DNA of 64,000 bases from contig DATNQD010000063.1 of the NCBI GenBank assembly GCA_036702865.1, positions 62,001 through 126,000 on the forward strand, read 5' to 3'. The position numbers and the translations under genes were made by a program. Source of the DNA: Trichocoleus sp. GTDB taxonomy: Bacteria > Cyanobacteriota > Cyanobacteriia > Elainellales > Elainellaceae. Each line of letters opens with the position of its first letter. The stretch's first letter is position 1. Positions 1-64,000 of the stretch are shown here, piece by piece. The notes below the pieces were generated by a model. That model was given only the letters and a program-made list of their open reading frames with translations. It was not told the origin of the DNA and made no database searches.

Positions 1-65
1 TCTGCCTTCCCAAAACTTATGTCAGCTTGCAGCAACAGTTGGCGGAAATGATCAAAATTTTATGA
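1..65 (+). CDS. 3' end of an unidentified gene (partial)
   Basis: The frame starting at base 3 stays open from the left edge to a TGA at 63-65 and encodes about 20 C-terminal residues. They look like an amphipathic helix rich in Leu, Gln and Ile. The other two + frames give less protein-like sequence. The fragment is too short to name, and its reality depends on sequence outside the window. Confidence 0.3.
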   Translation, partial: CLPKTYVSLQQQLAEMIKIL

Positions 66-118
66 TCAAGAGAGGTAAATTGATTAAGAATCTTTAAGAG
101 TGAATCAATCAGTCCAAC

Positions 119-150
119 AAAAAAGTCAGAAACCTAGATAAGCTTCTGAC
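119..150 (-). terminator. Rho-independent terminator of tRNA-Leu
   Basis: Read on the minus strand, a 7 bp stem (GTCAGAA/TTCTGAC, 125-131 with 144-150, 12 nt loop) is followed directly by six T (complement of 119-124). It lies about 38 bases past the 3' end of tRNA-Leu, in the right orientation to end that transcript. Confidence 0.75.
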
Positions 151-187
151 CATTTGAAGATTTAATCTTCAGATTAATTTTTGCTGA

Positions 188-271
188 TGCGGAACCCGGG
201 ACTTGAACCCGGAAGTCTTTGCAGACACTAGAACCTGAATCTAGCGCGTCTACCAATTCCGCCAGTTCCGC
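188..271 (-). tRNA. tRNA-Leu (CAG anticodon)
   Basis: An 84 nt class II tRNA is seen on the minus strand. The 7 bp acceptor stem (GCGGAAC/GTTCCGC) has discriminator A at 188. The anticodon stem is CTAGA/TCTAG around a seven-base loop TTCAGGT, giving anticodon CAG, which reads CUG leucine codons. A long variable arm and a standard T arm with GTTCAAGTC are present. CCA is not encoded, as is common in cyanobacteria. Confidence 0.95.
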
Positions 272-523
272 TGGCTTTTCTCGAACTTTGAGCGAAAATA
301 AAGGTTGTTTCGCATCTCAGCCGCGATTTCTAATCTTGCCGCAAATTCCCCGATTCGTCAACTGGCGAGATTAAGATTTTGCTGATAGAAGAAACAAATT
401 TGATATTTACGCTTTGCAAATGTTCAAACGCTCATTACACTCGTTCTGGACAATCTGAAACTTTCCGGTAGAATCAGTACCAAATTTGAAGACGATACAG
501 CTGAAAACTGTACTCACTAGGTT

Positions 524-1912
524 TTGGAGGATAGAGCCATCACTTCCATTCTCAACATATCAAGCCCCTACTCTCCGCCAGAGGAAGATAAGTCCGTGCT
601 GCAAATCTGGGGAAGACATTCGCTTCAAGGTGAAGTCCGAATTAGCGGTGCGAAAAACTCGGCGTTAGTCATCCTGGCAGGTGCGTTACTGTGCCCTGGA
701 GATTGCCGCATTCGTAATGTTCCCTCGCTGGTCGATGTCGATCGCATGGGGGAAATTTTGTCGGCCTTGGGCGTTAAGCTTGAGCGTCATGGTGAAGTAC
801 TTGAGATTAATGCCAGCCATATTGAGCAGTCGAAAGCTCCTTATGAGTTAGTCAGCCAACTGCGAGCGAGCTTCTTTGTAATCGGTCCGCTATTGGCAAG
901 ATTAGGGGTGGCGCGAGTGCCCCTGCCAGGGGGTTGTGCGATCGGGGCACGTCCCGTCGATCTGCATGTCCGGGGGCTACAGGCAATGGGTGCAGATGTT
1001 CAAATTGATCATGGGACAGTCTACGCTTCCGTTAAAGGAAATAAGCGAAGACTTCAGGGTGCCAAGATCTACCTTGACTGTCCCAGTGTGGGTGCGACGG
1101 AAACCCTGATGATGGCAGCAACCCTGGCGGAAGGTGAAACGATTCTTGAGAATGCGGCTCAAGAACCAGAAGTGGTTGATCTGGCAAACTTCTGTTGCTC
1201 AATGGGGGCAAAAATTCAGGGAGCTGGAACCAATACAATTGTCATTTCTGGCGTTCCTAGCTTGCATTCCACTGAGTACAGCATTGTGCCCGATCGGATT
1301 GAAGCCGGAACGTTCCTAGTAGCGGGGGCAATCACTCAGTCTGAAATCAGCTTATTCCCAGTCGTGCCTGACCATCTGACCGCAGTCCTGGCAAAGTTGC
1401 GGAGTACAGGGGCAGAAGTGATCACGGAAGCAGCCGATCGCTTGCGAATCATTCCCAGTCGCCAGTCGGTTGCCACAGACATCAAAACGATGCCGTTCCC
1501 CGGTTTCCCCACCGATATGCAGGCACAGTTTATGGCTCTGCTAACGCTGAGTGAAGGCAACAGTATCGTCACAGAAACGGTTTTTGAGAACCGCCTGCGG
1601 CACGTTGCGGAGCTAAACCGCATGGGGGCTGACATTCGCGTCAAAGGCAATCATGCGATCGTTCGCGGTGTGCCAAAACTTTCTGGTGCGCCTGTTGTTG
1701 CAACTGACCTCAGAGCCTCTGCGGCGCTGGTGTTGGCTGGTTTGGCAGCAGAAGGAATGACTACGATTCAGGGGCTACATCACCTCGATCGGGGCTACGA
1801 CAACCTGGAAGGAAAGCTGCTGGGCTTAGGCGCAAAAATACAGCGAATTCGGGGTGAAGAGTTGCCATCTCAAGGGACGCCTGTTGAGCCTGCTCCTGTT
1901 GGAACGCCCTAA
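524..1912 (+). CDS. murA: UDP-N-acetylglucosamine 1-carboxyvinyltransferase MurA
   Basis: MurA transfers enolpyruvate from PEP to UDP-GlcNAc, the first committed step of peptidoglycan synthesis, in the cytoplasm. The 462-residue product has the EPSP-synthase fold throughout. The N-terminal signature is [10 protein letters not shown] near residue 41. The catalytic loop [15 protein letters not shown] carries the PEP-reactive cysteine at Cys138, which is also the fosfomycin target. The TTG at 524 is the longest start. A GTG at 596 (residue 25, before LQIWGRH) follows GAGGA at 581-585 with good spacing and is a serious alternative. The gene stands alone between tRNA-Leu and a convergent oxidoreductase. 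Length and motifs are normal for the family. Confidence 0.96.
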
Positions 1913-1933
1913 GTATGGCTGATTTGTAACGAG

Positions 1934-2048
1934 TGATTGGTAATTGGTGATTGGTAGTCGCAACTGGAAACTGTGGTCGTCCTGTCTGTTCGGCAACATG
2001 TTTCCAACTCGATTCAAGAGGCTCCTCTCTAACTCGTTACCAATTACC
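1934..2048. repeat. Heptamer-phased repeat and distant inverted repeat between murA and the oxidoreductase gene
   Basis: Three tandem heptamers of the form T(G/A)ATTGG lie at 1934-1954. GGTAATTGG at 1939-1947 is the inverse of CCAATTACC at 2040-2048, about 90 bases away, next to an AACGAG/CTCGTT pair. This fills the gap between two convergent genes. It resembles the short tandemly repeated heptamers (STRR) known in filamentous cyanobacteria. No function is shown. Confidence 0.5.
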
Positions 2049-2072
2049 TTCTAGCCAATTTCCCAACCCGCT

Positions 2073-3071
2073 TTATTCCATCGTCAGAACTAACTTTCCA
2101 GTCATTGAACCTGTTTCGAGCAAACGGTGAGCTGATGCTGCTTCAACCAGGGGAAATGTCTGATGCAGGTGAATCCTAATTTCTCCTTGGTCAATTAACC
2201 GAGCGCACTGCTGCAAAATTTTTGCCTGATCCTGCTGGGCTTGAACCATCCCTTTGAGCATGGGAGTGAGCATCAATTCGTAGCTAACCCGTAGGTTTCG
2301 ATCGCGGGCTGTTTTCCAGTCTGTTTGAGCATCGGCAGCCAAAATTGTCACAACATCGCCATAGACAGCAGTTTGGGCAAAGCTTTGGGAGAGAACAGAG
2401 CTGCCTACCGTATCAAATGTCAGGTCTACCCCTGCTCCATCTGTCCAGTCTAGAATGGCTTGAACAGGGTCAGTTTGACGGTAGAAAATGGTGTGATCTG
2501 CGCCAAGTTGCTGAGCAAAGCGAGCTTTTTCTGCTGAACTAACCGTTGTGCAGACAGTCGCTCCGGCAAGTTTGGCAAGCTGAATTGCCACATGACCCAC
2601 TCCGCCCGTCCCAGCATGGATGAGTACGGTTCGTCCGGCTTCTAAACGGGCACGATCGTACAGCGCTTCCCAGGCAGTAATCAGCACGAGTGGTGCGGCG
2701 GCGGCTTCAGCAAAACTAATGGATGTTGGCTTACGAGCCACAAATCGCTCATCAACGACAATATACTCAGCGTAATTGCCCGAATGCCCACCTAGCCCAC
2801 CCTGGCAAAAGTAGACAGCATCCCCGGCTTGAAACTGCTGTACCCCAGAACCGATTGCTTCTATCACACCCGCCCCATCACAGCCTAAAATTGCGGGCAT
2901 TTGATCTGGATAAAATGTGCCGCGTTGACGAAGCTTCGTGTCGATTGGGTTAATTCCGGCGGCTTTGAGGCGAATCAGCAAATCTCGATCCCGCTGGATT
3001 TGAGGCGGCGGTACGTCATGAATCTGCAATACTTCGGGACTGCCTGTCGCAGTCATTAAGACGGCTTTCAC
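2073..3071 (-). CDS. Zinc-independent quinone oxidoreductase (MDR superfamily)
   Basis: This is a 332-residue medium-chain dehydrogenase/reductase of the QOR type, expected to reduce quinones or enals with NADPH. The N-terminal GroES-like half has GCDGAGVIEAIGSGV. The Rossmann half has the dinucleotide motif AGTGGVGHVAIQLAKLAGA and the family's TFDTVG segment. The structural-zinc Cys cluster of alcohol dehydrogenases is absent. The frame is open further upstream, but a start at 3251 would overlap fumC by 27 bases. GTG at 3071 (VKAVLMTATGSPEVLQ) matches the family N-terminus and has GAGAGA just upstream. It is divergent from fumC and convergent with murA. The substrate is unknown. Confidence 0.85.
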   Translation of the reverse strand: MKAVLMTATGSPEVLQIHDVPPPQIQRDRDLLIRLKAAGINPIDTKLRQRGTFYPDQMPAILGCDGAGVIEAIGSGVQQFQAGDAVYFCQGGLGGHSGNYAEYIVVDERFVARKPTSISFAEAAAAPLVLITAWEALYDRARLEAGRTVLIHAGTGGVGHVAIQLAKLAGATVCTTVSSAEKARFAQQLGADHTIFYRQTDPVQAILDWTDGAGVDLTFDTVGSSVLSQSFAQTAVYGDVVTILAADAQTDWKTARDRNLRVSYELMLTPMLKGMVQAQQDQAKILQQCARLIDQGEIRIHLHQTFPLVEAASAHRLLETGSMTGKLVLTME

Positions 3072-3118
3072 AGTTTTTCTCTCACTCGTTATTATCAGCA
3101 TACCGGAGTTGTTTGGTA

Positions 3119-3153
3119 GGAGATCGGAGATCAGGGATCGGAGTAAGGCATCG
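3119..3153. repeat. Heptamer-phased intergenic repeat
   Basis: GGAGATC occurs twice in perfect tandem (3119-3132), followed by three degenerate heptamers (AGGGATC and relatives) to 3153. The array sits between the divergent oxidoreductase and fumC genes. It belongs with the other heptamer-phased tracts described in the findings. Confidence 0.5.
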
Positions 3154-3230
3154 GACAAATCTCTAAACCGATCGATTTGAACGAGTGCAGCCAAGCTTCT
3201 AAAATTGAAAGCTGACTCTGGAGGATGCTT

Positions 3231-4640
3231 ATGTCTGCTGCCAATTCTCAAACACGCCTTGAAACAGACAGCATGGGAGCGATCGAAGTCCCTATTGATT
3301 GCTATTGGGGAGCACAGACACAGCGATCCTTGCGCTACTTTGCGATCGGGGACGATGTCATGCCCCGAGAGATGATTCGGGCGATCGGAATTCTCAAGCG
3401 ATCGGCAGCAGTGGTGAATCGGGCATTGGGAAAGCTTGCTGCAGAAAAAGCAAATTTAATGATTCAGGCAGCAGATGAAGTGATTGCGGGTGAACTTGAT
3501 GACCATTTTCCGCTGCGAATCTGGCAGACGGGCAGCGGTACGCAGACCAATATGAACGCTAACGAAGTGATTGCCAATCGGGCGATCGAACTGGCAGGAG
3601 GAGTTCTGGGCAGTAAACAGCCAGTTCACCCCAATGATCACGTTAATTTATCGCAGTCCTCGAATGATACTTTTCCAACCGCAATGCATATTGCAGCCGT
3701 GGAAGAAATTGTGCATCGGTTAATCCCGGCAGTGCAGCAGTTGCGCGATGCGTTGGCAGACAAGGCGGAGGCGTTTCAAGCAATTATCAAAATCGGGCGT
3801 ACCCACTTAATGGATGCTGTGCCACTGACACTGGGACAGGAATTCGGCGGTTATGTCTCGCAGCTTGACAAAGATTTAGTCAGAATTGAAGCTGCTTTGG
3901 CTGATCTGTATGAATTAGCGATCGGCGGCACAGCCGTTGGTACAGGTTTGAACACTCACCCAGAATTTGCTGATCGAGTCGCAGCCGAAATTGCTGAGCT
4001 CACCCAGTTACCCTTTGTCTCTGCCCCAGATAAATTTGCAGCGCTTGCAGCCCATGATGCGATCGTCATGTCGAGCGGCACACTCAAAACGCTTGCCTGT
4101 TCTCTAATGAAAATTGCCAATGATATTCGGTGGTTAGGGTCAGGTCCACGCTGTGGCTTAGGCGAGTTGCAGTTGCCGGAAAATGAACCGGGATCATCAA
4201 TCATGCCGGGAAAAGTTAACCCAACCCAATGTGAAGCGATGACCATGGTTTGTGCTCAGGTCATTGGTAACGATACAGCGATTGGCATTGCTGGAAGTCA
4301 GGGCAACTTTGAACTCAATGTGTTCAAGCCCATGCTGATTTTTAATTTGCTCAATTCGATTCGGCTGCTGTCCGGAGCCTGCACCATGTTCACGGCTCAT
4401 CTGGTGGTGGGAATTCAGCCTAATCGCGATCGAATTGATTATTTCCTCACAAACTCTCTGATGCTTGTCACAGCTTTGAATCCGCATATTGGTTACGATG
4501 CGGCGGCTAAGGTTGCCAAAAAAGCTTTTGCAGAAGGTAAAACGCTGCGTGAAGCCTGCGTCGAACTTGGGTTTTTATCGGCAGAGGCGTTCGATCGATT
4601 GGTGCGCCCAGCGGAGATGATTTCACCTGAGAAGGGATAG
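3231..4640 (+). CDS. fumC: Class II fumarate hydratase FumC
   Basis: FumC interconverts fumarate and malate and recycles fumarate from purine and arginine synthesis in cyanobacteria. The 469-residue product carries the fumarase/aspartase signature [11 protein letters not shown] near residue 321, which holds the catalytic mobile loop. It also has [14 protein letters not shown] and the [13 protein letters not shown] substrate-binding segments. An ATG at 3225 is in frame, but GGAGG at 3220-3224 is correctly spaced only for the ATG at 3231. The gene is transcribed alone, divergent from the quinone oxidoreductase. The length is typical of oxygen-stable class II enzymes. Confidence 0.96.
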
Positions 4641-4823
4641 GATAAATAAGCAATTAAACTTAGGCTTTGAACAATTTGTGAGACGATAGACGTTGGACTT
4701 TTAGCAGCCCTGATCTGATCCACTGGTTTGACGGTGATTAAGCCTGTTCTGAACCCTCTCGATCAATCCTCCTGCCTCATGTAACATTGATCCCCTGCCT
4801 CGTTCACTCCTTCTCCCAGACTT

Positions 4824-6008
4824 ATGACTTTATCGACTGGAGCAACGCTACAAAACGGCAAGTATCTGGTTCAGGCAATTCTGAGTCGAAGTGATTTTGG
4901 GCTAACTTACCGGGCAAGGCATACTTATCTTGACCAGACGGTAATTCTGCAAAGCTTGAATGAGGTAACTCAGGAGCGATCGGATTTTACTCAATTGCGG
5001 CAGCAGTTTGCGACTGGAGCGAGGCAGCTTGCTAAATATCCAGCAAATCATCCGCTCAGAGCCCTAGACTACTTTGAAGAAAATGGGTTGCCCTTCGTGG
5101 TGCTGCAATTTGTGGCAGAGCAAGCCCCAAAATTAAGCGATTGGTTTAATTTGCCGCTGGAACCATCCACCCCGACAAACGGAGAAACCCCGGCAGCAGC
5201 TCCATTATCTGAAGCTCCAAGAGAACTATTAACCTCTCAGCCTCCCCTAAATGAGACGGTTCGCCCAGAGGTAACTAAGCAAGTTGTCTCGCCCGAACCC
5301 ATCTTTGTTTCCATTCCGCCGATCGATTCGGGCGCTCATCCAAATCCGGTTGTCTCTACCAATGGTTGTGCTGTTTCACCCAGTCCGCGTCAAAAGCGAC
5401 GGTTTGCATCGCCCTCTTTGTTAATCGTGACAGCCTTGATTGGTGCATCGGTTGGGGCTGGTATGGGGTTAGCATTACGGCTTCAGCCTAAATCTCAGTC
5501 TGGCGAAGCGGCGCTTGATCTCAGGCATGGCTTATTTACGCGAGAACAGTCTTTCCCTTCTGAGTCAGACTGGCCGATTTCTGAAACGCCTGCTCCCGTA
5601 GCTCCCCCAGCACAAGCATCCGAACGCCCAAACCCTTCAACAAATTCAGCGTTTAGCAGCGGTACATTTGATGCTCAACCCTTCCCGACGCAGCAATATT
5701 ATCCACCCGCCTCACTGAATCCTGCCCCTGCCCTGGAAACACCGGATAGTGGAACGATCGCCCCACCCGAAACGCAGCGCAAGACCCAAACTCAAGACAG
5801 TTTGCCAGATCCAGCGATCGAGAAACCCCTAACCTCTGCTCCAACCATTGACACAGCTCCTCCTATCGCTCAGCCTCGTGCCGTTCCTGTGGCTCCTGCC
5901 CCTGCGCCTGCTCCGGTCGCACCTCCCCCTGCCCCGGTGATTGAAGCTCCTGCTCCTGCTGCGCCTGCTGAAGCGCCAATTCGCAAGCCTCGTGTAATCG
6001 ACCAGTAA
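4824..6008 (+). CDS. Membrane-anchored protein with kinase N-lobe remnant and Pro-rich tail
   Basis: Residues 1-110 resemble the N-lobe of a cyanobacterial Ser/Thr protein kinase: a degenerate glycine loop (LSRSDFGLTYRARH), then TVILQSLNE, where the usual catalytic Lys of the VxIK strand is Gln43. The helix and hinge segment follow (DYFEENGLPFVVLQFV). The C-lobe with HRD and DFG motifs is absent, so it cannot be an active kinase of normal architecture. A Pro/Ser-rich linker leads to one membrane segment at about 193-218 (LLIVTALIGASVGAGMGLAL). A long Pro/Ala-rich tail (about 240-394) follows. It is possibly a scaffold or signalling pseudokinase. No partner gene is adjacent. Confidence 0.7.
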   Translation: MTLSTGATLQNGKYLVQAILSRSDFGLTYRARHTYLDQTVILQSLNEVTQERSDFTQLRQQFATGARQLAKYPANHPLRALDYFEENGLPFVVLQFVAEQAPKLSDWFNLPLEPSTPTNGETPAAAPLSEAPRELLTSQPPLNETVRPEVTKQVVSPEPIFVSIPPIDSGAHPNPVVSTNGCAVSPSPRQKRRFASPSLLIVTALIGASVGAGMGLALRLQPKSQSGEAALDLRHGLFTREQSFPSESDWPISETPAPVAPPAQASERPNPSTNSAFSSGTFDAQPFPTQQYYPPASLNPAPALETPDSGTIAPPETQRKTQTQDSLPDPAIEKPLTSAPTIDTAPPIAQPRAVPVAPAPAPAPVAPPPAPVIEAPAPAAPAEAPIRKPRVIDQ

Positions 6009-6303
6009 GCGAATGGACGGGTTTGCTCAATCAAGGTCTACTGCTCCTGACTTTGATCCCAGATGACAGAACCTGAACCTTCATCGGGCTGCTGCAACGT
6101 TCTACTTTCAGCATGGAGGCAATGGTGGATCAAAGGCTGGGCTAGAATCGAGGAGATAGAGCAGTTGTCACAGTCACAAGGCTTGAGGCACATTACTGTT
6201 TGCTCCGAACCCTTGTCCCCCCATATTCATTACCTGCGTTAAAAGCCCGATCGCGATCTGCTTTTTGCTTCACTACTAATGTTGCTTCCACACCGAAATT
6301 ACT

Positions 6304-6687
6304 ATGACAGCTTCCGAACTTCACCGCCCCTCATCGTCCGAGCCTGAACAGGATGCCTTAACACAGCCCCACAACCATGATCATCCCCATTTGGAAGAAA
6401 CAACTCATCATGCCCATGTTCATAGTGCTGAGTCGTTACGGCGTGTAGTCAACCGTCTCTCTCGCATTGAAGGACATATTCGCGGGATCAAAATGATGGT
6501 GCAGGAAAATCGTGCCTGTCCCGATGTACTGGTACAGATTGCGGCAGTTCGCGGCGCACTCGATCGCGTTTCTCGATTGATCTTAGATGAACATCTGACA
6601 GAGTGTATTGCCCGTGCTGCTAAGGAAGGCAACATTGCCGAAGAGATCGAAGAACTAAAATCAGCCCTCGATCGCTTCTTACCTTAA
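6304..6687 (+). CDS. CsoR/RcnR-family metal-sensing repressor, InrS-like
   Basis: This 127-residue all-helical DUF156 protein should act as a tetrameric DNA-binding repressor released by metal. RRVVNRLSRIEGHIRGIKMMV is diagnostic. Candidate metal ligands are His40 (HVHS), Cys72 (NRACPDV), and His97 with Cys101 (DEHLTEC). This H-C-H-C pattern matches cyanobacterial nickel sensor InrS rather than copper CsoR. The N-terminus has an unusually His-rich stretch (eight His between residues 23 and 40), which could buffer or bind metal. No exporter gene is adjacent, so its target lies elsewhere. The metal assignment is inferred from the ligand pattern. Confidence 0.85.
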   Translation: MTASELHRPSSSEPEQDALTQPHNHDHPHLEETTHHAHVHSAESLRRVVNRLSRIEGHIRGIKMMVQENRACPDVLVQIAAVRGALDRVSRLILDEHLTECIARAAKEGNIAEEIEELKSALDRFLP

Positions 6688-6739
6688 TTTATTTGTCCAC
6701 TGGTTGCTAACTAACCCGTGTGCCTGAATCGCAGCAGGT

Positions 6740-7039
6740 TTAGCAGTAAGGACGAATGTCTTCGCCGCATTCATCGGCTAGATAGCAAAGTGCCCGAAAC
6801 CGCAGTGCCACAACCTCCTCGTAGAGTGGGTTTAATTTGCAGAGGGGCGGAATATGAAGCAAGGTATGACCAAAGAATTTGATATCTCGCTCAAACGGGC
6901 ACTGTGGCGGGATTAGTTTTGCGAGTTTGCGAGCCGTTTGGGGATCACGAACCTGGAAACGATCTACCCATAGACGGATAGGCTGAAGCAGGGTGAATCG
7001 GCAAGAATGATTAGAATGAATTACGGATGAGGTGTGCAT
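6740..7039 (-). CDS. Mo-dependent nitrogenase C-terminal-domain family protein
   Basis: This 99-residue soluble protein belongs to the small cyanobacterial family that databases call Mo-dependent nitrogenase C-terminus. It carries IPPQCPFERDI, FGHTLLHIPPLCKLNPLYEEVV and RFRALCYLADECGEDI, with four conserved Cys. Members occur both near nif genes and in non-diazotrophs. No nif gene is present in this window. The function is unknown and the family name does not prove a role in nitrogen fixation. ATG at 7039 is the start. Confidence 0.8.
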   Translation of the reverse strand: MHTSSVIHSNHSCRFTLLQPIRLWVDRFQVRDPQTARKLAKLIPPQCPFERDIKFFGHTLLHIPPLCKLNPLYEEVVALRFRALCYLADECGEDIRPYC

Positions 7040-7227
7040 TATTTCACCTTGTTTTTGTCATCAATGACGATCGATGCAAATTAAAAGTTTGCTGTAGAGC
7101 GATGAAGATCGATCGTCGGTGCAGTGGTTAAGCTAGATGCTTCCAGCATAGTTACGGAATCTGAGACTTTGGTTAAAGGAAGTGAGAACCTTGCTCAGTT
7201 TTCCCTAAAGCCCCAGTGAAATCTCAG

Positions 7228-7878
7228 TTATTTTACCCACTCATTGAGAGAGTGATGGGCTTGTGGTGGAAACTTCAACGGACTTTTCCGACGAGATAAG
7301 TATTGGTTGAGAGCATAGGACATATCAGCACGAGTCATTGGACTGAGGGGATCAATTCGCTGTTCCTGACGAATGTTGATAAATCCTTCAGCCAGGGCTG
7401 TTGCCATCGGCTTCCTTGCCCACGCCGGAATTTGAGCAGCATCAGGGTACTTTGCCAAAATCTCTGTGACAGTTGGTTCAGAGAACTGAAAGATTCCGTG
7501 TGCTTGAGCCAAAATCGAGAACGCTTCAGCACGGGTCATCCGTTGGTCTGGGAAAAACCTGCCTTGGCGATAGCCAGTCATGATGCCATTACTGAGAACA
7601 AGCTGGATATCTCGATATGCCCAATGCGTTGAAGAAACATCTTGGAGGGGGATTTCGGATGTGGGTGGTTGTTTATCGAGGTGAAAGGTTTTAACAAGAA
7701 TACTTGCCAGTTCGGCTCGGCTCAGCAAAGTGTTGGTTTCGGACAGATCTTTTGAGAAGAAACTGAGCCCAGATTTTATCCCTAAATTGACAGGATCATG
7801 CGTCGGCGCAACCTGAGCAACTGCTGCCAAACTAGACAACAGAAAGGTTAAGGATAGGGCACCAATAAATCGCTCCAT
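7228..7878 (-). CDS. Secreted S-layer homology (SLH) domain protein
   Basis: The 216-residue product starts with a signal peptide (MERFIGALSLTFLLSSLAAVAQ). It contains SLH repeats at about 45-110 (RAELASILVKTF, then VSSTHWAYRDIQLVLSNGIMTGY) and 112-200 (RMTRAEAFSILAQAH, then ARKPMATALAEGFIN and TRADMSYALNQYLSR). SLH domains bind secondary cell-wall polymers attached to peptidoglycan. There is no porin beta-barrel after the SLH region, unlike the large cyanobacterial SLH-porins, so it is probably a small periplasmic wall-binding protein. Confidence 0.8.
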   Translation of the reverse strand: MERFIGALSLTFLLSSLAAVAQVAPTHDPVNLGIKSGLSFFSKDLSETNTLLSRAELASILVKTFHLDKQPPTSEIPLQDVSSTHWAYRDIQLVLSNGIMTGYRQGRFFPDQRMTRAEAFSILAQAHGIFQFSEPTVTEILAKYPDAAQIPAWARKPMATALAEGFINIRQEQRIDPLSPMTRADMSYALNQYLSRRKSPLKFPPQAHHSLNEWVK

Positions 7879-8247
7879 CGCTCAAACCACTCCTCATAAA
7901 CCACACCAGGGATAAACAAATCCATAAAACGCAATTCGTTAAATTGTTACGTTAAAGGATAAATTGCTTATCCAATTCACTATCGGGGAGAGCATCAATC
8001 GCCCATAGTTTGGTTATGCACCAGGATAAGGAAGGACATGCTTCCCGCTGTGACACTCTCTTTGCTGTACCTAGAAGATTTCGACAAGCTTCTGATGGAA
8101 GAAACCATGATAATCATGCCACAGGTCAAGGGTGAATGTGTCACCCAATTGCGTCACCCGATCGAATGAAATGATAGATTTTTTTCAACAATAATTCTCA
8201 GTGTTTATCAGACAGCATTCAATCGTTTTTTGTTTCCTTGCTTTTAA
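7879..8247. other. Intergenic gap with one candidate 43-residue ORF
   Basis: This 369 bp gap lies between the SLH gene and the CPBP protease gene, both on the minus strand. The only coding candidate is a + strand ORF at 8038-8169 with AAGGAAGGAC immediately before its ATG. AT content rises toward 8170-8247. No RNA gene or clear terminator was seen. Confidence 0.5.
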
Positions 8248-9813
8248 TTAATTCACACCACTTCCCAAAGTAAATAAACCAATCATCGTAATACTGTTCC
8301 ATAAGCTGTGTAATAGCATCGGGGCGAGCAATCCACGCGATCGGGTGTAAACAAATCCTAGGACTGATCCCAGCACAGCCAGCGGCAACACTTCAGACAA
8401 ACTTAAGTGAGCAATCGCAAAGACTAAACTGCTGAGTGCAATTGCTCCTGAAACTGGAACATAGCGCGTTAATGAAGGCAGCAAAAAGCCGCGAAACAAG
8501 AGTTCCTCAAAGACTGGAGCCGCAACTGCCGCAGTAAATAAAAATATCCCTAGCGCGACGGGATCGCCTTCTTCTAAAACAATCTGCAGCAGTGGGTTAC
8601 TGCCTCCCTGCCCTTGCCAAATTTGCTGATTAATCAGTGAGACAGCCAGCATCAGCGGTAGCGCCACAAAGTAGCCGCTGATCCCCCAGAAAAACCAGTT
8701 GCGCTTTCCAGTCAAACGGAACCAACCCTCAGGAAGCGGCAGGTGAGACCTGATTGCTAGATACAGCACCAGCAGCCCAGAGCCTGCCATCAACAAATAG
8801 TAAGTGAGCGTATAAAAAGCTTTGGCACGAGTTCCAAATCCTGAGAAATCAATGCCGATCGAGCCAAGCACCAGCGGGATTACAATTTGACCACAGAAGA
8901 AAAAGCCAACAATTAGAACGAGCCAGATGGTTTCGCCCGTCCAAGGCACATCCCAGGCGTAGTTTTCTTTTTCGGTCTGGGGTTGCTTGCTGCGAATGAG
9001 CCACTGCCCCACAACAGCAATCAGCATAACGACACCGATTAAACCGCCAATCACAGGGGCAACACTAACCAGGGCAAGCCTGACCAAGGTTTTCTGTGCA
9101 GTTTCCTGCTGTAAAGCTTCGAGGCGAGTGAGGGCATCTTGACGCTGCTGCAAGCCATATAAGCGACTCAACGATCGATCCCGAAACCACCCTTCCAAGG
9201 ATTTTTGCACCTGCTGTTCTACGTCTGGCAAGATGCGGGGTGGCTCGCTCCAGAGACCAATAAGGGTCTTTGCCGTTGCTGTGAGATCAGCGGTATCAGG
9301 TAGACGATCGACTAAACCTGTCCAGGTTTTTAGAGCATCAGAGGGTTTGTTTTGCGCTGCTTGTAATAGCCCAATTCTGAGATCAAGTTGATTGATTAAT
9401 GCCTGCTGCTGCTGAAGTGTCACCTGGAGCTGCTTGGTTTGTTCTGCAGGAGTTGCGGGTTCTGTTGGAGCTGCTGCAATTCCTTTATCAGGGTTGGGCA
9501 ATTTGTGGGTCGCTTGTGCCAGCCGTTCCTGTAGCTGATTCAGGTTTGCTTCGGCAGATTTGCGAACTGTTTGATACTGCTCTAAGGCAGTCCCGATCGG
9601 GTCTTTCCCTAATAAAAATTCTTTTGTGGGTAGGCGATCGGTCGATCCCGGTATTGCTTGAAGTTCACTGGTTTGCAGCAGCAGATCGGTTTGATAAAGC
9701 TGAAGGCGATCGGTGATTTGAGGTTCATTCAAACTGCTAAAGAGTGAACTGCCCAGCAGCAGCAAAACGACTAGAGTAATTGCTCCTAAAATCAACCGTT
9801 TCAATTGAGTCAT
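8248..9813 (-). CDS. CPBP-family intramembrane metalloprotease (CAAX protease-like)
   Basis: This 521-residue membrane protein has an N-terminal membrane anchor (residues 5-25). An extracytoplasmic Gln/Leu-rich coiled-coil-like region of about 200 residues follows, then a multi-pass C-terminal half. The C-terminal domain carries the Abi/CPBP motifs FEELLFRG (EExxxR), FAIAHLS and HSLWNS, which supply the putative Glu and His catalytic residues. The frame is open to 10059, but that would overlap the start of the divergent phosphatase. ATG at 9813 gives MTQLKRLILGAITLVVLLLL, a sensible anchor. The substrate is unknown. The long periplasmic domain is a cyanobacterial variant of the family. Confidence 0.85.
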   Translation of the reverse strand: MTQLKRLILGAITLVVLLLLGSSLFSSLNEPQITDRLQLYQTDLLLQTSELQAIPGSTDRLPTKEFLLGKDPIGTALEQYQTVRKSAEANLNQLQERLAQATHKLPNPDKGIAAAPTEPATPAEQTKQLQVTLQQQQALINQLDLRIGLLQAAQNKPSDALKTWTGLVDRLPDTADLTATAKTLIGLWSEPPRILPDVEQQVQKSLEGWFRDRSLSRLYGLQQRQDALTRLEALQQETAQKTLVRLALVSVAPVIGGLIGVVMLIAVVGQWLIRSKQPQTEKENYAWDVPWTGETIWLVLIVGFFFCGQIVIPLVLGSIGIDFSGFGTRAKAFYTLTYYLLMAGSGLLVLYLAIRSHLPLPEGWFRLTGKRNWFFWGISGYFVALPLMLAVSLINQQIWQGQGGSNPLLQIVLEEGDPVALGIFLFTAAVAAPVFEELLFRGFLLPSLTRYVPVSGAIALSSLVFAIAHLSLSEVLPLAVLGSVLGFVYTRSRGLLAPMLLHSLWNSITMIGLFTLGSGVN

Positions 9814-9972
9814 CGATCTATACTTATGGATTGCCCTGACAGGATTATTGCATTGTAGGTGAGCAAGGCAAGGCAGACCTGTTTCTGGAGAGGGGATTCG
9901 AGTTATCAATCTCTGCCGTCGAAGCTTGCGGAAACAGGGTAGAATTGCTAAGGATTTCTTAATATTTGATCC

Positions 9973-9990
9973 GGGGAGGGTAAAGTCCTG
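9973..9990 (+). promoter_or_regulatory. Strong ribosome binding site preceding a CTG start
   Basis: GGGGAGGG at 9973-9980 is followed by seven bases and then CTG at 9988. No ATG, GTG or TTG occurs in this frame between the stop at 9967 and the RHG motif at 10012, so this ribosome binding site decides the start. Confidence 0.65.
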
Positions 9991-11343
9991 GTTACTCGCG
10001 TCATTCTCGTTCGGCATGGAGAAAGCACCTATAACGTTGAGCGTCGGGTGCAGGGGCATTGTGATTTATCGAGTCTGACGGAAGCGGGTCAGGCAGGAGC
10101 ACAGCAGGTTGGAATCGCGCTGCAGGGGATCTCTTTTACTGCGGCTTACAGCAGTCCGTTGAAACGAGCCAGTCAAACAGCACAAATCATTTTGTCTTGT
10201 ATCAGCGAAAATGGTGGCTCGACGCCTGAACTGCGGTTTACAGACAATCTGAAAGAAATTAATTTGCTGCAATGGGAAGGGTTGACCTTTGAAGAAGTTG
10301 AGCAGCAGTTTCCAGAAGGGTATCAAATCTGGCAGACTCGCCCTCAAGATCTCTGCATGAAGCAGGACAGCCCGAACGAAGCACAGGATTTTTACCCAGT
10401 ACGGGCACTGTATGAGCAGGCGCGGCAATTTTGGCAGGAGGTCTTGCCCAACCATGACGGAGAAACAATTCTAGTTGTTGCTCACAGTGGGATCAACCGC
10501 TGTTTGATTACGGCAGCAATGGGTTTAGATGTTGAGAGCTACAAGGCATTGCATCAGTCAAACTGCGGCATTAGCGTCTTGAACTTTGCGGGTGTCTTAG
10601 GCGAACAGGTGCAGCTTGAATCCGTGAATCTAACGGCGCACTTGGGCGATCCCTTGCCCAAACCTCGCAAAAACCAGGGGCTTCGCTTCTTGCTGGTGCG
10701 GCATGGCGAAACCAATTGGAATCGAGACAAGCGGTTCCAGGGACAGATTGATGTACCGCTCAACGAGCAGGGACGGTTTCAGTCAGGTCAGGCAGCCGCT
10801 TTCCTGAAAGACATCCCCATTGATCGCGCTGTCACTAGCCCGATGCTTCGCCCGAAAGAAACCGCAGAAATTATTCTGCAAAATCACCCAGACATAACGC
10901 TGGAAACTGACGATCGCCTCTGCGAAATTAGCCATGGACTCTGGGAAGGCAAATTAGAAGCCGAAATTGAAGCTGCTTATCCAGGTGAACTGAAGCGATG
11001 GCAACAGGTTCCTGAAACCGTACAAATGCCTGAGGGGGAAAACCTGCAGCAGGTTTGGGATCGAGCCACTGTTGCCTGGGATGCGATCGTTGATTCTACG
11101 CCAGTGAACCCCGATCGAATTACAACGGTTCTGGTTGTGGCGCATGATGCGGTCAATAAAGCAATTCTGGGCTATTTGATGGGTCAAGGGCCTGCTTCTT
11201 TTTGGGCATTTAAGCAGGGCAATGGAGCTGTTACAGTCATTGACTATCCCCAGGGAGCAGCCGGCAAGCCCTTAATTCAGGCGCTCAATATTACGATCCA
11301 TTTGGGTAGCGTACTGGATAAGACTGCGGCTGGAGCTTTGTAG
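9988..11343 (+). CDS. Two-domain histidine phosphatase (phosphoglycerate mutase-like)
   Basis: Two histidine-phosphatase domains lie in tandem in 451 residues. The first has VRHGESTYN with catalytic His10 and VVAHSGINR. The second has LLVRHGETNWN with His239 and VVAHDAVNK, so both active sites look intact. The first RHG motif is only included if translation begins upstream of the first ATG. The frame is closed by TGA at 9967-9969, and the only near-start codon in between is CTG at 9988. It lies 7 bases after a strong Shine-Dalgarno (GGGGAGGG, 9973-9980). Substrates of the cyanobacterial two-domain family are not settled; annotations as phosphoglycerate mutase should be read loosely. Confidence 0.88.
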   Translation: MVTRVILVRHGESTYNVERRVQGHCDLSSLTEAGQAGAQQVGIALQGISFTAAYSSPLKRASQTAQIILSCISENGGSTPELRFTDNLKEINLLQWEGLTFEEVEQQFPEGYQIWQTRPQDLCMKQDSPNEAQDFYPVRALYEQARQFWQEVLPNHDGETILVVAHSGINRCLITAAMGLDVESYKALHQSNCGISVLNFAGVLGEQVQLESVNLTAHLGDPLPKPRKNQGLRFLLVRHGETNWNRDKRFQGQIDVPLNEQGRFQSGQAAAFLKDIPIDRAVTSPMLRPKETAEIILQNHPDITLETDDRLCEISHGLWEGKLEAEIEAAYPGELKRWQQVPETVQMPEGENLQQVWDRATVAWDAIVDSTPVNPDRITTVLVVAHDAVNKAILGYLMGQGPASFWAFKQGNGAVTVIDYPQGAAGKPLIQALNITIHLGSVLDKTAAGAL

Positions 11344-11470
11344 TGACAAAACTCGAACCGGATAGAAACGATCGCTATTGGGCGGGGAAGCAGAATCCTC
11401 TAATATCTTGGATGGTTCAATTAGGATACGATGCCTCACTCTCGTTTGGTGAGCCTTCACGAACCGCTGA

Positions 11471-11484
11471 CCCCTAACCCCTGT
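11471..11484. repeat. Heptamer pair before the dihydroorotase-like gene
   Basis: CCCCTAA followed directly by CCCCTGT lies just upstream of the ATG at 11490. This resembles the CCCCTRA-type heptamer seen at 40822-40877 and takes the place where a ribosome binding site would be expected. Confidence 0.4.
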
Positions 11485-11489
11485 TCCTT

Positions 11490-12746
11490 ATGACCGCTGA
11501 CCTGCTGCGCCAAGTTCGGATTCTTGATCCGGTTGCCCACACCGATCGCACTGCCGATGTTTTGATTCTCGATGGTGTGATTCAGGCAGTTGAAGCCGAA
11601 ATTTCTGAGTTTCCGTCTAAAGCTCAGGTGCATCAGGGAACAGGCTTGATCTTAGGGACAGGCTTAGTTGATCTCTACAGTCACTCTGGCGAACCCGGTT
11701 TTGAAGATCGAGAAACGCTGGATTCCCTGCTTCAGTCGGCAATCGCCGGAGGGTTTACTCGTCTGACCCTGCTGCCTGATACGCTGCCTGTGGTCGATGA
11801 TCCAGCATCGGTTGCCTGGTTTCATGCCCAGACTCAGAAGCGATCGGTTCCCCAAATCTTGAACTGGGGTGCACTGACCCAGGGAATAAAGGGCGAACAG
11901 ATGGTGGAGCTGGTGGAGTTAGCCGAATCGGGCGTTGTTGGGTTTGCAGACGGTCAACCGATTCAGTCTCAAATTTTGCTGCGTCGTGTTCTGGAATATG
12001 CTCAAGTGCTCAATAAGCCGATCGCCTTCTGGTGCTGCGATAAGGAACTGACTGGCAATGGCGTAGTGCGAGAAGGAAATGAGTCGATGCGGTTAGGGCT
12101 TCCTGGTAGCCCAGCCTATGCTGAAACGGCTCCTTTGGCGGCATTGCTGGAATGTGTGGCAACGATCGGCACTCCGGTTCACCTAATGCGTGTCTCGACT
12201 GCCAGAAGCGTTGAGTTGATTCGGGCGGCAAAGGCAAGGGATCTGCCTGTGACTGCTAGTACCACTTGGATGCACCTGCTCCTAGACATTACCTCAGTCC
12301 GTTGCTATGATCCCAGCCTGCATCTTGCTCCACCGCTCGGCAATCCAGAAGATCAAGCAGCTCTGATTCAAGGGATCAAAGACGGCACATTGGATGCAAT
12401 TGCGATCGACCACACCCCCTTAACTTACGAGGAAAAGACCGTTGCCTTTGCAGAGTCTCCTCCAGGGGCGATCGGCTTAGAATTGGCTTTACCCCTGTTG
12501 TGGCATGGGCTTATAGAATCAGGCAAACTCTCTGCACTGACCCTCTGGCGTGCCCTGAGTACCCATCCGGCTTACTGCTTAAAACAGACTCCTGCCCAAA
12601 TTGAAATCAATCAGCCTGCCGAACTGATTTTGTTTGACCCACAACAGCCTTGGCAAGTTACACCGCAAACGCTCAAGTCGCGATCGAGTAATACTCCCTG
12701 GCTGGGGCAAGAGATTCGGGGACGGGTGATTAAAACCTGGGGATAA
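11490..12746 (+). CDS. Dihydroorotase-like amidohydrolase, probably non-catalytic
   Basis: This 418-residue protein has the class I dihydroorotase fold: a small N-terminal beta domain, PGF and AGGFTRLTLLPDT near residues 69-100, and IAIDHTPL with APPLGN late in the barrel. In active enzymes the metal site opens with DxHxHxREPG. Here it reads DLYSHSGEPGF (61-71), so the first metal His is Tyr63 and the substrate-binding Arg is Gly67. The usual HH in the middle is MH (TTWMHLLL). It resembles the inactive PyrC-like subunits that partner aspartate carbamoyltransferase in some bacteria. It is 16 bases from the downstream methyltransferase gene, so the two are probably cotranscribed. Confidence 0.82.
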   Translation: MTADLLRQVRILDPVAHTDRTADVLILDGVIQAVEAEISEFPSKAQVHQGTGLILGTGLVDLYSHSGEPGFEDRETLDSLLQSAIAGGFTRLTLLPDTLPVVDDPASVAWFHAQTQKRSVPQILNWGALTQGIKGEQMVELVELAESGVVGFADGQPIQSQILLRRVLEYAQVLNKPIAFWCCDKELTGNGVVREGNESMRLGLPGSPAYAETAPLAALLECVATIGTPVHLMRVSTARSVELIRAAKARDLPVTASTTWMHLLLDITSVRCYDPSLHLAPPLGNPEDQAALIQGIKDGTLDAIAIDHTPLTYEEKTVAFAESPPGAIGLELALPLLWHGLIESGKLSALTLWRALSTHPAYCLKQTPAQIEINQPAELILFDPQQPWQVTPQTLKSRSSNTPWLGQEIRGRVIKTWG

Positions 12747-12762
12747 TAGCAAGAAAAAGCAT

Positions 12763-13998
12763 ATGACCGGAAAACTGCAGCTCGAACCAAGCAACCCTGC
12801 CCTTTGTGACGTCATTGCCCAACGCATTGCTGCCAGCCCACAGCAGCGCATCACCTTTGCTGAATATATGGATCTGGTGCTGTATCAGCCGCAGCATGGC
12901 TATTACACAAGTCAGCAGGTAAAAATTGGTGCTCAAGGGGATTTTGCTACCTCGCCCCATCTTGGTGCAGATTTTGGCGAACTCTTGGCGGTTCAGTTTG
13001 CTCAAATGTGGGAACGGCTCGATCGCCCTCGTCCTTTTACGCTGGTGGAAATGGGAGCCGGGCAGGGGATTCTGGCGCAAGATATTAGTCGCTATTTGCA
13101 TCGCCATCATTTTGAGTGCTTCGAAGCGCTGGAATATCTCATTGTTGAAAAGTCTACGGCGATGGCTGCCGAACAACAATTTCATTTGCGGGCTCTGGCA
13201 GAATCTTGTGGCAATCTAGCCTGGCGAACCTGGGCAGAAATCCCGACCGAGTCGATCGTCGGCTGCTGTTTCTCAAATGAGCTTGTTGATGCTTTTCCGG
13301 TGCATCAAGTGACGATCGTGGATGGGGAGCTACGCGAAGTTTATGTCGCGCTGAGAGATGACGCCAAGAGTGAGGGACAAGAGAACGCAGGAAATGTGGG
13401 GCAGTTTCGCGAGGTAATTGGCGAGATCTCAACGCCTAATTTGGCAACGTATTTTGAGCGGGTGGGGGTGGCGCTTCCTTCGCCTGCTTACCCGGAAGGC
13501 TACCGGACAGAGGTAAATCTGGCAGCTCTGGACTGGCTGGCAACGGTGGCGAATCGGCTGAAGCAGGGCTATGTGCTGACAATCGACTATGGGTATCCGG
13601 CGCAGCGATACTACAATGCGGTGCGAAGTCAGGGGACACTTCAGTGCTACTATCGCCATGCTCATCACGCTGACCCTTATCTGGCGATCGGCTATCAAGA
13701 CATTACGGCGCATGTAGATTTCACAGCCCTAGAACGGCAGGGAGAGCAGCTTGGCTTACAGACGATCGGCTTCACACCGCAGGGGTTGTTTCTAATGGCG
13801 TTGGGGTTGGGCGATCGAATTGCAGCACTCTCGCATCCAGAGCCGGATCAAACCCTGCAAACGATTCTGCAGCGTCGAGATGCCCTACATTCGTTGATGA
13901 ACCCAATGGGGTTAGGCAATTTTGGTGTCCTGGTTCAGGCAAAGGGCTTAAGCCAACAGCAATGCTCTGAACCGCTCAAGGGCTTACCTGTGCTGTAG
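12763..13998 (+). CDS. MidA/NDUFAF7-family SAM-dependent methyltransferase
   Basis: This 411-residue protein belongs to the DUF185 family. Family members include mitochondrial NDUFAF7, which dimethylates an Arg of complex I subunit NDUFS2. The sequence shows YYTSQQVKIGAQGDFATSPHLG (substrate/cap segment), the SAM-binding VEMGAGQGILAQDI (near 90-103), FSNELVDAFPVHQV, and LTIDYGYPAQRYY. It follows the dihydroorotase-like gene by 16 bases. In a cyanobacterium a role toward the NDH-1 complex is possible but only inferred from the eukaryotic homologue. Confidence 0.85.
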   Translation: MTGKLQLEPSNPALCDVIAQRIAASPQQRITFAEYMDLVLYQPQHGYYTSQQVKIGAQGDFATSPHLGADFGELLAVQFAQMWERLDRPRPFTLVEMGAGQGILAQDISRYLHRHHFECFEALEYLIVEKSTAMAAEQQFHLRALAESCGNLAWRTWAEIPTESIVGCCFSNELVDAFPVHQVTIVDGELREVYVALRDDAKSEGQENAGNVGQFREVIGEISTPNLATYFERVGVALPSPAYPEGYRTEVNLAALDWLATVANRLKQGYVLTIDYGYPAQRYYNAVRSQGTLQCYYRHAHHADPYLAIGYQDITAHVDFTALERQGEQLGLQTIGFTPQGLFLMALGLGDRIAALSHPEPDQTLQTILQRRDALHSLMNPMGLGNFGVLVQAKGLSQQQCSEPLKGLPVL

Positions 13999-14218
13999 GA
14001 TATAGCAGCATCTATCTCGCACAGAGTTGCCTTTGGATTGAGGCTCTGCTCATTGAACGAACGGTGAAAAGCTTTCTTGTGGATTAGTTAAAAGGACTAG
14101 CAGCCCTCCAAGACAGATGCTTAACTATCCTTGGGAAGGGCTAGATCCAGGCAGGAAAAATCGTGTAATCTTGCTCATCCAGCGGCTTGATTGAGGTCTG
14201 ACGCAAGAGGGGACAGAA

Positions 14219-16567
14219 ATGGAATTTTGGGAGTTTCTTTTACAGAAAGATGGCGATCGATCCTGGTTACCCTTAGAATCCACCAGCGTTGAAGTTCTGG
14301 AAGGACGGTATCGGGTTGTTGCTCGGGCGAGTCGGGCAAATCTTCCGGTTGAGATCCGCATTACTCACGCAGCCATTAGCCAGAATGTTCCGGTGCGACG
14401 GGTACAGCAGCGATCGAGCCGCACCAATCGAGATGGGCTGGTGGTCATCCTGCCGTTTACGCAGTTGGAGCCGGGGGATTGGGAACTGCGCTGTACTGGC
14501 GATGTCATGGCAGAAATGCTGGGCGACGGCTGGGAATATGCGGTGCAGCTTCAGATTTTGCCGATCGAATCAGAGAATTCCGACGAGTGGGAACCGGAGT
14601 GGCAGCTTGGTGAACAGGTCACTGCCGCAAGCGCGATCAATTCTGAAGTGGCTGTCTCACAGGCAAGGGATCTCGCTGGCGTTCAAGCGATTGGCACGAT
14701 GCTGACTGCACCTTTGAATTCCCCCGATATCCTCTCTAAAGATGCACCTTTGACGGAGACTCCGCCTGCACAAGAGCCAATTGAACTGCAGCAGGCAGCA
14801 GAGCAGTCTGAACAAGTTGTGGCTGCAATCTTTCAAGAACCCGTGTTTCAAGACCTAGACTCGATCGCTCCATCAGCTTCAGATCAGTCTGAGCCAGTCA
14901 ACCGAACGGAAGCGCTACCCAAACTCCGGCTGCGACTCGATCGAGAAACCTACATCGTGCAGCAAGGACAGCCCCTCCTGCTCAGTGGACAGATTGAGTC
15001 TGAAGACGATCGCAGTGATGCTGCACTGAGCTTGGTGCAGAACTTACGAATTTGCCTCTACAATCCCCAAAACGCTGAACTCCTGTTCGATCGCTCCTAT
15101 CAGTTAACGGATACGCCGCCCTGCCCATTTACCTGCATGTTGCAGTTGCCGAAACACTATCAGACTTATCTGATTTTGGGCGAGCTGCTGCTTCAAGGTG
15201 CGGCTGAGCCAAACCAGGAGGCTCCTGTGCTGGCAACTCAGTCTTTTAACGTCACAACAGATTTACGGGAACTGTTAGAGTCGATCGCCAATGACTTTAC
15301 AGCGGATGTGCCACCCCCTCTGGAAGCTACCCGGTTTGCTGAACCTGCCACACCTGCCACTTTGAACCTGGCTTTCTTCAACCTGCCCAGCATCCCTTTA
15401 CCGGAAATCCAGTTTCAGCCTGCCGCAACTCAACCGCTTCCCCCGCAGCTGCGATCGACTTCAGATACGCCTCAAAGCAAGGGAAATTCTTCAGAACAGC
15501 GCTCCCTCAAGCTGCCCCAATTTGACCGGCCTGTAGCAGCCCCAACGTCTGCAGCAGAGCCTTCTGAATCCCCGGTGGTTTCTGCCGATCGTCCCAACTC
15601 TGAAAGTCAGGATGAGGCTGGTAATGAACCGATTGCCGACCCTGAAACCCTCCTCATGTTCTCAGAAGAGAGCCTTGATGTCGGCGTTGCAGTACGAGAT
15701 GAAGCGCTGCCTCTGGTCGAGAAAATGACGGCTGAACCCGATCGCTCCCGCCCAGCGACTCCTGCCCTGCCGCCACAGGCGATGTTAAGTGAGCCAGTTG
15801 ACCCTGATGCAGACTGGGAGTTTGCGGAGCAGCCTTCAGCGCATTGGCGACAGCAGTTCACCAAGCAGACCAACCCCCAGGACGATCGGGCATTCCGCTC
15901 GCTCAACCTGCAACAGCGGTTCTGGTCACGATTGCAATCTCTAGCAACAGACAAATCTTTTTCTGCACCTGCAAATTTAGCCGCAAATGAGGCTACGTCC
16001 TCCCTGGAGATTCCTGCTTCACCTGCTGAATCAACCAAGCCCAACTATCGATCGCTGCGACCAATTGGGCAGGATGCGGCTCTCGTTGAGCAAGAATTTG
16101 TGGTGGATGATGACTGGGAACAGACCCCGCCACGTCAAAAACAAGCGCCTTCAGTTGCGGCTCTCTCTGCTCAAATTCCGCCCGGAATGGCTTTTCCTGC
16201 CGATGAGCCACTGCCAATTCCAACCTTAGAAGTGGCTGCGGCTGAACTGATTGCCGGCAGAACGGTTTCCGTCACGGTCAAGCTACCCGATCTGATGCCA
16301 AAGCTATGGGTCAAGCTGTGGTTAGCCGATCGGCAAAACCGCACTTTGCTGGATGGACCTCGCTGGCTCATGGATTTTCTTCCTGATGGGTTTAATTATC
16401 TGGTTGCTGCAACTGAGCTAGTCATCCCCTATGGTTGTTTGGAGGTTCAGATTGAGGCGATCGTCGTCGAAATGACAACCCAGCGAGAAAGCGACAAGGT
16501 AACAGTAGCGCGAACCGTTGTGCCGCCTCAGCTATCGACGGCTTCCCTGGATGATCTGGACTTTTGA
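14219..16567 (+). CDS. Large Pro/Ser/Glu-rich protein of unknown function
   Basis: I do not recognise a named family in this 782-residue protein. The N-terminal 115 residues (MEFWEFLLQKDGDRSWLPLE) are folded-looking and beta-rich. Residues about 235-375 form a second beta-rich segment (RLDRETYIVQQGQPLLLSGQIE) resembling an Ig-like or macroglobulin-type strand pattern. A low-complexity Pro/Ala/Glu region (about 380-650) follows. A final conserved-looking beta domain from about 670 (GRTVSVTVKLPDLMPKLWVKLW) ends the protein. There is no signal peptide or membrane segment. AGAGGGGA precedes the ATG. It lies upstream of psaI on the same strand, 180 bases away. Confidence 0.75.
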   Translation: MEFWEFLLQKDGDRSWLPLESTSVEVLEGRYRVVARASRANLPVEIRITHAAISQNVPVRRVQQRSSRTNRDGLVVILPFTQLEPGDWELRCTGDVMAEMLGDGWEYAVQLQILPIESENSDEWEPEWQLGEQVTAASAINSEVAVSQARDLAGVQAIGTMLTAPLNSPDILSKDAPLTETPPAQEPIELQQAAEQSEQVVAAIFQEPVFQDLDSIAPSASDQSEPVNRTEALPKLRLRLDRETYIVQQGQPLLLSGQIESEDDRSDAALSLVQNLRICLYNPQNAELLFDRSYQLTDTPPCPFTCMLQLPKHYQTYLILGELLLQGAAEPNQEAPVLATQSFNVTTDLRELLESIANDFTADVPPPLEATRFAEPATPATLNLAFFNLPSIPLPEIQFQPAATQPLPPQLRSTSDTPQSKGNSSEQRSLKLPQFDRPVAAPTSAAEPSESPVVSADRPNSESQDEAGNEPIADPETLLMFSEESLDVGVAVRDEALPLVEKMTAEPDRSRPATPALPPQAMLSEPVDPDADWEFAEQPSAHWRQQFTKQTNPQDDRAFRSLNLQQRFWSRLQSLATDKSFSAPANLAANEATSSLEIPASPAESTKPNYRSLRPIGQDAALVEQEFVVDDDWEQTPPRQKQAPSVAALSAQIPPGMAFPADEPLPIPTLEVAAAELIAGRTVSVTVKLPDLMPKLWVKLWLADRQNRTLLDGPRWLMDFLPDGFNYLVAATELVIPYGCLEVQIEAIVVEMTTQRESDKVTVARTVVPPQLSTASLDDLDF

Positions 16568-16746
16568 AGTGCCACTTTTGCAGTGTTGTCGCAGGAACAA
16601 GATCGGCAAAGCCTTCGCTTTAGATTTCTTCAAGCATCAGAGTCGATCGTCGCAGTTGTTAAAATTTCTTAGCACTACGGCTTTCGTGCCCAATTCACAG
16701 TACATTTGGCTCTAGATTCGTCGTGTAAACGAGGAGATTTTCAAGC

Positions 16747-16863
16747 ATGGCAGCTTCTTTCTTGCCTTCTATTTTTGTTCCGCTCATCGGATGGGTTTTC
16801 CCTGCGGTCGCTATGGCATTTTTGTTCATCTATATTGAGCGGGAAGACCCCAGCGGCATTTAA
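16747..16863 (+). CDS. psaI: Photosystem I reaction center subunit VIII, PsaI
   Basis: This 38-residue single-span subunit reads [20 protein letters not shown] at its N-terminus, with the conserved acidic C-terminal [10 protein letters not shown]. PsaI lies beside PsaL in the thylakoid membrane and helps PsaL bind during PSI trimerisation. CGAGGAG at 16730-16736 provides the ribosome binding site. It is followed after 44 bases by psaL, the usual cyanobacterial pairing. Confidence 0.96.
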
Positions 16864-16907
16864 TTAATTTCTAATTCTGACAAAGCAGTTTCTGGAGATA
16901 AATTGAC

Positions 16908-17414
16908 ATGACAAGTGTGCCTTCCAAAGCCAATGCAGAGGTGGTCAAGCCTGCGGATGATCCTCAAATTGGAAACCTCGCAACGCCAATCAACTCCTCC
17001 GACTTCACCAAAGCGCTGATTAACAATCTGCCCGCCTATCGTGCAGGTTTATCGGCTCAGCGTCGTGGGCTAGAGATTGGTATGGCACATGGCTACCTGC
17101 TGTTTGGTCCTTTCGCCTTCAGCAGCCAATTCCGCAACACCGGAGTTTCCGATATTGTGGGGTTGATTGAAGCAGTGATCCTGGTCGTCATTCTGACGGT
17201 CTGTCTCTCTCTCTATGCCGGGGTTGGACCTCAAAAACCCATCAGCACCGTCACCACACCCAAAACTCCTCTCAACCTGGAAGGAGCAGAAGGCTGGAGC
17301 GAATTCGCTGGAAGCTTCCTGATTGGTGGTATTGGTGGTGCTGCATTTGCGTACATTGTGTACGAAATCTTCAAGTCCGGTGTGTTGGAAACGTTTGGCA
17401 ACTTAGTCCAGTAA
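16908..17414 (+). CDS. psaL: Photosystem I reaction center subunit XI, PsaL
   Basis: This 168-residue thylakoid subunit is required for PSI trimer (or tetramer) formation. Visible features are the stromal N-terminus, INNLPAYRAGLSAQRRGLEIGMAHGYLLFGPF (chlorophyll-binding His in AHGY), and two hydrophobic spans (VGLIEAVILVVILTVCLSLYAG and FLIGGIGGAAFAYIVYEI). It is the second gene of psaI-psaL and ends before a bidirectional terminator shared with the convergent psb operon. Confidence 0.97.
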   Translation: MTSVPSKANAEVVKPADDPQIGNLATPINSSDFTKALINNLPAYRAGLSAQRRGLEIGMAHGYLLFGPFAFSSQFRNTGVSDIVGLIEAVILVVILTVCLSLYAGVGPQKPISTVTTPKTPLNLEGAEGWSEFAGSFLIGGIGGAAFAYIVYEIFKSGVLETFGNLVQ

Positions 17415-17494
17415 TCTAGTTTGTTAAACGTCTGCCGATCGCGAGTTAAATTTCGTTGATACAAAGGCTAAAAACGCCAGGCTAAAATACCAAA

Positions 17495-17530
17495 AAAATG
17501 GTGCCCTCTCTCATCGGAAAGGGCACTTTT
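17495..17530. terminator. Bidirectional terminator between psaIL and psbEFLJ
   Basis: A stem GTGCCCT/AGGGCAC (17501-17507 with 17520-17526) has a 12 nt loop whose ends can extend the pairing. On the + strand it is followed by TTTTATT, serving psaL. On the minus strand it is followed by a run of seven T (complement of 17493-17499), serving psbJ. It separates a PSI from a PSII operon. Confidence 0.8.
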
Positions 17531-17604
17531 ATTGTGATTAATCTAATGCTTGATTAAAGGTCAAGAATCAGGTCACTCTTTGTCAACAAAGCCAGCTACA
17601 GAAC

Positions 17605-17724
17605 TTAGATCGAAGAGCCGAGTCCTGCGTAAGCACCATAGAAAAATAGACCGACAACGACCAGCACACCTGTACCTGCGATCGTCGCGACAACCCACAG
17701 CGGAATTCTGCCTGATTGCAACAT
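17605..17724 (-). CDS. psbJ: Photosystem II reaction center protein J, PsbJ
   Basis: This 39-residue single-span PSII subunit sits near cytochrome b559 and the plastoquinone exchange channel. The sequence carries the family core [19 protein letters not shown] and ends [13 protein letters not shown]. It is the last gene of psbE-psbF-psbL-psbJ and was identified by translating the minus strand between the terminator and psbL. ATG is at 17724. Confidence 0.96.
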
Positions 17725-17797
17725 TCTTTTTCTTTAACCTCCCAACTGATTGAATTGCGAATGAAAAACTAATATACCTTCACTTCAGGTGAAAGGA

Positions 17798-17926
17798 TTA
17801 GTTGAAGAAATAGCTGGAGAACAAAATCCCCAGAACAAAAACAAGCAGCAAGCCTAGATAGAGTGAAGTTCGGTTCAACTCGACCGGCTGCTTATTTGGA
17901 TTAGAAGAACGATCTAAAGGTGCCAT
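17798..17926 (-). CDS. psbL: Photosystem II reaction center protein L, PsbL
   Basis: This 42-residue PSII subunit has the nearly invariant C-terminal stretch [20 protein letters not shown] followed by the rest of the single membrane span to SSYFFN. PsbL supports QA/QB-site function and PSII dimer formation. The N-terminus ([10 protein letters not shown]) is a few residues longer than common forms. It starts 9 bases after the psbF stop. Confidence 0.96.
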
Positions 17927-17935
17927 AGTTGCTGC

Positions 17936-18070
17936 CTACCGTTGAATAAACTGCATTGCTGCAATTGCGCCCAAGAAGAAGACAGAGGGCACTGCCAGCG
18001 TGTGAACTGCCAACCAGCGGACAGTAAAAATAGGATAAGAAACAGGTTGATTTGGAGTATTGCTTGTCAT
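17936..18070 (-). CDS. psbF: Cytochrome b559 beta subunit, PsbF
   Basis: This 44-residue single-span protein supplies one heme ligand, His23, in [11 protein letters not shown]. The rest of the span reads [16 protein letters not shown]. With PsbE it forms the PSII cytochrome b559 heterodimer, needed for PSII assembly and photoprotection. It lies between psbE and psbL in the conserved operon. Confidence 0.97.
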
Positions 18071-18088
18071 GATGTTTTGATCGCCAAA

Positions 18089-18340
18089 CTATTTTTCTTG
18101 TAGAAACTGATTGATCTGCTGTTTCCCTTCAAAACGATCGCTCACAATGGGTAATTCTTGGCGCGTTTGACTGTAATACTCGTTGGGTCTGGGCGTGCCA
18201 AACACATCGTATGCCAAACCAGTGCTAATAAACAGCCAACCCGCAACAAAGAGTGCCGGAATTGTGATGCTGTGAATTACCCAGTAACGAATGCTGGTTA
18301 CAATGTCCGAAAACGGACGCTCTCCAGTAGTACCTGCCAT
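18089..18340 (-). CDS. psbE: Cytochrome b559 alpha subunit, PsbE
   Basis: This 83-residue subunit has the heme-ligand His23 in [16 protein letters not shown], one membrane span, and the lumenal tail with [18 protein letters not shown]. It is the first gene of psbEFLJ. The 293 bases between it and ycf48 suggest it also has its own promoter, as is usual in cyanobacteria, although I cannot mark one with confidence. Confidence 0.98.
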
Positions 18341-18633
18341 TCAATCTCCTCCCTGAAAACGGTGAAAATCTTAATCTCTATCATAAGGGAGAGCGTAGTC
18401 GCTCACAAGTGAACTTTGCGCTCTCGATTTCCTTTATTCGAGGGGTTTCAATTTCAATTTGTTTATTGAACAACCCACTTCGAGCAAAGTATTTTGTTTG
18501 ACATGAAGCGATCGATTTTGCATCAGTTATCGAGCCAGGAAATTGCATCATCCGAATCAAAATTAGGAATCGACTCTGCCAACGTTCCAGATCTCTGAAG
18601 CAACCATTCGATCGCCCAACAGTTTACCCAAAT

Positions 18634-19647
18634 CTAGGTGGCTTCAGTGGGTTCTTCGTACCGTAAAAGTGTACCGCGCTGACCCAGGACATAGCCTTGC
18701 TGCGGCGAGAGAAATACAATTTTGTAGAAATTGGACGGCACATCCTCAACGGCTCGGTCTTTCTGCCAGGTCTGCCCGTTGTCGTAGCTCACCATCAAGT
18801 TGCCGCTTCCACCCGATAGCCAAAGCTCCTCCGGCGTCCGGTATGCCAGATCCAGTAGCCCCCAGCTTGTTGCAAATTCTGGGCGAATTGGGTCTAACCA
18901 ATCCTCAGTTGCCTCCGGTTGGCTGAACTGCACCTGCCCCCCCCGAGCCAGCATCCAGAGCCGCCCATCTTGACTAAACCCCATGTTCTGTAAACGACGA
19001 GAGCTATTGCGGTTATGAGGCTGCCAGCCATCTTGTCCGGGTTCCCAAGTCGAAAAGAAGCTACCTCTTGCTGAGACGGCAACATATTTTCCATCAGGCG
19101 ATCGATCAATACTTCGCACAACCCCGACCGCATCCTGCACCATTGCCTGCCAGGTTCGTCCGCCATCCTTTGTCCGGTAGATTGCTCCTACATCCGTTGC
19201 CAGTTCTGCCGTTTTAGCATCTGTCGCTACGATCGTTTCTGGCGCACCGGGTAGTTTGTCGCTCAGAGGCACTCGTGACCAGGACTGACCGCCATCTGTC
19301 GTGTGAAGCATAATGCTTGGCTTCCCTACAACCCAACCTTCATTTCCAGAAAAGCTGATTGAAGAGAAGCTGTAGGTTAGCCCATCGCCCAAGTCCAACT
19401 CGCGCAGTTCCCAAGACTGGCCCCCGTCCTTCGTTTCCAGAAGTGTTTCCTTGCTGCCTACAAGCCAGCCATGATTGAGATCACCCGTGAAGGCAACATC
19501 AGCAATGGTTTCTTCTGTCGGCAGAGACACAATTTTCCAGGGATTCGCACTGGTTGATCCCAGGTAGTTGCGAGTGCAACTGCTACAGAGCAGCACGGCA
19601 ACCAGCACAATTACAATTTGCTTCAGCGGCTTGAGAATTGAATACAT
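18634..19647 (-). CDS. ycf48: Photosystem II assembly factor Ycf48 (HCF136 homologue)
   Basis: Ycf48 binds newly made D1 and helps assemble the PSII reaction centre. The 337-residue product has a lipoprotein signal (VAVLLCSSC, lipidated Cys at about 24). A seven-bladed propeller follows, with repeated blades such as [40 protein letters not shown] and [12 protein letters not shown]. Gene order rubA-ycf48-psbEFLJ is conserved in cyanobacteria and reflects a shared job in PSII biogenesis. Confidence 0.96.
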
Positions 19648-19787
19648 CGGGTTCTATTGAGGTTGCTCTGACAAATATACAGACAGGGTAAAACTAAACA
19701 ATACGTGGATAGGGTTGGCTCAAATAAGCGAATGCTATGAAGCAAGCAAAGCTGGCTAGTCCGAGAAAAAGCCAAAGGAGCAGTTGC

Positions 19788-20123
19788 TTATTTCAAACCA
19801 TACAGGCTGAGGAAAAAGATAACCCCCAGAGCCAGCCCACCAAAAATGAGAATGTTTTTCTGACCCGGAGTCAGGGTATTGACACCTAACCCATACCCTA
19901 AATTCTCCTTAAACCCAGAGGGGTTGCCCAGGGGACCAACATTGCTGAATCGTGATTTACGTGCAGTGCAAACCGGACAACGCCAGTTTTCGGGCAGGTC
20001 GGTAAATGCTGTACCCGCTGAAATATTGCTGGTATTGTCTCCCCGAACTGGTTCATAGACATAACCACAAGCCCCGCATTCGTATCGATCGAGGGTCTTG
20101 GGATCAAGAGCTTCCGTACTCAT
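19788..20123 (-). CDS. rubA: Membrane-anchored rubredoxin RubA
   Basis: This 111-residue protein has a rubredoxin domain with four iron-binding Cys (Cys16, Cys19, Cys49, Cys52 in YECGACGYVY and WRCPVCTARK). A linker and a C-terminal membrane span (NILIFGGLALGVIFFLSLYG) follow. RubA is a thylakoid rubredoxin required for PSII, and in some species PSI, assembly. It leads the rubA-ycf48-psbEFLJ cluster. ATG is at 20123. Confidence 0.96.
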   Translation of the reverse strand: MSTEALDPKTLDRYECGACGYVYEPVRGDNTSNISAGTAFTDLPENWRCPVCTARKSRFSNVGPLGNPSGFKENLGYGLGVNTLTPGQKNILIFGGLALGVIFFLSLYGLK

Positions 20124-20298
20124 AGCGGTGCTTACCAGAAAATTAAGGAAAAGAGCAAGTGAGAAAGATTAAAAACTCTGTTAACGATTATGACATAGAG
20201 TGCTGCTGCTACAGACTATTGATCCCGACAGGGTAATACAGGCAAGAAAAAGCAAGATGGGGAATTGAAAGCAAAGAAGTGGTCTTGCCAGACTCTGT

Positions 20299-20319
20299 TG
20301 ACCAGTGACCAGCGACCAG
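20299..20319. repeat. Three tandem heptamers TGACCAG-type
   Basis: TGACCAG, TGACCAG and CGACCAG follow one another without gaps between lspA and rubA. The unit differs by one base from the complement of TTGGTCA, an STRR unit described in filamentous cyanobacteria (recalled, not looked up). Confidence 0.6.
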
Positions 20320-20350
20320 GAATTAATCACCCATTCCCTTACCTACCTCC

Positions 20351-20839
20351 TCAATTATCCTTCCGCTTCGAGTACCCATTGGACTGGGGCGGTCTTTGAA
20401 AGGCAGCAATCAGGAGACAGATAATTCCAACGTTGATGCAAATGTCTGCAATGTTGAAAACGGGAAATTGGATGAGGCGGAAATCTAGAAAATCGACGAC
20501 TTCATTGCGGAGGAAGCGATCGATGCCATTTCCCAATGCACCTGCCAGAATACTGCCATAGCCGATTTGCTCCCAGCGATTCATCCGGGCGCTGAACCAG
20601 CCCAGGGCAATCAACCCTAAACTCACTGCCAGAGACAGCCAACGTAGCCATTCACCACGCTCACTAAAGAGGCTAAACGCTGCCCCTTTATTGGTGACAA
20701 AGGTAAGGTGAAACACTCCTGGGAGCAGGGGAACGGTTTGATTAAGTTCAAAGGATTGGAGTATCCAAAACTTTGTCACCTGATCGAGAATCAGCCCTAC
20801 CAATGCGGCAACCCAGAAAGTCGGATTCTTCAGTCTCAT
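20351..20839 (-). CDS. lspA: Lipoprotein signal peptidase LspA (signal peptidase II)
   Basis: This 162-residue four-span aspartic protease cleaves prolipoprotein signal peptides ahead of the lipidated Cys. Visible are DQVTKFW near the N-terminus, TNKGAAFSLF, and the two catalytic Asp in GNGIDRF and FNIADICIN. ATG at 20839 is preferred over an in-frame TTG two codons earlier. It lies 51 bases downstream of bioY on the same strand, so the two are probably cotranscribed. Confidence 0.95.
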   Translation of the reverse strand: MRLKNPTFWVAALVGLILDQVTKFWILQSFELNQTVPLLPGVFHLTFVTNKGAAFSLFSERGEWLRWLSLAVSLGLIALGWFSARMNRWEQIGYGSILAGALGNGIDRFLRNEVVDFLDFRLIQFPVFNIADICINVGIICLLIAAFQRPPQSNGYSKRKDN

Positions 20840-20890
20840 AGTCAAGTTAAGGGGGGAAGCGATCGCAGGAGGACATGAACTAGTAACACC

Positions 20891-21505
20891 CTAGTAAAAC
20901 AGAAGGTGACGCAAGATAAAAGCGAGAACTGCCACTGCACAAACAATTGCAAGCTGCCCAGGAAGTGGCTGGAGTGAGTAGGTTAGAAGTGTTTTGCCCA
21001 ATGGCAATGCCGCAAAGTTAGACCATTTAAGGGCATGAACCAGCAGGAGATAAGCGGCTCCGGTCAGATGAATGGTAAATAGCCCCACCAAACAGCTAAA
21101 CGCCAGAGATTCTAACCGGATTGGCAAGCGAAATGCCAGCCAGCCACAAACCCAGGCTCCGGGAACAAATCCAAGTAAATAACCAAAGTTGGGGCGATGG
21201 ATATAGTCAAATCCGCCGCCTTGAGTAAAAACGTTAAACCAGGTCAAACCAAGCAGCAGATAAGCAATTTGTGAAACGGCTGCGGCTCTTCGTCCACCCA
21301 GGCAACCAATCAGCAAAACTGCGCCAATCTGGCAAGTGACTCCAAGCGAATGGGGCTGGATGCCTTGCCCCCAACTCCAGGGAGGGTTGGTAATAAAGGC
21401 TTCTAGGAGCGTCCCCCCGATCGTCAAAATTAGACCAATCAGTGCCCAGAGAATTTGGGTAGGAGCAGTCACTTTCACTTCAAAAGAGGGGGTAAAGGGA
21501 AGCAA
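20891..21505 (-). CDS. bioY: Biotin transporter substrate-binding component BioY
   Basis: This is a 204-residue membrane protein with about six spans. It carries the BioY pattern QIGAVLLIGCLGGRRAAAVSQIAYLLLGL and GFVPGAWVCGWLAF. BioY captures biotin and works alone or with ECF energising subunits; none is encoded nearby. The frame begins with TTG at 21505. A GTG at 21478 (VKVTAPTQILW) is an alternative start, and no clear ribosome binding site decides between them. Confidence 0.88.
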   Translation of the reverse strand: MLPFTPSFEVKVTAPTQILWALIGLILTIGGTLLEAFITNPPWSWGQGIQPHSLGVTCQIGAVLLIGCLGGRRAAAVSQIAYLLLGLTWFNVFTQGGGFDYIHRPNFGYLLGFVPGAWVCGWLAFRLPIRLESLAFSCLVGLFTIHLTGAAYLLLVHALKWSNFAALPLGKTLLTYSLQPLPGQLAIVCAVAVLAFILRHLLFY

Positions 21506-21661
21506 GGATAACTGGCTGAAATCACTTCTACAGGCTTTTGAGTAATTTCTATTGCACTATCTGGTGCAACGTCGGAACGATTATACTCTTCCCGCACCCA
21601 ATCGCAGCACCCCTCTAGAGAATTGTCCTCATTGTCGCGAATGCCCTAGCTGGCAGCAAAA

Positions 21662-22618
21662 CTAGGAAACGGTCGCCAGTTCTTCTGTTTGCCGTCGAGG
21701 AATTTCGTAGGTGAAAAAATCATGCGCCATGATCGTATTTGGAAAAATCGATCGTGCTTCAGCCAAGAGATCATCGAGGACGATCGAGTTTCCGGGGGCA
21801 TAGCGGGGGCTAAAGTGCGTCATGATCAGTTGTTTGACACCAGCACCTAGGGCAGTTTGTGCTGCCATTGTTGAAGTGGAGTGCAGTCGTTGATAAGCCA
21901 GTTCTGCATCTTGATGGGCAAAAGTGGCTTCGTGAACCAGCACGTCAGCATCACGCGATAGCTCAACAGCGTTCTCACAGTAAATTGTGTCTGTACAGTA
22001 AACAAACTTTCGTCCGGCTTGCGTTGCGCCACAAAAATCTGCGCCATTAATGATGCGTCCATCCGGTAAGGTAATGGCTTCACCGCGTTTCAACCTGCCA
22101 TAGAGTGGACCCGAAGGAATGCCGAGTTTTGTTGCGCGATCGACATCAAACCGTCCTGGTTTATCTTTCTCTGTAATGCGATAGCCAAAAGCAGGGACAC
22201 GATGCGTCAGTGGGGCACAGCTTACTGTAAACTCTTCGTCTTCAAAGACGACTCCAGGCTCAACAGTGTGAACCTTAACTGGGTAGGAAAAATGAGTTTG
22301 GGAATAGCGCCCAGATGCCTTGAGGTAGTCTTCTAATTTAGGTGGACCATAGACATCGATGCGGGTCGGATTTCCTGCCAGTCCACAACTTGCCAGCAAC
22401 CCCATTAATCCATAGGTGTGGTCACCATGCATGTGGGTCACAAAAATCCGCGTAATCTGGCTAATCTTCAGGTCACTCCGCAAAATTTGATGCTGCGTTC
22501 CTTCCCCACAGTCAAACAGCCAGACTTCTGCTCGCTGCGGCAATCGCAAAGCAAGACTGGAAACGTTGCGCGATCGAGTCGGCACACCTGAACTGGTTCC
22601 TAGAAACGTGATTTGCAA
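21662..22618 (-). CDS. rnz: Ribonuclease Z
   Basis: This 318-residue metallo-beta-lactamase-fold endonuclease trims tRNA 3' trailers, which is consistent with tRNA genes here lacking encoded CCA. Zinc ligands are seen in [10 protein letters not shown] (near residue 63), FVYCTDTIY (Asp), and the final IMTHFSPRY. The N-terminus [18 protein letters not shown] is canonical, and it starts with TTG at 22618. The length is normal. Confidence 0.94.
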
Positions 22619-22949
22619 AGCTCAATTTACCCAATTTCTACCAAATCTATAGTGACACAAGGGAGAGGAGAAGGAACGAGGGCACTGTGGGGAGGTGATG
22701 GGGAAAGGGGAATGAAGGAAGCAAAGAGAAGCAGTGAAATAATTGGGTCAACCTTTGGGAACTGGGGGTAGAGCGGGGCAGTCTGGAGGAGAGGGTTGAG
22801 TGATGTGAAGTAAATGTTTAAGATTCAACTTGGATAATTCAAATTCCGCAATTTTGTGGGTAAATCTTAACGAGTTCGCTTAAGATGAACCAGACTAAAC
22901 GCTTTCAGGTGCTCTCCAGAATGATTTTTGAGTGTGAGGAGCTTGTCTA
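22619..22949. other. Purine-rich intergenic gap with heptamer phasing
   Basis: The 331 bp gap separates divergent rnz and the SpoIID-like gene. From 22661 to 22716 the + strand is strongly purine-rich and falls into degenerate heptamers, many ending in GG or GGG. It ends with an AT-rich stretch (22800-22920) suited to a promoter for the SpoIID-like gene. No ORF or RNA was recognised. Confidence 0.5.
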
Positions 22950-24206
22950 ATGACATTGAAAGATGCGGTACCCCAAACTTCGCTTGCCCGATCGTCTCAA
23001 TCCAAATCTCAATCTAGTTCTCAATCACCATCCCATTTGGGGCAATGGGTGAAGTTGTTGCTGCATCAGGGGAAACGTTCCTGGTGGATGGGGCTGCTGT
23101 TCTGGCTGATGGCAATGGCTCCGGCACAGGCTGAGTTGGAATTGCGAGTGGCGATCGAACAAGATGTGAGCCAGGTGAAGGTGGGTAGCTCCACAGATGC
23201 CATTTTACGAGACGGTTCAGGACGAGTGCTGGCTCAAATTCCGGGGATGAATGCGGTTCTGGCAGCAAAAAAAGACGGGCAGATTGAGGTCAACCAGCTA
23301 GAAGCCAGCCAGCTTTGGGTGGAGCCGAAGCAAGAAGATGGGTTCGTGTTTATTGGTGACAAATGGTATCGGGGTCGAACGCTCGTTGTGCCGACTGCAG
23401 GTGGACTGACTGCGGTCAATTATGTGGATCTGGAACACTATCTCTACAGCGTTGTTGGTTCCGAGATGCCACCCAGTTGGAGCCTGGAGGCACTAAAAGC
23501 TCAAGCAGTTGCGGCGCGTTCCTATGCACTCTATCAGCGCCAGAATAGTGCAAATGCTGTATTTGATGTAGGCGACACGACCCAATGGCAGGTTTACAAG
23601 GGTTTAGAAGAAGAAACGCCAAGCACCCGTGCTGCTGTAGATACAACCCAGGGACAGGTCTTGACCTATAGCGGGCAGATCATTAATGCCGTATTTCATT
23701 CTTGCGCTGGGGGCTTCACAGAGAATGTTGAGGATGTCTGGTCGAATCCTTTGCCCTACCTGAGAGGCGTTCCCAGTCCTGATCAAGATATGCAGGGCTG
23801 CAAGTGGGAGCCGCTAACTTTAAGCGCAGATGAACTGAGCCAGAAGCTTGGCTACGACGGCACGATCTACTCCGTCCAGGTTCAGCGTCACCCGCATGGA
23901 CGGGTCATTGCTCTCCAAATTGAGGGAAGTGCCGGAACCAAAACGATCGAAGGAGAAGATGTCCGGGAAGAACTGGGCTTGCGAAGCACCTTGTTTTCGA
24001 TCGAATCGATTACCGGAAGAGTTGCTACGACAGGGAATTTACCCGCCTCTCCAACCCGGTTTCAGATCTCTGGCAGTGGCTTTGGACATGGTGTTGGCAT
24101 GAGCCAGTATGGAGCTTATGGCTTGGCGCAGCAGGGCTGGAACTATCAGCAGATTGTGACGCACTACTTTACGGGAGCGCAACTGGCGCGGATGCAAGTG
24201 AGGTAG
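22950..24206 (+). CDS. SpoIID/LytB-domain secreted protein
   Basis: This 418-residue protein has an N-terminal signal or anchor at about residues 45-62 (WWMGLLFWLMAMAPAQA) after a Ser-rich cytoplasmic stretch. A SpoIID domain follows: LEHYLYSVVGSEMPPSWSLEALKAQAVAARSYAL, TTQGQVLTYSGQIINAVFHSCAGG and GSGFGHGVGMSQYGAYGLA. SpoIID of Bacillus is a lytic transglycosylase acting on denuded glycan. Cyanobacterial members are presumed cell-wall remodelling enzymes. GAGGAG at 22935-22940 supports the ATG. It is convergent with recQ, with a 41-base gap. Confidence 0.88.
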   Translation: MTLKDAVPQTSLARSSQSKSQSSSQSPSHLGQWVKLLLHQGKRSWWMGLLFWLMAMAPAQAELELRVAIEQDVSQVKVGSSTDAILRDGSGRVLAQIPGMNAVLAAKKDGQIEVNQLEASQLWVEPKQEDGFVFIGDKWYRGRTLVVPTAGGLTAVNYVDLEHYLYSVVGSEMPPSWSLEALKAQAVAARSYALYQRQNSANAVFDVGDTTQWQVYKGLEEETPSTRAAVDTTQGQVLTYSGQIINAVFHSCAGGFTENVEDVWSNPLPYLRGVPSPDQDMQGCKWEPLTLSADELSQKLGYDGTIYSVQVQRHPHGRVIALQIEGSAGTKTIEGEDVREELGLRSTLFSIESITGRVATTGNLPASPTRFQISGSGFGHGVGMSQYGAYGLAQQGWNYQQIVTHYFTGAQLARMQVR

Positions 24207-24247
24207 AGGAGCAAGGGGGGAGACGGATGGACGTGGGAAGAGCAGAG

Positions 24248-25696
24248 TTAGGGCTTGCGGCTGCATCGATCGCAGTGTCCGCAGCGGTTCAACTGGGCTG
24301 CCTCTTCTGTGAATCCGAATGAGCTTAACAAAAATTGCCAGCGACAGGTTGTGTGGGTGAGGTAACGGCTCATTTGCTGAGTGGCACTCGTTTGCGGGGC
24401 AGTTTTGGTAGGCTTGTCGGGATGGATCTGGTAGTTGAAGGGGTCACGCCATTCGAGCTGTCCGGTGCTGTGCAGCAGGGAAAGGGCGATCGGGCTGTCC
24501 TTGATGGTTCGGCTCACGGTTGTGATATTGCCCTCCGGGGGAAGCTGGCGAATCAGTTGTTGGGCAAGCTGCTGCTGCTTGTGAATCTGGCTCTGAAAGT
24601 ATGTCTGGCGTTGGCGATCGGCAGGATCAAGCCATCCAGTAGGTTCGCTGATGAGGGTGAGTGCTTCCGAAGGTTTTCCGTCTCGTCCGGCGCGTCCAAC
24701 TTCCTGCACATATTCTGATAGGAGCAATGGCGCGTGAAAGTGAATGACCCAACGCACATCCGGTTTATTGATGCCCATCCCGAAAGCTGAGGTGCAAACG
24801 ACAAAGGGCATGTTACCGCGAATCCAGGCTGCTTCAATCGATCGACGCTCTTGGGGGCTGAGTCCGGCATGATAGGCGGCTGTTTTGAAGCCAGATTGCG
24901 TTAACTCATCTGCCAGAGCTTCGGCATCGCGGCGGGTTCGCACATAAACCAAACCTGCTTGACCGGGTCTTTTCCTCATCAATTGCAGCAATCTCTGTTT
25001 TCTGCCTCTGGGTGACCAGGCAGTTTGGACTGAGAGATGCAGGTTAGGGCGATAGAGACTGGCAAGAAAGATTTGCGGGTCACGGAGTTGTAGGACAGAT
25101 TGAATGATTTGCTGTGCTTGAGGATCAGCCGTGGCAGTGAAGGCGGCGATCGGTATTTGGGTTCCGGGCGGTTTGGTTTGCAGCAGTGCCGGACGAATTG
25201 CCCCTAAACGACGGTATGCCGGACGGAAGGTATCTCCCCATTGCACTAGGCAGTGCGCTTCATCCAAAATCAAGCCATTGATCCGCAGATCGGGCTGACA
25301 AAGCCGCTCCCAAACTGGCGGGCTTAAGAGCGTTTCTGGCGAGACATAGAGTAACCGAAGTTTTTGCTGCTCCAGTGCCCAAAGGATTTGGCGGCGTTGC
25401 TGGTTTGGGAGTTCGCTGTGTAATAGAGCCGCAGGAAGGCGACGATCGCATAATTCCTGTACCTGATTTTCCATCAGCGCCACCAATGGAGAAACTACCA
25501 GTGTTAGACCCGTCTGGAGCAAGGCAGGCAATTGAAAACAAATGGATTTGCCGCCTCCCGTTGGCATGACCACCAGTGCATCTTGTTTTGACAGCAGGCT
25601 TTGGACAATTTCTCCTTGTGGCGATCGAAAGTCGGAGTAGCCCCAGATGCACTGAAAAGTCGATCGAACCTGTTCCCAATCGGCTGAGTAAGGCAT
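24248..25696 (-). CDS. recQ: RecQ-family ATP-dependent DNA helicase
   Basis: This 482-residue superfamily 2 helicase has Walker A VVMPTGGGKSICFQLPALL, a DEAH box (LDEAHCLVQWGDTFRP), motif III FTATADPQ, motif V FGMGINKPDVRWVIHFH and motif VI QEVGRAGRDG. The C-terminus has a Cys cluster (CRWQFLL and CGHCDRC) as in the RecQ zinc domain. No HRDC domain follows, so it is a short cyanobacterial form. It probably unwinds recombination or replication intermediates. Confidence 0.92.
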   Translation of the reverse strand: MPYSADWEQVRSTFQCIWGYSDFRSPQGEIVQSLLSKQDALVVMPTGGGKSICFQLPALLQTGLTLVVSPLVALMENQVQELCDRRLPAALLHSELPNQQRRQILWALEQQKLRLLYVSPETLLSPPVWERLCQPDLRINGLILDEAHCLVQWGDTFRPAYRRLGAIRPALLQTKPPGTQIPIAAFTATADPQAQQIIQSVLQLRDPQIFLASLYRPNLHLSVQTAWSPRGRKQRLLQLMRKRPGQAGLVYVRTRRDAEALADELTQSGFKTAAYHAGLSPQERRSIEAAWIRGNMPFVVCTSAFGMGINKPDVRWVIHFHAPLLLSEYVQEVGRAGRDGKPSEALTLISEPTGWLDPADRQRQTYFQSQIHKQQQLAQQLIRQLPPEGNITTVSRTIKDSPIALSLLHSTGQLEWRDPFNYQIHPDKPTKTAPQTSATQQMSRYLTHTTCRWQFLLSSFGFTEEAAQLNRCGHCDRCSRKP

Positions 25697-25816
25697 TTCT
25701 AAGTGGTGATTGCAGCATGTTCAGGGTTCCCGCAAATGATTCGGGCAGAGCCAGAGCGATGGGAATAAAGGCAATTAGCGGAACCAGTCTCTGTAATGAG
25801 CGGATAGGTTGCCATC

Positions 25817-25845
25817 AAAAAAGGGCTGGTATTACACCTAGCCCC
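25817..25845 (-). terminator. Rho-independent terminator of gnd
   Basis: On the minus strand the stem GGGCT...AGCCC, extended by GGT/ACC with one bulge, is followed by six T (complement of 25817-25822). It lies about 35 bases after the gnd stop codon and between gnd and the recQ promoter region. Confidence 0.8.
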
Positions 25846-25878
25846 ATGAAGGATTAAAGAAGGGATGCAATTGAGCAA

Positions 25879-27285
25879 CTAGAACCAGTCGGCGTGGAAG
25901 GTTCCGGGTTTGTCGGTGCGCTCGAAGGTATGTGCTCCAAAGTAGTCACGCTGTGCTTGAGTCAGGTTTTGCGGCAGTCTTGCCAGACGGTAGCTGTCGA
26001 AGTAGTCGAGCGAAGCACTAAAGGCAGGAACCGGAATTCCCAGTTTTGCGGCAGTCATCAACACTTCCCGCCAAGCATCCTGGCGATCGAGGATCGTCTG
26101 CCTAAATTCTGGAGCCATTAGCAGGTTTGGCAACTGAGGATTCTCATCGTAGGCGCGTTTGATCTTGTTCAAGAAGCCCGCTCGGATAATACAGCCTCCC
26201 TTCCAGATCCGGGCAGTTTCACCTAAGTCCAGGTTGTACCCAAACTCCTGAGATGCTTTACTGAGCAGCGCCATGCCTTGCGCGTAGGAGCAAATTTTTG
26301 AGCAGTAGAGGGCATCCCGAATTTTGTTGACAAAGCCCTTGGTATCCCCGTCATATTTGCCCATCGGTCCGCTCAGTTCTTTGGAAGCTGCTACCCGCTC
26401 TTGCTTAATCGAAGACATAATGCGGGCGTTTACTGCGGCGATAATTGTGGGAATGCTGACGCCCAGTTCTAGCGCACTTGAAACAGTCCAGCGACCTGTG
26501 CCCTTTTGTCCAGCAGCATCCAAAATTACATCAACGAGTGGCAGCCCGGTATCGGGGTCCATTTTAGTGAAAATATCTGCTGTAATTTCAATCAGGAAGG
26601 AGTTGAGTTCGTCTGTGGTGTTCCACTCGGCAAAGACTTCATGCAGTTGGGTGTGATCTAAGCCCAGGGCATTTCTGAGCAAGTCGTATGCTTCTGCGAT
26701 CAGCTGCATATCCCCATACTCAATGCCGTTGTGAACCATCTTGACGTAATGTCCAGAGCCACCGGGACCAATGTAGGTAACACAGGGACCATCATCAACC
26801 TGTGCTGCGATTTTAGTGACGATCGGTTCGATCTCCCGATAAGCTGCCTCCGTTCCGCCGGGCATGAGGCTAGGACCATTCAATGCCCCTTCTTCGCCGC
26901 CGCTCACTCCCATGCCGATGAAGCGTAGCCCCGTAGATTCCATCTCTTTCACGCGGCGTTCTGTATCGGTATACAGTGAGTTGCCGCCGTCAATGATCAT
27001 GTCGCCTTCTTCCAGCAGAGGCTTCAACTGGTTCATCACGGCATCTACCGGGCTCCCGGCTTTCACCATGATCAAAATGCGACGAGGGCGTTCTAAGGAT
27101 TGAACGAAGTCCTCCAGGGAGTAGGCTGCATGAAAATTCTTTCCCTGTGCCCTTGTCTTCATGAAATTCTCAGTCACTGAAGACGTGCGGTTATAAACAG
27201 AAACCGGGAAACCATTGCGCTCGACGTTAAGAGCCAGGTTTTCCCCCATGACTGCTAGACCGATCAGACCAAAACTTTGTGCCAT
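25879..27285 (-). CDS. gnd: 6-phosphogluconate dehydrogenase (decarboxylating)
   Basis: This 468-residue enzyme oxidises 6-phosphogluconate to ribulose 5-phosphate with NADP, the main dark NADPH source in cyanobacteria. The Rossmann motif is GLIGLAVMGENLALN. Further signatures are VSGGEEGALNGPSLMPGG, the catalytic VKMVHNGIEYGDMQLI and the C-terminal YFGAHTFERTDKPGTFH. Two palindromes in the upstream gap may be regulatory. A good terminator follows. Confidence 0.97.
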   Translation of the reverse strand: MAQSFGLIGLAVMGENLALNVERNGFPVSVYNRTSSVTENFMKTRAQGKNFHAAYSLEDFVQSLERPRRILIMVKAGSPVDAVMNQLKPLLEEGDMIIDGGNSLYTDTERRVKEMESTGLRFIGMGVSGGEEGALNGPSLMPGGTEAAYREIEPIVTKIAAQVDDGPCVTYIGPGGSGHYVKMVHNGIEYGDMQLIAEAYDLLRNALGLDHTQLHEVFAEWNTTDELNSFLIEITADIFTKMDPDTGLPLVDVILDAAGQKGTGRWTVSSALELGVSIPTIIAAVNARIMSSIKQERVAASKELSGPMGKYDGDTKGFVNKIRDALYCSKICSYAQGMALLSKASQEFGYNLDLGETARIWKGGCIIRAGFLNKIKRAYDENPQLPNLLMAPEFRQTILDRQDAWREVLMTAAKLGIPVPAFSASLDYFDSYRLARLPQNLTQAQRDYFGAHTFERTDKPGTFHADWF

Positions 27286-27870
27286 AGGATTCTGCTACTG
27301 TTTGCTTACTCTGGATAACGCTGGGAATCCAATTGGATTCAATTGGGGCTAGCACCTGTCTGACAGGTGTCCCCTACAGGGTAGACAATGGTTTAGGAGA
27401 GGCTTGCTTGCTGAAAGGTTTTCTTTATATAAAAATGCGGGGATCAGAGAAATGAGGAGTTAAGGGTCAGGAGTTAGCCCTGTTGTGATGAGTTCCGGGA
27501 GGATAGCAATGCAAGAACTCAACCTCCTTTGATCAAGGATGACTAACCGCGATACTTCTCATCCCTATTTTCTGCCACTGCTACCTGCTATCCCCTTCAT
27601 TACCGATCGTTCCCTTCCTTCTTTACCTCTGTCTCTGGTCACAGTCCGATCGCAGATTTTGCTCTTTTGTAAAAATATAGATAGGTAAAAATTAAACAGA
27701 AATTGCGTTTTGCTACAGCTACAAGTGAGCGATGAGATTAGCGAGTATTCTAGGGGGAAGTACATGACGCAGGAGACACAAATCGCTGAGGATGCAATCT
27801 ATCGTTTGTATCGATCGCTTTACACCTCCTGTAGAATGCCCTCTTCCTTCACGATTGCGAAATATCCAAA
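27286..27870. other. Regulatory gap upstream of gnd
   Basis: The 585 bp gap contains a perfect 16 bp palindrome (GAATCCAATTGGATTC, 27325-27340). A 17 bp palindrome lies at 27353-27369 (CACCTGTC-T-GACAGGTG). A heptamer-phased purine tract lies at 27454-27481. From 27500 to 27870 I see AT-rich sequence without a supported gene or RNA. Confidence 0.6.
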
Positions 27871-28248
27871 ATGCTGGATTCTCTCTTTGAGTTTTCTCGA
27901 ACCCACTGCATCTCGATCTGCGCAGTTCTGGTTCCGGTCAACCTGATTGCCACCCTGCAAACGATGCTGCTGGTCTGGTTTCGCCGCCCAATTGCCCAGG
28001 TTGGACTGATGGCAGCAACATCCTCCCTTTACGCAACGCTGCTGATCCTGCATGTCATTACGTGGCTTGTGATTGGAGTTGTGATGCTGCCCACTTACAT
28101 CCTGTTTGCTTTAGGTTGCTTCTGCATTAGCACCAACTTGCTCTGTCTCGTGTTGAGCTGGCAGCGTACCTTTAAGCCGCTGAGATGGCTCGATCGCCGG
28201 GAATCCTACACGATCGCCTGGTTTTTGCGTTGGGTTGGCATGGTTTAA
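27871..28248 (+). CDS. Small multi-span membrane protein of unknown function
   Basis: This 125-residue protein has three hydrophobic spans (about 13-35, 45-68 and 70-95), separated by short loops with basic residues. It ends in an Arg-rich tail (RWLDRRESYTIAWFLRWVGMV). I do not recognise a family. The sequence composition (hydrophobic blocks, codon use with CGATCG) looks coding, but the ribosome binding site before ATG 27871 is weak. It is convergent with the Cys-motif protein gene, 21 bases away. Confidence 0.6.
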   Translation: MLDSLFEFSRTHCISICAVLVPVNLIATLQTMLLVWFRRPIAQVGLMAATSSLYATLLILHVITWLVIGVVMLPTYILFALGCFCISTNLLCLVLSWQRTFKPLRWLDRRESYTIAWFLRWVGMV

Positions 28249-28269
28249 GCTGAGGCTTGATCCTTGACC

Positions 28270-28590
28270 CTAAGATGCATCTTGGCGATGAAACTGAAAT
28301 TCCTGCTCTAGACTTGGCGTTTGAATCTCTGCTTGAGCAAAGGTTTGTAGTTCGGTCATTTGCTTTTGCAATGACTCAATTCGTTCTTGCAGTCTCTCTT
28401 TAATCCCGTTCGCTCCAGCAGCAACACAATCTCGACAAGCTTCGCCCCGCATCACACCACGCTTGTCATAGATGACTGCCAGCATCAGTTGGTTTCGTCC
28501 TGTCCGAAAAGGGTAGGCTCGTTCACCACAAAGCGTGCAGAATACAGGGGCATTGCCGATGTAAATGCTTTGTTCCCAAACAATCCTCAC
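28270..28590 (-). CDS. Small CxxC-type putative zinc-binding protein
   Basis: This 106-residue protein has two Cys pairs (FCTLCGE near residue 16 and EACRDC near 50), suggesting a zinc ribbon. A coiled-coil-like Glu/Gln/Leu-rich tail follows (KERLQERIESLQKQMTELQ). GTG at 28590 is preferred because AGAGAGG lies six bases upstream; an in-frame TTG occurs two codons earlier. No known family is recognised. It could be a regulator or RNA-binding factor, but nothing in the context says so. Confidence 0.65.
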   Translation of the reverse strand: MRIVWEQSIYIGNAPVFCTLCGERAYPFRTGRNQLMLAVIYDKRGVMRGEACRDCVAAGANGIKERLQERIESLQKQMTELQTFAQAEIQTPSLEQEFQFHRQDAS

Positions 28591-28877
28591 AGGCAACCTC
28601 TCTAAGATTGAGTGAATCGCGGAATGATAGGCTCTGGACTTCTAGCCTAAACGATGTTCTATCGCTCTGTAACTAGAGTTCAAACTGTTTTAAGTCTTTC
28701 TCATCATGCTTGTCTGTTATTTCTGTCACCTGTTCGTGTCAAAGTGACGAATCTTACTTCCTCTTTCCCGACCTGTACTGTCCGATCGCATCAGATCGCT
28801 GCCCTCTCCCCCCTGCACCGGATCCAGGTAACGCTGTATAAAGGAATTGTGCTGACGTCTTGACGGAGCGTGACTGC

Positions 28878-29348
28878 ATGAATGATAAGCTAATCGATCG
28901 CCTTCTTGAAGACCTCAAAAATTCAGATGAACTGACCCGGCAGCAGGCAACTGAAGAACTCTGGCGCATCTGGTTTAACCAGAAGGGAGCCTATGGGCTA
29001 GAAATTTTAGGTGAAAGCCAGCGATTGATCGAGGCAGGTGATGTCGAAGAAGCTGAAGCGGTTTTGATGGAGTTAATTCAAGACCAGCCTGATTTTGCCG
29101 AAGCCTGGAATCGTCGCGCCGTGCTTTATTACCTGCAAGGAGAATACCGCCGATCGCTGGCAGACTGTCAGCAGGCAGTTAAACTCAACCCCATTCACTT
29201 TGGGGCACTTCACGGGATTGGCTTATGCTATGCAGCAATGGATGACTATGTTGCAGCAATTCAGGCATTCCGCCGTGCGCTGGAACTTCAACCCCATGCT
29301 TTGATTAATCAACGATTGATTCTGGAATGTACTGCCAGGTTGAGTTAG
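28878..29348 (+). CDS. TPR-repeat protein
   Basis: This 156-residue soluble protein has at least two to three tetratricopeptide repeats (about 45-145), with EAWNRRAVLYYLQGEYRRSLADCQQAVKLNP as a clear repeat and GALHGIGLCYAAMDDYVAAIQAF as the next. The repeats form a protein-interaction surface. GGAG at 28865-28868 is correctly spaced for ATG 28878, rather than the upstream in-frame TTG at 28860. The partner is unknown. A hairpin with a short T run follows at 29433-29452. Confidence 0.8.
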   Translation: MNDKLIDRLLEDLKNSDELTRQQATEELWRIWFNQKGAYGLEILGESQRLIEAGDVEEAEAVLMELIQDQPDFAEAWNRRAVLYYLQGEYRRSLADCQQAVKLNPIHFGALHGIGLCYAAMDDYVAAIQAFRRALELQPHALINQRLILECTARLS

Positions 29349-29432
29349 GTGGACAATCGGGGGTGGTAGGTTTTAGCTTTTGTCCGAGCGATGGTGTTTA
29401 GCGTTTCCTGTTCTCCTACCCTGCTTGGTGCG

Positions 29433-29452
29433 AAAACCGAACAAGGTTTTTT
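29433..29452 (+). terminator. Weak terminator after the TPR gene
   Basis: AAAACC and GGTTTT pair around a six-base loop, and the descending arm runs into TT, giving six consecutive T in all. It is AT-rich, so efficiency is doubtful. It lies 85 bases past the TPR stop codon. Confidence 0.4.
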
Positions 29453-29587
29453 AACGAGGGTAGCTTAGAATAAAACCTAAGCTGAATTGCTCGTAATATG
29501 GGCGTTTCAGCGATCGGAGTTGAAGCAATTGACCTGGACTTCAGGGGCTTCTTTTCGATATTGAGCAGTAATTTGGATTTACAGTGC

Positions 29588-30784
29588 ATGATCACCCGCA
29601 TAGTGGCAATAGTTGTGGGAGTGGTTCTGGCATTTAGTTCGTTGCCTGTTCTTCCCGGCTCGGCAGCACCGCTTCCCACTTGGCTTTCACCCTTAAATTC
29701 TTCTTTGGTTGCTGTTCCATCTGGGCAAATTGTGGCTCAGGCTCCCGCAATGGAGCGACGAGGCAGTTTTGTTGCTGCTGCTGTCGATCGCGTTGGCTCT
29801 GCAGTCGTTCGGATTGACACCGAGCGCACCATTACTCGCAGTGCTGACCCATTTATGGATGACCCCTTCTTCCGTCGCTTCTTTGGCAATGGCATGTTTC
29901 CTTCGGGTCCCTATGAAGAAAGACTTCAAGGCCAGGGATCGGGCTTCATCATTGATGCCAACGGCACGATTTTGACTAACGCTCATGTTGTCAGCAATGC
30001 CGATCGCGTTACGGTGATTCTTAAGGATGGGCGGAGCTTTGATGGTGAAGTGCTAGGCGTAGATGAACTCACCGATTTAGCTGTCGTGAAAATTCCCGTT
30101 CAGGGAGGCGGCTTGCCGACAGCCCCTCTGGGGGACTCTGATCAGGTTGGTGTAGGAGATTGGGCAATTGCTGTGGGTAACCCGTTAGGACTGGACAATA
30201 CGGTTACCCTGGGCATTGTCAGTACGCTCAACCGTTCCAGCGCTAGAGCAGGGATTCCGGACAAGCGGCTTGATTTTATTCAGACGGATGCTGCCATCAA
30301 TCCCGGTAATTCTGGCGGTCCGCTCCTCGATGCTGATGGCGAAGTGATTGGGATCAACACTGCGATTCGGGCAAACGCGATGGGCATTGGTTTTGCGATC
30401 CCAATTAACACAGCGAAGCAGATCATCCCGACGCTGGAAAAAGGCGAACGGGTCGCACATCCCTATGTGGGGGTTCAGATTGCTGATCTGACGCCGGATA
30501 TGGCAAGACAAAACAACCGAGATCCAAATGCGACGATCGAGCTTCCTGAAATCAATGGGGCGTTAGTCATGGGCATTGTTCCCAGTTCTCCGGCTGCTGA
30601 AGCGGGCATTCGTCGCGGTGATGTCATTACCCAAATTGAGGGCTACACAATTACCTCTGCTGACCAGTTGCAAAACCTGATCGAACGGAGCGGTATTGGC
30701 AAAACCTTGCGATTCACTGTGAAACGAGGCGATCGAACGCAGCAATTCTCAGTACGAACTGCCGAACTCCAGGCAAAACCATAA
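29588..30784 (+). CDS. HtrA/Deg-family periplasmic serine protease with PDZ domain
   Basis: This 398-residue protein begins with a signal sequence (MITRIVAIVVGVVLAFSSLP). The trypsin-like domain has the triad His133 (TNAHVV), Asp163 (LTDLAVVKI) and Ser242 (GNSGGPLL). One PDZ domain at about 300-390 contains AAEAGIRRGDVITQIEG. It degrades or refolds misfolded envelope proteins; cyanobacterial paralogues are HhoA, HhoB and HtrA, and I cannot say which this is. The frame is open from 29498, but the ATG at 29588 gives a normal signal peptide. Confidence 0.93.
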   Translation: MITRIVAIVVGVVLAFSSLPVLPGSAAPLPTWLSPLNSSLVAVPSGQIVAQAPAMERRGSFVAAAVDRVGSAVVRIDTERTITRSADPFMDDPFFRRFFGNGMFPSGPYEERLQGQGSGFIIDANGTILTNAHVVSNADRVTVILKDGRSFDGEVLGVDELTDLAVVKIPVQGGGLPTAPLGDSDQVGVGDWAIAVGNPLGLDNTVTLGIVSTLNRSSARAGIPDKRLDFIQTDAAINPGNSGGPLLDADGEVIGINTAIRANAMGIGFAIPINTAKQIIPTLEKGERVAHPYVGVQIADLTPDMARQNNRDPNATIELPEINGALVMGIVPSSPAAEAGIRRGDVITQIEGYTITSADQLQNLIERSGIGKTLRFTVKRGDRTQQFSVRTAELQAKP

Positions 30785-30814
30785 AGCCGGATAACCGGAT
30801 AGAAAGACAAACGT

Positions 30815-30837
30815 TAGGGCATGGCACTCGTGCCCTA
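30815..30837. repeat. Hairpin-forming dispersed-type element between convergent genes
   Basis: TAGGGCA and TGCCCTA (30815-30821, 30831-30837) form a 7 bp stem with a nine-base loop, between htrA and murJ, which converge. There is no long T run, so it may act as a weak bidirectional terminator, or it may be a short dispersed palindrome of the kind common in cyanobacteria. Confidence 0.45.
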
Positions 30838-30859
30838 CAGCCAGCTCAACAAATCATCT

Positions 30860-32527
30860 CTAGCTCGATCGACGGAATCGTTGAGTCAAACGACTGATTA
30901 ACTGTTCGACCTCTGGGAGCTTCATTTGGGCGGCGAGCAGTCCAAACACGATTAAACCCGCCAATCCTGCAATACAGACCTGTCCGAGCAGAATCAGGAA
31001 GCCTTCATTTCCCCAAACTTTTTCTAAACCTAAACGAGTTGCCCATCCGGTCAAGCCAGCAATGATACTGCTGATCAGCAGTCCGCCGAGCGGTAGGCTC
31101 CACTGTCGCAGCGGCAGTCCACGCAGTCTTTGATTCAGAATCCAGAGCATTGCGATCGTTGAAATAATATTCACGCCCACCGTTGCCAAAATTAGACCGG
31201 GCGCACCAAAGGGCTTGACCAGCAAAAAGTCGAGAACGGCATTAATGAAAATACTGATGATGCTAATCCGAAAGGGCGTATCGCCATCTTCCAGGGCATA
31301 AAAAACACGCACCAGCACATCGCGTGCCAGATAAACAAACATACCGATCGCATAAGCAATGAGCACTGAAGCCGTTAGATAGGCGTCTTCTTGTTTAAAG
31401 GCATATCGCTCATATACAACTCTAGAGATTGGCGCTGCCAAAGCGATCGTCAGGGCACTCAGGGGCAACATGGTAATTGCGGTCATCAATAAGCCTTGCC
31501 GGATGCGCTCTTTTAGCTCAGACCAATGCTCAGGAGCCGCCAGCCGCGAGAAGACGGGTAACAGAGGCACCAAAATCACGTTTGACAGAATGCCGATCGG
31601 CGTCTGAATGAGCAGACCCGCATAGCCCATGGCTGAAACTGCTGCTGCCGCATTAGGAATAAACGAAGCAAAAAACAAATCTGTCCAGACGTTGATTTGC
31701 AGCATACCCGACGAGAAAGTTGCAGGACCCATGATTTTGATCACTTCCTGCACTTCGGGACGCTGAAACTCAAACCGCAGCCGAAATCCACCCAAACCCG
31801 CTTTCCACTGTGCTGGAAGCTGAATGAGCCACTGCAAAACAGCTCCTGCCAGCGTAGACCATGCAAGCACCGCTCCACCGAGAGCTGCATATTCAGGCTG
31901 CGTGATTCTATCCCCCAGCACAAACGCCAAGCCACCCAAGCCAATCAGCACTGTGATGCTGGAAAAGAGCGGACTAATCGAAGGTAGCCAGTATTGATCT
32001 GCTGCATTCAGGACGCCAAAACCGATGCCGATCAGCCCTGCCAATACTGCCATTGGAGCCATGATGCGAAACTGATCGATCGCAATTTGCTTTGTTTGCT
32101 GCAGGATTTGATAGGTCTCTGGCGAAATTCCATTTGCCTGTGCTTGCGCCGCTGTAATGTATAGCCCCGGAGCTACCACGCGCATCATTGGCTCTGCATA
32201 GACAATCAGCACGATCGTCACAATCAGCAACACCCCTACCACAAGAGTTGAGATGGTTTCCACGATCGGCGCGACTTCCTCTTGCTTTCGCTTCGACAAA
32301 ACGCTGACCATGGCGCTGTGGAATGGTCCATTAATGCCGCCCAGCAAGATCAGCAAAAAGCCCGGAACGACATAGGCGAAGTTGTACGCCCCGATCGCCG
32401 GACCCACGCCAAACGCTGCTGCAATAACCTGTTGGCGTACCAACCCAAAGACTTTACTAAGAAGCGTCGCCACTGCCACAATTCCGGCAATGCTGACTAG
32501 AGAGCGAACTTTTTTCGAGTCAGGCAC
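30860..32527 (-). CDS. murJ: Lipid II flippase MurJ
   Basis: This 555-residue MOP-superfamily transporter has about 14 spans and moves lipid II across the inner membrane for peptidoglycan synthesis. Family features include the N-terminal ATLLSKVFGLVRQQVIAAAFG, LGGINGPFHSAMV, and VLVRVFYALEDGDTPFRISI. The start is GTG at 32527. It is downstream of recA on the same strand, with a 190-base gap. Confidence 0.94.
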   Translation of the reverse strand: MPDSKKVRSLVSIAGIVAVATLLSKVFGLVRQQVIAAAFGVGPAIGAYNFAYVVPGFLLILLGGINGPFHSAMVSVLSKRKQEEVAPIVETISTLVVGVLLIVTIVLIVYAEPMMRVVAPGLYITAAQAQANGISPETYQILQQTKQIAIDQFRIMAPMAVLAGLIGIGFGVLNAADQYWLPSISPLFSSITVLIGLGGLAFVLGDRITQPEYAALGGAVLAWSTLAGAVLQWLIQLPAQWKAGLGGFRLRFEFQRPEVQEVIKIMGPATFSSGMLQINVWTDLFFASFIPNAAAAVSAMGYAGLLIQTPIGILSNVILVPLLPVFSRLAAPEHWSELKERIRQGLLMTAITMLPLSALTIALAAPISRVVYERYAFKQEDAYLTASVLIAYAIGMFVYLARDVLVRVFYALEDGDTPFRISIISIFINAVLDFLLVKPFGAPGLILATVGVNIISTIAMLWILNQRLRGLPLRQWSLPLGGLLISSIIAGLTGWATRLGLEKVWGNEGFLILLGQVCIAGLAGLIVFGLLAAQMKLPEVEQLISRLTQRFRRSS

Positions 32528-32717
32528 AGTTGAGAGATAAGCAGAGACAACGAATCACTTATAGCAGGTGATGGGGGCAGAGGACAGGGGATATCAAAAA
32601 AGGGCAGGCAAAACACCTCCCTTATCAGCAACAAAAAGTTGGGAATCAGCAGATGATGAAATGATCAGGGCAGGAGCATGCCGATCGCCCGAACCCCCTT
32701 TCACTTCACCCCTTGCC

Positions 32718-33794
32718 TTACTCCTCTTCTGTATAGTCCTCGTCTTCGACCTCAACCTCTGCCGGACTGACAGAATTGGCAGAGACGACTGCCCCCATTT
32801 CCAGTTTTTGCCGCACCAGTTGCTCCGCTTCTTTCGCGAAGTCTGGTTTTTCTTCCATATACTTAATTGCGTTATCGCGTCCCTGACTAATATTCTCGCC
32901 GTTGTAGCTATACCATGCGCCACGACGAACCAGAACTCCAGTTTCTTCCGCCAGATCAACCAAACAACCGAGCGTTGAGATGCCTTTACCAAAAATGACG
33001 TCAAACTCAGCAATGCGGAAAGGCGGAGCAACTTTGTTTTTGGCGACTTTGACCTTAGCGCGAATACCGTACTCCTCGTTGCCTTTCTTCAGCGTTTGAA
33101 TGCGTCGGATATCTAGACGGACAGAGGCATAAAACTTCAGTGCATTTCCGCCAGTTGTGGTTTCAGGGTTGCCATAAGAAACGCCGATCTTTTGACGCAA
33201 CTGGTTCAGGAAGATAACGCTACAGCCCGTTTTACCAATATTTCCGGTAATTTTCCGCAGCGCTTGGCTCATCAGTCTTGCCTGTAAGCCAACATGGGCG
33301 TCACCCATTTCCCCCTCAATTTCAGCTCTGGGTACGAGTGCAGCCACTGAGTCTACTACAACCAGATCGATCGCGGTCGATCGCACCAGTTGATCCACAA
33401 TTTCCAGTGCAGCTTCGCCTGTATCCGGTTGAGAAACCAGGAGATTCCCAATATCCACGCCTAAGGCATTGGCATAGATTGGATCGAGAGCATGTTCTGC
33501 GTCAACAAAAGCAGCAACGCCGCCTGCCTTCTGAACTTCAGCAATGGCATGGAGCGCCAGCGTTGTTTTACCGGAGCTTTCTGGACCATAGATTTCAATG
33601 ACTCGACCTTTAGGAAGCCCGCCACCTAGAGCCAGGTCAAGCGTGAGCGCACCAGTAGGGGTTGTTTCAACCTTCATCCGCGAAGCATCGCCCAGACGCA
33701 TAATCGTGCCTTTACCAAAGGTTCGATCGATCTGGGTGAGTACTAAGTTCAAAGCTTTTTCGCGTTCGGTCTGTTCGTTGCTAGTCTTAGCCAT
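32718..33794 (-). CDS. recA: Recombinase RecA
   Basis: The 358-residue RecA has Walker [11 protein letters not shown], the core [23 protein letters not shown], the DNA loop [16 protein letters not shown] and an acidic tail. It carries out strand exchange and coprotease activity in recombination and SOS induction. ATG at 33794 ([15 protein letters not shown]) is preferred because GAGGTG lies six bases upstream; the frame is open to 33836. A LexA-box-like motif lies about 275 bases upstream, in the gap shared with xseA. Confidence 0.98.
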
Positions 33795-34180
33795 TCGCAC
33801 CTCAAAACAAAACTTTATGAAGATGAGCGCGGTCACAGAGAGGGTGGGAAAACTCCAGTCTACTCGTCAGGATGGCGAATTGAGATTCAATGTTCTCACT
33901 CAAGAAAACATGGATTTGCACCTGACCTTCAACAACCTGATTGACTCCTCAATGTATCGAAATTCAGCAAAATGCAACCCAGCTTACTGTCTGGTTTATG
34001 CTACTTTCGTTACGCTAGGATTAGTTTCTTCTTATCCCTCTTCTATTCTATACTTTCCACATCAAACCATACAAATGTACTAAATAAAATAAGATTTAGC
34101 TAGCGTTCGATCGCCCATTTTCTCCGTTAAGGTTGAGTCTAAATTCCTACACACTTTTTGATGCTTCGGTTCGATCGACC
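33795..34180. other. Divergent regulatory gap between recA and xseA
   Basis: This 386 bp AT-rich gap separates the divergent recA and xseA genes. Apart from the LexA-box-like site at 34068-34081, I see a pyrimidine-rich tract at 34022-34060. No supported ORF or RNA was found. Confidence 0.6.
34068..34081 (-). promoter_or_regulatory. Candidate LexA (SOS) box
   Basis: Read on the minus strand the site is AGTACATTTGTATG. It matches the cyanobacterial LexA consensus RGTACNNNDGTWCB, recalled from work on Anabaena, at all but one position. It is about 100 bases from the xseA start and 275 from recA. One mismatch and an uncertain transcription start keep this tentative. Confidence 0.4.
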
Positions 34181-35449
34181 ATGACTTCTAATTTGCCCCA
34201 TCTGCTCGTCCCAGATACGGCTCTGTCAGTGGCAGGGCTAACTGCCTATCTTCAGGCATTGCTGGAGCAAGACGACCAACTGCGGCAAGTGTGGCTCACA
34301 GGAGAAGTATCAAGTGCAACCCGCTACCGCAGTGGCTTATTTTTTACGCTACAAGACCCTGACGCTCAGGCAGCAATTAGCTGTGTCGTCTGGAATAACC
34401 AGCTCAATCGTCTAGCAACTGTGCCGACTGCGGGTGATCAACTGATTATTCTGGGGCGAATTCATGTGCATCCCCAACGGGGAACCTATCAGCTAATTGT
34501 TTGGCAGGTGCTTCCGGCAGGAGAAGGGCTACGGGCATTGCGCTATCGCCAATTGCGAAACCGTTTAGAAGCTGAGGGCTTGTTTGACTCCGATCGCAAA
34601 CGTCCTTTGCCCTATCATCCTCAAACGATCGCTGTGGTCACTTCCCCTCAAGCGGCTGCCTGGGGCGATATCAAACGAACGCTCAAACGTCGCTACTCTG
34701 GTCTACGTGTGCTGTTTTCTCCGGCTTTGGTTCAAGGAGAGCAGGCTCCAGAGTCGATCGTGCGGGCAATTCAGCGAGTCGAGCGAGATGGACGGGCAGA
34801 AGTGTTAATTTTGTCTCGCGGCGGCGGTGCAACAGAAGATATGGCTTGTTTCAACGATGAGCGAGTTGTGCGAGCAGTTGCTACCTGTGCAATTCCGGTG
34901 ATTGCCGGGATCGGACATCAGCGGGATGAATCGCTGGCTGACCTGGTTGCTGATGTTTATGCCCATACCCCAACGGCAGCCGCAGAACAGGCAGTTCCCT
35001 TACTGGCAGATTTGCAGGCTGAACATCAGAAGCGCGTCCAATTGCTGACTGAGGCAGTTACAGGATATTTGGATGAAGCCACCGCTCACCTCGATCGCCT
35101 TAAAGGTCGGCTACGTCGCTTGAATGTTGATCGACTGATTCGAGAGCAAACTCAATCGATCGCTTGGCGACGAAAGCGCCTGACCCAAACGACTCACCAG
35201 CAGACCCAGGCAGCCCTTCAGCACTGCGAACTCTTGCGGCAAAAACTGGCAACGCTTGACCCTAATGCAGTCCTTCGACGGGGCTATGCAGTTGTAAGAC
35301 AAACCAATGGCACAGTTGCCCGATCGACGGCTGATCTGCAAATTGGGCAGGAACTCATGCTACAACTGGCACAAGGACAGGTAAAAGTCACTGTTGCTGA
35401 GCTGCTCAGCCCTGATTCTATTAACGCGTTGGATGCTCCTGAGCCATGA
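34181..35449 (+). CDS. xseA: Exodeoxyribonuclease VII large subunit
   Basis: The 422-residue large subunit degrades single-stranded DNA from both ends as part of ExoVII. An OB-fold domain ([24 protein letters not shown]) is followed by the catalytic region with [22 protein letters not shown] and [21 protein letters not shown] long coiled-coil C-terminal region ends in [13 protein letters not shown] at 34181 is chosen; an in-frame TTG at 34133 would add 16 unlike residues. Its stop overlaps the xseB start by four bases (ATGA), indicating translational coupling. Confidence 0.95.
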
Positions 35450-35730
35450 ACGACCTGCCTGAACCCTCCGTATTTACCAGCACCTCTGGGCGATCGAATG
35501 GTGCGACCGATGGCACATTGCTGTCTCAGTGGAACTATGAACAAACGGTTGCCGAAATTGAAGGCATCATCTATCGCATCGAACGTGGCGAATTGGAACT
35601 AGCAGAAGTGTTTGCTCAGTTTGCGATCGCAGTCGAGCATTTGCGGCACTGCGAGAATTTCTTAACGCGACAGCAGCAACAGGTTGATCTGCTCATTGAA
35701 ACCCTGGTAGATGAAACAGAGCCGTTCTAA
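35446..35730 (+). CDS. xseB: Exodeoxyribonuclease VII small subunit
   Basis: The 94-residue small subunit has the helical hairpin [31 protein letters not shown], which binds the XseA coiled coil. It has a longer N-terminal tail (about 25 residues, Thr/Ser-rich) than many homologues. It overlaps xseA by ATGA, which keeps the two subunits in balanced synthesis. Confidence 0.93.
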
Positions 35731-35788
35731 CAGTTCGTTCTAACAGTTCTTTGTCCAATTGCCTGCTTCTTTCGTTTCTCTACGACCC

Positions 35789-37102
35789 ATGATTCCTCCT
35801 TCTTTGGCTCCAACCTTACAGCCTTTGGCTGAATTTTTCTCCCGTCGGCTGCGCCTATTTGGTCTAGCGATCGTTGTTTGTCTGGGGATCGTGTTCTTCA
35901 GCATGACGGCTCTCACGCAACCGCCGATTCATGTCGCAATGCTGACCTCGGCGCTGGATGCGGCTCAGGGCAAGAATTTAGTCAAAGCCTTTGAAGCAAA
36001 AAACCCTGATATCAAGATCGATGTCGTAGAAGGACCAAACGCCTCCAACCTGATTGAAGATCTCTATACCTCTTCGTTTCTCTTGGGCGACTCTCCCTAC
36101 GATTTGGTGATGATGGATATCGTCTGGCTGCCTAAATTTGCGGCGGCAGGCTGGCTGCTCGATTTAACCGATCGCCTCTCTCCATCCGACGTCACAGATT
36201 TTATGCCTGGAGACCTGGAAGGCGGCAAATACAAAGAGCAGCTCTACCGTCTCCCCATTCGATCGGATGGTGGGATGCTCTATTACCGCAAAGATCTGCT
36301 GGAGCAGGCAGGCATCCAACCGCCCGAAACCTTTGCAGATTTGGTACAGGCAGCAAAACAGCTGCAGCAGTCGGGAGCCGCAACGTGGGGCTATGTCTGG
36401 CAGGGACGACAATATGAAGGCTTGCCAGCGATGTTTGTTGAAATCTTGTCAGGATTCGGTGCCTTCTGGATCAATCCCAAAACCCTGGAAGTGGGGCTCG
36501 ATCGCCCAGAGGCACTTCAAGCCCTTCAGTTTTTGCGCGAGACAATTACAGCAGGCATCACGCCCGATGGAGTAACGACTTATCAAGAAGAAGAAACGCG
36601 GCGGCTATTTCAAAGTGGCGAGGTTGCTTTTCTCAGGAACTGGCCCTATGTTTATCCACTTGCCAGCACCGAAGACTCGAACGTGAGGGGCAAATTTGCT
36701 GTGAAGCCGATGGTTCATGCAGCTGGCTTTGAAAGCGGTGCTTGCTTGGGCGGATGGGGCATTGGTATTTCTAAGACCTCAGCTCACCCTGATGCAGCCT
36801 GGCGTGTGGCTCAGTTTTACGCCAGTGCCGAAGCCCAAAAGATGGCTGCACTTGAAAACGGCTATCTGCCAACTCGCAAGTCAGTCTATGCCGATGCAGA
36901 TGTGATTGCGAAGTACAGCTATTTTCCAGCGATGCAAACCGTGATTGAACGGGCTGTTCTGCGTCCCCCTGTTGCTCAATACGCTCAAGCTTCCGATATC
37001 CTCCAGCGTTATCTGAGTGCTGCCTTGAGCGATCGAATGAGCCCTGAAGCTGCCCTTAAAACTGCCGCCCAAGAAACTCGAACTCTATTGGGCAGAAAAT
37101 AG
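35789..37102 (+). CDS. Extracellular sugar-binding protein of an ABC transporter (family 1)
   Basis: This 437-residue protein has an N-terminal hydrophobic segment (about 22-45, LFGLAIVVCLGIVFFSMTAL). It carries the solute-binding-protein family 1 pattern: FEAKNPDIKIDVVEGP, YDLVMMDIVWLPKFAAAGWLLDL, PIRSDGGMLYYRKDLLEQAG and GGWGIGISKTSAHPDAAWRV. Homologues bind trehalose, maltose or glucosylglycerol. No permease or ATPase gene is adjacent, so it is an orphan or shares components encoded elsewhere. ATG 35789 is used; an in-frame TTG lies at 35759. The ligand is unknown. Confidence 0.88.
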   Translation: MIPPSLAPTLQPLAEFFSRRLRLFGLAIVVCLGIVFFSMTALTQPPIHVAMLTSALDAAQGKNLVKAFEAKNPDIKIDVVEGPNASNLIEDLYTSSFLLGDSPYDLVMMDIVWLPKFAAAGWLLDLTDRLSPSDVTDFMPGDLEGGKYKEQLYRLPIRSDGGMLYYRKDLLEQAGIQPPETFADLVQAAKQLQQSGAATWGYVWQGRQYEGLPAMFVEILSGFGAFWINPKTLEVGLDRPEALQALQFLRETITAGITPDGVTTYQEEETRRLFQSGEVAFLRNWPYVYPLASTEDSNVRGKFAVKPMVHAAGFESGACLGGWGIGISKTSAHPDAAWRVAQFYASAEAQKMAALENGYLPTRKSVYADADVIAKYSYFPAMQTVIERAVLRPPVAQYAQASDILQRYLSAALSDRMSPEAALKTAAQETRTLLGRK

Positions 37103-37136
37103 AGCAGGTTGAGCAGGCGATCGAAGATCCTTCGCT

Positions 37137-37871
37137 TCAGACTGCCGCCGGATCAGCTTCTTCGGGCTTATGGGCAGGTAACTCAAGACAATAGCCCGCA
37201 CCATAAACTGTTTTGATATAGCGAGGATGGCGCGGATCCGGTTCGAGCTTGGTTCTTAAGTGGCGAACGTGAACTCGGATGGTTTCAATATCATCATTGG
37301 GGTCATAGCCCCAGACTTCTTTAAGAATTTCGCTGGGCGAAACGGTTTGCCCATGTCGTTGGAGTAGACAGTGCAACAGCTCAAACTCCAGGTGAGTCAG
37401 CTTGACTGTTTGATCAAACCAGATTGCCTCCAGTCTTTCCGGAACCAGGGTCAGGGGACCATAGTTCAAGATTTCGCTATGTTTAGCAGCTTGAGGGATG
37501 CGATCGGTTCGGCGCAACAGGGCACGCACCCGCGCCAGCATTTCTTCAATCTCAAAAGGTTTGGTCAGATAGTCATCTGCACCTGCATTAAAGCCTTCCA
37601 CTTTATCCTGGGTTTGCCCTAGGGCAGTTAGCATCAGTACGGGAATATCGGCTGTTCGTTCGTCACGTCGGAGCCGCTGGCAGACCGTGAAGCCATCCAC
37701 CTTTGGCAGCATCAGATCCAACATGATTAAATCGGGCATGAGCTGGAGAGCAAGAGCCTGACCTTTAATGCCATCAGGAGCCTGACTGACATCATATCCA
37801 GCCATTTCTAGATTGACGGCAACCAGTTCTGAGATAGCAGGGTCATCATCGATGACAAGTATACGAGGCAT
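37137..37871 (-). CDS. rpaA: Response regulator RpaA (clock output, OmpR/PhoB type)
   Basis: This 244-residue regulator has a receiver domain (phospho-acceptor Asp52 in [13 protein letters not shown], Lys in DDYLTKPFE) and a winged-helix DNA-binding domain ([30 protein letters not shown]). The sequence, including [22 protein letters not shown], matches cyanobacterial RpaA rather than RpaB. RpaA receives the KaiC signal through SasA and controls dusk genes and energy transfer from phycobilisomes. The first codon is taken as ATG 37871; a GTG directly precedes it. It is convergent with the sugar-binding protein gene. Confidence 0.93.
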
Positions 37872-38264
37872 CACTAAACAGTTTTTGATAAGTGCAATTC
37901 AGGGCTTATTGAGGAATAAGAAGATTCCTGTACAGATTATAAGCAAGGAATCTAAATTCTTTCTAAGCTCACAATCTTTGTCAGTTTCTATCAAGTTTTT
38001 CTCATTCTGTTAACGTTGAGTTACCGTCTTGAAATAAGTTGAAACACTTCTTATTCTCTTTTGCGGATACGACAGATAGCAAGTCGAAACGAATACAAAA
38101 TCCACTGTGATTGATTCGATCGCCTCTAACTAATCTAATTACTCATAAGCGTGACTGATAAGTAGATTTGCTTATCAAAACTTTACAAAATCGTGGTAAA
38201 GGACGCAATAATAGGAACAAGACAGGACAAGGTTACAAGTCAGGTTTTATTAGGAGGGTCAGGT
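37872..38264. other. Divergent promoter gap between rpaA and flv4
   Basis: This 393 bp AT-rich gap serves the divergent rpaA and flv4 promoters. A palindrome GATAAG-N8-CTTATC lies at 38157-38176, about 90 bases upstream of the flv4 ATG. It is a candidate operator or small hairpin. TAGGAGGG at 38251-38258 is the flv4 ribosome binding site. No RNA gene was recognised. Confidence 0.55.
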
Positions 38265-39992
38265 ATGGTGGCACTCGTAGAGCGCGTTCAAAGCAGATTA
38301 ACAATCCAAACGCTTGATATTGCTGAGAATACAACCGCGATTCGCTCACTCGACTGGGATCGCGATCGGTTTGACATTGAGTTTGAGCTTCAGAACGGCA
38401 CAACCTATAACTCTTTCTTAATTCATGGTGAAAAAATTGCGTTAGTTGATACATCCCACGAAAAATTTCGTCAGCTCTATCTTGATGCGCTTGAACGGCT
38501 GATCGATCCCACTCAAATCGATTATTTGATTGTTAGCCACACTGAGCCTGATCACAGTGGGTTGATCAAGGACTTGCTAGAAATTGCGCCACAAATCACG
38601 ATCGTTGGCTCTAAAGTCGCGATCCAGTTCCTCGAAGACTTGCTGCATCAGCCCTTTCAGCGGCGTCAGGTGAAGAGTGGCGAACGGCTCGATTTGGGCA
38701 ACGGTCACGAACTGGAGTTTGTTTCTGCGCCGAACCTGCACTGGCCCGACACCATCCTTACCTATGACCACAAAACCCAGACGCTCTTCACCTGCGATGT
38801 GTTTGGGATGCACTACTGCGACGATCACACCTACGACGAAGACCTGGAACTACTAGAGGCAGACTATAAGCTCTACTATGACTGCCTGATGGGACCCAAT
38901 GCCCGATCGGTGCTTGCTGCCCTCAAGCGCATGGCAGACCTGCCCACCATCCAAACGATCGCCACCGGACATGGTCCCCTTCTAAAGCACCACATTCCAG
39001 ATCTCGTCGGACGCTACCGCGAGTGGAGCCAGGCACAGGCAAAAGCAGAAACCACCGTCGCGCTGTTTTATAGTGCTGATTATGGCTACAGCAACGAGCT
39101 GGCTCATGCGATCGGTCAGGGCATCATCAAAACCGGAGTTGCGGTCGAACTGATCGACCTGAACACTGTTGAACCCCACGAAGTCACCGAAATGGTGAGT
39201 CTGTCTTCTGGCATTGTGATTGGGATGCCACCCCAGACTGGAGCAGGGGCAGAGATCGCGCGGGCAGCCCTGAGTACAATTTTGGCGGCTGTGAGCTCAA
39301 AGCAGGCGGTTGGGTTGTTTGAGACGGGTGGCGGCGATGATGAATCAGTTTATCCGCTGCGAAATCAGTTTCAGGAAACGGGAGTCCGGGAAGCCTTTCC
39401 ACCCATTTTGGTGAAGGAAACGCCGAACGAGGCAATGTTCCAACTCTGCGATGAAGCCGGAACAGACTTAGGACAGTGGCTCACCCGCGATCGAACCGTC
39501 AAACAGATGAAGGCGATTGACAATGAACTGGATAAAGCGTTGGGTCGGCTGAGCGGCGGACTATACATCATCACGGCAAAGAAAGGGGAAGCCTCCAGCG
39601 CCATGCTTGCTTCCTGGGTCGCTCAAGCCAGTGTTAAGCCTCTAGGCATCACGATTGCAGTGGCAAAAGATCGGGCGATCGAGTCCTTTCTGCATGTTGG
39701 CGATCGATTTGTGCTGAATGTGCTGGAGGACGGCAACTACCAAACCTTGATGAAGCATTTCCTGAAGCGCTTTGCCCCAGGAGCCGATCGATTTGCAGGC
39801 GTGAAAACTTATCCAGCCACAAATAGCTGTCCGATTCTGGCGGATTCGCTGGCTTACCTGGAATGCGAGGTAGCAAGCCGAATGGAATGCAGCGACCATT
39901 GGATCGTTTACAGCATGGTTCAGGCAGGACGTGTTTCTAAGGTGGATGGTTTGACTGCAATTCACCATCGCAAGGTCGGCAACCATTATTAA
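38265..39992 (+). CDS. flv4: Flavodiiron protein Flv4
   Basis: This 575-residue protein has three domains: metallo-beta-lactamase-like diiron (about 30-255), flavodoxin (about 260-400) and C-terminal flavin reductase (about 430-575). Diiron ligands are complete: His92, Glu94, Asp96, His97 (SHTEPDHSG), His159, Asp178 and His236. Identification as Flv4 rather than Flv3 rests on the operon, with a PsiE-like gene and a ligand-poor Flv partner downstream, as in flv4-sll0218-flv2. The operon is known to protect PSII under low CO2 and high light. Start ATG 38265 is set by TAGGAGGG; the frame is open from 38193. Confidence 0.9.
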   Translation: MVALVERVQSRLTIQTLDIAENTTAIRSLDWDRDRFDIEFELQNGTTYNSFLIHGEKIALVDTSHEKFRQLYLDALERLIDPTQIDYLIVSHTEPDHSGLIKDLLEIAPQITIVGSKVAIQFLEDLLHQPFQRRQVKSGERLDLGNGHELEFVSAPNLHWPDTILTYDHKTQTLFTCDVFGMHYCDDHTYDEDLELLEADYKLYYDCLMGPNARSVLAALKRMADLPTIQTIATGHGPLLKHHIPDLVGRYREWSQAQAKAETTVALFYSADYGYSNELAHAIGQGIIKTGVAVELIDLNTVEPHEVTEMVSLSSGIVIGMPPQTGAGAEIARAALSTILAAVSSKQAVGLFETGGGDDESVYPLRNQFQETGVREAFPPILVKETPNEAMFQLCDEAGTDLGQWLTRDRTVKQMKAIDNELDKALGRLSGGLYIITAKKGEASSAMLASWVAQASVKPLGITIAVAKDRAIESFLHVGDRFVLNVLEDGNYQTLMKHFLKRFAPGADRFAGVKTYPATNSCPILADSLAYLECEVASRMECSDHWIVYSMVQAGRVSKVDGLTAIHHRKVGNHY

Positions 39993-40186
39993 CCTGGAGC
40001 CAGACAGCTTTCATGGGTGGGTCAATGGCTCACCCTAAGTTTGTTGTGAAAACTCACCGTGAAAAAACTTGAAGGCTTGCTCCGTTAACGCTGATCACAT
40101 TGATAAGCTTTTCTCAATGGTAGAAGCTTTAACTATAGACAAATCCAGGGTTAAGCTAGAGACGAATCCTAAATGAGGAACGTCTG

Positions 40187-40756
40187 ATGCAGCACTCTCC
40201 CACATCCCTCAACAGCGATCGCTACGAGTGGATCAAGCGGAATCATATTGTTCGCGCTTTAGAAGCGGTTCAAGATCTAATTGTGATCTCCCTCTGCATT
40301 GGGCTATTTAGCTTCATGGTGATCCAACTGCGAGAGATGTTCCTCTCCCTGCTCCCACCGCTTGATTTCACGGCAGTCACCGCAGACATTCTCTTTTTGC
40401 TGATTCTGGTTGAGCTGTTCCGGTTGCTGATCATCTACCTGCAAGAGCAGCGTGTTTCCATTGGGGTTGCAGTGGAAGTCTCGATCGTCTCCATCCTGCG
40501 CGAGGTGATTGTGCGCGGTGTGCTCGAAACCCCTTGGACGCAAATTCTCGCTTCTTGTGCTTTTTTAGCAGTCTTGAGCGTCTTGCTGATCGTGCGTGTT
40601 TGGTTACCTCCCACTTTTGAGGGCATTGATCCTGAACAGCGGCTCTCAGAACGCCGAGCCAGAGAACTTGCAGTCGTCAATGCGATCGAAGAAGAAATGA
40701 TCAGCCCTCCCTCAACGCTCAACAATCACCGAGAATTAGAACAACAGATATCTTGA
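40187..40756 (+). CDS. PsiE-family membrane protein, Sll0218-like
   Basis: This 189-residue protein has about four spans (30-52, 62-80, 88-110 and 118-140) and charged ends, resembling the PsiE family (LIVISLCIGLFSFMVIQLREMF, DILFLLILVELFRLLIIYLQE). It lies between flv4 and flv2, exactly where Synechocystis has sll0218. That product stabilises PSII assembly or repair complexes in thylakoids. Function by position is strong inference; the phosphate-starvation label of the family should not be taken literally. Confidence 0.82.
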   Translation: MQHSPTSLNSDRYEWIKRNHIVRALEAVQDLIVISLCIGLFSFMVIQLREMFLSLLPPLDFTAVTADILFLLILVELFRLLIIYLQEQRVSIGVAVEVSIVSILREVIVRGVLETPWTQILASCAFLAVLSVLLIVRVWLPPTFEGIDPEQRLSERRARELAVVNAIEEEMISPPSTLNNHRELEQQIS

Positions 40757-40821
40757 AGGCATGAGACATGGGGATGAGGGCTGAAAGCTCTGGGGCGTGA
40801 GGAACGCGAAAAAAACAACTT

Positions 40822-40877
40822 GACCCCTAATTCCCTGCCCCTGATTCCCAACTACCGACTACCTAACCCCTAATTTC
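40822..40877. repeat. Heptamer-phased array, eight units
   Basis: The 56 bases directly before flv2 split into eight degenerate heptamers, most with ACC, CCC or CCCC at a fixed phase (for example GACCCCT, AATTCCC, AACTACC, GACTACC). The array ends four bases before the flv2 ATG and displaces a normal ribosome binding site. Confidence 0.55.
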
Positions 40878-40881
40878 TTAT

Positions 40882-42609
40882 ATGTCAGAGATCAAACCCC
40901 GTGACGTTCAAGTGGCTGAAATTGGAGTAAATACCTGGGTGCTTCGTTCACGCACCTGGGATCGGCTCAAGTTTGAGGTCGAATATGCCCGTCAGAAGGG
41001 TACGACTGCAAATGCTTATTTGATTCAGGGAGACAAAACGGCTCTAATCGACCCACCAGGAGAATCGTTTACAGAAATTTTTATCGAAGAATTAGCGCAT
41101 CATGTCTACTTGCAGAAAATTGATTATGTGATTCTGGGTCATTTCAACCCAAACCGTTGTGCCACCCTGAAGGCACTACTGAATGTTGAGACGGCTCCTC
41201 AAATTACGTTTATCTGTACTCGCGCTGCAGAAGTAGCACTCCGATCGGCATTCCCTGATCAACCGCTGCGAATCATACTTGCCAACGTGGAGGAAACGAT
41301 CGATTTGGGGCAGGGGCATCAGCTTCAGTTCATCCCTACACCAACACCGCGTCATCCTGATGGGCTCTGCACGTTCGATCCGGCAACCCGAATTCTCTAC
41401 ACTGATAAGCTGTTTGGGGCACATGTCTGCGATGACCCCATTTTTGATGAAAATTGGAAGCAACTTGACGAAGACCGTCGCTATTATTTTGACTGTCTCC
41501 ATGCGTCTCAGGCAAAACAAGTTGAAGCCGCTTTGGAGAAATTGTCTGATTTGCCTGCCAAAGTTTATGCGCCTGGTCATGGACCACTGGTGCGCTATAG
41601 CCTCAGTCGGTTTACGTTTGACTACCGCCAATGGTGTGAGCAGCAAAAGACCCAAGATCTGAATGTGGTGCTGCTTTATGCCTCTGCTTATGGCAATACG
41701 GCAACCATGGCAGATTCGATCGCCCAGGGTTTAATGCAGTCGGGAACGGCAGTTCAATTGATAAACTGCGAGTTTGCCGCTCCAAGTGAAATCAGCACGG
41801 CTTTAGAGCAATGTGACGGCTTTATCTTTGGTTCTCCTACTCTGGCAGGTCATCCACCAATTCAAATTCAAACGGCGTTGGGGATTACGCTCTCTATTGC
41901 CACCAAAACCAAACTTGCTGGAGTTTTCGGTTCCTACGGCTGGAGTGGAGAGGCGATCGACCTGCTCGAAACTAAGCTTCAAGATGCTGGTTTCCGGTTC
42001 GGCTTTGAGCCGATTCGCGTCAAGTTTAAACCAACTGATGAAGTGCTACAGCAGATTCAAGCCGCCGGAACTGAGTTTGCTCAATCCCTTCGCAAAAGTA
42101 AAAAGATTCGCGCTCCTCGTCAAACTGGAGCTGAGGCACAGAGCGATCGAACTGAACAGGCAGTCGGACGAATTACTGGCTCGCTTTGCGTTGTTACTCT
42201 ACAACAAGACGGTATCGATCGCGGGGCGCTAACTTCCTGGGTGTCTCAAGCCACGTTCACGCCGCCTGGTGTAACGATCGCCATTGCAAAAGAAGAAAAT
42301 GAGGAAACACTGGCACATATTGGCAGCCACTTTGTCCTCAATGTTTTGAAAGAAGGGCGTAACCTGCGACGGCACTTCCAAAAAACGAGCGCTGCCCCTG
42401 AAAACCGCTTTACCGAAATTGCGACCCACTCTGCCAATAATGGCTGTCTGATACTCGACGAAGCCTTAGCCTACCTCGAATGCACTGTCCAGAACCGGAT
42501 GGAATGTGGCGACCACTGGCTAGTCTATGCAGTGGTAGAAAACGGCAAAGTCCTAGAGCCAAGTGGTGTAACTGCGGTGCAGCATCGCAAATCTGGAACG
42601 CAATATTAA
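40882..42609 (+). CDS. flv2: Flavodiiron protein Flv2 (altered diiron site)
   Basis: This 575-residue protein has the same three domains as Flv4. The diiron motif HxExDH is changed to H87-F-N89-P-N91-R92 (GHFNPNRCA), so Glu, Asp and the second His are replaced. Flv1 and Flv2 of cyanobacteria carry such substitutions and work as heterodimers with Flv3 or Flv4. The flavodoxin domain (LLYASAYGNTATMADSIAQG) and flavin reductase domain are intact. No clear Shine-Dalgarno precedes the ATG. A C-rich heptamer array does. Confidence 0.9.
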   Translation: MSEIKPRDVQVAEIGVNTWVLRSRTWDRLKFEVEYARQKGTTANAYLIQGDKTALIDPPGESFTEIFIEELAHHVYLQKIDYVILGHFNPNRCATLKALLNVETAPQITFICTRAAEVALRSAFPDQPLRIILANVEETIDLGQGHQLQFIPTPTPRHPDGLCTFDPATRILYTDKLFGAHVCDDPIFDENWKQLDEDRRYYFDCLHASQAKQVEAALEKLSDLPAKVYAPGHGPLVRYSLSRFTFDYRQWCEQQKTQDLNVVLLYASAYGNTATMADSIAQGLMQSGTAVQLINCEFAAPSEISTALEQCDGFIFGSPTLAGHPPIQIQTALGITLSIATKTKLAGVFGSYGWSGEAIDLLETKLQDAGFRFGFEPIRVKFKPTDEVLQQIQAAGTEFAQSLRKSKKIRAPRQTGAEAQSDRTEQAVGRITGSLCVVTLQQDGIDRGALTSWVSQATFTPPGVTIAIAKEENEETLAHIGSHFVLNVLKEGRNLRRHFQKTSAAPENRFTEIATHSANNGCLILDEALAYLECTVQNRMECGDHWLVYAVVENGKVLEPSGVTAVQHRKSGTQY

Positions 42610-42659
42610 GCGAACGGAATCAGGGCATCGCTCTTCTGGTGATTGAGTGCAGTAGAAAC

Positions 42660-42968
42660 TTACATTTCTCGCTGATATTCTTCCAGAACATCCATGAGAT
42701 GCACCTGAGACTGCATTGGTAGCAAATCAGACAAGCGAACCTCCATCTTGCCGCCGCCAATTTTGACCGAAATTTTGTCAAGAAGGGCACTCACCTGGCT
42801 CTCACTAACACTGCCTGACTGCATGAGTGGTAAAAGCTGCTCGGCTAAAGTTGTGTGCAGGTGAGCATCCCGCAGATAAAGATGCCATTTTGCAACATCG
42901 ATGTACACGTTTTCACCGATCGCTGCCGCCAATTTTTCGATCGACTCACTTGTCGGAGCGTATGCCAT
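42660..42968 (-). CDS. DUF3181-family protein
   Basis: This 102-residue soluble protein is conserved in cyanobacteria and matches what I remember of DUF3181: EKLAAAIGENVYIDVAKWHLYLRDAHLHTTLAEQL. No catalytic motif is evident and the function is unknown. It is followed after 24 bases, in the upstream direction, by the 2TM protein gene on the same strand, so the two probably form an operon converging on flv2. Confidence 0.78.
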   Translation of the reverse strand: MAYAPTSESIEKLAAAIGENVYIDVAKWHLYLRDAHLHTTLAEQLLPLMQSGSVSESQVSALLDKISVKIGGGKMEVRLSDLLPMQSQVHLMDVLEEYQREM

Positions 42969-42992
42969 AACATCCTCCAGATTCAGAAATAA

Positions 42993-43265
42993 CTACCCGT
43001 CGTTTTTCAACGATGACGAGGTTTGAACATCAGAATAGTTCGCTATCACAAAAATATAAATTGCGTGACTAACAAGCCCTGCCGCCCAGACCCCAGTAAG
43101 CCAAACCGACCAAGTCCAGGTTGCTGCTTGCACATTATGGAAAAACCAGACACCTGAATTCACGGCTGCAAAAATAGCGACGTGCAGCGCAAAATTCATG
43201 CGGTCATCCAGCTTTCGGTAAGCAGGGTCTTTGCGATCGGGTTTACGGGGCCAACGTGGAGGCAT
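42993..43265 (-). CDS. 2TM-domain protein
   Basis: This 90-residue protein has a basic N-terminus (MPPRWPRKPDRKDPAYRKLDDRMNF) followed by two membrane spans (about 26-45 and 54-76). This is the arrangement of the 2TM domain family, which otherwise appears next to sensor kinases. The function is unknown. It probably forms one transcript with the DUF3181 gene. Confidence 0.75.
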   Translation of the reverse strand: MPPRWPRKPDRKDPAYRKLDDRMNFALHVAIFAAVNSGVWFFHNVQAATWTWSVWLTGVWAAGLVSHAIYIFVIANYSDVQTSSSLKNDG

Positions 43266-43420
43266 AAGTTCTGAAGTAAATTGCTGACAAAGAATTAGCA
43301 GTTGCCATCTTCTACATTACAGCAAGGAAACAAAGGTCAGGGGACAGGTATCAGCAGGTGGAATGATTTGTCTTGCGTCTCTGCCTCCTCTCACCATACC
43401 TTTCCTGCTGCCGTTGATCC

Positions 43421-43972
43421 TCACTCCATCGCTTGATAATCACCTGATTTACCGCCTGTCTTCTGGATGAGGCGAATCGATTCAATGACGATCGACTTTT
43501 CAAGGGCTTTTGCCATGTCATAGAGCGTTAGTGCTGCGATCGAGACCGCAGTTAGGGCTTCCATCTCGACTCCGGTTTCTGCCTTAGTTTTGACGGTTGC
43601 CTCAATCAAGTATCCGGGCAGCTCAGGGTCAGGCGTGATTTGCACTTCCACCTTTTGGAGCGGTAGCGGGTGACAAAGCGGCACCAAATTTGCGGTTTGC
43701 TTCGCTGCCATAATTCCTGCTAGGCGAGCTGTGCCCAGAACATCCCCTTTCGGTGCATTGCCAGATTGAATCGTCGCGAACGTCTCTTGCAACATGCGAA
43801 CTTTGCCTGCGGCGATCGCGCTCCGTATCGTAACTGCCTTCGCGGATACATCAACCATTTGTGCCTGTCCCAGATGATCTAGGTGAGTCAAACTGCTGGT
43901 GGATAATGGTTCTGGGGATTCAGCAGAGGGAGTTGCTTGAGGCTGAGGAAAGTTTGGTGAAGGGGTTGCCAT
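43421..43972 (-). CDS. moaC: Cyclic pyranopterin monophosphate synthase MoaC
   Basis: This 183-residue enzyme acts in molybdenum cofactor synthesis, converting the MoaA product to cPMP. Family motifs include [74 protein letters not shown] and the KTGGKSGDY tail. ATG 43972 is used. The frame is open to 44008, one base from the divergent tRNA-Arg, which makes the longer start unlikely. No other moa gene is adjacent. Confidence 0.94.
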
Positions 43973-44008
43973 TTTTTTTGATTCCGCGCTACTATTAATT
44001 CTTGGCAA

Positions 44009-44082
44009 GGGCGTGTAGCTCAGTGGACTAGAGCACGTGGCTACGGACCACGGTGTCGGGGGTTCGAATCCCTCCTCGCCCG
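44009..44082 (+). tRNA. tRNA-Arg (ACG anticodon)
   Basis: This is a 74 nt tRNA. The acceptor stem GGGCGTG pairs with CTCGCCC apart from one T-T mismatch, and the discriminator is G. The anticodon stem is CGTGG/CCACG with loop CTACGGA, giving ACG, presumably edited to ICG to read CGN. The T arm is GGGGGTTCGAATCCCTC. CCA is not encoded. The gene is divergent from moaC. Confidence 0.95.
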
Positions 44083-44099
44083 TAGGTGAATGACTGGAT

Positions 44100-44130
44100 G
44101 AGGTGGAACGAAGAAATCCACCTCTTTTTT
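44100..44130 (+). terminator. Rho-independent terminator of tRNA-Arg
   Basis: GAGGTGGA (44100-44107) and TCCACCTC (44117-44124) form a perfect 8 bp stem, followed by six T. It starts 18 bases after the tRNA 3' end. Confidence 0.92.
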
Positions 44131-44903
44131 GCGTTTAAATGCAACTAAAAAAGCTTCTCCGCCTAAATTTTGATTACTTCTGATCTTGTCCATGCTCTGA
44201 CAGCGATCGCCTTGCTGCACTATAGCTTGTGGCATGAGTTGGAGCATTCGTTCTATCGGAAAGTGCAGGGAGTTAGGTCTTTGCCTGATTGAGTCAAAAA
44301 AATGACTAATCCGAGCAGCAGTTTAGCTATAGATGCCACGGTATCCAGCATAAGCCGCAACTGCAACAAATAAGGGTTCAGCTAAGGCAATTCTGGCATC
44401 AAATCCCACTGCATAAATGCCAAATGCAAATAACCTCATCACAATCCAAGCGAGTTTTGCAAATTGTAATGAAGCGCAAGAACAAGCTATCCGTGTTTTT
44501 TCTGGATTTCCATCGATCGCTTGTTAAAAAGGTCTCAAAGACACTTCTAAAAGTTACGCTTCATCAAGAGAATTTTAGGCATATTAACGGATTAAGCTCC
44601 TCTGTAACTGGTTCTCCCTTAAGTGTTACAACAAAAGAGCGTTCTGTAAAAGAAATGGGTATGCTTAAAATAATCTCAGTAATAATACATGTATCTATCG
44701 CTACGCTCTAATTGAGTTCGATCGAATGCTGGAGTTGACCTGGGAGGTGAGTAGACCACCACATTCTTCGATTAATCAGCAGGACTGGCATCGATCGTCT
44801 GGTTATTCCTCCGCAAAATCCCTCTTCTCTCTCTCCAATCAAATTGATATCACTGGCAACAAGTTGGAGCCTGCGTTACTCCTGATTCTTCTTAGCTATC
44901 ACC
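44131..44903. other. Gene-poor AT-rich gap with possible gene remnants
   Basis: The 773 bp gap between tRNA-Arg and the next gene has no convincing gene. Two protein-like stretches stand out. One is a 39-residue + frame ending at about 44291 without a start codon (LVHALTAIALLHYSLWHELE). The other is a 38-residue minus-strand ORF at 44323-44439 (AVGFDARIALAEPLFVAVAA). Both look like ends of former genes. One HIP1 octamer GCGATCGC lies at 44203-44210. Confidence 0.5.
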
Positions 44904-46271
44904 ATGACCGGGGATGAAACTGTTCATAATAACGTTGACCCATCTCAGAAACCAGAGCGGCTTCAGCGTAATATTCCACAAGCACAAGAAGCCATCTATG
45001 ACTTTTTGCTGAATATCGTTAAAGCCTGGGATGCAGCCGATGTATTAGCAGAATTTAAGCTGTTGTTCATTCATCATGCGAATACAATCAGTTCTCGTAC
45101 TTTGCCCTATTTATATGACATTGTTTTCTCAAATCAAGAGCAAGAATTTCGACATACGTTAAAGCGTTCTTGCTACATTTTGATCAACAACTGGGATGTG
45201 GTGCGAAACCATCAGGCAATTCAGCAACTTGTGGAACTATTTTCTGATCCAATTTTGCAGCGCCATACGATTTCGCCTACGTTGAAAAGGCTAAGGGAAT
45301 GGGTCAGAAATTTTGTTGAAAGCCAGGATTTTCAGGAGCTTAAGCTCTTCGTTCTGAGATATGAAACAAGAAAAACACACTGGACAGAACGCTTTACTGC
45401 CTACCTTCTTGTTCCACAATATATCAACTTAGAAAATTCGATCGAACAGCGCCAGGCAGCTCGCAATCTCTCAAAACAGCTACAGGAACAGTTTAAGTTT
45501 GATCTGGCACGTTATACTGCCCTCTCTCAATTTCCAGCAACAGCAGAACGCAAGATCGAAAATCCAACAACGCTTGGAGATGAAACGCTGCGATTAATTA
45601 AGCGAATTGTGCTGCGAAAGGGATTTTTTAGCTACCCTAATATTGCTCATATTTTTCTAAACCAAGTCCAAGCGATTAATTATGGGCAATTTAAGCAAAG
45701 CTTGGTCGAATATCTCATTTTCTCGATCGAACATCATCAATTCGCTACCACTATAAAACAGAGGATTTCTGAGCAACTCGATTCGCTCTATCTTGATTAC
45801 AATCACCAGCCCACGACGAATGCGCTAATTCTTAGAACAGCAAATCGGGTGGTTGATTATTTAACAACTGAAAACACTCAAGAACCAACCTCACTTTTCA
45901 TTTTGCTGCTCTCACAGGGCAATCCGCTGACTCTGGTTATTGTACTGCTCAAGATTGTGCTGATTTGTCGTCATGTTCGGACACATCTAGAAGCTCGGAT
46001 TGCAGCGATCGTTCAACACTATGAGCATTGTTCTGAGTCAGAGTGTCAGTGGATTATTCAATTTCTAGAGATCTTTAGTATCACGATGACAATCTACACA
46101 GAAAACGTAGAGTATAGTCTTGTCAGCATGAAACACCAGCAACAGTCTGCAAGTGAAGCGATCGATCTCAACGCTTTTCGCATCTTTTCTCAGCTCAAAC
46201 AATCCCAACTGACGCTTCCAGAATCGCTGAGCGGTGAAGGAACCTCTGCTTCTCCACCAACCCAACCGTAA
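44904..46271 (+). CDS. Unknown helical protein, 455 residues
   Basis: I do not recognise this protein. It is Gln/Leu/Ile-rich and predicted mostly helical across its length, like helical-repeat (HEAT/ARM-type) proteins. One strongly hydrophobic stretch at about 331-360 (LFILLLSQGNPLTLVIVLLK) could be a membrane helix or a buried pair of helices. The disordered tail is Ser/Pro-rich. No signal peptide or catalytic motif is seen. Codon use is more AT-rich than that of its neighbours, as in the gap before it. It converges on the HcyBio gene with a 17-base spacing. Confidence 0.75.
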   Translation: MTGDETVHNNVDPSQKPERLQRNIPQAQEAIYDFLLNIVKAWDAADVLAEFKLLFIHHANTISSRTLPYLYDIVFSNQEQEFRHTLKRSCYILINNWDVVRNHQAIQQLVELFSDPILQRHTISPTLKRLREWVRNFVESQDFQELKLFVLRYETRKTHWTERFTAYLLVPQYINLENSIEQRQAARNLSKQLQEQFKFDLARYTALSQFPATAERKIENPTTLGDETLRLIKRIVLRKGFFSYPNIAHIFLNQVQAINYGQFKQSLVEYLIFSIEHHQFATTIKQRISEQLDSLYLDYNHQPTTNALILRTANRVVDYLTTENTQEPTSLFILLLSQGNPLTLVIVLLKIVLICRHVRTHLEARIAAIVQHYEHCSESECQWIIQFLEIFSITMTIYTENVEYSLVSMKHQQQSASEAIDLNAFRIFSQLKQSQLTLPESLSGEGTSASPPTQP

Positions 46272-46274
46272 CCG

Positions 46275-46302
46275 TTATTCCAACAAGATTATTCCAACGA
46301 GA
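46275..46302. repeat. Tandem 14-base duplication at the HcyBio gene 3' end
   Basis: TTATTCCAACAAGA is followed directly by TTATTCCAACGAGA, differing at one base. The second copy contains the stop codon and last codons of the minus-strand HcyBio gene; the first lies just past it. It looks like a recent slippage or duplication event. Confidence 0.8.
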
Positions 46303-47488
46303 TTTGAGTACCCCAACGGTCTTGTGCCATAAAGGTTCGATCCATGGGAATGGGGGCAACGGGTTCAGTGAGCGTGAATTGACCAGAGACAATCCATTGC
46401 TTTAGTTCCAGAGCCACCTGACGCGAGAGATGGATGCTGGCTAACGGCGCAGCACGCACTGTTTTACCGTCGATCGTCAGCTTCCCTGATTTCAGTTGGG
46501 CATAGCTCACCAAGCCAAAGGTTGGGCGTACCCGTCGAGGAATCGAAAAATCGACGACAGGAGCGACTAATTCTTGATCGCGCACTGCACAACGCGCCAC
46601 CACTTCTTCATTTAGAACCGGCAGTGGAATCCCAACACCCAGCATTATTGAAGGTCCATAGCTGCGGAAGTAGCAACCTCTTACCCAACGAGACTGCATT
46701 TGCTTCGCATCCCCAATTAAAGCCAGCGTTGCAGCAGGTCCGATCGGGGTTCGGTTTGGCAGTCGCTTTTGCAGCGGAAAATGCTGTGTTCCTTCCCAGG
46801 CGACATATCCCACACCACCACCCAAAAAGATTTGTGTCCCAATCCCAATGACTTGAAGATCAGGATCGTTCATGAGCGGCGAGATTGCGCCTGGATTTGA
46901 GTACACGGCATTGCCCAAGTGGGGCTGAAGCGGTCCCAGATAGGTATAGAGCGGTCGATCGCCCCCATTCACACCCACAATAAAATTCTGGTAAGCGTTA
47001 CGCGGATTGAACAGATAAAACTGGTTGATTGTGTCGCGGGTAATGGTGGTTTCAAAGGAGGCACGAGAATAACAATCAGAGACTTGTCCGAGTGCCCGCA
47101 AGTGGACTGTCTTTCCGGCAATCAAGTCAGCAATGACATGACCACCCCCTCGATCTCGTAGTTCGTCTGCATCCAGACCGTCACTTTGACTACTGTAGTC
47201 TGCTGTCTGCGTTGCGCCGAGATACAGATCAACCGCACCAAACCCAGAATAGGCAGGAATGCCATCGAGCCAGCACTGACGAATTTTAATCGGTGGATCA
47301 GTTTGCCCCAGATTGAGAATTGCCCCAGAGGACTCCATTGGCTCAAATGTGCCTGTGGTAATTACATCGACCGCTTTTGCGACCTGAGCAACGCCCATCT
47401 CCTGCACCTTTGCCTTGAGTTCTTCTACTGTCCAGACGACAGCTTTGCCAGAGGTGATCTTGTCGTTAATTTCTGCGATCGTCCGCAT
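46289..47488 (-). CDS. Homocysteine biosynthesis protein (HcyBio/DUF39)
   Basis: This 399-residue protein belongs to the family implicated in methanogens in making homocysteine from aspartate semialdehyde and sulfide. Visible family segments are VITTGTFEPMESSGAILNLG, PPIKIRQCWLDGIPAYSGFGAVDLYLGATQ and GVGYVAWEGTQHFP. Cys72 and Cys139 are candidates for the reactive pair. The C-terminal CBS or ferredoxin partner domains found in some archaea are absent. It lies close to thrB, a threonine-branch gene, and next to a small membrane protein. The role in cyanobacteria is inferred from the family. Confidence 0.82.
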   Translation of the reverse strand: MRTIAEINDKITSGKAVVWTVEELKAKVQEMGVAQVAKAVDVITTGTFEPMESSGAILNLGQTDPPIKIRQCWLDGIPAYSGFGAVDLYLGATQTADYSSQSDGLDADELRDRGGGHVIADLIAGKTVHLRALGQVSDCYSRASFETTITRDTINQFYLFNPRNAYQNFIVGVNGGDRPLYTYLGPLQPHLGNAVYSNPGAISPLMNDPDLQVIGIGTQIFLGGGVGYVAWEGTQHFPLQKRLPNRTPIGPAATLALIGDAKQMQSRWVRGCYFRSYGPSIMLGVGIPLPVLNEEVVARCAVRDQELVAPVVDFSIPRRVRPTFGLVSYAQLKSGKLTIDGKTVRAAPLASIHLSRQVALELKQWIVSGQFTLTEPVAPIPMDRTFMAQDRWGTQISLE

Positions 47489-47497
47489 TCTTACCCC

Positions 47498-47689
47498 TTA
47501 ATTCTGGATCGTCTGCTTTGATCGCCATGCTAAAACGATTGCCATGATGATTGTGGGACTCAGCACCGCAACGAGCGCAATCACTGAAGAGACAGGTACG
47601 TTGAGAGAAGGCGCAAGATATTTAATGGCAAACGAAATTGCCGCTGAGAGCAAAAAAATTTTCAGAATTGTGATGAGCTTATCGGTCAT
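47498..47689 (-). CDS. Small two-span membrane protein
   Basis: This 63-residue protein has two hydrophobic spans (about 7-24 and 32-55) with a short Pro-containing turn and a basic C-terminus. No family is recognised. It lies nine bases upstream of the HcyBio start, so the two are almost certainly cotranscribed. ATG is at 47689. Confidence 0.65.
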   Translation of the reverse strand: MTDKLITILKIFLLSAAISFAIKYLAPSLNVPVSSVIALVAVLSPTIIMAIVLAWRSKQTIQN

Positions 47690-47775
47690 GAGCAGTTCGT
47701 GAGAGGTTGAGAGAGACGCACAAAGAATACAGTAAACTGATTCTGCCTGACTCCTGAATTATCTTTATCCTGATC

Positions 47776-48711
47776 ATGTCTGCTGCAACTGTTTCTGTCA
47801 CCGTTCCCGCCACGACCGCCAACTTAGGCGCAGGGTTTGACTGCATTGGGGCAGCGCTGACCCTCTACAATCGGTTCCAATTTTCGCTGCTGTCCTCTGA
47901 TGAAGCCGATCCTTTAGTCATCGATGTCACAGGTTCAGAAGCCGATCGCGTTACCCGTGATCAAACCAATCTGGCTTACAAAGCTTTTGTGCATCTCCAT
48001 CAAAAAATTGGGCAGGTTCCACCGCCGCTGCATTTGGCAATTGATCTAGATGTGCCACTGGCGCGAGGCTTAGGCAGTTCGGCAACTGCGATCGTGGCGG
48101 GTTTAGTGGGAGCCAATGCACTGGCAGGTTCACCGCTCGCTTCAGCAGATGTAATGGCGCTGGCGATCGAAATGGAAGGACACCCAGATAATGTCGTGCC
48201 TGCCCTAATCGGTGGCTGTCGATTGGCGGCAACCAAACCAGATTCCAGCTGGATTATTTGTGATATTCCCTGGCATGAAGAAGTTGTGCCGATCGTTGCT
48301 ATCCCCAATTTTGAACTTTCGACTGCGGAAGCTCGGCGCGTTTTGCCAACAGAGTACAGCCGCCAGGATGCCATTTTCAACACGGCACATTTAGGCTTAC
48401 TGCTCCGAGGACTGGAAACGGGGCGATCGGATTGGCTGGAGAGTGCCCTGCAAGACCGCATTCATCAGCCCTATCGTCAAATCCTGATCCAAGGTTATGA
48501 AGCAGTAGAAAAAGCTGTCCATCAATCGGGTGCTTATGGCATGGTGATCAGCGGTGCTGGACCCACCTTACTGGCACTGGCTCACCCGACTCAAGCCCTT
48601 GCAGTTGAAGCAGCGATGGCAGAAGCCTGGGCAGCAACCGGAATTAAGGTTCAAACAAAAGTGCTGCATGTCGATACAGAAGGAGCGACCGTTGTTGAAA
48701 AATCTCGTTAG
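47776..48711 (+). CDS. thrB: Homoserine kinase ThrB
   Basis: This 311-residue GHMP kinase phosphorylates homoserine for threonine synthesis. It shows VPATTANLGAGFDCIGAALTLYN near the N-terminus, the ATP-binding VPLARGLGSSATAIVAG, EGHPDNVVPALIGG, and the C-terminal VISGAGPTLLALA. Its last four bases overlap the end of the convergent permease gene. The nearby divergent HcyBio gene competes for the same aspartate-derived pool, a plausible functional link. Confidence 0.95.
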   Translation: MSAATVSVTVPATTANLGAGFDCIGAALTLYNRFQFSLLSSDEADPLVIDVTGSEADRVTRDQTNLAYKAFVHLHQKIGQVPPPLHLAIDLDVPLARGLGSSATAIVAGLVGANALAGSPLASADVMALAIEMEGHPDNVVPALIGGCRLAATKPDSSWIICDIPWHEEVVPIVAIPNFELSTAEARRVLPTEYSRQDAIFNTAHLGLLLRGLETGRSDWLESALQDRIHQPYRQILIQGYEAVEKAVHQSGAYGMVISGAGPTLLALAHPTQALAVEAAMAEAWAATGIKVQTKVLHVDTEGATVVEKSR

Positions 48712-49907
48712 CTAAGCCAAAAGTAAGCCAGTCCGATCGTCACCAGCGTTAGCGGTAAGCCAAAGCGCAGATGGTCTACAAAGGAAAGGGGATAGCCCAG
48801 GCGATCGGCGGCTTCTGCCACAATTAAATTTGCCACTGACCCAAACAGCGTTAAATTTCCTGCTAAGGTCGAACTTGCGGCTAATAAGAGCCAGGATTGA
48901 GCATCATCGGGCTGAATCAACGGTTGTAACAGCAGCACTGCCGGAACATTAGAGATCAGATTTGATAAAACAGTCGTTACGCTCACTAGCCCCAAGGCAG
49001 AATTAACCCAACTTGTAAACGGTGAGAGTAAATTAAGTTCTTGCGTACAGCGTGTCAGCACAAACAGCCCGGAGAACATCACCAGGAGATTCCAGTCCAC
49101 CTGCTGCAGCACTCGTTGGGGTTTAATGCGTCTTGTAATCAATAAAACGGCTGCTGCTACAAATGCCGCTTTTGCTAAAGGAACACCCACGACAAATGCA
49201 GTTAACAGTGCGATCGTCACCAGCACCGTTTTTACAAACAAAGGCTGATGGACTCGAAACCGAATGGGTTGCATCTCTGGACAGTCTTTCAGCGATCGAA
49301 CTTCTGGATAGAGCCACCAGAGCCACAGCAGTTGTAGGCTCAGACTCATGAAAGCGATCGGGGTCAGGGCAGCCGCAAAGTTGAGATAGGAAATTTGAGA
49401 GAACGAGCCAATCAGAATGTTCTGTGGGTTGCCGCTAATGGTGGCGACTGAACCGAGATTGGTGGCGCTGGCAACAGCAAGCAGATAAGGAATGGGATTG
49501 AGCCGGAGTGCCTGAGTCAGTTGGAGCGTCAGCGGGGTAAAGATGATGGCGATCGTATCGTTTAGGAAAAATGCCGAAAGAATGCCGCTGCCATAAGTGA
49601 GAACGGTCAACAATCCGAAAGGGCTGCGCGTCAATTGAATGAGTCTTTGAAGCGTAATTTGAAAGAACCCGGCATAAGCTAGATTGGCATTCACCACCAT
49701 CATGCTCAGCAAGAAAACGATCGTGGTTGCGTCGATTGCCTGCCAAGCTTCCTCCAGGGTCAATGTCCCTAACCCAATTAGAAAAGCTGTCCCTACTAGC
49801 GCGATCGTGGCTCGGTTCATCCGCAGTCCCGGAAACTTGCCAAATGCCAGCCCCAAATAGCTCAGAGCTAGGATCACATATTGGGCAATCGAGGATAAAA
49901 AAGGCAT
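48708..49907 (-). CDS. ArsB/NhaD/SLC13-type anion permease
   Basis: This 399-residue membrane protein has about ten to eleven spans from the ion transporter superfamily. The conserved helical hairpin motifs are SGILSAFFLNDTIAIIFTPL and ASATNLGSVATISGNPQNILIGS, with the second half repeat NLISNVPAVLLLQPL and ASSTLAGNLTLFGSVANLIV. The substrate cannot be told from sequence: arsenite, sulfate, dicarboxylate or Na+. It is encoded convergently with thrB and overlaps its stop. Confidence 0.85.
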   Translation of the reverse strand: MPFLSSIAQYVILALSYLGLAFGKFPGLRMNRATIALVGTAFLIGLGTLTLEEAWQAIDATTIVFLLSMMVVNANLAYAGFFQITLQRLIQLTRSPFGLLTVLTYGSGILSAFFLNDTIAIIFTPLTLQLTQALRLNPIPYLLAVASATNLGSVATISGNPQNILIGSFSQISYLNFAAALTPIAFMSLSLQLLWLWWLYPEVRSLKDCPEMQPIRFRVHQPLFVKTVLVTIALLTAFVVGVPLAKAAFVAAAVLLITRRIKPQRVLQQVDWNLLVMFSGLFVLTRCTQELNLLSPFTSWVNSALGLVSVTTVLSNLISNVPAVLLLQPLIQPDDAQSWLLLAASSTLAGNLTLFGSVANLIVAEAADRLGYPLSFVDHLRFGLPLTLVTIGLAYFWLS

Positions 49908-50150
49908 AAGCCAGAATGCAGTTTTGTCAGATTACTGTGCAATTTATGGTGCAATAAATATCTTGTGCAGTGAATCTCTCACTTAAAAAAAGATGAAAAC
50001 CTGAGTTCTGACGATCGATCGCCAACTGCAACTGCAAAACTATGAATTATTAATAAATCGTTTTGAAATGGCAGCGGACTATGGCAGCGAACTACTGCTG
50101 AAAACCCGTCAAAATACCAGAGAGAAAAGCGTATTTTCGGGAGTTAGACG

Positions 50151-50607
50151 ATGCGCTTTGATTTGTAGAGCCTCATCAAATCTTTGGGATATGTGGGGGT
50201 TTGGGCAATTGTGTTTGCAGAATCAGGCTTACTGATTGGCTTCGTCCTCCTAGGTGATAGTCTGCTCTTTACGGCTGGTTTTCTGGCTTTACAAAGCTAT
50301 CTCAACCTTGGGCTACTATATTTTTGGCTGTTTTGTCTGTGCCGTATTGGATGACAATGTGGGCTACGCAACTGGACATTGCCTGGGACAAAAGCTGTTT
50401 CAGCGCAAAGACTCCTGGCTGTTTCACAATGTGGGTGGTGCCATCTGGACGATCGGGATTACGCTACTCGGCTTTTTTTTAGGGCAAGTGATTCCTGCCG
50501 AACAAATTGACAAATATCTGCTGCCCATCATTGCTGCAATCATCTTTTTCTCAGTGCTTCCCTCTCTCCTCCATCTCTACAAGGAGTACCGCACCAACAA
50601 ACAATAA
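50151..50607 (+). pseudogene. Decayed DedA-family membrane protein gene
   Basis: From ATG 50151 the frame reads MRFDL then an in-frame TAG at 50166. It continues as clear DedA sequence ([20 protein letters not shown]). Around 50300-50340 the reading shifts by +1 into [20 protein letters not shown]. After DSWLFH it jumps directly to NVGGAIWTIGITLLGFFLG, so about 50 residues including the conserved FARFMPIVRTFAP-type segment are missing. It ends normally in PIIAAIIFFSVLPSL. A stop, a frameshift and an internal deletion together argue for a pseudogene rather than sequencing error. Confidence 0.88.
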
Positions 50608-50625
50608 TTGATACCCAATCTGCAA

Positions 50626-50658
50626 ACAAAAACCGGGAGAGAATTGCTCATCTCCCGG
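50626..50658 (-). terminator. Rho-independent terminator of petH
   Basis: CCGGGAGA (50633-50640) and TCTCCCGG (50651-50658) form a perfect 8 bp GC-rich stem with a ten-base loop. On the minus strand it runs into TTTTTGTTT. It lies about 78 bases past the petH stop codon. Confidence 0.85.
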
Positions 50659-50735
50659 CTCTCAAGAATAACAAGTTTAGGTTATGTGAGCAGCGTTAGT
50701 GATCCAACTACCACCTGTCACCTAGCCTTTCATCC

Positions 50736-52833
<2,098 letters not shown>

Positions 52834-53844
52834 ATGACCAGTAAGCCAGACCGTGTGGTTTTAATCGGCGTTGCCGGAGATTCCGGATGCGGAAAATCGA
52901 CTTTTCTCCGTCGCCTTGCAGATTTGTTTGGCGAAGAGTTGATCACGGTGATCTGCCTTGACGATTACCACTGTCTGGATCGCAAGCAGCGCAAAGATGT
53001 AGGTGTAACTGCACTGAACCCCAAAGCAAACAACTTCGATCTGATGGCAGAACAGGTTGCTGCGCTGAAAAACGGTCAGGAGATCATGAAGCCGATTTAC
53101 AACCACGAAACCGGTCTGATTGATCCGCCTGAGTTGATCAAGCCAACGCCGATCGTGGTAATTGAGGGTCTGCACCCCATGTATGACGAGCGCGTTCGTG
53201 CCCTGCTCGATTTCAGCGTCTATCTTGACATTGATGATGAAGTGAAGATTGCCTGGAAGATTCAGCGGGACATGGCAGAGCGTGGCCACACCTATGAAGA
53301 CGTCTTAGCAGCGATCAATTCCCGCCGTCCTGACTTCCAAGCCTATATTGATCCGCAAAAGCAACATGCTGATGCTGTAATCCAGGTGCTGCCAACCAAC
53401 CTGATTCCAAACGATAAGGAGCGCAAGGTGCTGCGTGTTCGTCTGGTTCAGAAAGATAACGTGGAAGGATATGACCCCGTTTATCTGTTTGATGAAGGCT
53501 CGACGATCGATTGGATTCCCTGCGGTCGCAAGCTCACCTGCTCTTATCCCGGCATCAAGATGCACTATGGCCCAGGCGAGTCCTACGGCAACAGTGTCTC
53601 GATTCTAGAAATTGATGGACAACTCGATCGCCTGGAAGAAGTAATCTACATTGAAAGCCACTTGAGCAATACTTCAACCAAGTACTACGGGGAGATGACG
53701 GAACTACTGCTACAGCACAAAGAGTATCCCGGCTCCAATAATGGTACAGGCCTGCTCCAGGTGCTAGTAGGTTTGAAGATGCGGGCAACTTATGAGCGCC
53801 TGATGGGCGTTGAAGCAAAAATGTCTAAGGTTGCAGCAAACTAG
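52834..53844 (+). CDS. prk: Phosphoribulokinase
   Basis: This 336-residue Calvin-cycle enzyme phosphorylates ribulose 5-phosphate. The P-loop is GVAGDSGCGKST (12-23). The redox-regulatory pair is Cys19 and Cys41 (VICLDDYHCLD), allowing thioredoxin and CP12 control, and a second pair occurs in PCGRKLTCSYP. AGAGGA at 52823-52828 supports ATG 52834. A strong terminator follows the gene, separating it from tenA. Confidence 0.98.
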   Translation: MTSKPDRVVLIGVAGDSGCGKSTFLRRLADLFGEELITVICLDDYHCLDRKQRKDVGVTALNPKANNFDLMAEQVAALKNGQEIMKPIYNHETGLIDPPELIKPTPIVVIEGLHPMYDERVRALLDFSVYLDIDDEVKIAWKIQRDMAERGHTYEDVLAAINSRRPDFQAYIDPQKQHADAVIQVLPTNLIPNDKERKVLRVRLVQKDNVEGYDPVYLFDEGSTIDWIPCGRKLTCSYPGIKMHYGPGESYGNSVSILEIDGQLDRLEEVIYIESHLSNTSTKYYGEMTELLLQHKEYPGSNNGTGLLQVLVGLKMRATYERLMGVEAKMSKVAAN

Positions 53845-53878
53845 TTGCCGCTGGTAATTCACAACCGAATTCTTCTAT

Positions 53879-53909
53879 ATTCCTGGGCTCTGCCTGGGAA
53901 TCTTTTTTT
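53879..53909 (+). terminator. Rho-independent terminator of prk
   Basis: ATTCC pairs with GGAAT and, inside a TG/TG mismatch, GGC pairs with GCC around a TCT loop (53879-53901). Seven T follow at 53903-53909. It sits 35 bases after the prk stop and 32 bases before the tenA ATG. Confidence 0.85.
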
Positions 53910-53940
53910 GAAGCAAATTTTTACTTTGGAGTATTACAGC

Positions 53941-54564
53941 ATGAGCATTGCAGCAGCACTCTGGGAGGCGAATCAGGATTTAGTCCTTGCTTGCTTAGAA
54001 AATCCATTCGTGCGTGGAATTGGTGATGGTTCACTTGCAAAGTCAAAATTCACTTATTACGTGGGGCAGGATGCTTTTTTTCTGGAAGCCTTTGCCCGTG
54101 CCTACAGTATTGTTGCTGCTAAAGCACCTGACTGGTATGGATTCCAAGTTTTTCATGACCTGGCAGGTGGTGTTCTTCAAGAATTGAAGCTGCATCAAAG
54201 CTACGCTGAGCAATGGGGTGTCAAGCTACAAACTGTGCAGCCGGGAGCCGCAACGCGCCGCTATACGGATTTCTTGCTGGCGACTGCTTGGAGCCAAGAG
54301 GTGGGCACTACTACTGCCGCTATGCTGCCCTGTATGCGCCTCTATGCCTTTCTAGGACAACAGCTTGCCCAAACTGGTACTTCCACTCACGCCTATACAA
54401 ATTGGATTGAAACCTACAGTAGTCCTGAGTTTGAGCCGCTTGCCGTGCAACTAGCTGAGCTTGCCGATCGCTATGCCAAACAAACGCCGATCGTTCAGTC
54501 AACCTATCGCTATGCAATGCAGTGTGAACTCGATTTCTTTCAGGCTGCCTGGGAGGTTGAATAG
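53941..54564 (+). CDS. tenA: TenA-family thiaminase II-like protein
   Basis: This 207-residue helical protein is of the TenA class, which hydrolyses aminopyrimidine thiamin breakdown products for salvage. Conserved residues seen are Asp44 (YVGQDAFFLEAFARA), catalytic Cys131 (MLPCMRLYAFLG) and Glu196 near the C-terminus (CELDFFQAAW), placing it in the Cys-containing TenA_C group. The frame is open from the prk stop, but ATG 53941 matches the family start and lies after the prk terminator. No thiamin gene or TPP riboswitch is adjacent. Confidence 0.88.
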   Translation: MSIAAALWEANQDLVLACLENPFVRGIGDGSLAKSKFTYYVGQDAFFLEAFARAYSIVAAKAPDWYGFQVFHDLAGGVLQELKLHQSYAEQWGVKLQTVQPGAATRRYTDFLLATAWSQEVGTTTAAMLPCMRLYAFLGQQLAQTGTSTHAYTNWIETYSSPEFEPLAVQLAELADRYAKQTPIVQSTYRYAMQCELDFFQAAWEVE

Positions 54565-54834
54565 CTGCAATCTGTCCTCCAACTGCGGATATTGCTTCCC
54601 TCACTAAAGCTGGCTGCACCGCCTCCCCGTGATTCTGCGGTTATCGTTCACCTCAGGAACCTCTAATCTGGACTTAGTATTAACTTCAACTTTAGCCAGG
54701 TAAAACTATCGGAGAGGCTGAAGGTAGTGTTCTGTCTGTCAGCATCATTCAGCATCATTTTCAGTGAACCTCGAGTAGCCCGATCGCGCTTCTTTTTTTA
54801 ACTCAGCACTACAGCCTGTGATAGCAATTGCGTT

Positions 54835-55569
54835 ATGGTCAGCACAGATAAATGGGTTTCGTACGCCTCTAGTTTGATGAAAACTGTTGAAGATGAGGAA
54901 CTTCAGCAGCGATTGAGCCTCTATCAGGTTTTTTTAAAACTCTATAACCATCACCGTGATCTGCTGGATGAGATCTTGCAGTTAGAGAATCGGAGCAGTC
55001 GAGCTTTAGCAGGCGTGACCTTGCCTTATGTGCAAGGAGTCAGTGTTGGACAGCCCCATCTTGTCACTAACTTAATGCAGGGCAAAACTCAAGCGCTGTT
55101 TCAGCCACAGCAAACCTGGGTTATTGGTCGTCACTTGCAGCGTGCCAATATCTGTATTCCTGATCAGCAGCTTTCGCGAGTGCATGTGGCACTGAAATAT
55201 GTGGAGAACCAGGGATTTTACTTGATTGATCTGGGCAGCAGGAATGGCAGTTATGTCAATGGCGAACTGATTCGGCAATCTCGACAGCTACAAGATGGCG
55301 ATCGGGTCAGATTAGGTAGCTTGAGTTTCGTTTTTCTTTGCTGTGAGACAGCTCGAGCTTTGCCAGAACTGACAGAACCCATTGCTACTTTACAAAACTG
55401 GCAGCCTGGTAGTTCACTGCAACTTTCACCTCCGCCCAACATCAATGACTTTGGTGAAGAGGCAACGGCTCCCCTCACTGCGCCAGCAACAGCAGCCAAT
55501 CCGCTCGAAGAAACGTTTACGTTTATGCGGCATCATGTGCAAGAAGTGGTTGCACCCATAGATAACTAG
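54835..55569 (+). CDS. FHA-domain protein
   Basis: In this 244-residue protein, residues 15-65 form a helical region (EELQQRLSLYQVFLKLYNHHRDLLDEILQLE). An FHA phosphothreonine-binding domain at about 90-170 has VIGRHLQRANICIPDQQLSRVHV and LIDLGSRNGSYVNG, with the recognition residues (GR, SRxH, NG) intact. The C-terminal tail is disordered. It should bind phosphorylated partners of Ser/Thr kinases, though no kinase gene is adjacent. Confidence 0.86.
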   Translation: MVSTDKWVSYASSLMKTVEDEELQQRLSLYQVFLKLYNHHRDLLDEILQLENRSSRALAGVTLPYVQGVSVGQPHLVTNLMQGKTQALFQPQQTWVIGRHLQRANICIPDQQLSRVHVALKYVENQGFYLIDLGSRNGSYVNGELIRQSRQLQDGDRVRLGSLSFVFLCCETARALPELTEPIATLQNWQPGSSLQLSPPPNINDFGEEATAPLTAPATAANPLEETFTFMRHHVQEVVAPIDN

Positions 55570-55667
55570 ATATTTTCGGCTGATTTCTCCAGGTTCAGGG
55601 CATCCCTCGATCATCAGCTCCCTGACACCTGCTAAAATATCGGGGTTGTTCGTCGGCAGATACATCG

Positions 55668-56171
55668 TTGAGTCAATCCATCGACCTACCCAAAGTAGAT
55701 GATTTTTTACAGGAGCTAGCCGCGATTCAGCAAATCGGTTCTAAGCGGATCGCACTCCTTGGCTCCAGACATGTCCCTATTACACATCAGCATCTCATTG
55801 AACTCATGAGCTACGCGCTGGTGCTGGGGGGCAACCATATCCTGACTTCTGGTGCAACTGGAACTAATTCCGCTGCAATTAAAGGGGCAATGCGAGCCGA
55901 CCCCAACTTACTAACGGTGATATTGCCGCAAAGTTTGGACAAGCAGCCAAGAGAGTCACGGGAACAGCTTGAGCAGGTGATTCACCTCGTCGAAAATTCG
56001 GAGAATAATAACCTGTCATTGGCGGAAGCAAGTGCTTTGTGCAACCAGGAAATTATCTCTCGCTGTCAGCAGTTGATTTGCTTTGCGTTTCATGACAGTA
56101 CCACGCTGCTTAAAACTTGCAGTGACGCAGAAGATCAGCGCAAGTTAGTCACGCTGTTTTACTTTGATTAA
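55668..56171 (+). CDS. DprA/SLOG-like Rossmann-fold protein
   Basis: This 167-residue cyanobacterial protein resembles the nucleotide-binding SLOG superfamily and is often labelled DNA recombination-mediator protein A. It shows KRIALLGSRHVPITHQHLIELM and LTSGATGTNSAAIKGAM, typical of the fold's phosphate-binding GSR and GAxG loops. It lacks the extra domains of true DprA. It starts with TTG at 55668; no ATG alternative precedes the core. A ligand-binding or regulatory role is more likely than DNA recombination, but that is inference. Confidence 0.72.
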   Translation: MSQSIDLPKVDDFLQELAAIQQIGSKRIALLGSRHVPITHQHLIELMSYALVLGGNHILTSGATGTNSAAIKGAMRADPNLLTVILPQSLDKQPRESREQLEQVIHLVENSENNNLSLAEASALCNQEIISRCQQLICFAFHDSTTLLKTCSDAEDQRKLVTLFYFD

Positions 56172-56285
56172 TTTGGGAAGAATTCACTGAGTTTTAAGAC
56201 TCGACGTTTGATTCAGAAAACTTTTGGTTTCGGTGTCGCTTCGCTTCTGACAGCTTGAAACTCATTTCATTCCCTCACTGCTGCT

Positions 56286-56705
56286 ATGTCTTTCCTAGAA
56301 TCGTTCTCTGTTCCTGTAACGCTCATTGTTTCGATCGCGCTTGCTGCTGTATTGGTCTACATTCCTTTTTTGGTTGTTGCCTACGGTCGCTTTCAAGCAG
56401 GCTATGATCCGGCAAAGCCGCGTGCCTTATTTGATAAACTGCCTGCCTATGCTCAACGGGCAACTTGGGCACATGAAAATTCGTTTGAATCGTTTATGCT
56501 TTTTACGGCAGGGGCATTGATGGCATATGTGACGCAGGTGAGTTCACCTCTGGCAGTTGGGGCAGCAATCAGCTATGTATCCGCTCGATCGCTGTTTTCA
56601 CTGTTCTACCTCCTGAACCTGCCGCTACTGCGCTCGATGATGTTTGCGATCGGTTCCCTGTCAATTGCAACCTTAATGGGGCTGAGTATCCATCAGGTTT
56701 TATAA
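56286..56705 (+). CDS. MAPEG-family membrane protein
   Basis: This 139-residue four-span membrane protein matches the MAPEG superfamily (PFLVVAYGRFQAGYDPAKPR, then RATWAHENSFESFMLFTAGAL, then SARSLFSLFYLLNLPLLRSMMFAIG). Eukaryotic members are glutathione-dependent microsomal enzymes. Activity in cyanobacteria is untested as far as I know. The conserved Asn-rich HEN motif is present. Confidence 0.85.
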   Translation: MSFLESFSVPVTLIVSIALAAVLVYIPFLVVAYGRFQAGYDPAKPRALFDKLPAYAQRATWAHENSFESFMLFTAGALMAYVTQVSSPLAVGAAISYVSARSLFSLFYLLNLPLLRSMMFAIGSLSIATLMGLSIHQVL

Positions 56706-56784
56706 CCTGATCAGCCAAAATGTTGCAGGTTCGATAGACTCTTAAGAAGAAGCGTTTACTGTCCATTGTTTTAGTGATTTGATC

Positions 56785-57276
56785 ATGGCTTCCACCTATT
56801 CCTTTGATGTGGTGAGTGATTTCGATCGGCAGGAGTTGGTCAATGCGATCGACCAAACGAATCGTGAAATTGACACCCGCTACGACCTGAAAGACACCAA
56901 AACCACTGTGGAACTCGGAACCGATTCCATTACGGTCAATACTGATAGCGACTTTACGCTGCAAGCGGTTCACACGATTCTGCAAACCAAAGCGGCGAAG
57001 CGGAACTTATCGCTAAAGATTTTTGACTACGGGAAAGTTGAGACGGCAGGCGGTAACCGGGTGCGGCAGGAAATTAAGCTGCAAAAGGGGATTAGCTCTG
57101 AGGTTGCCAAACAAATTTCTAAGCTAGTCCGCGATGAATTTAAGAAGGTGCAATCGTCGATTCAGGGCGATGCAGTGCGGGTGACTGCGAAATCAAAAGA
57201 CGATTTGCAAGTTGTGATCCAGCGTCTCAAGCAAGAAGAATATCCGATGGCACTTCAGTTTACAAACTACCGCTAG
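56785..57276 (+). CDS. YajQ-family cyclic di-GMP-binding protein
   Basis: This 163-residue protein has two ferredoxin-like domains and the family signatures [20 protein letters not shown] and [12 protein letters not shown]. Members bind nucleic acid or cyclic di-GMP (Xanthomonas YajQ homologue). ATG 56785 is used; the in-frame TTG at 56779 adds two residues only. The DUF202 gene starts five bases after its stop. Confidence 0.9.
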
Positions 57277-57280
57277 TCGC

Positions 57281-57751
57281 TTGAATATACCTCCCAAACT
57301 TGATCGCCAGCGAGAGCATCAGGCAAACGAACGCACCTTCCTGGCATGGGTACGGACCTCGATCGCGCTGATTAGTTTTGGCTTGGCAATTGCTCGATTT
57401 GGGCTATTTTTGCGGCAAGTTCAGATGAGTATGACAGGCACAGCCGCCGCTCATGGGTTGATCAATTCTCAGATGATCGGCGTGTTGCTGGTGGTTGCAG
57501 GGCTGGTGCTGATAGTATTGGCGACCTGGAGCCATAATCGGGCTTTTTGGCAAATTGAGCGAGGAAATTATCAGCCGAGCCGATGGGTAATCTGGATAAC
57601 AGCGGCGATCGTGCTGCTGCTGGGACTGCTGAGTTTGCCGTTTATTTTGTGGCAGCCTTTTGAGCCATCTGTGCCCAGAAGAACAACTCAACCGCAAAGC
57701 AGGTTAGAGAAGAAGTTGCCTTTATTTGGTATGGGGAGAGGCAAATTTTGA
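57281..57751 (+). CDS. DUF202 (YidH-like) membrane protein
   Basis: This 156-residue protein has the DUF202 signature QANERTFLAWVRTSIALISFGLAIARFG followed by two more spans (about 68-85 and 108-130) and a basic C-terminal tail. The start is TTG at 57281, five bases after the yajQ stop, which suggests translational coupling. The function of the family is unknown. Confidence 0.85.
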   Translation: MNIPPKLDRQREHQANERTFLAWVRTSIALISFGLAIARFGLFLRQVQMSMTGTAAAHGLINSQMIGVLLVVAGLVLIVLATWSHNRAFWQIERGNYQPSRWVIWITAAIVLLLGLLSLPFILWQPFEPSVPRRTTQPQSRLEKKLPLFGMGRGKF

Positions 57752-58050
57752 GCGGCTTCCTGTTTTGATTTGTTGCTAATGAATTTTCTGGCGATCGAGA
57801 GGGGGCGTTCTCTTGTAATCTGACTTTGGGAAAGCGTCATTCAGTGGCATGATATTGAATGAGTTAGCTCAATCCTGACCAGTCGGCGCAGAGCAAGCAG
57901 TGGGGTTTGCTGCTTCAACCGTTGCAGATGCGGACGGAGTAGTCTACCTGGAAGGGAATTCTGTCGCAGTTGGAGTTGACGGTGATTGAGCCTCGCTGTG
58001 TTGAACTTATGAATGAATTTCGATAACTGAGGACGCATTCAAGGAGAACC

Positions 58051-58542
58051 ATGTTTAAGAGATACGTATGGCTTGTTGCAGTCACCGTCTTCCTGGCTTT
58101 CCAACTGTTTGTCGGGGGCGCGACTGCCGCTGAACTGGATACAGCAACCCGCACTGTGCCGCTAGATGACAAAGGTGAAACCGTGACGCTCAGCCTGGAG
58201 CAGGTTTCTGAGGGCAAGCGTCTGTTTAACTATGCTTGTGGACAATGCCATGTGGGCGGTGTGACCAAAACTGACCCCAACGTGGGACTTGACCCGGAAG
58301 CTTTGGCTCTGGCAACCCCGCGTCGGGACAATATCAAGTCTCTTGTAGACTACATGAACAATCCCACTACCTATGATGGTCAAGACTCGATCGCTGAGCT
58401 GCATCCTAGCACTCAGAGCGCTGACATCTTTCCCAAGATGCGAAACTTGACCAACGATGACCTGACGGCGATTGCTGGACATATTCTGCTTCAGCCAAAA
58501 GTAGTTGGTGAGAAGTGGGGTGGTGGCAAAATTTATTACTAA
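58051..58542 (+). CDS. psbV: Cytochrome c550, PsbV
   Basis: This 163-residue lumenal PSII extrinsic protein has a signal peptide ending about residue 27. The heme site is CGQCH (Cys63, Cys66, His67), and the sixth ligand is His118 in ELHPSTQ, as in characterised PsbV. It stabilises the Mn4CaO5 cluster and lowers chloride and calcium demand. AAGGAG at 58041-58046 precedes ATG. It is followed by psbV2 and petE on the same strand. Confidence 0.97.
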   Translation: MFKRYVWLVAVTVFLAFQLFVGGATAAELDTATRTVPLDDKGETVTLSLEQVSEGKRLFNYACGQCHVGGVTKTDPNVGLDPEALALATPRRDNIKSLVDYMNNPTTYDGQDSIAELHPSTQSADIFPKMRNLTNDDLTAIAGHILLQPKVVGEKWGGGKIYY

Positions 58543-58636
58543 AATTAGCTTCTGAATTTCAATTTAGCTTTTAGTAATGGGTTGGGGGCTGGGCGATCGT
58601 GCCTGCCCCATTCTTTTTGCCCCATTGTTTTCGGAA

Positions 58637-59152
58637 ATGGCTTGGTCGTACCGCTTTATGTTTCTGTCTTTGCTTCGTGTTTGCTTCGCTTTTATCCTCG
58701 GCTTCGTGTTAAATATTTTATTCATTAGCCAATCGGTGCAGGCTGGATCAGTGGATCCTTATGTGCTTCGCTATCTTGATGCCAGAGTGCCTGTCGCTTT
58801 ACCAGATGATAGTCAGGGTAAAACAAGAGAATTCTCGGCGGCGCAACTGTCAAACGGCAAACGCTTCTTCGAGGAGAACTGCAAGAACTGTCATGTTGGT
58901 GGTGCGACCCTGCCTGACCCCACTGTTTCCCTGTCGCTTCAGGCACTTCAGGGCGCAATGCCTCCTAGAGACAACATTCAGTCACTTGTGGCATTTCTGC
59001 GCCAGCCCATGACCTATGACGGGAGCGAGGAAAGCCTTTACTGTCGGGAGGTTCCAGAGTCCTGGCTGCCTGATGCAGATCTAGGGAATGTTGCGGGGTT
59101 TATTTTGCGATCGGCTCAAAAAGCTCCGGGATGGGGGAATCTATCCTTCTGA
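58637..59152 (+). CDS. psbV2: Cytochrome c550-like protein PsbV2
   Basis: This 171-residue paralogue of psbV has a signal peptide (about 1-36, ending VQAG) and a CKNCH heme site (Cys82, Cys85, His86). The position matching the sixth-ligand His of PsbV is occupied by Cys136 (SLYCREVPESW), after the aligned PMTYDG motif. This agrees with my memory of His/Cys ligation in Thermosynechococcus PsbV2. The role in PSII is unclear; it may substitute partly for PsbV. The frame is open from 58577, but ATG 58637 gives a proper signal sequence. Confidence 0.9.
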   Translation: MAWSYRFMFLSLLRVCFAFILGFVLNILFISQSVQAGSVDPYVLRYLDARVPVALPDDSQGKTREFSAAQLSNGKRFFEENCKNCHVGGATLPDPTVSLSLQALQGAMPPRDNIQSLVAFLRQPMTYDGSEESLYCREVPESWLPDADLGNVAGFILRSAQKAPGWGNLSF

Positions 59153-59245
59153 AATACGGCTTTTGCCACGTTTAAATACAACCATTCAAGATAAAATTTG
59201 AAAGACAAGATTGAGTTCAACTTAAATCTCCAGAGGTTATCTCTC

Positions 59246-59638
59246 ATGAAATTGATCTCCTTCGTTTCGCGGAGTTTAAGTCTCGCCCTCTGCTCGATCG
59301 CGTTGGTAGTTTGCAGCTTTCTGATGGTCGTATCTCCTGCTGCTGCTGAAACCTTCACGGTCAAGATGGGTGCTGACAATGGAATGCTCGCATTTGAGCC
59401 TTCCACACTGACGGTCAAAGCTGGCGACACAGTGAAGTGGGTAAACAACAAGTTACCTCCTCACAACATCGTTTTTGATGTCAGTGACAAAGCTCTCGCA
59501 AGCAAGCTTTCTCACGATCAACTGATGTTCTCTCCTGGCGAATCCTACGAAGTCACCTTCGATGCCGCTGGGACTTACAACTACTACTGTGCTCCTCACC
59601 GGGGTGCAGGCATGCAAGGTAAGATTGTCGTTCAGTAA
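59246..59638 (+). CDS. petE: Plastocyanin
   Basis: This 130-residue precursor has a signal peptide of about 34 residues (ending SPAAA) and a mature blue-copper domain. Copper ligands are His73 (LPPHNIVF), Cys115, His118 and Met123 ([11 protein letters not shown]). It carries electrons from cytochrome b6f to PSI in the lumen. AGAGG at 59232-59236 fits ATG 59246. A hairpin follows the gene. Confidence 0.97.
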
Positions 59639-59650
59639 GCTCGTTTGAAA

Positions 59651-59690
59651 TATCAAGAATCCGACTAAATTAGGATTCTTTGACTTGATA
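59651..59690 (+). terminator. Hairpin after petE
   Basis: AAGAATCC (59655-59662) pairs with GGATTCTT (59673-59680) around a ten-base loop. Outer TATC and GATA can pair as well. The T tract is short, so it may stabilise the petE mRNA as much as terminate it. Confidence 0.55.
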
Positions 59691-59873
59691 TCGCATTTGC
59701 GAATCTATATATCCTGACTTGTCTCGCTTGTGATGAATTAGCGAAGGCAGTCAGGTTTTTTAGTAGCAAGAAATAATTTTCTATCGTTAAACCTATCGCT
59801 GGTCAGAAGCAGGTAAGCAGGCAATCAAGTTATGCTCTGCTTGAAAAATGTACACTTATCAAGAGAAACGACT

Positions 59874-60605
59874 GTGGTTCCTCTGCGCGACGAAAACCCA
59901 ATTCGGATTACGCCTTACGTCACTTATGGATTGATTGCGCTAAATCTTCTGATCTTTCTCTATGAAATCAGTCTTGCCCCACCTCAGCTTGAATCCTTTT
60001 TTAGAACCTGGGGCTTACTGCCGATCGAACTAACTGCTGACCTGCGAGGCGACCCGCAATTTGCAGGATTGGGAGAATTCGCCACATTATTCACGTCTCA
60101 GTTTCTCCATGCTGGACTATTGCATGTAGGGGGCAATATGCTCTACCTCTGGATTTTTGGCAACAACGTCGAAGACCAGATGGGGCATGTCCGGTTTTTG
60201 GTGTTTTACCTTCTTTGCGGAGCATTAGCAGCTTTGGCGCAATGGTATTTCTCACCTTTGTCCAATGTGCCATCTTTAGGAGCGAGTGGGGCGATCGCCG
60301 GAGTCATGGGGGCATATATTCTGCGCTTCCCACAAGTAAGAATTTTGACGCTCATTCCTGTATTCATCTTTTTTACAACGTTCCGAATTCCAGCAATTCT
60401 GTTTCTCGGATTTTGGTTTGTCCAGCAAGCGCTGTATGGCGTTGCTAGTTTAGATGCTCCAGCAATGGTAGGGATGGAAGGCGGCGGGATTGCCTACTGG
60501 GCACATGCAGGCGGATTTGTGTTTGGGGCAGTTTTAGGTCCTATCTTTGGTTTGTTTTCTCGACCTGCTGAAACGGGTATTCCTTCGCAAGATAGACCGT
60601 TGTAA
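59874..60605 (+). CDS. Rhomboid-family intramembrane serine protease
   Basis: This 243-residue six-span protease has catalytic Ser138 (LGASGAIAGVMGAY), catalytic His201 (WAHAGGFVFGAVLG) and the oxyanion-side HVGGNMLYLWIFGNNVED (Asn88). The GTG at 59874 gives VVPLRDENPIRITPYVTYGL, the usual cyanobacterial N-terminus, with AAGAGA upstream. An ATG at 59832 would add 14 unlike residues. Substrates are unknown. Confidence 0.92.
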   Translation: MVPLRDENPIRITPYVTYGLIALNLLIFLYEISLAPPQLESFFRTWGLLPIELTADLRGDPQFAGLGEFATLFTSQFLHAGLLHVGGNMLYLWIFGNNVEDQMGHVRFLVFYLLCGALAALAQWYFSPLSNVPSLGASGAIAGVMGAYILRFPQVRILTLIPVFIFFTTFRIPAILFLGFWFVQQALYGVASLDAPAMVGMEGGGIAYWAHAGGFVFGAVLGPIFGLFSRPAETGIPSQDRPL

Positions 60606-60772
60606 TCGAAAAGAGCTTAGTCGCGGCTAGAGAACGATCGCTTTAGGCTGATTTAGTGGGGGTGGGCAAAAGTCCACCCTTAGGTGGTTTTGGGACAAAT
60701 AGGGAATTGTCTAAAGTGCATAGCCTACGATGGTATTCGTGGTAATTGTTCTTCAAGCCATTTCTGATTGGT

Positions 60773-61483
60773 ATGCGGTTATTTTTGAGCAGATTGGCGA
60801 TCGTCATTACAACTCTGGCACTGAGTACGGCGACAGTCCAGGCACAGTCTGAATCCCAGGTGAGGGCAATGGTCGAAGCGCTGCGGCAGGCAGCCCCCCA
60901 AACCGGGCAGGCAGACGATGGGCTTTATAGTCCCTGGCAGGTTCAGGCGCAAAATATTCCTCGCTGGTCAAGATCTTGTATTGGGCGAGAAATCTCCCCT
61001 TCTGAGTTTGAGGCAAGCCCTGAGGTAGCGCGAGATGTTGTGACCTGTGTTGTTCAGGATGTATTGCGCGAAGAGACTGGCAAAAGCAATGAAGAGGCGA
61101 CAGCAGTCCGTCGGGTGGCAGCCTGGTGGATGACCGGAGATCCCGATCGGTTTAACAGTGGCGACACAGCAACCTATACAGCCAGAGTGCTGAGCTTCTA
61201 TCAACAGCAAAATGGCACAGCCGCATCGTCCGCTGCCGCAAGTCCACCTACAGCCACCGCGCCCGCTCCAGCAAGCTCACCCACAGCCGCGCCGCCAATT
61301 TTCGATCGCTATATGAGTGCGGGTTATCGAGCGACCGAGCAACGCGATTATGATGCTGCCCTCACCTACTTCAAACGGGCACTGGATGAGCGCCCCAATG
61401 ATCCTTACGCCCAACGAGCAATCGAAAACGTCGATCGATATCGGGCTGGGCGACAGCAGTCTAATTCTCCGGAGGCGCAGTAA
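60773..61483 (+). CDS. Secreted protein with C-terminal TPR
   Basis: This 236-residue protein has a signal peptide (MRLFLSRLAIVITTLALSTATVQAQ). The helical N-terminal domain carries two Cys (RSCIGREIS, VVTCVVQDVL) that could form a disulfide. A Pro/Ala-rich linker leads to one clear TPR (GYRATEQRDYDAALTYFKRALDERPNDPYAQRAIEN). No family name is recognised. It overlaps the next gene by one base (TAATG), so the two secreted proteins are coupled. Confidence 0.78.
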   Translation: MRLFLSRLAIVITTLALSTATVQAQSESQVRAMVEALRQAAPQTGQADDGLYSPWQVQAQNIPRWSRSCIGREISPSEFEASPEVARDVVTCVVQDVLREETGKSNEEATAVRRVAAWWMTGDPDRFNSGDTATYTARVLSFYQQQNGTAASSAAASPPTATAPAPASSPTAAPPIFDRYMSAGYRATEQRDYDAALTYFKRALDERPNDPYAQRAIENVDRYRAGRQQSNSPEAQ

Positions 61484-61902
61484 TGCTCAGCAAGTGGCTA
61501 TCGATAGTTCTAATGAGTAGCGTGATTGGTTATGCTTCAGCTGCTCCAGCCGCAGAGAACTGGGTTCTGGTTACAACAAACTCAGTGGGCGATCGATTTC
61601 TGATTGACCAAAACTCGATCGAGCGAAATGAAAACAGCGTGCGCTACTGGCAATACCGGGATTTTCAACAGCCCAACAACGCAATTTTGGATTTTCAGGT
61701 TGATCGACCGGTCTATGGCGTGATGTTCTATCAGTCGTCTGATTGTCAGTCCGGAACCGAGCGACTATGGCGAGTGGTTGCTTTTGACCAAAACCGACAA
61801 GTGATTCGGCGCGTTAATTATGAGGAAAATGGAGCACTGTCTCAACCCAATGAGGGCAGTAGTGCGGCAGCCGTTTTGAAGTTTGCTTGCGATCGGCAGT
61901 AG
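61483..61902 (+). CDS. Small secreted protein, surface-adhesin-E-like
   Basis: This 139-residue protein has a signal peptide (about 1-24, ending APAAE). The beta-rich domain starts NWVLVTTNSVGDRFLIDQNS and ends with DCQSGTERLWRVVAF and VLKFACDRQ; two Cys could pair. The pattern resembles small exported proteins grouped with surface-adhesin protein E. The role is unknown. Its ATG overlaps the stop of the upstream TPR protein. Confidence 0.7.
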   Translation: MLSKWLSIVLMSSVIGYASAAPAAENWVLVTTNSVGDRFLIDQNSIERNENSVRYWQYRDFQQPNNAILDFQVDRPVYGVMFYQSSDCQSGTERLWRVVAFDQNRQVIRRVNYEENGALSQPNEGSSAAAVLKFACDRQ

Positions 61903-61924
61903 ATTTTCCGAACTCCTACTTTCT

Positions 61925-64000
61925 TTAGCTGCCGTGATGTCCCTCGATCGCTGCTTCTGCTTCATGCGTTAGCGAGCGGAGTTGGTCGAGCGTTTCGGCA
62001 GCAACATCTTGCCACAAGCCTCTCTGGTGTGCCTCTAGCAAGCGTTCTGCCATGTCTCGCAGTGCCCAAGGGTTTTTTTGCTGGATGAATGCTTGAACTT
62101 GGGGGTCGAAGAGATAGGCTTCGGCAACCCCTTGATACATATGGTCTTCAACGCATTGGGCAGTGGCATCGTAAGCAAACAAGTAATCTACGGTGGCAGA
62201 GAGTTCAAATGCGCCTTTGTAGCCATGCCGCATCACGCCTGCAATCCATTTGGGATTGACCACGCGAGAGCGATAGACTTTGGCAATTTCGGCAGAGAGC
62301 GATCGAACTCTGGGGTTTTCGGGCAAAGAATGATCGCCAAAGTAAGTTGTGGGGTTCTTTCCTGTGAGCGATCGAACAGCAACAGTCAAACCGCCCTGAA
62401 ACTGATAGTAGTCATCGGAGTCGAGCAGGTCATGTTCACGGTTGTCTTGATTATGCAGAACAATCTGCAGCTGGCGAAGTCGTTGCTCAAAAGCTTCTGG
62501 GGCAAAGCTTTCAGACTTACCATAGGCATAGCTACTCCAATTGAGATAAGCACGGGCAAGGTCGGCATCGCTCTCCCAATTTTGAGATTCAATCAATCCT
62601 TGTAGTCCGGCTCCGTAGGCTCCCGGTTTTGAGCCAAAAATCCGATAGTGCGCCCGATCGATCGCCTGCTCCAGCGTCAACCCTTGCTGCTGCCACATCT
62701 CCACATCTTGCTGCACCTGAGCTGCCAATGGATTTTGGTCAGGTGGTTCTGCCAATGCCGCGACGGCTTCAACTGCTTGATAAAACAGATCAATTAAATT
62801 GGGGAAGGCATCCCGGAAGAAGCCAGAGATCCGCAGCGTTACATCCACTCTTGGACGACCCAACACCGAAAGCGGCAAAATCTCAAAGTCGAGCACCCGT
62901 CCTGATGCGCCATCCCAAACCGGCTGCACGCCCAGCAGTGCCAGAGCTTCTGCCAAATCATCGCCTCCAGTTCGCATGGTCGCAGTGCCCCACATCGAGA
63001 GCGCTAGCGTTTTGGGATATTCGCCTTGCTCCTGGGTATATTGCTCAATCAAATTTTCTGCTGCCTTGCGCCCAACATCCCAGGCTGTCATCGTTGGGAT
63101 TGCTCGAATATCAACTGAGTAGAAATTGCGTCCGGTGGGTAAGACTTCTGGACGACCCCGCGTGGGTGCGCCTGATGCGCCACTGGGAACATAGCCTCCT
63201 ACTAGACCATGTAGTAAATGGGTCATTTCCTGATCTGTTTGCAAGAGAGCTGGAATGAGCCGATCGCCAATCCAGCTTAATTCTTGTTGCGTGGCTGAGC
63301 CAATTTGTCGGTCTTCCAGCCTTTTAAGAGGTGAGGTGAGGAGCGCATCGACCAATGCGGCTGCTTCGGTTTCCAGCGCCTCGATCGCATCCCCCAGCGT
63401 TCGCCACGGCTCAAACGGTTCGTGAGGTTGTGCTGGATCTGTCGTGAGAGGATCAAAATTTAGCCGCCAATCTTGAGCAATGGCGCGAGTCAAGCCCAAT
63501 CTGCCTTTGCCAGGGTGACGGGCGATCGACACAATTAGATCGCGGAGCTGTCGACCTTGTGGGCATTGACCAAAAATATGCAGCCCATCGCGGATCTGCG
63601 CTTCCTTCAGTTCACAAAGGTAGCCGTCAATTCGAGCCAAAAGTTCCCCAAACTGCTCCTGTCGTTCCCGGTTCTCGGCTCCCTGCCCTCGGCTGCCTAA
63701 CTCCTGCCCCAGACGTTCTTGATTCACCAGCGCCAAAATTCGATCGCGGATGAGCGGTAGGCGGGTTGGGTCAAGGCTCTGCGCTTCGTAGTATTCATCC
63801 ATCAGCCGCTCAAGCTGCTGCAGCCCGCCATACAGTTCTGCCCGCGTTAGCGGTGGCGTCAGGTGATCGAGAATTACTGCCTGCGATCGGCGTTTTGCCT
63901 GAGATCCTTCCCCCGGATCGTTAACAATGAACGGATAGAAATTTGGCATTGCCCCCAACATTGCCTCTGGGTAACAGGCAGTAGAAAGCGCGACCCCTTT
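61925..64000 (-). CDS. cobN: Cobaltochelatase subunit CobN (C-terminal part, partial)
   Basis: About 691 C-terminal residues of the large cobaltochelatase subunit, which inserts cobalt in aerobic cobalamin synthesis, lie in the window. The frame stays open to the right edge: KGVALSTACYPEAM precedes MPNFYPFIVNDPGEGSQAKRR, so the ATG at 63961 is internal. The ordering IVNDPGEG, AKRRSQAVILDHLTPPLTRAE, ALSMWGTATMRTGGDDLAEALALLGVQPVWD and GMMRHGYKGAFEL-type MRHGYKGAFELSATVDYLFAYD points to CobN rather than the related Mg-chelatase ChlH. The start, ATPase partners and any B12 riboswitch lie outside. Confidence 0.92.
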   Translation of the reverse strand, partial: KGVALSTACYPEAMLGAMPNFYPFIVNDPGEGSQAKRRSQAVILDHLTPPLTRAELYGGLQQLERLMDEYYEAQSLDPTRLPLIRDRILALVNQERLGQELGSRGQGAENRERQEQFGELLARIDGYLCELKEAQIRDGLHIFGQCPQGRQLRDLIVSIARHPGKGRLGLTRAIAQDWRLNFDPLTTDPAQPHEPFEPWRTLGDAIEALETEAAALVDALLTSPLKRLEDRQIGSATQQELSWIGDRLIPALLQTDQEMTHLLHGLVGGYVPSGASGAPTRGRPEVLPTGRNFYSVDIRAIPTMTAWDVGRKAAENLIEQYTQEQGEYPKTLALSMWGTATMRTGGDDLAEALALLGVQPVWDGASGRVLDFEILPLSVLGRPRVDVTLRISGFFRDAFPNLIDLFYQAVEAVAALAEPPDQNPLAAQVQQDVEMWQQQGLTLEQAIDRAHYRIFGSKPGAYGAGLQGLIESQNWESDADLARAYLNWSSYAYGKSESFAPEAFEQRLRQLQIVLHNQDNREHDLLDSDDYYQFQGGLTVAVRSLTGKNPTTYFGDHSLPENPRVRSLSAEIAKVYRSRVVNPKWIAGVMRHGYKGAFELSATVDYLFAYDATAQCVEDHMYQGVAEAYLFDPQVQAFIQQKNPWALRDMAERLLEAHQRGLWQDVAAETLDQLRSLTHEAEAAIEGHHGS

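Follow-up and report, generated by a model that had tools for sequence, protein, structure and literature searches.

Why should a cyanobacterium keep half of a protein kinase domain on a membrane anchor? The question is raised by one gene in the window, i.e. the whole stretch of 64,000 nucleotides of Trichocoleus sp. DNA analysed here. A first-pass annotation had read its product as an N-lobe-only pseudokinase fixed to the membrane, and this core reading is borne out by the predicted fold, structural alignments (Z 13.5 and 12.2), conservation, and dN/dS of 0.08-0.29. The long clean frame reported there is also real, with 394 aa, an ATG start and no internal stop. The gene is hereafter called the half-kinase, and its parts and neighbours are listed in Table 1.

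Table 1. Features of the half-kinase gene and its surroundings in the window.
Feature	Position	Strand	Basis
Half-kinase gene, 394 aa	4824..6008	+	ORF with ATG start and no internal stop; orthologues; dN/dS
Kinase N-lobe with hinge, residues 1-98	4824..5117	+	AlphaFold; fold search; profile match to S. aureus PknB (E 0.0028)
Lys13, first residue of putative back-to-back dimer triad	4860..4862	+	Lys in 88% of 26 half-kinases; aligns with Arg of S. aureus PknB
Leu36, assigned to the Leu33 position of PknB	4929..4931	+	92% of 26 half-kinases vs 69% of 29 intact kinases; aligns with Leu of S. aureus PknB
Gln43 at beta3 Lys position	4950..4952	+	Lys in 0 of 26 half-kinases, Gln in 92%
Asp82, assigned to the Asp76 position of PknB	5067..5069	+	88% of 26 half-kinases; aligns with Asp of S. 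aureus PknB
LSDWFNLPLEP, residues 104-114, likely remnant of last C-lobe helix joined to hinge	5133..5165	+	W-(L/F/M/I) pattern counts
Pro/Ser-rich linker, residues 115-190	5166..5393	+	Low confidence in model
Transmembrane helix, residues 198-219, with GxxxG (G211, G215)	5415..5480	+	G211 and G215 invariant in 17 aligned half-kinases
Conserved motif FTREQSFPSESDWPISE, residues 238-254, predicted outside cytoplasm	5535..5585	+	dN/dS 0.03-0.16 in 3 of 5 pairs
Pro/Ala-rich tail, residues 259-394	5598..6005	+	Composition (136 residues, with 34 Pro and 26 Ala)
Fumarase (fumC) gene, recurrent upstream neighbour	3225..4640	+	Pfam; synteny
CsoR/InrS-type metal-sensing repressor gene, recurrent neighbour	6304..6687	+	Pfam PF02583; synteny
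S-layer-homology protein	7228..7878	-	PF00395
GTG-start ORF, apparently two tandem phosphoglycerate-mutase-type domains	10048..11343		Read from translation

Fold and membrane part of the half-kinase

The product matched no Pfam family at E<=1. The only NCBIfam matches were a weak one of residues 8-111 to a lanthionine synthetase model, in its kinase part (E 0.01), and one of residues 190-249 to a pilin model (E 0.018), both far below the curated cut-offs. The genome has 34 Pkinase (PF00069) matches, 32 of them over the cut-off; the half-kinase is not among them and gave no profile match over the domain. Coverage of the C-lobe is zero, HRD and DFG are absent, and the domain is not bilobal. A split gene with the C-lobe encoded next door was ruled out: the window's contig carries 0 of the 34 Pkinase matches, and thus no gene for a separate C-lobe was detected next to the half-kinase.

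An AlphaFold model of residues 1-120, built from an alignment of 13 sequences, reached a mean pLDDT of 87.9 and a pTM of 0.81. In this model, residues 1-95 form the five strands (14-22, 26-33, 38-45, 80-86 and 89-95) and the alphaC helix (55-71) of a kinase N-lobe. The structural comparison proposed with the first-pass annotation favours the same assignment, as both Foldseek and VIA-align rank kinases first: the best Foldseek matches are kinases, including PpkA (5x1r, E 1.1e-5), and the VIA-align Z values are 13.5 for PpkA, 12.2 for PknB of Mycobacterium tuberculosis and 12.0 for the pseudokinase domain of MviN (3otv). In addition, a profile of the 13 sequences detected S. aureus PknB and PpkA (E 0.0028 and 0.0035, respectively). 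As modelled, the half-kinase has a Hanks-type N-lobe fold (PF00069 class), and the combination that marks a bacterial pseudokinase, a kinase fold with lost catalytic residues, is present for the N-lobe only.

The full-length model is less certain (mean pLDDT 60.7); beyond the N-lobe it contains one long helix, residues 198-219, and the rest is of low confidence. The half-kinases carry on average 2.9 Lys/Arg residues before the membrane helix and 1.7 after it, a bias which suggests, not strongly, that the N-terminus lies inside.

Conservation pattern of the N-lobe

Both catalytic residues of the N-lobe are gone in the window's half-kinase, where Gln43 occupies the beta3 Lys position, as the first-pass annotation had stated, and Gly65 the alphaC Glu position. 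The glycine-loop and hinge pattern, which was said to be kept, is mostly not: the loop reads S-R-S-D-F-G in the window versus G-Q-G-G-F-G in an intact homologue, and the gatekeeper and hinge are mostly lost in the group. Positions that reach 85% conservation or more among 29 intact kinases were compared, and such a position was counted as lost when fewer than 30% of the half-kinases bear the intact residue. With related genomes counted as separate, as in all residue percentages given here for the 26 half-kinases, the 29 intact kinases and the relatives in family f16, the intact residue is retained in the 26 half-kinases in 0% at the beta3 Lys, 27% at the alphaC Glu, 0% at the HPN His and 8% at the gatekeeper Met, and also lost are two hinge residues, Asp (19%) and Tyr (4%), one Ala of the alphaC helix (23%) and the Leu that follows the hinge (15%). 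Ten further N-lobe positions are half-kept. Nearly all the lost positions presumably lie along the ATP cleft or on the side towards the absent C-lobe.

Meanwhile, the core residues together with K13, D82, F84, E86 and V93 are kept in the 26 half-kinases, and L36 is better conserved than in intact kinases (Table 1). We take L33D and D76A to be dimer mutants of PknB, and Arg10 to be the dimer-interface residue that is matched to K13. The corresponding PDB titles name the L33D (3ori) and D76A (3orm) mutants of M. tuberculosis PknB, and a review, in the part of its text available, agrees in its account of the N-lobe mutants and describes N-lobe dimers that allosterically activate PknB and PknD (PMC3601408). 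Catalytically dead full-length kinases of family f16 retain K13 and D82 to the same degree (88% and 92%), so conservation of these two residues may reflect a role in folding. As a strict K-L-D set, the triad occurs with about the same frequency in half-kinases (20 of 26) and in intact kinases (20 of 29); the other half-kinases have R-L-D in two cases and a broken triad in four (KLE twice, KMD and ASE). Conservation of K13, L36 and D82 was therefore set aside as proof of dimerisation, since it occurs in dead relatives and the triad is about as common in intact kinases.

As a separate observation on family f16, full-length kinases in genomes such as G235, G279, G264 and G114 seem to lose their catalytic residues singly, with HRD kept and the DFG Asp lost, and some f16 kinases have a beta3 Lys to Gln change in addition to the loss of the DFG Asp.

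Distribution and selection

A search of 60 relatives gave 51 matches, full kinases included. The half-kinase layout was found in 29 of the 35 sampled genomes of the window's family (f1), in 20 genera, and all 29 cases of a 291-genome class-wide sample fall within f1; the genome searches scored at most 6 or 20 candidates per genome, and further copies could be missed. The search proposed with the first-pass annotation, for the same domain order across cyanobacteria and for its gene neighbours, thus finds this order within the one family, with recurrent neighbours. Carriers include Drouetiella hepatica, Phormidium tenue FACHB-886, Pegethrix bostrychoides, Elainella and Microcoleus sp. FACHB-1515. 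The N-lobe and helix share one open frame in 26 of the 29 (19 genera), and the other three are split frames in draft genomes (G030, G014 and G028). Among the remaining six f1 genomes, three of one genus have a full-length degenerate kinase, G007 has a gene without the N-lobe, and a profile search for the tail module gave no match in G033 and G035.

Of five pairs of related genomes, one was saturated for the N-lobe; the other four gave N-lobe dN/dS values of 0.10, 0.29, 0.15 and 0.08. Values could be obtained for three of the five pairs in each of the other parts, the rest being saturated, and were 0.03-0.16 in the motif, 0.19-0.38 in the linker and 0.24-0.27 in the Pro-rich tail. These ratios show that, judged by divergence between related genomes, the half-kinase gene is under purifying selection. 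A recent pseudogene is ruled out by dN/dS well under 1.

One gene family with four states of the kinase domain

The membrane helix and the EQSFPxxxWP segment are common to half-kinases and full-length homologues. A 70-position profile of the two matched in 150 of the 291 genomes, once in each among the 20 or fewer candidates scored. The 150 tail-bearing genes comprise 29 intact, 67 full-length degenerate, 29 half and 23 kinase-less genes and two cut by contig ends, where intact means that Lys, HRD Asp and DFG Asp are present, a class read from residues which leaves activity putative. Seven genes, five of family f13 called half automatically and two called partial, were placed with the full-length degenerate ones, as 270-390 residues precede their tail; frame-split upstream remnants moved G042 to the intact class (Lys unchecked), G026 to the degenerate class, and G030, G014 and G028 to the half-kinases. 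Family f26, in which the tail match is weak, accounts for 16 of the 29 intact genes. The strict motif is present in 8/29 intact, 38/67 degenerate, 27/29 half and 20/23 kinase-less genes. No kinase remnant was found upstream of the 23 kinase-less genes within the searched distance of up to 2.2 kb, which was less near contig ends (e.g. G199 and G251).

The family has a characteristic neighbourhood, consisting of ribH (lumazine synthase) and a gene for a polyA-polymerase/CBS/DHH protein, which was found with members of all four states. Counted in fetched stretches of unequal length, the polyA-polymerase/CBS/DHH gene (by Pfam) accompanies 9/29 intact, 31/67 degenerate, 9/29 half and 17/23 kinase-less genes (for the half-kinases the raw count was 10/29, and 9/29 is safer as the G011 hit, with an end branch of 5.64, is spurious), and ribH is near 8/29, 28/67, 3/29 and 13/23, respectively. 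The window's half-kinase is located elsewhere, between fumC and the CsoR-type gene. Other half-kinases are likewise found close to fumC, CsoR or both, or have a CobO-type gene next to them, and the gene therefore seems to have moved within f1. The CsoR/InrS-type repressor of the window has a His-rich N-terminus.

The shared tail, and for the orthologues the shared neighbourhood, show at the level of sequence comparison that the half-kinase descends from a Hanks-type Ser/Thr kinase. The first-pass annotation considered it a deliberate fusion and not a truncation; the fusion is not supported, and the exclusion of a truncation fails by the refuting condition given with the annotation, as homologues with an intact or degenerate C-lobe and the same helix and EQSFPxxxWP tail occur at the locus where some half-kinases still lie. 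A linker, one membrane span and a Pro-rich tail do follow the N-lobe, as it described, but they have not replaced the C-lobe, because the helix and tail are shared with full-length homologues.

With regard to side members of the family, kinase-less single-span proteins (frames of 93-301 aa; L153-L171, L173, L174 and L176) bear a helix and EQSFPxxxWP-like module, and many such genes are at the ribH/polyA-polymerase locus. In three kinase-less examples scanned, the membrane module matched nothing in Pfam and NCBIfam.

Excision of the C-lobe and number of losses

The C-lobe was excised in frame between the hinge and the last helix, and the membrane helix and tail are original, not substituted. 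The segment LSDWFNLPLEP is similar to the sequence DWLxLLP with which the last C-lobe helix of full-length kinases ends, and is likely to be the scar of the excision. A W-(L/F/M/I) pair occurs shortly after the hinge in 25 of 26 half-kinases, whereas 1000 shuffled versions of these stretches gave 5.4 on average and 13 at most, and in the rest of the linker the pair occurs in 0 of 26. The pattern W-(L/F) with a hydrophobic residue three positions further on was found in 75 of 94 full-length homologues, a count that left out G042, G026, G030, G014 and G028.

The N-lobe tree (104 columns) places the 26 unbroken half-kinases on one side of a branch with an SH-aLRT of 91, which is not starred and has no bootstrap; shuffled labels need a mean of 21.3 changes on this tree. 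On the tree of the neighbouring polyA-polymerase/CBS/DHH protein (61 rows, the G011 hit with its end branch of 5.64 left out), the four states need 11 changes versus a shuffled mean of 27.5; the kinase-less state needs four (two forced by starred branches) and the six half-kinases on it also four (three forced). These six alone were rejected as a clade (p under 1e-60), and the six with G007 were not (AU p 0.34). A single excision with later loss of the N-lobe in G007 is therefore compatible with the trees, though not proven. Loss of the whole kinase domain very likely occurred more than once.

Possible role of the retained N-lobe

Our tentative proposal, which we hold at somewhat short of an even chance, is that the half-kinase acts as a non-catalytic, membrane-tethered docking partner of other kinases and pairs with them through the back face of its N-lobe. 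A partner that has only to dock would be expected to carry an N-lobe of this kind, with its cleft lost and its back face kept, on a GxxxG helix. According to this scheme, in the line leading to most of f1 a membrane-anchored Hanks-type kinase would have lost its C-lobe in frame, so that the hinge now runs into the last helix, and the retained N-lobe, devoid of the residues for normal ATP binding and catalysis, would have become a folded docking domain. The GxxxG helix would hold this domain at the membrane, with the conserved EQSFPxxxWP segment outside. The back face could then pair with full-length kinases, and with itself, like the N-lobe dimer of PknB and PknD, and, depending on what binds the outer motif, the pairing might switch kinases at the membrane or recruit them there. 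Potential partner kinases are not lacking, because 32 Pkinase matches over the cut-off are present in the genome; against the proposal, no partner kinase is linked to the gene (none on the window's contig, and one tail match per genome among the 20 candidates scored). The domain must also be dispensable somewhere, as G007 has no N-lobe and G033 and G035 no tail match. We regard as unlikely, yet worth stating, the stronger version in which a clade-wide N-lobe-only protein is a dedicated membrane-tethered allosteric partner on the back face of full-length Ser/Thr kinases, having arisen by excision of the C-lobe from a receptor-like kinase, with the outer motif still setting when or where it acts.

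A different account, also possible but rather below even, is that the helix and EQSFPxxxWP module is the working part, from which the kinase was lost stepwise in many lineages, so that the half-kinase is a passing stage with a residual scaffold role. The existence, among the 150 genes with the tail, of 23 that lack an in-frame kinase domain and have no detected remnant upstream agrees with this, as do the retention of the strict motif in 20 of these 23, the position of 17 near the polyA-polymerase/CBS/DHH gene, the 67 full-length degenerate genes, and the loss of the N-lobe as well in the f1 genome G007. However, the N-lobe is under constraint (though the linker and Pro-rich tail are constrained too), its presence in 29 of 35 f1 genomes and 20 genera is long for a transient, and the pattern of kept and lost sites follows the fold. 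Selection on the N-lobe is thus explained less well by a working module alone, and this account and the docking proposal may both be partly true.

It is improbable that the N-lobe serves as a generic scaffold that keeps a cytosolic non-kinase protein at the membrane, e.g. a metabolic enzyme or the CsoR-type repressor encoded next door. In the window the CsoR-type gene is adjacent to the half-kinase, 10 other f1 genomes have such a gene in its vicinity, and pseudokinases, to judge from literature titles, often act as scaffolds; but the neighbour differs in other f1 genomes (CobO-type in 4, polyA-polymerase/CBS/DHH in 9), and a gap of 295 bases separates the half-kinase from CsoR. Ordinary truncation or a functionless pseudogene, for which the full-length kinase ancestor and the three split frames could be cited, is very improbable given one frame for N-lobe and helix in 26 of 29 half-kinases from 19 genera and dN/dS well under 1 in the pairs tested.

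Comparison with known systems

To our knowledge, known pseudokinases are mostly bilobal dead enzymes. Our literature search, including the available text of PMC12599244, PMC2176072 and PMC1262709, returned no N-lobe-only bacterial pseudokinase family. According to the part of it available, a 2007 survey of cyanobacterial kinases excluded 17 proteins without all or part of the catalytic domain (PMC2176072), and N-lobe-only proteins may therefore have been seen earlier and left out.

The closest known relatives are the full-length Hanks-type kinases (PF00069) at the ribH/polyA-polymerase locus of other cyanobacterial families, which have the same N-lobe, helix, EQSFPxxxWP segment and Pro-rich tail; they keep the C-lobe, whereas the window's half-kinase is without it. 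Within this one gene family the membrane module is constant while the kinase domain on it is intact, degenerate, halved or missing, and the purpose of each piece could thus be tested by swaps between living relatives. The CP1 pseudokinases, as described in the available text of PMC12599244, are degenerate Ser/Thr kinases of cyanobacteria and proteobacteria which have no membrane helices and are linked to COG3899. In contrast, the half-kinase has the helix at residues 198-219 and no further domain in Pfam or in the model, and is not a CP1 pseudokinase.

MviN (Rv3910) is similar in being a membrane protein with a dead kinase fold, to which the N-lobe model aligns with a Z of 12.0 (3otv). MviN keeps both kinase lobes, whereas the C-lobe is absent in the half-kinase. 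Its pseudokinase forms a back-to-back dimer, and the family constraints lie in the N-lobe, as far as the available text of PMC12599244 goes. M. tuberculosis PknB aligns with a Z of 12.2, and its L33 and D76 are taken to match L36 and D82. PknB and PknD are active bilobal kinases with an N-lobe dimer, whereas a dimer of the half-kinase is putative, by analogy with them; with an N-lobe alone in 20 genera, the half-kinases would offer a natural test of whether back-to-back contact suffices to regulate bacterial kinases.
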